Shown piece by piece: positions 1 to 33,375 of a stretch of 33,375 bases of DNA (the first letter of the stretch is position 1; each line of letters starts with the position of its first letter). The stretch is from a virus: positions 1-33,375 of IMG/VR virus record IMGVR_UViG_3300035701_000162; one strand, written 5' to 3'. Under the pieces are notes generated by a model. That model did no database searches. It was not told where the DNA came from and worked only from the letters and a program-made list of their open reading frames with translations. The position numbers were made by a program, and so were the translations under genes.

Positions 1-1
1 C

Positions 2-703
2 CTCCAGCTCCGCACAACTGCGCAACAGCGCGCCGACCGCGTGAACTCCGGTTTCGTGACGCTTTCCGAGTGGAATAGCTACATTAACCAGAGCTTATTT
101 GAGCTGTACGACATCCTGGTGACTGCTTATGAGGACTACTACGCAGCACCTCCTCTTATGCTCCTCACTAATGGGTCAAACACATACGCGTTGCCTAGTG
201 ATTTCTATAAGCTACTGGGCGTTGACCTTGGCTTGAACGCGAACTCGAACGCTTGGGTTACACTCAAAAAGTTTAATTTTATATCTCGCAATCGCTATGT
301 ATTCCCTCAACTGCAAGCTAACTACCTAGGTATTTCGGGTCTGGAGTACAGAATAGTGGGGAGTAACTTAACCTTCATTCCTACACCTTCGGGTAACCAG
401 TATCTTCGCGTCTGGTATATCCCTAGGATGCCTGAGTTACTTCAGGACACGGATATAGCAGACGGTGTTAACGGGTGGCTTGAATATGTAATCACGGACG
501 CAGCTATTAAGGCGCTTCAAAAGGAAGAAAGCGATTGTAGCCTTCTTATGGCGCAAAAACAGGCGCTCCTTAAGCGTGTCGAAGAAAGTGCTGTTAATCG
601 GGACGCAGGCCTGCCCGACACGATTTCAGATACCCGCACTAGGTCAGACCGCTATGGTGGTTATGGTGGAGCTGGAGGAGATGGGCCTTATGGTGGTTAC
701 TAG
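2..703 (+). CDS. Head-tail adaptor-like virion protein, 5' truncated
   Basis: The frame is open to the left window edge, so the true start lies upstream; GTG at 41 is only the first possible start inside the window. The visible N-terminus contains QQRADRVNSGFVTLSEWNSY followed by ELYDILVTAYEDYY. This resembles a conserved podoviral protein with a '(R)aD...S.FvtdeElN.yIn.S..ELYDlL' pattern that is usually encoded between capsid and tail genes, where an adaptor at the portal-tail joint would be expected. The last 20 residues are glycine/tyrosine rich (GGYGGAGGDGPYGGY). Its TAG stop overlaps the GTG start of the next gene by one base, so it is in the late virion operon. The adaptor role is inferred from family pattern and position. 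Confidence 0.6.
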   Translation, partial: LQLRTTAQQRADRVNSGFVTLSEWNSYINQSLFELYDILVTAYEDYYAAPPLMLLTNGSNTYALPSDFYKLLGVDLGLNANSNAWVTLKKFNFISRNRYVFPQLQANYLGISGLEYRIVGSNLTFIPTPSGNQYLRVWYIPRMPELLQDTDIADGVNGWLEYVITDAAIKALQKEESDCSLLMAQKQALLKRVEESAVNRDAGLPDTISDTRTRSDRYGGYGGAGGDGPYGGY

Positions 704-1245
704 TGGCTAAGATAATTAAGCCAGTGGCTGGCCAATATTTTGAGGATGTTTCACAATCCCTTCAACAATCTCAATGGTCCAGTGTCCTTAATCCAGCTAT
801 CAACGGCGTCAACCAATTAGCACACCCTAATATTGGTGTTTCTGACTTAATTACATCGTTCAGCACCACTAGTACAGTGAACGTCTTAGTAACTGGTGCT
901 TCAGTAAAAATTAAAGGTCGCGGAATAGCGATATCAGTGTTTTTACAGCCAGCACCACTTCAAAGTAGTTCAGGGTTAACGGTAACAAACACAGGTGGTT
1001 CCACGGTGGGAATATACACGCTCCTTAAGTATTCATTATCCGATACAACAGCCAAGACCCTTGGTGTATTTCAAATCGGCGCAGGTGTTGTCACATCCAT
1101 AATTATGCCGCCTAATGTAGTCCATATGATGGACTTAGATATCGGTGAGGACACTTATTTTTACCAACTTAAGTTGCGCGTGTCAGGTGGGACGACGCCA
1201 TCGGCCTCGGTGACCAATGTAAACCTAATCGCAAGGGAAGGTTAA
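703..1245 (+). CDS. Small virion-associated protein of unknown function
   Basis: A 180-residue protein starting at GTG, which overlaps the TAG stop of the upstream gene, and ending directly before the ATG of the large nozzle-like gene. It is rich in Ser, Thr, Val and Gly, with alternating hydrophobic residues typical of beta structure (for example VNVLVTGASVKIKGRGIAIS), and has no signal peptide or membrane segment. The tight coupling on both sides points to a structural role near the head-tail joint. I do not recognise a named family. Confidence 0.6.
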   Translation: MAKIIKPVAGQYFEDVSQSLQQSQWSSVLNPAINGVNQLAHPNIGVSDLITSFSTTSTVNVLVTGASVKIKGRGIAISVFLQPAPLQSSSGLTVTNTGGSTVGIYTLLKYSLSDTTAKTLGVFQIGAGVVTSIIMPPNVVHMMDLDIGEDTYFYQLKLRVSGGTTPSASVTNVNLIAREG

Positions 1246-4200
1246 ATGACACTGGAGAAAAGAACAATTAATATCAACTTTGGTCAAGGGTTGGATACGA
1301 AAACCGACCCATTCCAAGTTAAACTTGGAAAATTCCTATCCTTGATTAATACTGTTTTCTCTATTGGTGGGATGATTAAAAAGCGGTACGGTTTTCCAAT
1401 TTTAATTTCATCCCCCGCATCAGACACGCGCGCCATAGGTACGTCGAGAAATAATCTCATTACAGTTGGAAAACAGATTAACGTCTATGACCCCATAGCT
1501 AACAATTTAAATCAAACGGCTGTGTACCAAACGTGTGACATTAACATTGTACCTCTTATCCGCGATAATGACCCATATGCTAGCGTGGACTCTGCGGTGT
1601 CGGTCAATGGCTATATATGTATAGTCATGTCGAACACCGACGGCGCGTATTATAAAGTACTGGACGCCTCCACTGGAACAGCCATTGTGAACCGCACATC
1701 CTTAAGTGTTAACGGTAAAAAGCCTAAAGTAGTTGTTTTGGGTAACTACTTTTATATGGTGTATACACTTGGAACATCGCTCTTATTTAAAGCGTTGCCA
1801 ACCAGCAATCCCTTGCTCGCGACTACTAATGGAACCATCACTGCGGCGCTATCGTCGTTTGTTATTTACGATATCGCCATCAATACCTACATAGGCTCTG
1901 CGGTTGTGGCGTGGGCCGCCACGAGCGGTTTTGGTTACCAAATGATTAACTCCAATCTATCGTTTGGGTTTTCTGGAGCCATTACAGGAACTAATACCGG
2001 TACTATATTATATAGTTTCGCAACACTTGCTGTTGATGCGACGGACGGTAGTTGGTGGTTAATTTACATGACCAGTCCTTCTGGTGGTGTTGAAAACATT
2101 GCTTACACAAAAAGAACTGCGGCTGGAGGTCAACTAATAGCGCCAACGGTAAGTTATACGTTTGACACTGCCGGTGGAGAGATGCCTCGTACAGGTTGTG
2201 GTTACGCATCACAAGGCGAGGTAACCATTTTTTTTGATTCTGTATTTAGGGTTTATAACACCGTTGGACCATATATAGGTATAGTATGGAGCACTCACGT
2301 CACGGCATCTGGTGTGGATGGGCCTCTGGATGTTATCGCGAACAATGTGTTTATAGGGAGTCGCGCGTTCTTATTCGATAAACAAATTGTTGTAGGCGTT
2401 TTCTCCGCTATGATGGCGGTTGGTGGTGAGCCACCTACGACTAATTTTTATTCGACCAATTTTATTATTACATCGTCTGGAAAGGTGTTGGCTAAGTATG
2501 CAGAATCTACCTGCGGACAATGGTACTCTGGTGGCCCATGGAACACGACGTTAACGGGTGTTGGTAGAACGTGGCCGGTATTATGTTCGGTTTCACAACT
2601 AAACATATATTACTACAGCGCCTACTTAATTATGGAGCAACCATTAATACAGAAAGCACTCGCGGGAACGCCAGGTTTCTACGTAAACACAGGCGTTGAT
2701 GCTATCCGGTTTACCGTTGATAATTACTTAATAAAGATGGCCGAAATATCGGGGTCAACATGTATTACAGGCGGCCAAACGTGGCAATATGACGGCAATA
2801 ACTCGTGCGAACTCGGGTTTCACACCTCGCCACAAAATCTGTCAATAACGACGGCAACATCAGGCGGTCTTATTGGAGCCGGTACTTATTATTATCAAGC
2901 AGTCTACCAGTGGAGCGACGCTAACGGCAACCAACACAGAAGTGCCCCAAGCCCTATCCCTTCTCCTGGTATCACTACAACAGGGAGTGCTTCCACCGTC
3001 ACTATCGCAATACCTTCCCTGACTATGACCAATAAAACCAATGTTGTGGTTAAAATATATAGGTCAAGTTTAACATCACCATTGCCGCGAGAAATAACTA
3101 ATGTGGCGGGTGTATCAGTACCAAACACCCCAGACGTCCCGTCGCTAGCATATACCGATAAATTAGATGAGGTCGCACTAGTTGGGGCGTCTAAGGATAT
3201 TTTATATACTTCACTGGGACAGCTTCCGAATGACGCCGTACCAGCTAGTTACGATATGACAGTTTTTAAGGCGCGCTTATTTATTGTGCCTTGTGAGGAT
3301 AGGAATAGTATTTTCTTTTCCAAACCAGTCATTGCAGGGACTCCACCTGAGTTTTCTGATTTATTCACAATATTCGTTAACCCATCTATCTCCTCAAAAG
3401 TGAATACAGGGCCTATCACTGGTATTTTTCCGATGGATGATAAGCTTATTATTTTTAAGCAGCGAGCAATCTACTACATTGCGGGTGAAGGGCCCGATAA
3501 TGATGGTACAGATAACACGTTCACCGATCCCATTTACGTAAGCGCCACTATCGGTTGCATTTCAAAGCAGAGTGTCGTCATTACCCCTATGGGACTAGTA
3601 TTCCAGAGCGATAAAGGGCTTTGGGTATTGGGTCGCGATTTATCGACGCAGTTTATAGGTGCGGCGGTAGAAAAATTTCTGCTACCAGCCCAACCCAGTG
3701 GAGCTACACCGTTAGTTGTTTCTGCACAGACTGTCCCAAATACTAATGAAGTACGATTTGGCATTTCTAATGGTAAAATGGTGGTTTTCGACTACTTCTA
3801 TCAGCAATGGGGTGAGTTCTCTGGGCTGAGTCATTTGTATTCAACGATCTATAAAGACAGACACACTCTTCTACTACCCGACGGTGAGACCGTTAGCCAG
3901 GAACTCCCTGGTACGTTTATGGACGGTACAGTTCCTGTGTTTGTCCAGTTCACTACGGCATGGGTGAACTTATCTGGTGTCCAAGGGCTAGAGCGCGCGT
4001 ATTTTTTTAATGTATTAGGTCAGGATGTGACACCACATAGCCTAGAGGTTCAGATAGCATATGATTATAGTTCGGACCTTTTACAGGTCGTTAATATCAT
4101 ACCAACTTCACAAGTAGCCTCAACTAAGCAGGGTAGAGTTTTTTTAATTAAACAAAAATGCCAAGCGTTTCAGTTGTCTTTTCAGGAGTTCCTGCAACCA

Positions 4201-4305
4201 GGGACCACATCAACGGGGCCATCTTTCACGATTAGCGGACTTGACGTAACGGTGGCGCTTAAGAAGGGCTACCCAACACTACCTGCAAATCAGTCAGTGA
4301 GCTAA
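1246..4305 (+). CDS. Large tail protein, nozzle/stabilisation-like
   Basis: 1019 residues, starting at ATG immediately after the upstream TAA. The N-terminus (INFGQGLDTKTDPFQVKLGK, then LINTVFSIGGMIKKRYGF) has the arrangement seen in podoviral tail-tube/nozzle proteins such as T7 gp12 and P22 gp10: an early 'G.d...dp..v..g....l.N..f..g.l.kR.G' segment before a long beta-rich body. The body has many repeated Gly/Ser/Thr beta segments. A central part (LIGAGTYYYQAVYQWSDANG) looks like a fibronectin-III-type insert. Such proteins form the distal tail tube. Assignment rests on length, N-terminal pattern and position after the adaptor-like gene; identity with a particular family is not proven. Confidence 0.6.
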   Translation: MTLEKRTININFGQGLDTKTDPFQVKLGKFLSLINTVFSIGGMIKKRYGFPILISSPASDTRAIGTSRNNLITVGKQINVYDPIANNLNQTAVYQTCDINIVPLIRDNDPYASVDSAVSVNGYICIVMSNTDGAYYKVLDASTGTAIVNRTSLSVNGKKPKVVVLGNYFYMVYTLGTSLLFKALPTSNPLLATTNGTITAALSSFVIYDIAINTYIGSAVVAWAATSGFGYQMINSNLSFGFSGAITGTNTGTILYSFATLAVDATDGSWWLIYMTSPSGGVENIAYTKRTAAGGQLIAPTVSYTFDTAGGEMPRTGCGYASQGEVTIFFDSVFRVYNTVGPYIGIVWSTHVTASGVDGPLDVIANNVFIGSRAFLFDKQIVVGVFSAMMAVGGEPPTTNFYSTNFIITSSGKVLAKYAESTCGQWYSGGPWNTTLTGVGRTWPVLCSVSQLNIYYYSAYLIMEQPLIQKALAGTPGFYVNTGVDAIRFTVDNYLIKMAEISGSTCITGGQTWQYDGNNSCELGFHTSPQNLSITTATSGGLIGAGTYYYQAVYQWSDANGNQHRSAPSPIPSPGITTTGSASTVTIAIPSLTMTNKTNVVVKIYRSSLTSPLPREITNVAGVSVPNTPDVPSLAYTDKLDEVALVGASKDILYTSLGQLPNDAVPASYDMTVFKARLFIVPCEDRNSIFFSKPVIAGTPPEFSDLFTIFVNPSISSKVNTGPITGIFPMDDKLIIFKQRAIYYIAGEGPDNDGTDNTFTDPIYVSATIGCISKQSVVITPMGLVFQSDKGLWVLGRDLSTQFIGAAVEKFLLPAQPSGATPLVVSAQTVPNTNEVRFGISNGKMVVFDYFYQQWGEFSGLSHLYSTIYKDRHTLLLPDGETVSQELPGTFMDGTVPVFVQFTTAWVNLSGVQGLERAYFFNVLGQDVTPHSLEVQIAYDYSSDLLQVVNIIPTSQVASTKQGRVFLIKQKCQAFQLSFQEFLQPGTTSTGPSFTISGLDVTVALKKGYPTLPANQSVS

Positions 4306-4353
4306 TGGACAGCCTAGGGTTAACAGCATAGCATAAGGCTGCTATCACTGGTT

Positions 4354-4396
4354 GGCCCCGTCGTTTAGCGTGGCGCTGGCGGCGGGGTTAATTATT
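4354..4396 (+). terminator. Candidate intrinsic terminator after the nozzle-like gene
   Basis: CCCCGTCG (4356-4363) pairs with CGGCGGGG (4380-4387), one G-U pair included, enclosing an inner AGCG/CGCT stem (4367-4370 and 4374-4377). It is followed by TTAATTATT rather than a clean T run. It lies about 50 bases after the 1019-residue gene and just beyond the stop of a minus-strand gene remnant, so it could act in either direction. Confidence 0.45.
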
Positions 4397-4528
4397 CGAG
4401 CACCTTTTCTTATTAGGCGCGACTACACCTAACGACCTGGACGCAAGCCACTCATCGATGTCAGTCTCACGCCAGCCCACGCGAGGATCTATAGGCCACA
4501 AAAAGTCAAGCTCCCTCTTTGGTGCAAA
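4388..4528 (-). pseudogene. AlpA/MerR-like DNA-binding fragment
   Basis: On the minus strand an open frame of 46 codons, bounded upstream by TAG (4529-4531), contains DPRVGWRETDIDEWLASR. This matches the wing and last helix of AlpA-type excisionase/prophage regulators (pattern 'lgpr.vgWresdIdaWlasR'). The frame has no good start and no ribosome binding site, and an expected N-terminal helix-turn-helix half is missing. Upstream in the same frame are two stops, and the region is occupied by a 13-bp perfect inverted repeat. I read it as the C-terminal remnant of a regulator broken by insertion or rearrangement; chance similarity is possible because the segment is short. Confidence 0.4.
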
Positions 4529-4553
4529 CTAGTCAGAGGCGTTTGCACCAAAG
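4517..4553. repeat. Perfect 13-bp inverted repeat
   Basis: CTTTGGTGCAAAC (4517-4529) and GTTTGCACCAAAG (4541-4553) are exact reverse complements separated by 11 bases. No T run follows in either direction. It lies 46 bases upstream of the ATG at 4600 and interrupts the frame of the regulator remnant. It may be an operator, an RNA stabiliser/processing hairpin or the footprint of an insertion. Confidence 0.85.
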
Positions 4554-4599
4554 AATATCTACGTGCGTCAACACCCCCACCATAAAGAGAGGTGCGCTC

Positions 4600-5490
4600 A
4601 TGGGTTTATGGGACATGGCCGGTGACTTAATCGGTTTCGAGACTGGAGAGGATAGGGACAGGCGTGCAGCGCAGGAAGCTGCCGAGGCTCCAGCGCGCCA
4701 GCAACTAGAGCGCATGAACCAACTGCAAACGCAAATGCAGCCAGGCGTGACGGGTGGAATTAATGCTCAACAGCAACTAGCAGGCATGTACGCGAACCAA
4801 GCCACTGGAGCCGGACCTAGCGTAGCGGCGGGTATGTTGAATGAGGCCACCGCGCGCAATGTGGCGGACCAGGGCGCAATTCTAGCGTCGGCACGTGGGT
4901 CCAGTGCAAATCCAATGATAGCGGCACGACTAGCCGCCCAACAGGGTGGTGAGGCAGGCCAACAGGCCGCGCGTGCAGCCGCGACGATGAAGGCGCAAGA
5001 GCAGTTAGCAGCGCAGGCCGCCATGGGCCAGCTGGCGAACCAACAGATTGGTCAGCAACTTTCCGCGTCGGGACTGGGTGCGCAGCAAAGCGGTGGCCTT
5101 ATGAATGCTGGCCTGCAAGCGCAGCAAGCCAAAGAGGCGTCGGAAAACGCGTTAACCGGGCAGATGTTAGGCGCAGGAGCAAGCTACTTAGGAGCGAGTT
5201 CGGGCGCTGCAAAAAAAACAGCGGCTTATGGTGGCGAGATAACCCAAGCGCCAAATCAACAAGAGAATTGGCTTTCGTCCCACTTCACAGCGCCTAAGAT
5301 GAGCAACGGTGGCCACGTCCCTGGTAAGGCGCAAGTCTTTGGAGACTCCCATGTGAACGACACTGTGGACGCGAAGTTATCCCCTGGTGAAATTGTCATC
5401 CCTAGAAGTATCGCCAAAGGGAAAAACCCCGTTGGTGACTCCGCTAAATTTGTAGCGGCTGTTCTAGCGCAGCAAGGATTTAAGCGATGA
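4600..5490 (+). CDS. Internal virion/ejection-type protein, Gln/Ala rich
   Basis: 296 residues from ATG 4600, chosen over the upstream GTG at 4519 because AGAGAGGTG precedes it at a good distance, whereas the longer N-terminus would be encoded across the inverted repeat. The protein is rich in Gln and Ala through residues 20-210 (helical, low complexity) and ends with a conserved segment LSPGEIVIPRSI at about residues 259-270, which recurs near the C-terminus of internal or ejection-type proteins of podoviruses. It is followed by two further large proteins of the same character through a 4-base ATGA overlap, suggesting a three-protein ejection set. The functional name is inferred from this context. 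Confidence 0.6.
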   Translation: MGLWDMAGDLIGFETGEDRDRRAAQEAAEAPARQQLERMNQLQTQMQPGVTGGINAQQQLAGMYANQATGAGPSVAAGMLNEATARNVADQGAILASARGSSANPMIAARLAAQQGGEAGQQAARAAATMKAQEQLAAQAAMGQLANQQIGQQLSASGLGAQQSGGLMNAGLQAQQAKEASENALTGQMLGAGASYLGASSGAAKKTAAYGGEITQAPNQQENWLSSHFTAPKMSNGGHVPGKAQVFGDSHVNDTVDAKLSPGEIVIPRSIAKGKNPVGDSAKFVAAVLAQQGFKR

Positions 5491-7037
5491 AACTAGGGCT
5501 GAGTGACTTCAAAAAAGTTCATGAGGATGAGCATAGCGCTATTTTAAAGCATCCTAAAGGCCACCATGTGGTGATTGCGAAGAAATCACTTTCACCTAAA
5601 CTAACTGACCAGCTGAGAAAGTTGCCGATGTATATGGCTGAGGGTGGAGATGTTCGTGAAGAAATAGAGTCACCTCCAGAAGAGCAAACACCAGAGCAAA
5701 AAGTAACAGCCGAAAGGCTTAGTCAGCCACTACCTAAAGCGGAGCAACTATTTCAGAATGCCACAGCGTCGGGTGACTTCAGTGTACCTACCTCGTCTAA
5801 TATCTCAGCAACCCCAACGACACCAGCCGGAGAGGGAATAGGATATGACGTTAGTTCCTATCAGAATAAAGCACAGCAAAGCGCGCAACCACAAGGTCCT
5901 CCACCGCCCGCGCCTCTTCAGCTTCCTCCACCACCTATGGGTGGCGCTGGTGCGATTAGTGGGCAAGCTGAGAAAGACATTAACGTTGCGAATGCCGATA
6001 TCGTTAAAGCGGCTGGACTTCAAGAAACGTCGGCGGTCGAACACGCGAAGGCGATAGCTGCAGAAAAACAGCACTACGACACAATTAAAAAAGATACCCT
6101 CAAAGATGCTGAAATGGCGTTGCAGGATTGGAAGTCTGGCGCGGTCGATAGAAGTCGAGTTTGGAAAAATAAAGACACTAGCACAAAAGCAATGAACATT
6201 ATCGCACTAGTTATGGGGGCTATGGGGGCGGCGAAAGTTGGAGGAGAAAACCTCGGGGTCAAGGCGCTCAATAAACAGATAGAGGACGACGTAGCGGACC
6301 AGAAAGACGCGATTGACCAAAAAAAGACGATCTACAGCGCTTATTTAGACCGCTACAAGGACGCGGACGCTGCCTATAATGCGGCTCTAGGTACTCAGAA
6401 ACTTATTTATGCCTCAAAACTGGATGAGGCCGCCGGAAAAATGAAAAGCGGCGAAGCTAAGCAGAACGCCGCCGCAGCCGTGGCTAAATTGAAACTGGAA
6501 GCATACGACCGAATGGAACAGGCCGGACTTCGGCGCGCAATGATGACCGCGAAACCTGCAGAAACTCAGGAGCAACGCTCCCTTACCGTTGAAACACCGG
6601 ATGGCGCTAAATATAAGGCATATAGCCCCACTGATGCCTCTAAGGTTCGTGCTAGCGTGGCCGGTTATCGTGACCTAACTAAGTCACTTCAGGATTTTCG
6701 GGACTCAATGTCGGCTGATATAAACCCATTTTCTGCGCAGTCCACTAAACACGCGGCGCAGGTAGCTGATTTACACGCCAAATTAAAAGACCCAGAGCAC
6801 TATAATTTCGGGCAATTAGCTGGTGGTGACCTAGATATGATGAAAGCTATGTTAAGTAGTGGCGGATCTTGGAATAAAGAAAAGGTGTTAAACCAGATTG
6901 ATGTTCTTATGGCGTCACAGAAGAATAAGATGCAAGGCATGCTGGCGTCGCAGTTAGAGGGCTACCAACCGCGCGGCGACGCGCTTACAAAACGCATTAA
7001 CGTACCGGCGGGCTATCATGCCAATAGTCGTAAATAA
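5487..7037 (+). CDS. Ejection-type virion protein with coiled coil
   Basis: 516 residues. The ATG overlaps the upstream TGA (ATGA). The N-terminus reads HPKGHHVVIAKKSLSPKLTD then MYMAEGG, a pattern I associate with internal virion proteins of podoviruses. Residues 60-160 are Pro/Gln rich and probably disordered (PPPPAPLQLPPPPMGG). Residues 165-360 are Ala/Lys/Glu rich and probably form a long coiled coil. A short hydrophobic stretch, IIALVMGAMGAAKVGG (about residues 238-253), could contact membrane. It overlaps the next gene by 20 bases. A role in genome ejection is inferred from position and composition. Confidence 0.6.
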   Translation: MKLGLSDFKKVHEDEHSAILKHPKGHHVVIAKKSLSPKLTDQLRKLPMYMAEGGDVREEIESPPEEQTPEQKVTAERLSQPLPKAEQLFQNATASGDFSVPTSSNISATPTTPAGEGIGYDVSSYQNKAQQSAQPQGPPPPAPLQLPPPPMGGAGAISGQAEKDINVANADIVKAAGLQETSAVEHAKAIAAEKQHYDTIKKDTLKDAEMALQDWKSGAVDRSRVWKNKDTSTKAMNIIALVMGAMGAAKVGGENLGVKALNKQIEDDVADQKDAIDQKKTIYSAYLDRYKDADAAYNAALGTQKLIYASKLDEAAGKMKSGEAKQNAAAAVAKLKLEAYDRMEQAGLRRAMMTAKPAETQEQRSLTVETPDGAKYKAYSPTDASKVRASVAGYRDLTKSLQDFRDSMSADINPFSAQSTKHAAQVADLHAKLKDPEHYNFGQLAGGDLDMMKAMLSSGGSWNKEKVLNQIDVLMASQKNKMQGMLASQLEGYQPRGDALTKRINVPAGYHANSRK

Positions 7038-9873
7038 AGAGACTGGCGCTTTTGAAGATTTAGACCCTACAGCCGCCAAAGCCGGTGTTGAGGGTGGCTC
7101 TTACGCCGTGGCGTTAAACGATCCCGAGGGCAACCCTGTCCAGGCGTCTCATGAGAATATCGCGCAGCTCTTATCGGAGGGCTATACACAGCCTAACAAT
7201 GACCAGTTAACCTCCCTTCTTAACTCATCGAAATACGGCACTACTGGTCAGGTAGCCTTAACAGCACTTGAGCGCGGGTTAAGTGGCGCAACTATGGGCG
7301 CAAGTGACGTGGCCCTTAAAAAACTAAACCCTGATGTTTATGAGGCGTCTAAAATAAGGGAAGAGGTTAACCCAACAGCGACGGCGATAGCTGGTCCAAC
7401 GGGAATGGTGGTTAGTTCGTTAGTGGGACCTCTTAGCGCTATAAGTAAGGGAGTGGGGTCGCTCATGGGGGCCTCAAAAATAGCGGCAACCGCACCGTTA
7501 GCAACACGAGCATGGCAAGCGGCTAAAACAGAAGCATTAGTCAACACCATTCAGGCGAGCGGAGAAGAGGCATCAAAGCACATTATCAACGATCCAGAGG
7601 CCGCAGCGGGAGGATCTGCTCTTGCTCATATCGGGTTAGCTGGTCTAGCTGGTGGCATCTTAGGTGGGGCATTCCCTTATGTAGGCGCTGGCGTTAAAGC
7701 GGTCGCCTCTAAAACAAAAGACATAGGGAAGCGCGCATTTATTAAGACCGCTCAACTTGCGGCGGGCCGAAGCTCAAAGGAAGTGGCCGAGGAGGCCGCT
7801 GAGTCTGGTGCAGTAGATGCGGCGTTTCAGTCTGCCGCTAAAGAGGCTCCGGATGCGGCATCTCCTCTGGGTGATGCGGTAGCTGAGGCTGGCGGCACTG
7901 AGGCCTCCCCAATTATAGAGGCATCGCAGCCAGCGACACCGTCAACCACGGTGATGGGCGACGCCGCTGAAGATGTGCCACACACTAACCCCTTTACAGA
8001 GGGTCCTGCAGACATTCCTATTGACAAGAGACACCAGGAAATCTTTGACACGTTAAAAAGTGGTCCCACCACTGAAGCTAACCAAATCCTAGCTGATATG
8101 CGGGCACAGCTCGCGGCGCGCGCTAACAATATGGAGGCGAGTGAGCAGGTGCAAGAGCAGTTGAGCAACTTCTATAAAACCACCACTGAACACGCCGACG
8201 ATCAATTCGGATGGGGTGGCTTTAAGGGTAAAGCTATCGCGGGGTCAGTCCCAGAGTTAAATACGGCCATTAATGACCAGACAGCATCTATTTATGAAAC
8301 GCTGGATAATATGGCTAAAAAAATGAACAAAAACCCACGTAACTACCCTGCGCATTTACGAAACCAATTTAATAACATCGTGACAGATTTTTCTGAGGTC
8401 GCCTCCAACCCAGAGGCCACGTCGGCAGAGCTATTTAATGCGATTAATAAAGTAAAACAAGCTGCGCAGAAGTATGGGATGACATACACGGACGCTGTTA
8501 ACCCAGCGCATTCATTTGTGAGTGATATGCGTGGACTAGGGCACGGCCTGAAGGAGCAGCTAGTTGATGCTGGTGTGTGGGGAAAAGCGGCCTCCATGCA
8601 AAAGCGTATTAACGAGCAGTTCGTAAAGTTTAAAGACAAGAGAAAATACTTTGAGAGTAAATTCACTACTCAAGTGCCTTTGGCTGACGGAGGAGTGGAG
8701 CGCGTAGTGGACCCTGGTAAGGTGGATGCGTTTTTTCGAAATAAGGACAAATCTAGCAAGAAACTTGTAAAGGACCAACTAATCGAGTTCATGGGTGAGG
8801 GTCAACGTTACCGTGACATGATCCATAATGCCCACCTAGAGCTTGGTATGGAAAGTCCAGTCGAACCAGCCGCAACCAACGCCATTAAGGCCGCTGTTAA
8901 GGCGAAAAATATTGGCTCCGATTTAGCGGACGCGCTTCTGGACTCAATAGCCCCTGGTCCACCTATGGGATTAGCGGCGAATATACCAGGTGCATGGGTA
9001 GCACAAAAAGCCGCTAAAGGGGCGCTCGCCATGGTCCTTAAAAAACTGATGCCAGTAGTTGCTGACGGAGTTACTAAAGAAGTCCCAGATATAGCTGCAT
9101 TAAGGGCGTCAGCTAAGTTTGTGGAGGCGGTCGAAAAGGGTGAAGCAAAAATGACGTCCGCCGCAAGCGCGCTGGTAAACCCAGATCCGACGGAACATCC
9201 TAACGTCAAGATACCTACCGCAGCACAAGTTGACCACATGCGCAGGAAGTTGGACGCGGTAGCTTCAAACCCTGCCGCAATGCTCGAAATGAAGCAGAAA
9301 ATAAGCCACTACATGCCAAATGCTGCCGCAGCAATGGTTATGGTAGCGAGTAGTGCCATTACTGACCTGACGGATAGCAACCCAGAGAGAAACCAACAGC
9401 CACGCTCACTTATGGACGCGCCCAGTACGCAGACTAAATCACAGAAGGATAAATACACACGCCGGTTGCAAGTGGTTATGCAGCCCATGGTGCTTCTGAA
9501 TGGCATAAAGACTGGCGACATAACACGCGAAGACATGGCTATTGCCGAGAAGGTGCATCCTGCGTTTGTAAGTCGGATGCGGGAAAAACTTATTTCTGAG
9601 GTTACCTCGCCTAAGTTCAACCCCGTAAAACTAACCGCACGCCATAAGTTAGGGTTATCTATCTTTCTGGGGGCTCCAATGGTGTCGTCTCTTAAACCGG
9701 AAAACATGATGGCAATTCAAGAGGCCTTAACTAAGCAATCGGTCGATGCTCCACAACAGGTTAGGCCATCCGTCGGTAAAACTACACAAAGTGGTTTAAA
9801 TAAACTCGGGAAGACAAACAGCCTTTATGGAACGCCGTCGCAAAACGCAGCGGCTAGAAAAGTGGTGCACTAA
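7018..9873 (+). CDS. Large ejection-type virion protein
   Basis: 951 residues, starting inside the end of the previous gene. The N-terminus (KETGAFEDLDPTAAKAGVEGGSY, split here as KETGAFEDLDP and AKAGVEGGSYAV) has the form seen in very large podoviral internal proteins: a short beta-type domain describing the allowed range, then long helical regions. A Gly/Ala hydrophobic segment near residues 198-226 (LAGLAGGILGGAFPYVG) could insert into a membrane. The remainder is Ala/Glu/Lys rich. No lytic transglycosylase motif is visible. Together with the two preceding genes it probably forms the proteins ejected ahead of the DNA. The name rests on size, composition and place in the operon. Confidence 0.55.
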   Translation: MPIVVNKETGAFEDLDPTAAKAGVEGGSYAVALNDPEGNPVQASHENIAQLLSEGYTQPNNDQLTSLLNSSKYGTTGQVALTALERGLSGATMGASDVALKKLNPDVYEASKIREEVNPTATAIAGPTGMVVSSLVGPLSAISKGVGSLMGASKIAATAPLATRAWQAAKTEALVNTIQASGEEASKHIINDPEAAAGGSALAHIGLAGLAGGILGGAFPYVGAGVKAVASKTKDIGKRAFIKTAQLAAGRSSKEVAEEAAESGAVDAAFQSAAKEAPDAASPLGDAVAEAGGTEASPIIEASQPATPSTTVMGDAAEDVPHTNPFTEGPADIPIDKRHQEIFDTLKSGPTTEANQILADMRAQLAARANNMEASEQVQEQLSNFYKTTTEHADDQFGWGGFKGKAIAGSVPELNTAINDQTASIYETLDNMAKKMNKNPRNYPAHLRNQFNNIVTDFSEVASNPEATSAELFNAINKVKQAAQKYGMTYTDAVNPAHSFVSDMRGLGHGLKEQLVDAGVWGKAASMQKRINEQFVKFKDKRKYFESKFTTQVPLADGGVERVVDPGKVDAFFRNKDKSSKKLVKDQLIEFMGEGQRYRDMIHNAHLELGMESPVEPAATNAIKAAVKAKNIGSDLADALLDSIAPGPPMGLAANIPGAWVAQKAAKGALAMVLKKLMPVVADGVTKEVPDIAALRASAKFVEAVEKGEAKMTSAASALVNPDPTEHPNVKIPTAAQVDHMRRKLDAVASNPAAMLEMKQKISHYMPNAAAAMVMVASSAITDLTDSNPERNQQPRSLMDAPSTQTKSQKDKYTRRLQVVMQPMVLLNGIKTGDITREDMAIAEKVHPAFVSRMREKLISEVTSPKFNPVKLTARHKLGLSIFLGAPMVSSLKPENMMAIQEALTKQSVDAPQQVRPSVGKTTQSGLNKLGKTNSLYGTPSQNAAARKVVH

Positions 9874-10211
9874 TGGGTAGGAAAAATGTTTTAACACCAG
9901 TTAGAATTATAACCGGCCAAAGTATGGCCACCTCCAGTAGTGTGATCCTCCAATCTCAGTGGATGGATAGAGTTGTGTTTCAGATATCCACATCAACGAC
10001 TACCGCCGCCGGTACGTTTACGATTGGGTCCTCGCTTGATGGGTTAAACTGGACGACCCTACCCCTTACCCCCGCCCTCACTTCAACAGGCAGTAACGAT
10101 ACATTTTTTGTAGATATCATAGCGACGGGCGGAATGCAGTTCCTCGTTAGATACTCCGCCACTAGTGGAACTGGCACCTTCACAGTATGGGCGTCAGGAA
10201 AGGAAGTTTAA
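9873..10211 (+). CDS. Small beta-sandwich virion protein (SxDGxNW family)
   Basis: 112 residues; the ATG shares its A with the upstream TAA. It contains GTFTIGSSLDGLNW followed by alternating beta segments. The same 'G....S.D..NW' motif occurs in two genes at the right end of the window (32847 and 33175), so this is one of three paralogues. Small beta-sandwich proteins of this kind are likely head or tail decorations. There is no signal peptide. Confidence 0.6.
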   Translation: MGRKNVLTPVRIITGQSMATSSSVILQSQWMDRVVFQISTSTTTAAGTFTIGSSLDGLNWTTLPLTPALTSTGSNDTFFVDIIATGGMQFLVRYSATSGTGTFTVWASGKEV

Positions 10212-11573
10212 ATGGCAAACGTATATTATACCTATCCACCTAGCGGCTCTGGTGGGTCAGTTGGGACAGTTACGCAGGGGTCACCAGGGACAGCATCGGG
10301 CGCGTGGTTCATGAAATTGGTAGATGTTGGCGGCACGAACATCGCGCACCTTAGCCAAGTCGGCGCGACTTACGCATTAGACGTGAATGTCGTCCAAGGT
10401 ACTGGGTCAGGGTTTTCAGTCCTTGACGCGAGCGCGTGGACCGCAGGCGTAAGTCCTTTTGCTCCTACGGGCGGTGTGTATAATGACTCCGCCGCGAACT
10501 TATCGACGGGTACACAAGGTACGTTGCGCCTTACCACGGCGCGTGGACTTCATGTTAATCTGCGCGACGCCGCCGGTGTGGTCCTAATAGGTCAACAGGT
10601 TATGACACAGAGTCTGCCTGTTGTATTTGCAAGCAACCAAACATCACTGCCAATTACTGCGGCGTCCCTACCGTTGCCAGCTGGCGCAGCGACCGAACTA
10701 ACACTCGCCCAAATTAGCGCCAAATTACCAACCACATTAGGCCAGAAGGCAATGACAGGCTCTCTGGCTGTTGTTATGGCGGCTGACCAGAGCGCCATAC
10801 CCACCTCAAATACCGCGTTAAGTCTAACTCAGGGAGCGGCGCTTACCGGCCAAGTTGGACCTATGGTTATGGGGTCATCCACTTCTGCGGCTCCAACATA
10901 CACGACGGCAACAGTTAATCCCTTCTCCATGAACCTATCTGGAGGGCTTAGAAGTGATATTACACAAGTCGGTGGCGCGTCTGTTACGTTGGGAGCGAAA
11001 ACTACCGCGCTTTCAATTCCTGTTACACTGCCTACAGACCAGGGTGGGCTAACGGTAAGCCAAGCCACCGCCTCCAACTTAAATGCACAGGTGGTGGGTA
11101 ATGTTGCGTCCCTCACTACTGATAGTGGAAACCCTGTTAAAGTAGGTGGATTGGTGGCCGCGACTGCGGCGGCTATTAATGGCTCCAATGGACAGCGGGC
11201 CGACCTTCTACTAGATAGGGTTGGACGTGCAATTACTACCTTGTCGCCGCGAGGTATGACGTTTGTCACTCCTACTACCATAGCATCTACTACTGAAACA
11301 GCTATTGTCGCTGCGAGCGGTACGGCGTCGGTCTTTCGTGATCTTACGCAGTTAGTGCTCACGAACTCCTCTGCCACGGCGGTGAATGTCACTATTAGGT
11401 CAGGTACTGGTGGCACAACGATGGGTATTATTTCACTAGCAGCCAATGGTGGTGCGGTTATCCCCTTTATCACTCCACTACCTCAAGTGACTGCTAACAC
11501 CCCATGGACAGCTCAATTAAGCGCGGCGGTTACCTCAGTTAATATTATTGCAGTGTCCATGTACAACTTCTAA
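10212..11573 (+). CDS. Fibre-like virion surface protein
   Basis: 453 residues from ATG, directly after the preceding TAA, with GGAAAGGAAG as ribosome binding site. It is very rich in Thr, Ser, Ala and Val and lacks long helices. It carries repeated segments of the type 'G.q.MT.SLpVV.A..Qs..P' (QQVMTQSLPVVFASNQTSLP, then QKAMTGSLAVVMAADQSAIP, then a third more diverged copy). This composition is common in fibrous surface proteins of tailed phages. Receptor binding is possible but not shown. Confidence 0.55.
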   Translation: MANVYYTYPPSGSGGSVGTVTQGSPGTASGAWFMKLVDVGGTNIAHLSQVGATYALDVNVVQGTGSGFSVLDASAWTAGVSPFAPTGGVYNDSAANLSTGTQGTLRLTTARGLHVNLRDAAGVVLIGQQVMTQSLPVVFASNQTSLPITAASLPLPAGAATELTLAQISAKLPTTLGQKAMTGSLAVVMAADQSAIPTSNTALSLTQGAALTGQVGPMVMGSSTSAAPTYTTATVNPFSMNLSGGLRSDITQVGGASVTLGAKTTALSIPVTLPTDQGGLTVSQATASNLNAQVVGNVASLTTDSGNPVKVGGLVAATAAAINGSNGQRADLLLDRVGRAITTLSPRGMTFVTPTTIASTTETAIVAASGTASVFRDLTQLVLTNSSATAVNVTIRSGTGGTTMGIISLAANGGAVIPFITPLPQVTANTPWTAQLSAAVTSVNIIAVSMYNF

Positions 11574-11586
11574 CGGAGGTCCTGTT

Positions 11587-12246
11587 GTGGCCACTAGGCT
11601 GTACCTACCATCTTCATCGACGGCGACACCTATTAGCCCAGCGATTAACTCTAACTGGACTGGGTCTGGCGTCACGCTTTCGAGGATAAATGTCAACACC
11701 ATTAAGGCGGGTACTGTCCTAGTGTCAACTCCACTAACCACCGCAGCAACGGCTGACTATTGTTTCTGGCAGTTCTGTTCTCCAGCGATTAACGGGGCAC
11801 AGACAATTACAGGATCCATTCAAAGCTCGTTGCGGGGGAGCCAAAACACGTATGGTGGCGCATATGCAAAGTGTATCGTGCGGTCCTTTACAAGTACGGG
11901 CACATTAAGAAGTATATTGGTCTCGAACGCAGAGGGCGGGTCTCAGTATAACTCTCCGTCTCTGGCAAGTAGAATCTTAGAAGGCAACACAACTATAACT
12001 AATGGTGGTGTGCAGGACGGCGACTATTTAATAATTGAATTCGGATGCGTTAAATACAATGCCGTGAGTGCTACGTTAAACCTACAAATAGGGGATTTGC
12101 CAGACATTGATTTAACAGCTACCAACGGTGACACCGCCTCGAACGCTCCGTGGGTGGAGTTTACATCTAACATATCATTCAAACCAACGCCCCCAGCGCC
12201 AAGTGATTCCACTAACGGGCTTATGTTGCGAGGTATTGGAACATAA
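11587..12246 (+). CDS. Beta-rich surface protein, first of a tandem pair
   Basis: 219 residues from GTG 11587, preceded by CGGAGGT. This start is preferred over the longer frame from 11548 because it gives MATRLYLPSSS, which matches MATRFYLPSSS at the start of the next gene, and because both genes then have exactly the same length. It shares with its neighbour the late motif 'GD[YF]LLIE.G' (here GDYLIIEFG) and a C-terminal 'TN.LM..G.G'. The pair is a diverged tandem duplication. Composition (Ser, Thr, Asn, Gly) suggests a virion surface protein. Confidence 0.6.
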   Translation: MATRLYLPSSSTATPISPAINSNWTGSGVTLSRINVNTIKAGTVLVSTPLTTAATADYCFWQFCSPAINGAQTITGSIQSSLRGSQNTYGGAYAKCIVRSFTSTGTLRSILVSNAEGGSQYNSPSLASRILEGNTTITNGGVQDGDYLIIEFGCVKYNAVSATLNLQIGDLPDIDLTATNGDTASNAPWVEFTSNISFKPTPPAPSDSTNGLMLRGIGT

Positions 12247-12905
12247 TGGCAACGCGTTTTTATTTACCATCTTCAAGCGCTGCCGTACCCGTTGTAACAG
12301 AGACTAGTGCAACATGGACTGTAATTACTGCGTCTAATAGTTGGATACGAGCCGATACGACAAAGACCTCTACCGTGATGACTAATTTTATCCAAGCTGG
12401 CACTGTTGGGAATAAATACCTACTCAAAAGCTTTGTAACTAGGACCTTTGCTACAGCAACTACATTTACAGGTACTGTTTCGTATGCCACGTCAGGGCGC
12501 TCCACCAGCTTCACTAATACTGTTAACTTAGCTATCGCTATAAGTGTGTGTAACTCGCTTGGTGTGATTACATCCAACTTATTGACTTTTGGTCAGGGTG
12601 TTTTTTTCTACGGCACAACACGCATAAGTGACTACCAGACGTCCACATTAACAACGCAAACAGCGAATATTGGGGATTTTTTACTGATAGAGCAAGGTAT
12701 TATCATCTCAAACGCAAGTGATACTGGGCGCTTATGGTTTGGCGACAATGGTACAGCGGACCTATCGTATACAGCTCAGAGCACCTCCACCACACAAAAC
12801 CCATCGATAGAATTTAGTGATACGTTTGGGGCGTCATTAAACCCTTGGCCTATTGTTGTAGGTGCAGCAACTAATGAGCTTATGAAAATTGGGTCAGGAG
12901 TCTAG
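12246..12905 (+). CDS. Beta-rich surface protein, second of a tandem pair
   Basis: 219 residues; the ATG overlaps the TAA of its paralogue by one base. It begins MATRFYLPSSSAAVP and contains GDFLLIEQG and a terminal TNELMKIGSG, matching the equivalent positions of the upstream gene. The middle thirds differ strongly, as expected for paired receptor-binding or decoration proteins under different selection. No membrane segment or enzymatic motif is seen. Confidence 0.6.
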   Translation: MATRFYLPSSSAAVPVVTETSATWTVITASNSWIRADTTKTSTVMTNFIQAGTVGNKYLLKSFVTRTFATATTFTGTVSYATSGRSTSFTNTVNLAIAISVCNSLGVITSNLLTFGQGVFFYGTTRISDYQTSTLTTQTANIGDFLLIEQGIIISNASDTGRLWFGDNGTADLSYTAQSTSTTQNPSIEFSDTFGASLNPWPIVVGAATNELMKIGSGV

Positions 12906-12914
12906 GAGAAGAAA

Positions 12915-13466
12915 ATGGGTGAAGTTTTTAATATGTTTCCTCAAAAACCAAAAACGGACGCTGGGTCTAGATTTCCAGGGACCAATGTGTCAGGTACGCC
13001 AAAATGGGATGGCCTCGACAACGGTCAGAATTTTAGCGCTTACGCTGAGCTGGGACTAGAGACAATCGGGCTACCTGTTGGTCTTCAATTACTAGTGAAC
13101 CCTGCGGGCAGTGGAAAACGCGTCTATATTTGGAAGCGCTTCCTGTGTAGTTTTGGAGATCGGTGTCTGTTTCAGTTTTTTATTAACCCAATTATTTACA
13201 GCCCTGGCGTACCTAAAACAATTACATCGTTGTCAGCCTCTATAGACGGCGTGGCTCCGTATTCGCAGCAATACTCCTATCCTAGTGTGAAATATGAGCA
13301 CCCACTAGATGCGGTGTTTACTAGTATGTATATGAATGATGCACCCATCCTTCTGAACGAGGGCACTAGCATCTTGGTAGTGGCTGCGCCATCGGCTATT
13401 AATGAGCGGGTCGCCTCTGGACTTTACTTCACTGAGGTGCCGATAAATAATGGCGGTTCAATGTAA
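12915..13466 (+). CDS. Virion protein of the NPAGSGK family
   Basis: 183 residues, with AGGAG before ATG 12915. It contains LVNPAGSGKRVYIWKRFLCS, which corresponds to LYNPAGSGKNLYIYSRLALT in the gene at 32164; both also end with 'SGLYF.E.P'. The two are paralogues at opposite ends of the structural gene set. The NPAGSGK string resembles a P-loop but sits between beta strands without a Walker B partner, so I regard it as a structural turn. A small beta-sandwich decoration or tail protein is most likely. Confidence 0.55.
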   Translation: MGEVFNMFPQKPKTDAGSRFPGTNVSGTPKWDGLDNGQNFSAYAELGLETIGLPVGLQLLVNPAGSGKRVYIWKRFLCSFGDRCLFQFFINPIIYSPGVPKTITSLSASIDGVAPYSQQYSYPSVKYEHPLDAVFTSMYMNDAPILLNEGTSILVVAAPSAINERVASGLYFTEVPINNGGSM

Positions 13467-13819
13467 TGGGAAAGTCTAGAATTAAAGCCACACGGTGCAC
13501 GCACGATGGCCTAGCATTTGCGTCTCTTGCGGAAGGTCAGTGCTACCTCTACTTGAAAACACTACAGTCGGTGGGTCATATCTCGGGGTTAATAACGCAG
13601 GTTCGTGTCCAGTTAGTGCCTGGTATTACTTATGTAGCGGATTTTTTTTATCTAGAGGGTAAGGACAAAACACCAACATGGGCGGAGTATAAAGGCCACC
13701 CTACAGAGGTGTGGAAGTTAAAAAAGAAACTTTGGAAAGCCACTGGACCAGGGACGTTAGTGGTCTATTCTGGGGTTTATCCGCGCTATCATATTGAGAA
13801 AGTAGATAGTGTTACTTAA
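13466..13819 (+). CDS. DUF1064-like PD-(D/E)XK nuclease
   Basis: 117 residues, starting at the ATG that overlaps the upstream TAA. The order of motifs fits the phage DUF1064 family: an early Glu in AEGQCYLYL (E23), 'G.I..L..Q' (SGLITQVRVQ), Asp in YVADFFY (D59) and the E-x-K pair in WAEYKG (E74, K76). These are the expected catalytic residues of a PD-(D/E)XK nuclease. Relatives are small phage endonucleases thought to process branched DNA. Its position at the end of the virion genes is unusual but the overlapping start places it in the same transcript. Confidence 0.65.
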   Translation: MGKSRIKATRCTHDGLAFASLAEGQCYLYLKTLQSVGHISGLITQVRVQLVPGITYVADFFYLEGKDKTPTWAEYKGHPTEVWKLKKKLWKATGPGTLVVYSGVYPRYHIEKVDSVT

Positions 13820-13834
13820 CGAGGAGGTGAGTTT

Positions 13835-14122
13835 ATGGTGAGCCGACTTGTTGGCTGTACGTTGATGTTAAGTATTGCTGCCTGCGGAGATGTGAAGGGA
13901 GGGTCATCAGTCCCCGAGCCTTCACCAAACGCCCCTGCGCCCGTGGAGCAACCCAAGAACGTTATGTACTGCACTCACCTGGGTATGTACCCTATTTGCT
14001 GCTGTAAGGCTGAGTACGACGCTTTAGGAAGGATTATGAAGCTATCAGGCTGCGAAAAGGGATTAACGATCCTGGAGCCTTCCGGCGTCGTTATAGCTAA
14101 GAAGGATAAAGACCTGGAGTGA
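13835..14122 (+). CDS. Proline-rich lipoprotein, possible outer-membrane spanin
   Basis: 95 residues with a strong ribosome binding site (GAGGAGGTGA) before ATG 13835. The N-terminus, VGCTLMLSIAACGD, is a short type II signal with lipobox IAAC and Cys17 as lipidation site, followed by a Pro-rich stretch (PEPSPNAPAPVEQP). This fits an Rz1-like outer-membrane spanin, although the Cys-rich C-terminal half (CTHLGMYPICCCK) makes it longer than most Rz1 proteins. No inner-membrane partner is encoded next to it on this strand; a membrane/coiled-coil candidate lies on the opposite strand at 14669-14911. The last 148 bases overlap a minus-strand gene. Confidence 0.5.
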   Translation: MVSRLVGCTLMLSIAACGDVKGGSSVPEPSPNAPAPVEQPKNVMYCTHLGMYPICCCKAEYDALGRIMKLSGCEKGLTILEPSGVVIAKKDKDLE

Positions 14123-14319
14123 AGGGTAAGTTTAAACTTTAAGCTTCGCAAGGACCGATTGGTTTCGCGTCCATCCTCATAGGATTCTAAAAGCTCGTCT
14201 CTGATTGCACTTACTAGAAAGTCATTTGCCCCACAGTTGGTTACATCCCAGTTATCGCTTTCCTTCACATAGTCCAAAAGAATGCACTTCGCCCTAAGCT
14301 CTGCGTCTTCCTTAGTCAT
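13975..14319 (-). CDS. Small protein of unknown function, antisense to lipoprotein
   Basis: 114 residues from ATG at 14319, which has GAGGAGG upstream and overlaps the stop of the preceding minus-strand gene by 8 bases, so translational coupling supports this start. The first 65 residues (MTKEDAELRAKCILLDYV and on) look like a normal small helical phage protein. The last part runs antisense through the 3' end of the lipoprotein gene and has an unusual composition, but there is no earlier stop. No family recognised. It is the last gene of the minus operon. Confidence 0.45.
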   Translation of the reverse strand: MTKEDAELRAKCILLDYVKESDNWDVTNCGANDFLVSAIRDELLESYEDGRETNRSLRSLKFKLTLHSRSLSFLAITTPEGSRIVNPFSQPDSFIILPKASYSALQQQIGYIPR

Positions 14320-14509
14320 GCACTTCCTCCTCGCCCATCTCCTGGAGATCAACTAGACGCACTCCAAAACTTTTAAGGCACATTTCATATGCTATGATCC
14401 TAGCCGCTTTGAACCCTGCTATGAAAGCCTTGCATTCTAGCTGATAAGCGTTACCGACTGTATCGCTTGCCGCAGTATATTCGTTGGTCAACTTTTCTAG
14501 CTGCTTCAT
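14312..14509 (-). CDS. Small helical protein of unknown function
   Basis: 65 residues, beginning MKQLEKLTNEYTAASDTVGN. The ATG overlaps the TGA of an upstream micropeptide gene (ATGA), and GGTGAT in that gene serves as ribosome binding site. The 3' end overlaps the next gene by 8 bases. Mainly helical, with no membrane segment or cofactor motif. Not recognised. Confidence 0.5.
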   Translation of the reverse strand: MKQLEKLTNEYTAASDTVGNAYQLECKAFIAGFKAARIIAYEMCLKSFGVRLVDLQEMGEEEVHD

Positions 14510-14592
14510 TTAAATATCACCAAAAAACTAAACAAAACAATAAGTGCATTAATTGCTTCAATTACTATAGATGTTTTATGACTTATATTCAT
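14506..14592 (-). CDS. Membrane micropeptide B (28 residues)
   Basis: A 28-codon frame starting at ATG 14592. It begins MNISHKTSIVIEAINALIV and ends FLVIFK, giving one hydrophobic membrane span with a short polar N-terminus. Both ends form ATGA overlaps: with the stop of micropeptide A upstream and with the start of MKQLEK downstream. That precise coupling on both sides is the main evidence. A pinholin-like or spanin-accessory role is possible; function unknown. Confidence 0.5.
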   Translation of the reverse strand: MNISHKTSIVIEAINALIVLFSFLVIFK

Positions 14593-14672
14593 TTATCAAG
14601 CCTGATAATAAGTATGGTTATGCAAATAGTTAGAAGCGACCAATACCCTACAGCTAACATTGATACGGTCAC
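14589..14672 (-). CDS. Membrane micropeptide A (27 residues)
   Basis: A 27-codon frame starting at GTG 14672 that overlaps the TGA stop of the upstream membrane/coiled-coil gene (GTGA). It contains LAVGYWSLLTICITILII followed by RLDK, a single membrane span with positive charge at the C-terminal side. Its own TGA overlaps the ATG of micropeptide B. With B it fills what would otherwise be a 159-base gap in a gene-dense operon. Confidence 0.5.
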   Translation of the reverse strand: MTVSMLAVGYWSLLTICITILIIRLDK

Positions 14673-14911
14673 TTCTTCCCTTCCTCACAAGCCGCCAACT
14701 TACCGCGTAGCTCTGCGATAAGGCCATTCAGCAATTTCTCGTGATCGCGCTCAATCCTGAGATTATTCTCAAGCGTCTCATAGTTATTGCGATACCTTGC
14801 TTCTAAATCCTTCAAGCTTTGTTGGTGCCTAATATGCTGTGAATCGCAGTGAATGCGCCACATAAGGCCAAATAATTCTGTTAGTCCGAAGACGACTAGG
14901 AATGCGTTCAT
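14669..14911 (-). CDS. Membrane-anchored coiled-coil protein, i-spanin-like
   Basis: 80 residues. An N-terminal hydrophobic anchor (FLVVFGLTELFGLMW, residues 4-18) is followed by a long charged helix (residues 25-75, with QSLKDLEARYRNNYETLENN) likely to form a coiled coil. Size and layout match inner-membrane spanins (Rz type), and a Pro-rich lipoprotein lies nearby on the other strand. The ATG overlaps the stop of the upstream gene by 4 bases. Other small membrane-anchored coiled-coil proteins look similar, so the spanin reading is tentative. Confidence 0.45.
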   Translation of the reverse strand: MNAFLVVFGLTELFGLMWRIHCDSQHIRHQQSLKDLEARYRNNYETLENNLRIERDHEKLLNGLIAELRGKLAACEEGKK

Positions 14912-15216
14912 TTCTTGACCTCCCTGAGCGTCATTCTAGCACCCAATAAGTCATTAAGCTGCCCGTCTCTGGTTTCATTCGGACTAAAGTAAATACCATC
15001 CGCCCTAGTGTTCCTTACCCATCTCCCTTCCCACTCCCTACGCACCTTCTTAACCAATTTTCGCACTTGCTTAATATGAACCGTCCCATTTTCTCCCGTT
15101 ATAATTAAACTTTCATCAAATAATATTTCAGTTATAAAATCCGTCGCTACCCAAGCAGTAACACTGCTTGGTGCGCCATAGATGCGTATCTTGTCGCCTA
15201 CTTTAAATTTGGTCAT
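14908..15216 (-). CDS. Small phage protein of unknown function
   Basis: 102 residues, starting MTKFKVGDKIRIYGAPSS, with beta strands and a basic segment KQVRKLVKKVRREWEGR in the middle. The KFKVGDK start resembles small SH3-like beta-barrel phage proteins ('f.vGDkV....'), which may bind nucleic acid; this is a weak resemblance. It overlaps the upstream gene by 14 bases and the downstream gene by 4. Confidence 0.5.
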   Translation of the reverse strand: MTKFKVGDKIRIYGAPSSVTAWVATDFITEILFDESLIITGENGTVHIKQVRKLVKKVRREWEGRWVRNTRADGIYFSPNETRDGQLNDLLGARMTLREVKK

Positions 15217-15664
15217 AGTATGGCTCTAACCTGTAAGTTAGTTCGGCGGCAAGCCATCGGCTGCAAATAGCCTCAATGGTTACCTTATCCTCCCAGATAA
15301 CAATAGCACGCTTTAAACTTGTCCAGCATCGCGGGCATATAGAAGAGCGGGATTTTAGGTGTCTGTACTTTGTCTGAAAGATCCCAGAGGAGAAGTAAGT
15401 CTCGACTGAAATTGGCCTTTGCCTCCTATCAAAAGAGGCAGAGCACCTGTGTGGTTTTGCACAAACCGCGCAAACCATTTTGTCTCTAAAATACTTTCTA
15501 AGCGCATGTGCCGCAAAGATACCCCATAACCACGCACCATCTACAGGCACCCACCTATCTTTCTGACCACAACGATATTTAAAGTTGGAGTAGTGTTTAG
15601 GTTTAATGTGGTGAAGCTCTCGTGTGGCTTTTATTGCTTGCATACTAGGGTACTCGGTAATCAT
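15203..15664 (-). CDS. Cys-pair (zinc-binding-like) protein of unknown function
   Basis: 153 residues. Two CxxC-type pairs (CAVCAKPHRC and CPRC) could bind one zinc ion, as in HNH-like or zinc-ribbon proteins, but I do not see a clear HNH catalytic histidine set. The N-terminal section is basic and aromatic. The start overlaps the stop of the upstream gene by 4 bases; the end overlaps the next gene by 14. Confidence 0.45.
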   Translation of the reverse strand: MITEYPSMQAIKATRELHHIKPKHYSNFKYRCGQKDRWVPVDGAWLWGIFAAHALRKYFRDKMVCAVCAKPHRCSASFDRRQRPISVETYFSSGIFQTKYRHLKSRSSICPRCWTSLKRAIVIWEDKVTIEAICSRWLAAELTYRLEPYYDQI

Positions 15665-15927
15665 GTTTCACTTATTACAAGGATTGGATGCTCTGGGATG
15701 GCTGTGGTGCCATATTTTGATGAGTCTATAATGTGGCGCTGATACTCCATCTCGACGCGCACCGAGTTGAAAATAGCCTGACTTGCTCTAGCTATGGCTG
15801 ATAATCTTTGCGGTGTCGACTTCCCTTGCCTAATGCTATCAAGCTCCTCGAACAGGAGATCCCTCATCCCTGGGAAGGTCCGTCCTACGGCTGATTGAAA
15901 AGGCTCTTTAACTGTGGAATTAAACAT
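15661..15927 (-). CDS. Small early phage protein, first of minus operon
   Basis: 88 residues from ATG 15927; an alternative ATG at 15933 is only 3 bases from the GGAG ribosome binding site, whereas 15927 is 9 bases away. The core FPGMRDLLFEELDSIRQGKS followed by SAIARASQAIFNSVRVEMEY matches a common small phage protein pattern ('lRd.lFe.ld.lr.Gk...a.A.A.a...i..svrvEle'). Its biochemical role is unknown. It opens the leftward operon, divergent from the regulator region at 16057. Confidence 0.5.
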   Translation of the reverse strand: MFNSTVKEPFQSAVGRTFPGMRDLLFEELDSIRQGKSTPQRLSAIARASQAIFNSVRVEMEYQRHIIDSSKYGTTAIPEHPILVISET

Positions 15928-16020
15928 GGTCATTATCTCCTTACGATAAATAGTTACCCTAGACCTACTTCCTCCTACCTCACAGTTTTACGATTGACAA
16001 TGGTGCAATACCAACTGAAG

Positions 16021-16044
16021 GTAAGTGTGTTCTTAAACACTCAC
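16021..16044. promoter_or_regulatory. Short inverted repeat in divergent control region
   Basis: GTGTT/AACAC with a 4-base centre (16027-16040) lies between the divergent genes at 15927 (-) and 16057 (+), 13 bases upstream of the CAGGAG ribosome binding site region. A TTGACA hexamer occurs about 30 bases further upstream but no convincing -10 box follows it. The repeat could be an operator. Confidence 0.3.
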
Positions 16045-16056
16045 AGGAGCACTCAC

Positions 16057-16329
16057 ATGCCGACTTATCCGAAAACATTCACATCTCAATTACCAGATAC
16101 CGAAATCACTAAAATCATTAATCGCATCATCATGGACGTAACGGAGTATTTCGACACTTTCGGAAAACCATGTCCTATGAAGGCGATTTCCGCGAAGTAT
16201 GCACGCGCGCTGCGAGGGGATTTTTATGCGGCCATCGACTATTTAGAGTGCGACCGTCAAATTTCAGTTGAACTGGTGGAATTCACCGCCGCCAGAATGG
16301 TTTATCCATATAAAAAACGTCTAAAATAA
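16057..16329 (+). CDS. Small early protein of unknown function
   Basis: 90 residues from ATG 16057, preceded by CAGGAG; the longer frame from 15895 runs antisense through the divergent gene and is rejected. It begins MPTYPKTFTSQLPDTEITKI and includes a segment PMKAISAKYARALRGDFYAA that could form a helix-turn-helix (AISAKYARALRGDF), and ends YPYKKRLK. Placed first in the rightward early operon and divergent from another operon, it may be a regulator, but no family is recognised. Confidence 0.5.
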   Translation: MPTYPKTFTSQLPDTEITKIINRIIMDVTEYFDTFGKPCPMKAISAKYARALRGDFYAAIDYLECDRQISVELVEFTAARMVYPYKKRLK

Positions 16330-16345
16330 CGTAAATATATTTTGT

Positions 16346-16449
16346 TAACTAAGTTTTTTTAGTTGCACACGTTAACAGAATCAACTAATCTGGTTTTAAG
16401 GGATGGGTGACAGCAACTAAAACAAGTCACCCACTTAAAAAGGAATAAC
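16346..16449 (+). ncRNA. Structured 5' leader RNA with alternative pairings
   Basis: Three pairings are seen. AACTAA/TTAGTT (16347-16352 with 16359-16364) forms a local hairpin. TGGGTGAC/GTCACCCA (16404-16411 with 16426-16433), extended by TTTTAAG/CTTAAAA (16394-16400 with 16434-16440) around a GGA bulge, forms a long hairpin ending next to the AGGA ribosome binding site. Its loop carries GCAACTAAAA (16413-16422), which is exactly complementary to TTTTAGTTGC (16357-16366). The last pairing would either make a pseudoknot with the long hairpin or compete with the first hairpin, so a two-state regulatory leader is plausible. The bulge lies in AAGGGATGGG, similar to CsrA sites. Confidence 0.6.
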
Positions 16450-16617
16450 ATGACGCAAAAAATGAAAACTAAAACGAAAGAGATCACCACTAAGTTGGTG
16501 AGACTTAAGGTCGAAACGTATAACCGCATCCAGGCCCTGGTTAATGGGTTTGAAACTGTGGATGAAACGATAGCAAGGATAACATCGTTTATGGAAAACG
16601 GAGGCAAGAAGAAATGA
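16450..16617 (+). CDS. Small ribbon-helix-helix-like regulator
   Basis: 55 residues from ATG 16450 with AAAAAGGAATAAC upstream. The segment TTKLVRLKVETYNRIQALVN followed by ETVDETIARITSF matches the ribbon-helix-helix layout: a short beta strand with alternating residues (KLVRLKV), helix A (ETYNRIQALV) and helix B (TVDETIARITSFM). Such proteins are dimeric DNA-binding repressors. Its TGA overlaps the next ATG (ATGA). It is preceded by a structured leader, and is a candidate early/lysogeny regulator. Confidence 0.55.
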   Translation: MTQKMKTKTKEITTKLVRLKVETYNRIQALVNGFETVDETIARITSFMENGGKKK

Positions 16618-16799
16618 GCGACGAGGAAACTAATAGTGAAATTGCACGCATTGTAACTGAAGCAGACGAGATGTTTCATGAGCTAGTGAAAATAATTGTA
16701 ACTGAAGCAGACGAGCTGTTTCATGAGCTAGTGAAAACAAATGTGGAAGTCTTCCTTAAGAGCCTTAGAACGATCAACGCAGCACATAAGGAGAAGTGA
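16614..16799 (+). CDS. Small helical protein with internal 15-residue duplication
   Basis: 61 residues. IVTEADEMFHELVKI is followed at once by IVTEADELFHELVKT, encoded by a nearly identical 45-bp tandem repeat. The rest is a charged helix. Start overlaps the stop of the RHH-like gene (ATGA), so both are likely translated together. Possibly a partner of the regulator; no family recognised. Confidence 0.5.
   Translation: MSDEETNSEIARIVTEADEMFHELVKIIVTEADELFHELVKTNVEVFLKSLRTINAAHKEK
16650..16739 (+). repeat. 45-bp tandem duplication
   Basis: Two adjacent 45-base units (starting 16650 and 16695), each beginning ATTGTAACTGAAGCAGACGA, differ at only a few bases. The in-frame unit adds 15 residues to the encoded protein. 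The near identity suggests a recent duplication. Confidence 0.85.
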
Positions 16800-16801
16800 T
16801 T

Positions 16802-16909
16802 ATGAAATTAGGATTAATTTTTGCCGGTATGGTGTTTAGTTTTGAACCTCTTTTGAAGGCATTTCTCAGGGCTATGATAGCAGTACATGCAGCTTTTTTT
16901 CTCTCCTAA
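16802..16909 (+). CDS. Small membrane peptide (35 residues)
   Basis: ATG 16802 follows AAGGAGAAGTGATT. The product begins MKLGLIFAGMVFSFEPLLKA and ends in another hydrophobic segment (IAVHAAFFLS), so it may span the membrane or lie along it. It occupies an otherwise empty gap between two early genes. Support is the ribosome binding site and hydrophobic pattern only. Confidence 0.4.
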   Translation: MKLGLIFAGMVFSFEPLLKAFLRAMIAVHAAFFLS

Positions 16910-16962
16910 TCGACAATCCAACAATTGAGCAATAGCACGGTAAAATAAGAAAAGGATTTTTT

Positions 16963-17826
16963 ATGACACACAAATTAACTCTAGAATGGGTAAACGATCT
17001 TTATCGTAACGGACTTCTGAAAGGTATTTTTCAGCTAGATGAGGCGGTCTACAGAGCGGCACCCGGCGTAAGTCAGTCTCTTCTGAAGGAGTTTAAGTAC
17101 TCCGCTGCTCACGCGAAAGCATCGATGGACGGCCTTATTGAGCCAACGAAGGCGCAGGAGCTAGGGACAGCGATTCACACCTTAGTTTTGGAACCTGAAG
17201 TATTTAAAAACAAATACTGCGTAGCGCCTGACATTAAGCGGAATAGTAACGCAGGAAAAGAGGCATACGCGGAATGGGCTACAGCTAATGCTGGTAAGAT
17301 TCCCCTTACAGTGAGCGACATTACAATGTGCTCTGGTATTGCTAACCAAGTAGAAACAAGCGCCGCAGGTGAGATGCTTAAGACTTCTCTAAAAGAGCTG
17401 TCCTTCTTTTGGACGGACTCTGAGACTGGGGTCTTTTGTAAGGGTCGATTGGATGCGTACACGGCAGGTATTATTTTCGATCTAAAAACAACATCTGGAA
17501 ATGCAACAAGTGAGGACTTTGGTAGGGCGGTAGCTAACTTTGGATACCATATTCAAGCAGCATTTTATCTAGATGGGCTGGAAGCGGCTGCGGCGTCATC
17601 GCCTGAGTTATCAGGAGCATTTAAGGTGGATAGATTTCTGTTTATCGTAGCGGAAAAGGCCGCTCCTTACGGTGTGTCTGTTATGGAGCTCGCACCAGAG
17701 GATATAGAGTTAGGGCGCGCGCGATATAAGCAGTACCTAGCGGAGTACAGTGTTTGCAAAGCAGAAAATCACTGGCCATCCTACTCTAACGTGATTCAGA
17801 CGGTACGGGTGCCAAAATGGGCATAA
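16963..17826 (+). CDS. RecE-like (exodeoxyribonuclease VIII type) exonuclease
   Basis: 287 residues. The order of motifs is that of the RecE C-terminal nuclease family (PD-(D/E)XK): LGTAIHTLVLEPEVF near residues 66-80, an SFFW strand, CKGRLDAY (about 158-165), IIFDLKTTS with the D-x-K pair (about 169-177) and YHIQAAFYLDG (about 196-206). These nucleases degrade one strand of duplex ends to expose 3' single strands. A Sak4-like ATPase encoded downstream would then pair the strands, making a phage recombination module. AAAAGGA before ATG 16963 is the ribosome binding site, in an AT-rich potential hairpin. Confidence 0.8.
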   Translation: MTHKLTLEWVNDLYRNGLLKGIFQLDEAVYRAAPGVSQSLLKEFKYSAAHAKASMDGLIEPTKAQELGTAIHTLVLEPEVFKNKYCVAPDIKRNSNAGKEAYAEWATANAGKIPLTVSDITMCSGIANQVETSAAGEMLKTSLKELSFFWTDSETGVFCKGRLDAYTAGIIFDLKTTSGNATSEDFGRAVANFGYHIQAAFYLDGLEAAAASSPELSGAFKVDRFLFIVAEKAAPYGVSVMELAPEDIELGRARYKQYLAEYSVCKAENHWPSYSNVIQTVRVPKWA

Positions 17827-18218
17827 CTAATGAGCAACGGAAGAGGATCACGGAAGTAGAAAAACAAGAGATAGCTAGGCATTTGAAATGGCAAGCCTCG
17901 GTGAGGATTTATGTGGAGCGGGGAAAAGGAGTGGAGCTTGAAACTATACGGGACAACTTCACCGGACTTATTGCAGCACTAGAAACCAGAGTGTGCCTTT
18001 GTGGTTGTGGCCTAAGCTTCCGAGTGCTGCCATTTTCTGGTGTTTATTACGCGACTAGCACCTGTGACATGAGTAGCCGTGGCTTGCACTACAGTGTTAA
18101 CGGAGTAAGGGCAGTTAAGGGAGATAAGTGTCACGAGCAACGAAAAGAAGACGCCAAAATTAGAAGACAGTTATTTAAAGAAGCTAAAGGCAACAACGAA
18201 CAACGGAAGGATTTTTAA
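17817..18218 (+). CDS. Cys-rich early protein of unknown function
   Basis: 133 residues; the ATG at 17817 overlaps the end of the exonuclease gene by 10 bases. Cysteines in CLCGCGLSF and later CDMSS and KCHEQ could coordinate zinc. The C-terminus is highly charged (KEDAKIRRQLFKEAKG). Its place between the exonuclease and recombinase genes suggests a DNA-metabolism role, but no family is recognised and single-strand-binding protein features are not evident. Confidence 0.5.
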   Translation: MGITNEQRKRITEVEKQEIARHLKWQASVRIYVERGKGVELETIRDNFTGLIAALETRVCLCGCGLSFRVLPFSGVYYATSTCDMSSRGLHYSVNGVRAVKGDKCHEQRKEDAKIRRQLFKEAKGNNEQRKDF

Positions 18219-18524
18219 ATGTTAAACAGAAAATATCTCGCTACCCAGTTTCAGGTCTCGAAAGCAGAAAGCAAATTGAATGATGAAAGAGTTCTAGAGC
18301 GTGCCTACGACGCTGGTTATAGGTTCGCTAAGCGGGAACATATCGCAGCTGAAGAAAGCCGAGGTTTAAAACTTAAGGTGATTTCATATAGTCAGGGCGC
18401 TCTTATGGAGCTTGATTATAGGACTGACTTAGAAGAGGAAGATTTGCAGCACCACTTTAGGTTCGGCTACTGTACTTACTTGGAAGAAATGGAAGACGCA
18501 AAGCAGGAGGTGGCCAGTGTTTAA
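18219..18524 (+). CDS. Small early protein of unknown function
   Basis: 101 residues, starting directly after the previous TAA, with AAGGATTTTTAA upstream. Charged and helical (YDAGYRFAKREHIAAEESRG), ending with an acidic segment. Overlaps the Sak4-like gene by 8 bases. Not recognised. Confidence 0.5.
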   Translation: MLNRKYLATQFQVSKAESKLNDERVLERAYDAGYRFAKREHIAAEESRGLKLKVISYSQGALMELDYRTDLEEEDLQHHFRFGYCTYLEEMEDAKQEVASV

Positions 18525-19617
18525 AGCAGCCGTCAAAAAGAAGGTGAAGTTAAAGAGCGCTATCATAGGCCCATCGGGCTCTGGAAAAACAATGTCAGCA
18601 CTCAGGTTGGCGGCTGGTATCGGTAACAAGATAGCGGTTATTGACACGGAGAATGGGTCTGCGGCTCTTTATTCTGATAAAATCGCGTTCGACACATTAG
18701 AGGTAACTGCACCTTATACCGTTAATAAATACATTGACGCTATTAATGCAGCTGTGGCGGGCGGTTACGAGGTCCTTGTAATTGACTCCATCACTCACTG
18801 TTGGTCGGGCGAGGGTGGGCTGTTATCGGAAAAGGAGGCACTAGACTCACGAGGCGGGAACTCCTTTACCAATTGGGGTTCTATTACGAAAAAGCACGAG
18901 CTTTTTAAAGCCGCACTTCTTAACTCTCCTATCCACACAATCTGCACGATGCGTTCTAAACAGGAGTACATCATCGAAAGTACGGAACGAGGAAAGCAGG
19001 CTCCTCGTAAAGTTGGCATGGCTCCAATCCAGCGCGACGGTATGGAGTACGAATTCACAGTAGTACTCGACGTGGGAGTAGACCACACGGCTATCTGCTC
19101 AAAAGACAGGACAGGTATTTTCGATGGTTTCAATGGTGTCATTACGGAGGTGACGGGTAAAAAGCTAGTGGAGTGGTTAGACAGTGGGAGTTCTGTAAAA
19201 CCGGACTCAGTGGTCACATCTCAACCACGCGCGAAAGACACCACTAAACCTACCGTGAAGGAACTGAACGACTTAGCCGCCCTGGGTGTAAGCAAGGGGT
19301 TAAGTCAAACAGAGTTCGTGGATACGTTTAAAGAGTTCACAGGACTTCAAACGATGCGCGACCTGACGGTAGAGGGTGCAGCTGCTTTTAGGGATTATTT
19401 AACATCACTCACCCACTCTATTGTCGGTGTGGCTGAAGACATGTTTGGAGCGTCTGCGGTCCGGGTCACTGACGAGCCACAATCGCACAATAGTACAGTG
19501 AGACCAATGGTTACACCAGAGACAGCAAGTGAGATAGCCACGCGCCTTCAGAAGGCAGCTATTGAGGCAACGATGAACAAGCACCGCCTACCAGTCCCGA
19601 ACTCTCAAGCCGGTTAG
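18517..19617 (+). CDS. Sak4-like RecA-fold recombinase ATPase
   Basis: 366 residues starting at GTG 18517 (GGAGG upstream). Walker A GPSGSGKT is at residues 18-25, and Walker B VLVIDSITH at about 86-94, followed by conserved MRSKQEY and by the segment VGMAPIQRDGMEYEF. This is the AAA_24/Sak4 layout: a minimal RecA-like ATPase used by phages for strand annealing or exchange. The C-terminal 130 residues (from about residue 235) are an extra helical domain, perhaps for partner binding. Its neighbour is a RecE-like exonuclease, the usual pairing. Identity as Sak4 is by motif, not alignment. Confidence 0.75.
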   Translation: MFKAAVKKKVKLKSAIIGPSGSGKTMSALRLAAGIGNKIAVIDTENGSAALYSDKIAFDTLEVTAPYTVNKYIDAINAAVAGGYEVLVIDSITHCWSGEGGLLSEKEALDSRGGNSFTNWGSITKKHELFKAALLNSPIHTICTMRSKQEYIIESTERGKQAPRKVGMAPIQRDGMEYEFTVVLDVGVDHTAICSKDRTGIFDGFNGVITEVTGKKLVEWLDSGSSVKPDSVVTSQPRAKDTTKPTVKELNDLAALGVSKGLSQTEFVDTFKEFTGLQTMRDLTVEGAAAFRDYLTSLTHSIVGVAEDMFGASAVRVTDEPQSHNSTVRPMVTPETASEIATRLQKAAIEATMNKHRLPVPNSQAG

Positions 19618-19631
19618 TTAGCGGTGAATAA

Positions 19632-19668
19632 AAGGGGAGGTATACCAATGGGTGCCTCCCCTATTTTC
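19632..19668 (+). terminator. Intrinsic terminator after the recombination genes
   Basis: AGGGGAGG (19633-19640) pairs with CCTCCCCT (19655-19662); inner ACC/GGT pairs extend the stem. ATTTT follows and AAA precedes. It ends the early operon before the parA promoter. Confidence 0.75.
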
Positions 19669-19706
19669 ACGGTATAATTTGACACACCGTGAATTTAATT
19701 GATACT
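19666..19706 (+). promoter_or_regulatory. parA promoter with inverted-repeat operator
   Basis: TTCACGGT (19666-19673) and ACCGTGAA (19686-19693) form a perfect inverted repeat with a 12-base spacer. TTGACA (19679-19684) lies partly within it, and GATACT (19701-19706) follows at 16 bases as a moderate -10. A protein bound to the repeat would block the -35 box; autoregulation of parA is a reasonable inference. Confidence 0.55.
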
Positions 19707-19743
19707 TTTAAACAGTCAAAAAAATCAACGTAAAGGATTACAT

Positions 19744-20556
19744 ATGAAAACAAAAAAAATTGCTGTTATGTGCCACAAGGGCGGCGTCGGTAAAACTGTC
19801 ACTGTAGCTGGATTAGCGGATGCAATTTCTTTTAATGACCCAACCAAAAAAATTCTCATCCTAGACGGCGATGAGCAAAACTGTCAGCGCACTATCTTTG
19901 GAGTAAAGTTAACAGACACACGAGGCGGTCTATCCTCCTTACTGGATGGTACTCTTTCGTTATCTGACGCGCGTGTGAAGGTTAGGCCAAATATTGACCT
20001 AGTTCTGTCTGGTGGTAGAGAGCTGCGCGAATTCGAGTCCCGCAACTCGTGTGTTGATAATGCTGAAATGCTTCTACGCACTAATATTGGCGACGTATCG
20101 GAGTACGACTACATTTTAATGGACTGTCCTCCAGCTATTTCTCTGGTGAGCGCTAACGCAATTACTTTTTGTGATTATATTCTTATCCCATGCCTTCCTG
20201 AGTTGCTCGCGTTCGTTGGCTGTAAGCAGACCAACAATTTTATCGAACAAATGGGCAAACACTACGCTGAGGCACGTTATCCAGTAGCGAAGGTGTTGGG
20301 TGTTGTGTTGACACAATATTGCGCTACTCAGAACCTAGACCAGAGTATTTTTAGTGATTTAGAGGACTTAGCAGAAAAACGACTAATCGGGAAATGCTTC
20401 TCCCCTATTCCTAAAGACGTAAAAGTAAAAACAGCGCAAGTAAAAAGGAAGCTTCTGTCAGAAGGGTTCGCAAAATGCAAGGCAGCCGCCGCGTACAGAT
20501 TATTAGCTAAAGAACTACAGGATGAAATTGAAAAAATCGTGAACGTTACTGGCTAA
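19744..20556 (+). CDS. parA: ParA-type partition ATPase
   Basis: 270 residues from ATG 19744 (AAAGGATTACAT upstream); the longer frame from 19699 would start inside the promoter. The deviant Walker A motif KGGVGKT lies at residues 12-18, ILILDGDEQN at about 37-46 and YDYILMDCPP at about 121-130, all typical of ParA/Soj/MinD ATPases. These bind DNA as ATP dimers and segregate plasmids together with a ParB-type protein and a centromere. No N-terminal DNA-binding extension is present (type Ib-like), and no ParB is obvious; the RHH-like gene at 16450 is a candidate partner only by analogy. It is followed by rep, a plasmid maintenance arrangement. Confidence 0.85.
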   Translation: MKTKKIAVMCHKGGVGKTVTVAGLADAISFNDPTKKILILDGDEQNCQRTIFGVKLTDTRGGLSSLLDGTLSLSDARVKVRPNIDLVLSGGRELREFESRNSCVDNAEMLLRTNIGDVSEYDYILMDCPPAISLVSANAITFCDYILIPCLPELLAFVGCKQTNNFIEQMGKHYAEARYPVAKVLGVVLTQYCATQNLDQSIFSDLEDLAEKRLIGKCFSPIPKDVKVKTAQVKRKLLSEGFAKCKAAAAYRLLAKELQDEIEKIVNVTG

Positions 20557-20584
20557 GTTTTCTAGTTTTTAAAAGGAGGAATAC

Positions 20585-21916
20585 TTGTTGACTACTAGCG
20601 ATGCGGTAAAAAAACCAAAAAAAAAGGACCACGGCCTATCCCTGCTAGATGAGTTTCTAGAGGACGATAACCATTTTCAGAATGGGAAATTTGATAAGCC
20701 CATAGCTTTAAAAAACAATGAAAGGCGAATCCTGGAGGTTAAACAGCTAGATGACGTAGCTGAAAATCCTAAAGGGAATCAAAAGGAGATCAAAAGGGAA
20801 TCAGGAAATGAGAATCCCTACTTAGATGCCCCAAACACGAAAGGGAATCAAAAGGAGATCAACCAGAAATTACTGGATAAAACCCCTCCGACTATTAGTG
20901 GTAAATCAAAAGGGAATCAAAAGGAGATCAAAAGGGAATCAAAAGGGAATCAAAATCATTTAAAGGGAATCAAAAGGGAATCAGAAAGGGAATCAGAAAG
21001 GGAATCAAAAGGGAATCAAAAGGAGATCAAAAGGGAATCAAAAGGAGATCAAATTTTTCTGTTTAATAGACTGTCATTTTTACAGGCTAGAATAATGATA
21101 TTTTTGTTTTATGAGTGCCAAAATTCATTTGAAAGGAGAACAGGGGAATTAACTAACTTGAAAATTGCAAGTGTTGTAAATTCCACAGGAAAAACCGTTA
21201 AGAATGAAATTAAAAGACTGCGCGATAGGTGTTTCCTAACAACAAATTTCAACAAGGTTGGCCGAAATGGCTGGAGGTGCTTTGATCTGCCAGAAAGCGT
21301 GTTCGCAAGTTTGTCGCTTCTTAATACCCAAGGACAATTAAACACTGAAAAATGGTCGAAAAGGGAATCAGAAAGGGAATCAGAAAGGGAATCAAACTTT
21401 CCCTGTAGTAGTAGTAGTAAAGAATTAAATACTACTACAGAGAAACAAAAAGCAGAGAAAATACTGAAGCAGGAAGCTCAAGAACTGATTCTCAATAACT
21501 ACCCTTGGGAGCGGTTTAGTGTTTTAAACTTTACACGGAAGCATGCTGCTCAAATTTTGAGTGCTGGTCACTTCGATGCTGGAGAGGTTTTCCAATTTGC
21601 GTCTGACTGCTTCGACGACTGGAAAAACAAACGCGGCAATCTGCGCAACCCCCACCAAGTGTTGCTAGCCAATCTCAGTCGCGGTAAACCATATCACTGG
21701 CTAGGGACCGCGACCGTACCTACACCGCGCTCCACTAACACACCACCTGTCGATACCTCCCCAGAGGACTTCCTCATGGATGACGCTTTCCAGGTGTGGC
21801 TTACAGTTCTGCCCCTTGAGGAGAGGGCGCGCATCGTCGGTAATGAGCCTGATTTTATGCACCCAGTGACCCTTCGTTTGCATTTCTCTAACTTTGTGTT
21901 TACGAAAGACCGTTAA
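20585..21916 (+). CDS. Plasmid/phage replication initiator-like protein
   Basis: 443 residues from TTG 20585 (TTG 20588 also possible), with AAAAGGAGGAA upstream. The N-terminal third is a low-complexity, charged stretch (KGNQKEIKRES repeated; RESERESERES) whose codons are the iterons. Residues about 158-245 form a likely winged-helix domain (RTGELTNLKIASVVNSTGKT then VKNEIKRLRDRCFL). A second short RESERES repeat follows, then a C-terminal helical domain (about 300-443). Having the initiator's binding sites inside its own gene is the layout of lambda O. The Rep function is inferred from iterons, winged helix and adjacency to parA; no named Rep family is certain. Confidence 0.65.
   Translation: MLTTSDAVKKPKKKDHGLSLLDEFLEDDNHFQNGKFDKPIALKNNERRILEVKQLDDVAENPKGNQKEIKRESGNENPYLDAPNTKGNQKEINQKLLDKTPPTISGKSKGNQKEIKRESKGNQNHLKGIKRESERESERESKGNQKEIKRESKGDQIFLFNRLSFLQARIMIFLFYECQNSFERRTGELTNLKIASVVNSTGKTVKNEIKRLRDRCFLTTNFNKVGRNGWRCFDLPESVFASLSLLNTQGQLNTEKWSKRESERESERESNFPCSSSSKELNTTTEKQKAEKILKQEAQELILNNYPWERFSVLNFTRKHAAQILSAGHFDAGEVFQFASDCFDDWKNKRGNLRNPHQVLLANLSRGKPYHWLGTATVPTPRSTNTPPVDTSPEDFLMDDAFQVWLTVLPLEERARIVGNEPDFMHPVTLRLHFSNFVFTKDR
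20771..21050 (+). repeat. Helically phased iteron array, cluster 1 (candidate origin)
   Basis: Twelve copies of GGGAATC (from 20774, 20796, 20843, 20912, 20934, 20945, 20965, 20976, 20988, 21000, 21011, 21033) and five of GGAGATC (20785, 20854, 20923, 21022, 21044), embedded in AAAA spacers. Most are exactly 11 bases apart, a few 12. Three 11-base units make 33 bases (11 codons), so successive units are read in different frames. Confidence 0.85.
21360..21438 (+). repeat. Iteron cluster 2 with adjacent 9-bp hairpin
   Basis: GGGAATC occurs at 21363, 21375 and 21387 with 12-base spacing. It is followed by GTAGTAGTA (21411-21419) and TACTACTAC (21430-21438), a perfect inverted repeat around an AT-rich 10-base centre. 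The iterons-plus-hairpin layout resembles a replication origin. Confidence 0.7.
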
Positions 21917-22243
21917 TTTGCCAGCCAGTGGGTTTTATGGGGCAGTGAAACTGGATGGCTGACGAACACCCATAAAATCGCCTGGTGGTGCCTTAGCGTT
22001 CGTCTCCGGCGCGTCATAACCCAGCGGTCGATACGCAGTTTTGTCCTAATTTGAAAAAGAGCTGGGTTAACCACCTCGACGCGGCCACCCAAACCTAGAG
22101 ACGCGGTAAACTGCCAGCTCTCAAAACGATCGACCAAAATGCACACTCAGTGCGTTATGCAATGCGACTAAACCATTTTACACCGCCTAGAGTCGTGTTA
22201 AGGTTGGCACGCTAGCTGCACCTTGGTGCCTCAAGGGGTGTGT
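21917..22243. other. Structured non-coding stretch (origin, parS or ncRNA candidate)
   Basis: No convincing gene lies here. Perfect inverted pairs include CGCGTC/GACGCG (22010-22015 with 22078-22083) enclosing TAACCCAGC/GCTGGGTTA (22017-22025 with 22061-22069); ACGAAC/GTTCGT; TTTTATGGG/CCCATAAAA; GGTCGAT/ATCGACC; and GCACC-TT-GGTGC (22218-22229) just before the next ribosome binding site. Several overlap, so one RNA could not hold them all at once. A minus-strand frame of 77 codons covers part of it but its composition is not convincing. Location directly after rep suggests a centromere, origin part or antisense-type RNA. Confidence 0.5.
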
Positions 22244-22495
22244 ATGTCGGCTTTTAAAGATCGTGATAATTTACTTTCCTATCAATTACTTAAACTAGTT
22301 GACATTTCAGATGAACCAGTAGGGCAGTATGCGCTCTTGTCGTTTCGTAATAACGAACGTGGGACATTTCTAGAGTCCATAGCCTTTGGTGATGAAAAGT
22401 GGTGCGCTGCTTTTATCCCAACTAGTTTCGATAAAATTACAAGGGAAAAAACTTTTGAAATGAAAACAGAAGGAAACGGAGCGTGGTATTTATGA
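22244..22495 (+). CDS. Small protein of unknown function
   Basis: 83 residues from ATG 22244, with AAGGGG at a suitable distance; an upstream GTG at 22223 would fall in a palindrome. Begins MSAFKDRDNLLSYQLLKLVD; mixed alpha/beta composition, no membrane segment. Stop overlaps the next start as ATGA. Confidence 0.5.
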   Translation: MSAFKDRDNLLSYQLLKLVDISDEPVGQYALLSFRNNERGTFLESIAFGDEKWCAAFIPTSFDKITREKTFEMKTEGNGAWYL

Positions 22496-22677
22496 CAACG
22501 CAAGACGAAGTGGATGAACTCAGAGACAGGCTCCAGGTTGCGCTCGACGCCCTTAGAACCTACCAATTGCAATTGGAGAGAACGCTAACGCAGTTATCGT
22601 CCGTAAAGTCAAACTTAAAAAATCCTAACGCTGATTTACGTCCATTTGAGCGAACCTTCTTATCAGGAGCTATCTAA
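22492..22677 (+). CDS. Small coiled-coil protein
   Basis: 61 residues from ATG 22492, which overlaps the preceding TGA. MTTQDEVDELRDRLQVALDA and the following residues show heptad-like Leu spacing. No family recognised. Confidence 0.5.
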   Translation: MTTQDEVDELRDRLQVALDALRTYQLQLERTLTQLSSVKSNLKNPNADLRPFERTFLSGAI

Positions 22678-22678
22678 C

Positions 22679-22930
22679 GTGTTTAAACTTGACCCGAACG
22701 TCCTTAATGAAAAATACTCTCAATTATGCGCCAAATATGCACATGCCACCCTTATGGTTAAACAGTGGTCCAAGGATGCGGCGGCGGTGGAGGCTGAGAT
22801 TTTAGGACTAAACTCGGTGAACGCAGTCCTGTCAGCACACGCAGTTGTGGAGGAAGATAATGAGCCACGGCGAACGTCACAAAATAAGGACCACGACGGG
22901 GACACGGGATTTTCTGAAGTTACGGGATGA
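22679..22930 (+). CDS. Small protein of unknown function
   Basis: 83 residues from GTG 22679, preceded by CAGGAG; this start avoids a long overlap with the gene before. MFKLDPNVLNEKYSQLCAKY and the rest are helical; the C-terminus overlaps the start of the next gene by about 70 bases in another frame. Start choice is uncertain. Confidence 0.4.
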   Translation: MFKLDPNVLNEKYSQLCAKYAHATLMVKQWSKDAAAVEAEILGLNSVNAVLSAHAVVEEDNEPRRTSQNKDHDGDTGFSEVTG

Positions 22931-23300
22931 GTGGTATCGGCACCTCAAGGATGAGGGTTTTAACGATATTGAGACGGATGCAAATCCTTCTAAAACAATG
23001 ACTCTAAAGCACTGGGATTCATTTAAATTTAACCGTTTGAAAAATGACTTTAGTGACAAAATACATCGACAATCGGACAATATCACAATCGAGGCGACAC
23101 AAATTTACTTTACTAAATTAGAGCAGGCTACATCACGTTTAAGATTCATTAACGATTTGGAAAAACAGATTTGGGGTCTTTTTATTACAGGTGTTCCTAT
23201 TCAGACAATTTCCAAACGGTTGAAAATCACTTTGTACCGTGCTCATACGACTGTAAAAACATTTTTGCGGAGATTAAAATATGACCAGTCAACAGATTAA
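22860..23300 (+). CDS. Helix-turn-helix protein upstream of terminase
   Basis: 146 residues from ATG 22860 with GTGGAGGAAG upstream. The C-terminal part IWGLFITGVPIQTISKRLKI followed by RAHTTVKTFLRRLK has the form of a sigma-factor region 4-like or terminase-small-subunit-like helix-turn-helix. The N-terminal part (RDEWYRHLKDEGFNDIETD) is a pattern I associate with a small gene that often precedes phage terminases. It could be a small terminase subunit or a late-gene regulator. Confidence 0.5.
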   Translation: MSHGERHKIRTTTGTRDFLKLRDEWYRHLKDEGFNDIETDANPSKTMTLKHWDSFKFNRLKNDFSDKIHRQSDNITIEATQIYFTKLEQATSRLRFINDLEKQIWGLFITGVPIQTISKRLKITLYRAHTTVKTFLRRLKYDQSTD

Positions 23301-23538
23301 AAAAGACTCTACAACTGATACACTTAAGACACTGTCACGAGGAAGGGTTTGCACGCGGGTCTATTCTAATAAAGCTATTCAACTTGGGAACACCATGGCC
23401 ACCACGCTTCATAAAATTCATGGAGCTGTTATGGAATATGTACCTAACGAGGGTGTATATATTACCTACCAGGGGCAAGAGGGGTTAGTTCCTATCGGTA
23501 ATTTGCAGGAAATCTGGTTTGAAACCGATAAACCGTAA
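23281..23538 (+). CDS. Small protein of unknown function
   Basis: 85 residues from ATG 23281 (GGAG upstream), overlapping the preceding gene by 20 bases. The second half (VMEYVPNEGVYITYQGQEGL) looks like a small beta barrel. No family recognised. Confidence 0.5.
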   Translation: MTSQQIKKDSTTDTLKTLSRGRVCTRVYSNKAIQLGNTMATTLHKIHGAVMEYVPNEGVYITYQGQEGLVPIGNLQEIWFETDKP

Positions 23539-23959
23539 ATCCCGTAAAAAAACCAACCTTACAGGGGTTAATAATAATCGTGTTGTCCCCAGTAGTAACG
23601 AAGATTTACGCGCCCAGAAGCTAGAGACCAAACGAAAGGGTAATGCTCTTTTGTGGTTATCGGAAGATGTAACGCGCAAGCTCCTCCAGGAGCCAAACCT
23701 ACCTAATATCGTGAAGTCACTCCTGGTGACGATTGAGGACTCGAAACTTCCAGGGAACTCGCTTCTTTTTTTTAAGTTACTAGACACCATTTATGGTAAA
23801 ATGGATGACGTCCCGTCTGATTTAGATTTAACCGAGGACGAGCGGAATATTATTTTCCTCTGGAGACAAAAATCTATTCAAGCTAGGGGACGTCAATCCT
23901 ACGAACAGGACTCCATTGAAGTTAACACCAAAGACATTGCGAGCGAGGAGGATGCATAG
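23519..23959 (+). CDS. Protein preceding TerL, possible small terminase subunit
   Basis: 146 residues starting at TTG 23519 (AGGAA upstream). Basic N-terminus (NRKSRKKTNLTGVNNNR), then helical segments with IVKSLLVTIEDSKLPGNSLL. Position directly before the large terminase, with the TAG overlapping its start region by 8 bases, is where TerS is normally encoded, but no DNA-binding motif is clear. Confidence 0.4.
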   Translation: MKPINRKSRKKTNLTGVNNNRVVPSSNEDLRAQKLETKRKGNALLWLSEDVTRKLLQEPNLPNIVKSLLVTIEDSKLPGNSLLFFKLLDTIYGKMDDVPSDLDLTEDERNIIFLWRQKSIQARGRQSYEQDSIEVNTKDIASEEDA

Positions 23960-25340
23960 TTACGACACGTTTTTTAAACATGTTGCGGCTCAAGGCCACC
24001 CGTCGCGCATCTATGATCGTAAATATCTTCAACAGCATCTCTTTGTGACCGACCCAGCGGATAGGTTAGTGGCGCTCTGTACGCGGCGAGCTGGAAAAAC
24101 TACTGGAGTAGCGCTTCGCTTGATTCGCGCTATGCTTACCTATCCAAACACACGTAGTCGGTATATTGCGCTTACTTTTGATTCGGCACATGAAATTATG
24201 TGGCCAGTGTTACTTGATCTAGATAAACGTTTTCAGCTGCGCGCTATTTTTACTGAGAGTAACCTAACTATGAAGCTCCCTAATGGCTCATCGTTAAGGC
24301 TGTTTGGTGCGGATATGAAAAACTTCATTAACCGCTTAAAAGGTGTGAAGTGCCCAGCTATCGCAATTGATGAGGCACAGGATTTTGGACCACATCTAGA
24401 GTCTCTTATTTATGATGTTTTGGAACCATCCTTAGCTGATTTCAATGGGTCATGGCTTTCTTTAACTGGGACTCCAGGGCCTTTTCCTCGTGGACTTTTT
24501 TACGAGATGAGTGAACAGAAAAAGTACGGTTATTCCGTTCATCGCTGGTCTCTCTTCCAAAACCCATACCTTCCTGACCCTCGCGGCTTTGTCGAGAAGA
24601 TTAAAAACAAGCGCGGACTAACCGATGAACACCCTACCATCCAGCGCGAGTATTACGGAAAATGGGTACTGGACGTTGAGTCTCTCCTTATTCAATATGA
24701 TGAGGCGCTTAACAACTTTGCTGCCATTCCAGAAAGTACCGAGTGGCACCATATCTTGGGTGTTGATATAGGCCACAAGGACTCAGACGCCATCGCAGTG
24801 ATAGCTTATAGTGAGAAATCCAAAACGGCATACCTAGTGGATGAGCTTATTACGGCGCGTCAAGACTTAAGTGAACTAGAGCGCCAGCTCAACACTTTAA
24901 TTGAAAAGTACCACCCACACTCCATTATTATGGACGAGGGTGGATTAGGGAAAAAGATTGGCGAGGAGTTTAGGCGGCGCAAGGGTATAGCTGTTGAGGC
25001 CGCAGATAAATCCAGGAAAATGGAGAACGTGGCGCTCTTAAATGACTCACTTAGGTGTGGAACGTTTAAAGCGAAGGCCTCTTCGCGTTTCGTTTCGGAC
25101 TCCTACCAGGTGCAAATAGACTACGATAAAAGCACCCCTGACCGACTAGTAGTTAAGAGCGGGTTTCACTCCGATATTATCGACGCAGTACTTTACGCGT
25201 TCAAGAAATGCCCTTCATGGTCCTACCAGGACCCGGCACCTACTCTGAAACCAGGCTCACAACCTTGGATTGACCGAGAAGTAAGCGACCTAGAGGCTAG
25301 CGCTGAGGCTTACTTCTCAGAGTTAGAGCGTAACTCCTAG
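23952..25340 (+). CDS. terL: Large terminase subunit
   Basis: 462 residues from ATG 23952; GAGGAGG precedes it closely, and an upstream TTG at 23916 is the alternative. ATPase part: CTRRAGKTTG (Walker A, about residues 42-51), AIAIDEAQDF (Walker B, about 136-145) and SLTGTPGPF (coupling motif). Nuclease part: GVDIGHKDSD (about 269-278), IIMDEGGLGKKI (about 325-336) and HSDIIDAVLYAF (about 406-417), giving the RNase H-like acidic residues. It packages DNA into the prohead and cuts concatemers. Confidence 0.92.
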   Translation: MHSYDTFFKHVAAQGHPSRIYDRKYLQQHLFVTDPADRLVALCTRRAGKTTGVALRLIRAMLTYPNTRSRYIALTFDSAHEIMWPVLLDLDKRFQLRAIFTESNLTMKLPNGSSLRLFGADMKNFINRLKGVKCPAIAIDEAQDFGPHLESLIYDVLEPSLADFNGSWLSLTGTPGPFPRGLFYEMSEQKKYGYSVHRWSLFQNPYLPDPRGFVEKIKNKRGLTDEHPTIQREYYGKWVLDVESLLIQYDEALNNFAAIPESTEWHHILGVDIGHKDSDAIAVIAYSEKSKTAYLVDELITARQDLSELERQLNTLIEKYHPHSIIMDEGGLGKKIGEEFRRRKGIAVEAADKSRKMENVALLNDSLRCGTFKAKASSRFVSDSYQVQIDYDKSTPDRLVVKSGFHSDIIDAVLYAFKKCPSWSYQDPAPTLKPGSQPWIDREVSDLEASAEAYFSELERNS

Positions 25341-25376
25341 CGTCAACACGCCTACCATTAGGAAGGCGGGTGTGCA

Positions 25377-25643
25377 ATGTTGCCGTTTTTTGATTCCAAA
25401 AAGCTATCCGGTGCAGTTCTTATGCGCCAAAAAAAACCAAGCGTAGAGCTGGCGTCCGAACAAATAGAGCCAGAAGGTGAGGATGACCCTATGATGAGGT
25501 CTCTCGCCACCGACATGTTGAGTGCTATTCAAGAAAAATCCGTCATCAAACTATCGGCGGCGCTTCAAGCAATCTTCCGACACCTCGAAACACAGCCCCA
25601 TGAGGAGTTCGACATGGACGATGATGAAGGGAGTTACGAGTGA
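25377..25643 (+). CDS. Small conserved protein after TerL
   Basis: 88 residues. The pattern FFDSKKLSGAVLMRQKKPS, then acidic residues and LATDMLSAIQEKSVIKLSAA, matches a small protein often encoded between terminase and portal genes of podoviruses. Its function is unknown. GGAAGGCGGGTG precedes ATG 25377 and lies in a modest hairpin. Confidence 0.55.
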   Translation: MLPFFDSKKLSGAVLMRQKKPSVELASEQIEPEGEDDPMMRSLATDMLSAIQEKSVIKLSAALQAIFRHLETQPHEEFDMDDDEGSYE

Positions 25644-26140
25644 ATAAAGAAACTGGAAGTGACCACAAAAAACGAATGGCAATCGCCTATCTAGTGCAGA
25701 GACGCGGGCGAAAAGACGAGGACGATGGAGCACCACAAAAGTTAGCAGATGGTGGACTAGCGGGTGAAATTGCTAACAGGGGTACTATCGCTTCCCATAA
25801 TATGGGCAGGCCAGAGCACGCCAATATGAAAATGGGGCGAACTCCCACCGTTGCGCCTTATTCCGACGTAACACCTAAAACCTTTGCTTTAGGTGGTTTA
25901 GTAGAAAAGATCCTTGAAAAGAAGTTAAATGAGCGCTCAAGAGACTCTAGACCAGAAGGGGATGAGTCCATTGATAACTTTGGTTACGAGGAACACCCAG
26001 ACAATGACTTCCTATCGGATGAGGAAGATACCGAGTACGCCCATTTAAACATCTTTGACTACCATGAGCCGGACGCGGAGCTTCGGCGTAAAGAAACCAT
26101 TAAAAACTCACTCCGCAGCGCGTGGAAGGATAAGAGATGA
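25640..26140 (+). CDS. Conserved linker protein before portal
   Basis: 166 residues from GTG 25640, overlapping the previous stop by 4 bases. KKRMAIAYLVQRR, LADGGLAGEIANRG and FALGGLVEKILEKK are short basic or Gly-rich motifs between acidic and probably disordered regions. Similar low-complexity proteins occur between TerL and portal in related gene orders. Possibly virion associated. Confidence 0.5.
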   Translation: MNKETGSDHKKRMAIAYLVQRRGRKDEDDGAPQKLADGGLAGEIANRGTIASHNMGRPEHANMKMGRTPTVAPYSDVTPKTFALGGLVEKILEKKLNERSRDSRPEGDESIDNFGYEEHPDNDFLSDEEDTEYAHLNIFDYHEPDAELRRKETIKNSLRSAWKDKR

Positions 26141-26415
26141 TAGCAGACAGCGAATTAAGACGTATTGGCAGACTTGCGTCTAAAATGAAGCGGCTGGGTA
26201 TTTTAAACTATAAGAGCGGCGACATGGAGATTACGCTGTCACCTCAGGCGCTTGTTCTCGTTCCAAGGAAGCGCCGAAAAAATTTAAAACTGAGGGAGGC
26301 GGAAGAGGATGACGAGCAGGACCAGGACTCTCCAGAGGTAGTTTCCGAGGCGCAGAGACTCGGTATGAGCGTGGAAGAGTACAAGATTCTAACTTGGAAT
26401 AATCCTCCCGTTTAA
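26137..26415 (+). CDS. Small charged protein before portal
   Basis: 92 residues; ATG overlaps the preceding TGA. RRIGRLASKMKRLGILNYKS is helical and basic; the second half is acidic, ending in a helical segment SEAQRLGMSVEEYKILTW. Ends 2 bases before the portal start. Function unknown. Confidence 0.5.
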   Translation: MIADSELRRIGRLASKMKRLGILNYKSGDMEITLSPQALVLVPRKRRKNLKLREAEEDDEQDQDSPEVVSEAQRLGMSVEEYKILTWNNPPV

Positions 26416-26417
26416 CG

Positions 26418-28322
26418 ATGCACAAAATTACACCACGGGCCTCATCGGATACGATTAAAGTCACTACCAGCGCCAAGTCCAAAATTACGCCGCAAGTGAA
26501 CGATTGGTGGAACTCTGGGAGTAAGGCCGAACTTCACGAAAAGTTTCTCTCTAGTGTTGTGTCGGTTCGGGCGGATGCGGACTTTAGGCGTCGTAAGTAT
26601 GAAATATTCGCCACGATGTACGGCGGTAGCCCATTGTTTCGTAACGTAAGAAGTCCGTCGGTGCGGTCCTCCTCTATGAGTGGAGGGCCAGCAAAAAACA
26701 GACCCACCATGTCGGTGGTGACGAGCGGCATTGATACACTCGTGTCTAAGTTGTCCATGCAGCGGCCTAGGCCTGTGTTCCTGACGGATAACGGAAAATA
26801 TAGGCAACGCAACTTAGCAAAGAAGCTTTCCAACTTCATTAATGGCGAGTTCTACCGGACTAACGCCTATGAATTAGGTTTAAAAACCCTTAAAGACGCA
26901 TGCGTGTTTGGGTCTGGTATCTTGAAGGTGCTGGAAGGTCAGGACCACAAGATAACCCTGGAGCGCAGACTGCCGCATGAGCTGTTTGTTGACCCCATTG
27001 ACGCGTTCCATGGGGAGCCTAGACAGATTTACGAGCAGAAGTTCATCGCTAGAAGCGTCGCGCGTTCCATGTTCACAGGGAAGGGTGCAATGATTGACCG
27101 CCTGAACTCCAACTTTAGTGAGCACGTTTCAGGTGACTCTATTAACGTAGCAGACCAAATTGTAGTTTATGAGGGCTGGCATCTTCCTAGTGGTCCTGAC
27201 GCAACCGATGGAATGCGGGTGATAGCGTGCGATGATGGCGTTCTATTCGAGGAGCCATGGGAAAAGGAGTCATTTCCTTTTGTCGTAATGGACTACAGCA
27301 CCGAGTTAACTGGATTTTTTGGCTGGGGCGTTCCCTATCAGATTTTTGGAACGCAGATGGAGATTAACTCCATTCTAAAAACAATCACGGACTCCATGAA
27401 CCTAGTAGGGGTTCCGCGCGTCTTTGTCGAGGCGGGTAGTAAAGTCCTCAAGGCCGCGCTTAATAGCTCTGTAGGGACTATTGTGGAATATCGCGGCACA
27501 AAACCTAGTTATGAAGTTGCGCCTTGCGTTCCAGTTGAAATGTACGGCCAACTCGAAAGGCTTGTCACTTATGCTTACCAGCAAATAGGGATTTCTCAAT
27601 TGTCCGCCAATAGCCAGAAACCCTCTGGCCTGAACTCAGGAGCGGCACTTAGAGAGTACGACGATATTCAAACTGACCGCTTTGCCGACCTATCTAGACG
27701 GTATGACCAGTTCTACACTAAAATGGCCTACCAAATGATTGACCTCGCTAAAGATATTGTGAAGCGAGAAGGCGAATATAACACGATCTTTGTGGATAAG
27801 GCGCAGGGCATTCAAGAGATATCTCTTGAGGATTATAAAGCACTGGATGACCCTTACGTCATTCAGTGCTTTAACTCATCCTCCCTCCCAAGGGAGCCAG
27901 CTGCACGACTAGAGCGTGTCACTGAAATGATGCAAGCGGGCCTAGTGAGTCCACAAGAGGGTAGGCGTCTCCTCGACTTCCCTGATATTTCTCAAATTGA
28001 TAAACTAGACTCCGCAGCCGAGGAGCGTATCTACAAGGTACTCGACGACATTATTGAGACAGGCGACTACACGTCGCCCGACCAATTTATGGACTTAGCC
28101 CAAGCGCTTAAAATTGCGACGCAGTACTATAATATGTACAGCGTGACTGACGTGGAGCCTGACCGCTTAACTCAGATTGAACGGTTCATTACTCAGGTGA
28201 ACGATCTAGCAGCGGCCATGACGCTGCCGCCTCCAGGTACGGGGCAGACAGGCGGAGAACCGGCTCCAATAGGACAACCGATTGCACCGCCTGTTTCTGA
28301 CCTTATGCCCGTAGCAAGCTAG
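26418..28322 (+). CDS. Portal protein
   Basis: 634 residues. VNDWWNSGSKAELHEKFLSS opens the clip/wing region; LKDACVFGSGILKVLEGQDH, PHELFVDPIDAFHGEPRQIY and FPFVVMDYSTELTGFFGWGV are typical portal segments, and SSGAALREYDD-type residues (GLNSGAALREYDDIQTDRFA) precede the long crown-side helices. Length and position after terminase agree. The portal forms the dodecameric ring for DNA entry. Its TAG overlaps the stop of a convergent minus-strand gene. Confidence 0.88.
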   Translation: MHKITPRASSDTIKVTTSAKSKITPQVNDWWNSGSKAELHEKFLSSVVSVRADADFRRRKYEIFATMYGGSPLFRNVRSPSVRSSSMSGGPAKNRPTMSVVTSGIDTLVSKLSMQRPRPVFLTDNGKYRQRNLAKKLSNFINGEFYRTNAYELGLKTLKDACVFGSGILKVLEGQDHKITLERRLPHELFVDPIDAFHGEPRQIYEQKFIARSVARSMFTGKGAMIDRLNSNFSEHVSGDSINVADQIVVYEGWHLPSGPDATDGMRVIACDDGVLFEEPWEKESFPFVVMDYSTELTGFFGWGVPYQIFGTQMEINSILKTITDSMNLVGVPRVFVEAGSKVLKAALNSSVGTIVEYRGTKPSYEVAPCVPVEMYGQLERLVTYAYQQIGISQLSANSQKPSGLNSGAALREYDDIQTDRFADLSRRYDQFYTKMAYQMIDLAKDIVKREGEYNTIFVDKAQGIQEISLEDYKALDDPYVIQCFNSSSLPREPAARLERVTEMMQAGLVSPQEGRRLLDFPDISQIDKLDSAAEERIYKVLDDIIETGDYTSPDQFMDLAQALKIATQYYNMYSVTDVEPDRLTQIERFITQVNDLAAAMTLPPPGTGQTGGEPAPIGQPIAPPVSDLMPVAS

Positions 28323-28567
28323 TCTTCTCTGTCACACTCTATTTTAGAGCTAGGTAACATAGTGACAGCCGAAAGGTTAGGACCCATATCCGAGTGCGAG
28401 ATAAATAGAGATTTAGGCGCCACAAACGTCACCGAGATAGTGTTGTGACCCGTAATCTTGTTAAACCTAATCTCAATATCATCCCCGATGCGGTAGGACT
28501 GACCCATTTTTACAGAGCGTGTCAGGCGACCAATACCAGGTAACAAGGACTCGAGTGGTTTTGGCAT
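28319..28567 (-). CDS. CsrA-like translational regulator
   Basis: 82 residues from ATG 28567 (GGGAG upstream), one base after the stop of the preceding minus-strand gene. The core LTRSVKMGQSYRIGDDIEIR, then NKITGHNTISVTFVAPKSLF and ISHSD, follows CsrA/RsmA strand by strand (LTR..G....IGD.I.v.v..i.g..v.v...APk...h). It has a 14-residue N-terminal extension, two extra residues in the first turn, and His where CsrA has the RNA-binding Arg44. CsrA dimers bind GGA in hairpin loops and block translation. Phage-borne homologues are known. Binding by this divergent copy is uncertain. Confidence 0.7.
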   Translation of the reverse strand: MPKPLESLLPGIGRLTRSVKMGQSYRIGDDIEIRFNKITGHNTISVTFVAPKSLFISHSDMGPNLSAVTMLPSSKIECDRED

Positions 28568-28568
28568 G

Positions 28569-28820
28569 TTAAGTATTCTCCCTAGTAAGGCGGGCGTCCT
28601 TTGTCTCATGGCGGCACGTACCGCACTTGAGAGATGGCCCCATGTCGTTAAACGAAAAAACCCGTTTACAACGCGAGCATGTTCTAGTGCGGCACTCCAC
28701 GCAAAACCCGCTTTTATGCAGCGTAGGGCGGTCACACGCTGGGTTGCCACACGCATCGTAGCGGCAATGTTTCACGGTTTGTGCAGAAGGCCGGTTATCT
28801 CTGAAAATAGATTTCGACAT
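28569..28820 (-). CDS. Multi-CxxC zinc-binding protein
   Basis: 83 residues. Cysteine pairs in CRYDACGNPAC, FCVECRTRTCSRC and KCGTC could bind two zinc ions, like a small zinc-ribbon protein. The ATG overlaps the TAA of the upstream minus-strand gene (TAATG). It lies in the same operon as the CsrA-like gene. Function unknown. Confidence 0.6.
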   Translation of the reverse strand: MSKSIFRDNRPSAQTVKHCRYDACGNPACDRPTLHKSGFCVECRTRTCSRCKRVFSFNDMGPSLKCGTCRHETKDARLTRENT

Positions 28821-29167
28821 TAGGACACCGCTTTCATGCGAGACTCAAAACGCTCCGACTGCACATTGCTCCATTGCTCTATTGTCGCACAACGAACACT
28901 GAAGGGGGCTAAGTAAAATCCTCCATTAGGGTCGCCAAGGAAAAGGTAAGCTGGGAACGACGGCTCAAAGCTGTACTTAGGAAGAGGTACGTCTATAAGA
29001 AGAGACCACGCTTGAAGCGCTGTAGCAGCTAGGCTGATATCCTCGTCATCCAACTCATCGGTGTAAAACTTTAACTCCTCCTTAATTAGGTTCACTGCGA
29101 ACGCCTTCCATGAAGGAGAGTAGTCTGGCATTTGGTTGCATCTTACGGGGGTAAATCTCTTAGTCAT
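28820..29167 (-). CDS. Protein of unknown function, first in moron operon
   Basis: 115 residues from ATG 29167, with AAGGACG upstream. WKAFAVNLIKEELKFYTDEL is helical and later FPAYLFLGDPNGGFYLAPFS suggests beta strands. First of three minus-strand genes inserted between the rightward portal and scaffold genes. A 10-bp inverted repeat lies 38 bases upstream. Confidence 0.55.
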   Translation of the reverse strand: MTKRFTPVRCNQMPDYSPSWKAFAVNLIKEELKFYTDELDDEDISLAATALQAWSLLIDVPLPKYSFEPSFPAYLFLGDPNGGFYLAPFSVRCATIEQWSNVQSERFESRMKAVS

Positions 29168-29204
29168 AAAAACGTCCTTATTAGTGCTTCTTAGGCTGGT
29201 TTAA

Positions 29205-29227
29205 CACTGTTTCATCGTGAAATAGTG
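29205..29227. promoter_or_regulatory. Inverted repeat (operator or terminator candidate)
   Basis: CACTGTTTCA (29205-29214) and TGAAATAGTG (29218-29227) pair over 10 positions (one G-T) around TCG. It lies between the leftward CsrA operon and the rightward scaffold gene, so it may control either. Two ACTTAGTTT direct repeats follow from about 29245. Confidence 0.5.
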
Positions 29228-29287
29228 CATTTGTTACTCTATTAACTTAGTTTACTTAGTTTCTTGCGGTGCGCAACTAGAAAAAAC

Positions 29288-29308
29288 ATTAAAAAGGGGA
29301 TTTTTAAT
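29288..29308 (+). promoter_or_regulatory. Hairpin presenting the scaffold ribosome binding site
   Basis: ATTAAAAA (29288-29295) and TTTTTAAT (29301-29308) are perfectly complementary, with GGGGA in the loop. The loop is the Shine-Dalgarno site of the scaffold gene, and the stem includes the A and T of its ATG. A GGA in a hairpin loop over a ribosome binding site is the typical CsrA target. Confidence 0.55.
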
Positions 29309-30221
29309 GAACACCGCACTAGAAACACCAATTGTAAATACTCACGCACCTCAGCAAAGTCAGGCAGAGACTAGAGACCAGAAAACTGCTCGTGTTATCA
29401 GTAACCTACAGGCAGCACAGCGCATCACTACACAACCCACCGACAATGTTGAAGCGGGTGGCCATGATTTACCGCCGCCCGATAACACCGATCAAATCGC
29501 ACTAAAAGCCGCTAAAATCGCTGAACAGCACCAGCGTAGAAGGGCCGCACAGGACCAATACCGCGCGGAGAAAGCAGAACTGGCGCGCCTCAGGGCTGAG
29601 AATGCAGAGCTTGCCTCATGGAAACAAGGTCTTGGGCAGGACCCACTCTCTAAGCTCACTGAAATGGGGATTACCGGCGACCAAATCACCGAAAGCATCC
29701 TCAACGCCCCATCCGCCGATGAAATGCGCATTAGGAAGCTCGAGGCTCGCATTGACGAGCTTATCAACGGCCAGACTAAAAATAGCGAGACTACTTACCA
29801 GGAGACTAAGCGCCAGTTCCTAGGAGAGACCCAGCGCCTCCTAAACAATTCAGACGCGTTTCCATTCATTAAAAAAAGTGGACAAGCGCAAGCGGTGGTG
29901 GATCTCATCGAAGACGTATTCAAGCGTCCTGAAAGTGAGGGCGGGGGCTACCTTATGACCGTAAATGAAGCGGCTAAAGAGGTAGAAAATTATTTACGCA
30001 CCGAAATACAGACCCTCGCGAGCCTTTTACCGCCCAAAGAGGCCGTCGCTGCTATGTCCATCGAAACTCAACCTCCTCTGAATAACTCGCGTCAGACCAT
30101 TAATAGAGAGGCACCACCCACCCTTTCTAATCGGCACACGCAATCTGCACCAGCTGCGGAGAAGTTAACCGAGAAGCAAAGACGGGAGCGGGCTATCCTA
30201 GCCTTTCAGGGAAGACTCTGA
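29307..30221 (+). CDS. Scaffolding protein
   Basis: 304 residues between portal and capsid genes, the usual scaffold position. Composition is Gln, Ala, Glu, Arg; residues 70-170 form a likely coiled coil (AEKAELARLRAENAELASWK). The C-terminus is basic and helical (EKLTEKQRRERAILAFQGRL), as in scaffolds that bind the capsid protein with their C-terminus. It guides prohead assembly and is then removed. Translation start is within a small hairpin. Confidence 0.75.
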   Translation: MNTALETPIVNTHAPQQSQAETRDQKTARVISNLQAAQRITTQPTDNVEAGGHDLPPPDNTDQIALKAAKIAEQHQRRRAAQDQYRAEKAELARLRAENAELASWKQGLGQDPLSKLTEMGITGDQITESILNAPSADEMRIRKLEARIDELINGQTKNSETTYQETKRQFLGETQRLLNNSDAFPFIKKSGQAQAVVDLIEDVFKRPESEGGGYLMTVNEAAKEVENYLRTEIQTLASLLPPKEAVAAMSIETQPPLNNSRQTINREAPPTLSNRHTQSAPAAEKLTEKQRRERAILAFQGRL

Positions 30222-30281
30222 AGGCGAATTATAACCGGATTGGAACAGCGACGACGCTGACAGTCCATTCGGAGGTATAAA

Positions 30282-31869
30282 ATGGCAACTTTTGCTAACG
30301 TAGCCAACCAAGTAGCAGCTTTACAGGAGCTTTACTCTGGTGGTTAATCGCCACCCTCTCTAGCGATAGAGATGATCCCTTCATATTAAATGGATTACAT
30401 GAAGGATTTGGTCAACTACTTATAGGCCAAATTAAAATTGGGCAATATCGGTGGAGGCTGAAACTGCTAATACCGAGATAATCCGTCCCATCAAAACAGA
30501 ACGGACATCGTAGAGCGTAGTGGGTGAACCTGTTTTAACGAACAGAATATAAACCACCAAGAGTGCCCAACACTCGAAAGAGATGAAAATGTACGCCGAA
30601 CAATCGGGAAACGAACCGATTGAACTAGGGGATAAAAAGCCTCTAGGGTAACAAACTTGCTATAAGAAAAATGCGCTACTCAGTCTGCTCCCAAAGGACG
30701 AGAGTCCAAGTGGTTTTGCAGGGAAATACATTCCCGTCCCAACTTTGTATGGCACTCCGCAAGGTCGTTCTGCGACGTTTGCGAATGCCCAGAACAACCA
30801 AACGGCACCTGCGCTTGCGTCGTTCTTCGTCTATAGAGTCTCGAATTACCAGCTAGTTAGTATCACGAACGAACTACTTGAGGCCACGAAGGACCAGGCC
30901 GGCGCGTTCGTAGATGAAGCGAAGCTCAACGTAGATACCGGATTTCGCAATCTGAGTAACGACTTGGCAGCGTCTTTGTTCTCGTCTGGCACTGGTTCTC
31001 GTGGGCAGGTGGGGTCTACTGTAACAGGTGGTACTCCGACTGTTACGATTACTCTAGCTAACTCGGCACAGGTCACTCAGTTTGAAGTGGGTATGGTGCT
31101 ATTGGCATCCACCACTCTCACCGATGGGTCCGCCCCGAGCGCTGACTTCGTGACTATCACGGGCGTGAACCGTCCAGCTGGTATCATCACTGGCGCATCC
31201 TCGACGGCTGCGTCAAGCTCGCTGACAGCTCCATGGACCACTGCCAACACGTTCCTGTACATTCAGGGTGACGTTCCAGCGGGTGGTACTACGAACACGG
31301 GCACAGCTCTGAAGATTTCAGGGTTGAGCGCGTGGCTACCTTCAGCGGCGGTAAGTGGTACTGACTCCTATTGGGGTGTGAATCGTTCGGCTGATTCCCG
31401 CTTGCAGGGTGTGTTCTATAACGGAACATCTCAGCCTGTGGAAGAGGCGTTAATTGACGCGGCAGCTTTAACAGCGCAGGAAGGTGGACAGCCTGACTAC
31501 TGTTTCACCAACTTCTCGACGTGGTCGGCGCTTGAGAAGTCGTTAGGTAGTAAGGTTCAGTATGTGGATGTTCACCACCAAGAGGCGGATATTGCCTTTG
31601 CTGGTATCAAGATTCACGCACCCTATGGACCGCTTACCGTGATTCCGGACAGGTCGTGCCAATCTAAGACTGCGTACCTCTTGCAGATGGACACGTGGAA
31701 GTTGAGGTCATTGGGGGCCGCACCTCACATTCTCCAGTACGGGGAATATGAGGGCCTTCAGGGTCTTCGCGTGGGTAATAGCGATGCGATTGAAATCAGA
31801 TTGGGTTTCTACGGCAACCTAATTTGTAATGCACCAGGGTTCAACTGCAACGTTCAGTTGTCAGTCTAG
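30282..31869 (+). CDS. Major capsid protein, interrupted by intron and stop-containing gap
   Basis: ATG 30282 has GGAGG upstream. Exon 1 (30282-30412) encodes MATFANVANQVAALQ, then ELYSGG, then TAA (30345) and a 48-base segment with a second TAA (30387), then DYMKDLV in the same frame. Exon 2 (30660-31869) continues YKKNALLSLLPKDESPSG, GKYIPVPTLYGTPQGRSATF and so on. Splicing the group I intron joins GT with C, giving V-Y in frame. The pattern resembles a phage capsid family with 'PKdes..gGkyipvP..yg.pqGRSatFa.Aq' and a later VYRVSNYQLVSITNELLEATK. The 48 bases must be bypassed or removed, or translation must restart; none is proven. ATG 30390 lacks a ribosome binding site. Confidence 0.8.
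30339..30407 (+). other. Stop-containing structured gap in capsid exon 1
   Basis: The non-coding segment is 30345-30392 (48 bases). Three consecutive hairpins are seen: GGTGGT/GCCACC (30339-30344 with 30350-30355) with TAATC in the loop, so the stop codon is in the loop and the last two Gly codons are in the stem; TCTCTA/TAGAGA (30357-30362 with 30367-30372) with a GCGA tetraloop; and ATCC-TTCAT/ATGAAGGAT (30375-30384 with 30399-30407, one bulged C) spanning the resume point. The architecture resembles the T4 gene 60 bypass signal. Matching landing codon for Gly is not found in the required frame; TAC (30333) and TAC (30396) are an in-frame matched pair. Confidence 0.6.
30413..30659 (+). ncRNA. 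Group I self-splicing intron in capsid gene
   Basis: P1: exon 30405-30412 (ending GATTTGGT) pairs with 30426-30433 (GCCAAATT), with the required U-G pair at the splice site. P10: CTATAAG of exon 2 (30660-30666) pairs perfectly with CTTATAG (30419-30425). The intron ends in G (30659). P3: TTGGGCA/TGCCCAA (30438-30444, 30564-30570). P4: TCGGT/ACCGA. P6: TCCGT/ACGGA. P7: GCGTA/TACGC (30515-30519, 30592-30596), with a preceding A as expected near the guanosine site. P7.1-like helix 30523-30558, P8 CTC-GAAA-GAG, P9 CAATCGG/CCGATTG and P9.1 CTAGGGG/CCTCTAG. The extra helix between P7 and P3 suggests subgroup IA, as in T4. No endonuclease gene is present. Confidence 0.92.
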
Positions 31870-31909
31870 CGTTGACAATTGTACGATAAGACAATAGGTC
31901 AAAAAGTAA

Positions 31910-31931
31910 CCCGAGAGTTATGAACCTCGGG
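31910..31931 (+). terminator. Hairpin after the capsid gene
   Basis: CCCGAG (31910-31915) pairs with CTCGGG (31926-31931). No T run follows. Together with the stronger hairpin just downstream it may partly terminate or process the capsid transcript. Confidence 0.4.
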
Positions 31932-31935
31932 GTGG

Positions 31936-31971
31936 CCGCCCTGGTGTGTATGTGAGTGCGCACCAGGGCGG
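31936..31971 (+). terminator. Strong 13-bp hairpin after capsid gene
   Basis: CCGCCCTGGTGTG (31936-31948) pairs with CGCACCAGGGCGG (31959-31971), one G-U, around a 10-base loop. There is no T tract, so it may stabilise or process RNA rather than terminate. Confidence 0.5.
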
Positions 31972-32032
31972 TGTTACGTGGGGGTGTTAAATGGGGATGT
32001 TTGACGCAGTTAAACCAAAGGAGGCTACAGCT

Positions 32033-32143
32033 ATGCCTAATGAGCAGCCGAATGGTGGCGAGAGTCACGAGAAGGACCTAAAAAAACAGTGTGTAGTTAT
32101 TAACATTTATTGCGGCGATTGCTGCGAAAAACCCAAGAAATAA
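32033..32143 (+). CDS. Small Cys-rich protein, partial paralogue of next gene
   Basis: 36 residues from ATG 32033, preceded by AAAGGAGG at a good distance; ATG 31991 would give 50 residues but lacks a good ribosome binding site. Its C-terminus, CVVINIYCGDCCEKPKK, resembles CGVVNFYCCDDKKP at the start of the next gene, so it seems to be a duplicated N-terminal module. Cysteines could bind metal. Confidence 0.5.
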   Translation: MPNEQPNGGESHEKDLKKQCVVINIYCGDCCEKPKK

Positions 32144-32163
32144 TCTTGGGGAAGGAGTTTAAA

Positions 32164-32778
32164 ATGGAACATATGGAAGAAAAAAAAGGGCCTTGTGGCG
32201 TTGTTAATTTTTACTGTTGCGACGATAAAAAACCTCCGCACCCTCCTCATCCTGAGTGCGACATGTGCTGCGACCCATGCAAAGCGAATAAGCACGGCAT
32301 GTCCTTCGTTGCGCCTCTTGGTACGCAGGTCATCTCGCCGGTTGGCGTAGAGGTTCCTATCCACCTTCTCTACAACCCAGCTGGTAGCGGAAAGAACTTG
32401 TATATCTATAGTCGCCTCGCACTGACTCATGGATCGGACGATAATGGAGCCATCTTCAAGTACTACTTCGACCCGCAGCTGGCCCAGCCTGGAGTCGCTG
32501 CTTCCGTGGTCTGCATGAACATGCAATCCCCGGCATTCCCGGCGTCTATGGCGCAAGCCTACAGCATGCCTGGAGTGAATGTATCGGGAATGCTTATCGA
32601 TGGTATTACTGTTGCGGTGGATGAGAGTGAGCTTAAGGGTCAAATCATCCTCGGTGAGGGCCATTGGCTCCTTGTGACCGCGCGGGTGAATGCAGAAAAC
32701 GTGTCGTGCGGCTCGGGCCTCTATTTTATTGAGTGCCCCGTCCTAATGCCGCCAAACGGCACGCCTCCTGTAGCGTAA
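32164..32778 (+). CDS. Virion protein of the NPAGSGK family with Cys-rich N-terminus
   Basis: 204 residues from ATG 32164 (AAGGAG upstream). Residues 1-45 are Cys, Pro and His rich (VVNFYCCDDKKPPHPPHP, then CDMCCDPCK), perhaps a metal-binding tag. The remainder is homologous to the gene at 12915: LYNPAGSGKNLYIYSRLALT and a terminal SGLYFIECP. A capsid decoration protein is likely because it follows the capsid gene. Confidence 0.55.
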   Translation: MEHMEEKKGPCGVVNFYCCDDKKPPHPPHPECDMCCDPCKANKHGMSFVAPLGTQVISPVGVEVPIHLLYNPAGSGKNLYIYSRLALTHGSDDNGAIFKYYFDPQLAQPGVAASVVCMNMQSPAFPASMAQAYSMPGVNVSGMLIDGITVAVDESELKGQIILGEGHWLLVTARVNAENVSCGSGLYFIECPVLMPPNGTPPVA

Positions 32779-32786
32779 CCATAAGA

Positions 32787-32824
32787 CCCATGATGACGCT
32801 CTGAAGTCTGCGCGTCATCATGGG
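32787..32824 (+). terminator. Perfect 13-bp intergenic hairpin
   Basis: CCCATGATGACGC (32787-32799) and GCGTCATCATGGG (32812-32824) are exact reverse complements around 12 bases. No T tract follows. It separates two virion genes; a processing or stabilising hairpin is as likely as a terminator. Confidence 0.55.
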
Positions 32825-32846
32825 CACCATTTAGAGGAGGCTAGCA

Positions 32847-33173
32847 GTGAGAAATGAAAATATCATTCCCCTTAACCTCGTGAACACATCCGTGGGTGCC
32901 ACCTCCCTACCTATTCAGCTTTTCTTTTTAAGCGTACTATCGGTCCAAGTTGTGTCCACTGGCAACTTAGCAGGCAGGATAGAGATCAGCGTGTCAAATG
33001 ACAGCTTAAACTGGGCGGTAAGTAATGCGTTCCCTGATATGAACCTAGTAGTGAATGGAACCGCGATTCTTAATGCAAATACGGAATCGGCGTTTGCCTA
33101 TATTCGGTTTGTTTTTGTTAGAACGGGCGGAACGGGTAACTGTAAACTTATTTTTAACGGAAAGGGTGGCTGA
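32847..33173 (+). CDS. Small beta-sandwich virion protein (SxDxxNW family)
   Basis: 108 residues from GTG 32847, with GAGGAGG upstream. GRIEISVSNDSLNW carries the motif shared with the gene at 9873 and the next gene. Probably a capsid decoration protein; beta-rich, no signal peptide. Confidence 0.6.
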   Translation: MRNENIIPLNLVNTSVGATSLPIQLFFLSVLSVQVVSTGNLAGRIEISVSNDSLNWAVSNAFPDMNLVVNGTAILNANTESAFAYIRFVFVRTGGTGNCKLIFNGKGG

Positions 33174-33174
33174 G

Positions 33175-33375
33175 ATGCGCAATATCAACGAAGTAATCCT
33201 CCAAGCTACCAACATCTCTGTGGATACAACTGGACCAGGTTATAAGCTAGACAACCTTTTAATTATAGCAGTGCAAGCCACCTCCACAGGCACCCTGGAT
33301 GGAGTGGTAGAGTTCCAACTCTCAAACGACGGAGTTAATTGGGCGGGGAGTAACAACTTTACCGATATCCCTTTA
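33175..33375 (+). CDS. Small beta-sandwich virion protein, 3' truncated
   Basis: The first 67 residues are visible from ATG 33175; the gene runs off the window. GVVEFQLSNDGVNWAGSNNF aligns with the corresponding part of the preceding gene (GRIEISVSNDSLNWAVSNAF), so these are tandem paralogues. One base separates its ATG from the upstream TGA; AAAGGGTGG serves as ribosome binding site. Confidence 0.6.
   Translation, partial: MRNINEVILQATNISVDTTGPGYKLDNLLIIAVQATSTGTLDGVVEFQLSNDGVNWAGSNNFTDIPL

Follow-up and report, generated by a model that had tools for sequence, protein, structure and literature searches.

Lambda O is a winged-helix initiator whose own gene contains both the iterons and the AT-rich opening region, and whose C-terminal part recruits the replisome. 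Intragenic origins in initiator genes are already known from lambda O, from RepA_N and from RepC. Several such cases with iterons have been listed, including the RepA_N plasmids pSK1, pSK41 and pLS32, in which the iteron origin lies within the rep gene, and the repABC RepC of R. etli p42d has a ParA-type gene upstream, its origin in the initiator gene and an AT-rich region (PMC3155836). Here we describe a locus in a 33,375-bp virus record (the window, meaning the whole stretch of DNA that was analysed) with terminase, SU10-type portal and capsid genes (Pfam, PHROG). Judging from sequence and predicted structure, the ORF at 20585-21916 is probably a replication initiator that carries its origin inside its own coding sequence. 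The features are as follows.

19744-20556, + strand: ParA-type ATPase gene (Pfam AAA_31, 1.2e-28; PHROG ParA-like, 9e-38), directly upstream of the initiator-like ORF
20585-21916, + strand: initiator-like ORF from the ORF list, 443 aa, TTG start, Shine-Dalgarno AAAGGAGG before the start
20771-21051, + strand: N-terminal iteron array of 17 exact 11-mers that occupy all three frames (synonymous-shuffle test)
21056-21331, + strand: winged-helix domain, predicted iteron binder (AlphaFold2; winged-helix fold matches)
21132-21142, + strand: degenerate iteron AAAGGAGAACA with one mismatch, inside the winged-helix coding part
21360-21394, + strand: C-side iteron array, three exact 11-mers at 12-bp spacing
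21398-21445, + strand: TAG/CTA-armed inverted repeat around an AT-rich loop, candidate opening element (shuffle and folding scores)
21485-21910, + strand: C-terminal helical domain, putative replisome recruiter (family profile alignment)

The ORF has no family match in Pfam, PHROG or NCBIfam. Like lambda O, the window has its iterons inside an initiator-like gene together with a winged helix. In contrast to the lambda iterons, which are four in number, longer and palindromic, the window has 20 short asymmetric units that flank the domain, and a ParA gene lies upstream. Phage_rep_O (PF04492) does not match the window protein, and a Legionella relative reaches 19.4 bits against a cut-off of 28.7. 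Thus, where the preliminary description proposed an origin within its initiator gene as in lambda O, the origin anatomy (array, AT-rich inverted repeat and initiator-like gene) stands, whereas membership of the lambda O family is not supported. The RepA_N plasmids share an iteron array inside a rep-like gene, but the window family lives in other hosts and has ParA upstream, and the RepA_N Pfam model matches neither the window protein nor eight relatives at E up to 1. With repABC the locus shares the upstream ParA-type gene, the AT-rich region and the predicted origin in the initiator gene; however, repC lacks iterons and belongs to an operon with a separate ParB. The RepC profile matches nothing in the window or the relatives, and no ParB was found among the scanned window genes adjoining the module. 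Rep3_N (Rep_3, pPS10/RepE) is likewise absent from the window, the best relative scoring 18.2 bits against a cut-off of 22.4. In DnaD-type phage replisome organizers (e.g. L123), too, direct repeats and a TAG/CTA inverted repeat immediately precede the C-terminal domain. Unlike L123, in which DnaB_2 (PF07261) is recognised at 3.6e-17 and a ParA motif was not seen, the window has ParA and lacks DnaB_2, a profile that matches none of nine proteins at E up to 1. Finally, ParA partition systems combine ParA, a DNA-binding protein and a short direct-repeat array as the window does, but in comparison with those that use a small binding partner, the window has its array inside the binding-protein gene, and an extra C-terminal domain and an inverted repeat.

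The ORF contains 20 exact 11-mers (15 AAAGGGAATCA and five AAAGGAGATCA), all on the + strand and all within 20771-21394, and no exact copy lies elsewhere in the 33,375 bp on either strand. They form two arrays rather than one, 17 units preceding and three succeeding the winged-helix coding stretch, and Tandem Repeats Finder detected both independently. The start-to-start gaps are 11, 11, 47, 11, 58, 11, 11, 11, 20, 11, 12, 12, 11, 11, 11 and 11 bp in the 17-unit array and 12 and 12 bp in the 3-unit array. This bears out the preliminary description, which had reported about 20 copies inside the ORF, spaced 11 or sometimes 12 bases apart and read in three frames (KGN, QKE, IKRES). Relative to the ORF start, six copies fall in frame 0, nine in frame 1 and five in frame 2, and since all three frames are occupied, the encoded peptide runs KGNQKEIKRES and so on. 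The accompanying claim that the repeats are DNA elements and not a peptide repeat holds as well, given the three frames and an excess over synonymous shuffles: out-of-frame 7-mer repeat pairs number 136, whereas 200 synonymous-codon shuffles that preserve protein and codon usage average 9.3 and never exceed 38 (z=19.4). A peptide-repeat explanation is ruled out by these frame and shuffle tests. In viral contigs, the exact iteron pattern was found in 23 contigs with a single match in each and no arrays.

Profile searches place the ORF in a previously undescribed family of about 50 sequences, found on plasmids of Bdellovibrio, Legionella, Piscirickettsia, Cardinium and Bandiella and in one other phage. 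By tblastn, relatives were first seen on Legionella israelensis and Bdellovibrio HAGR004 plasmids, and later on many Piscirickettsia plasmids and in Cardinium and Bandiella; a profile search detected members in 27 of 143 Legionella-order genomes and in 3 of 247 from a desulfobacterial phylum. The window protein scores 1.8e-92 against the family profile, of which it is itself one of the ten building rows. ParA together with a member that has 11-bp repeats is also present in a second phage lineage (L110/L119, with terminase). Of the 51 members examined, 42 are immediately preceded by ParA. Two points thereby go beyond the preliminary description: the iteron and hairpin layout, as the searches indicate, is shared by a family widely spread among plasmids and phages, and the ParA gene directly upstream is, by gene order, part of the conserved unit. 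The window ParA is 47.8% identical to that of the Bdellovibrio plasmid pBdHAGR4, a likeness that hints at a Bdellovibrio-like host. Among desulfobacterial relatives (L052, L053, L059, L099, L100), some without ParA directly upstream, the repeats around the winged helix are 12-bp and in frame (e.g. MQSAMHS from ATGCAGTC units), and the hairpins have GATA or GA arms.

The relatives retain the architecture and the 11-bp period, while their unit sequences differ (AGTTCAAA, AGACAAAG, TTAGCCAG, GGAACAA, CGGAACACA, AGATAACA, AGGGTTCA and GGTTCAC). By our own reading of the consensus list, these units seem mostly to fit an AG(G/A)NNNCA-like theme. Over the N-terminal part of the coding sequence, identity between bases at lag 11 exceeds synonymous shuffles by a mean of 0.036 (t=7.9; 38 of 43 members positive) and self-identity at lag 22 is also in excess (t=6.0), with hardly any excess in the remaining gene. 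The 21 members with weak arrays, taken as a group, still show both (lag 11, t=4.3; lag 22, t=4.5); because the members are related, these t-values overstate independence. With a handmade alignment of the units from 21 members, partial Mantel tests, in which shared ancestry is only partly corrected for as it is in the t-tests, link the unit to the winged helix given the C-terminus (r=0.51, p=0.0002) but not to the C-terminus given the winged helix (r=0.13, p=0.15), and the recognition helix contributes a little on top of the remaining domain (r=0.17, p=0.008). The winged helix presumably reads the iteron unit. The equal period with other units, together with arrays in non-coding DNA, further backs a repeat conserved at the DNA level. 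On a Piscirickettsia plasmid (L039), 12 matching AACGGAACACAAA-type copies, many 11 bp apart, lie in non-coding DNA upstream of ParA, and a Legionella anisa plasmid has 17 TGAACYR copies in the same position, many as pairs 11 bp apart. Between ParA and a divergent HTH gene of L. anisa, about 0.4 kb of non-coding DNA is filled with the unit. Two plasmids of one Bdellovibrio strain, pBdHAGR5 (L068) and pBdHAGR4 (L069), have 7,265 bp in common at 99.7% and are 91% identical in DNA over the C-terminal half of the initiator, but differ in ParA (33%), in the winged helix and in the iterons, as expected if these parts set incompatibility.

The hairpin that the preliminary description saw adjoining the iterons is present at 21398-21445, with arms TTTCCCTGTAGTAGTA (21398-21413) and TACTACTACAGAGAAA (21430-21445). 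It has the highest inverted-repeat score of the ORF, 13, where 20 synonymous shuffles reach at most 9, and its DNA folding z-score is -4.3. Its position in the family separates the winged helix from the C-terminal domain. The best inverted repeat of the ORF lies 322-374 nt past the start of the winged helix in 18 of 38 members, and 17 of these 18, the window included, have simple-repeat arms (TAG, GATA or GA); the repeat exceeds all 20 synonymous shuffles in 11 members and was undetected at this position in about half of the 38 members scored. Three Legionella members without a linker inverted repeat carry a TAG-type one in non-coding DNA, beside the array and some 150 bp upstream of ParA. The linker serine codon is AGT in 52% of cases vs 19% elsewhere (Fisher 7e-12). 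Scanning viral contigs for the inverted-repeat pattern returned more family members and two other phage initiator-like genes, one with DnaB_2. However, a reversed-orientation control pattern was as frequent (31 vs 23) and also fell in initiator-like ORFs, so the pattern alone is not diagnostic. The TAG tracts fit the DnaA-trio consensus 5'-TAR, and 16 of 33 linkers contain TAR runs, against 0 of 93 other segments. We dropped the DnaA-trio reading because desulfobacterial members have GATA or GA arms and the control orientation is equally common, and kept the inverted repeat as the conserved element. DnaA boxes are not enriched: with one mismatch allowed, there are 28 where 28.65 are expected.

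The preliminary description also placed a winged-helix domain at the core of the protein, and the predicted structures support this. AlphaFold2 models both the window core and a Legionella relative confidently as a winged helix. In the window core, pLDDT is about 80-90 over most of residues 1-90, and in the relative the C-terminal part also reaches a pLDDT of about 80-90. The best solved match of the Legionella model is pPS10 RepA WH1 (1hkq; Z 9.9, 2.5 A over 96 residues), with other winged helices within about 1 Z; the fold is common, and the top matches include transcription regulators at similar Z. All fold-search matches are winged helices, the C-terminal domain being barely covered, and HMM searches match this domain to neither DnaB_2 nor any other family of replisome recruiters. 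Replication-protein names returned by Foldseek for viral models were not used as proof, given the large rmsd over two domains. The DNA under the 5' end of the winged-helix coding part is AT-rich (73% AT at 21065-21124).

We favor an initiator with an intragenic origin, given that the array adjoins an AT-rich inverted repeat, that the gene joins a winged helix to a C-terminal domain, and that the small plasmids have no other clear initiator. From these features we infer iteron binding, opening, recruitment and autonomous replication. The winged helix would bind the 11-bp iterons that flank its own coding stretch, with one monomer at every helical turn and all of them on a single DNA face. Binding would load strain on the AT-rich inverted repeat at 21398-21445 and lead to its opening, while the C-terminal domain would recruit the host replisome. 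The ORF and the upstream ParA would then constitute a maintenance module with which the phage persists or replicates as a plasmid-like element. None of the further pBdHAGR5 genes that were scanned is an established Pfam Rep; this plasmid does encode a borderline Replic_Relax protein (24.2 bits against a cut-off of 25.3), which counts against the initiator reading. In its favor, the repeats and inverted repeat also occur in the phage DnaD-type replisome organizer, and desulfobacterial relatives without ParA nearby keep both.

Because ParA belongs to the conserved unit, a centromere role is a real rival or an additional function. The ORF could be a ParB-like DNA-binding partner of ParA and the array an intragenic centromere, with replication left to another factor. 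ParA stands directly upstream in most members, the two small Bdellovibrio plasmids have no separate ParB annotated, and the non-coding arrays before ParA look like centromeres doubling as operators. ParA-activating tails are short and Lys-rich, and the N-terminus of the ORF is short, conserved and Lys-rich like them; at 20585-20770 it has an (L)SLLDEF-like motif common to the Bdellovibrio relatives and is a possible ParA-contacting tail. Winged-helix-only variants with iterons (L042, L063, L087-L093, L095, L156) stand mostly behind ParA, and those beside ParA, which lack the C-terminal domain and lie near another HTH gene that may be the initiator, favor a centromere-binding role for the iteron module. 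Nevertheless, a centromere leaves the inverted repeat and the C-terminal domain unexplained and the small plasmids without a clear initiator, and the ParA-less desulfobacterial members and the recurrence of the layout in the DnaD-type example argue against a pure partition reading, which we consider unlikely. The near-constant ParA neighbor and the winged-helix-only variants do suggest a contribution to partition. Within the initiator reading it is conceivable, and we propose it tentatively, that one protein and one intragenic array form both the origin complex and a partition complex grasped by ParA. If so, replication and segregation would be fused in a two-gene module, and ParA, winged helix and iterons would be swapped together, giving rise to new compatible plasmids with an unchanged replisome-recruiting half, a joint swap suggested by the pattern in pBdHAGR4 and pBdHAGR5.

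Far less probable is a role of the repeats as an auto-regulatory operator or mRNA element of the ParA-rep operon in place of an origin. Winged-helix proteins are frequent repressors of their own operons, arrays lie upstream of ParA in some relatives, and units like AAAGGAGATC resemble ribosome-binding sites. However, no unit lies upstream of ParA in the window, numerous copies deep in the second gene of an operon fit neither a promoter nor ribosome binding, and the relatives' units AGTTCAAA and AGACAAAG have no such likeness to ribosome-binding sites. That the repeats are a functionless, recently expanded microsatellite or peptide repeat is scarcely credible, for although arrays can arise by tandem slippage and some relatives (L041, L042) have in-frame 33-bp blocks, the copies occupy three frames, keep an 11-bp period across divergent units, stand in places 20-58 bp apart, recur in a second array beyond the winged-helix domain and in non-coding DNA, and co-vary in unit with the winged helix.

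The family and its anatomy appear to be new: neither the family, nor the double array around a winged helix, nor the link to ParA was found in profile libraries or in the openly searchable literature. The replicon family named here was missed by the annotation libraries searched. When the plasmids of Piscirickettsia salmonis LF-89 were studied in 2019, pPSLF89-3 was reported to carry neither an initiator nor iterons (PMC6963756); a family gene is present on it behind ParA, with more than 12 GGAACAA iterons. The family offers origin and incompatibility candidates for plasmids of hard-to-manipulate bacteria, and a natural series of matched winged-helix and iteron pairs in which to see how initiator specificity shifts while the site stays protein-coding.

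Short direct repeats adjoin a trinucleotide-armed inverted repeat (SSSS..TTTT or TTTT..SSSS) in other phage initiator-like genes as well (L108, 1431-2747, - strand; L123, 14058-14534, - strand; L126, L137 and L144), and such intragenic origins may be common among phages. Elsewhere in the window, a GC-rich, terminator-like hairpin (GGGGAGG...CCTCCCC, 19634-19663) separates the upstream gene from ParA, and a tandem repeat of 45 bp in 2.1 copies at 16650-16744 encodes a repeated TEADE(M/L)FHELVK peptide.
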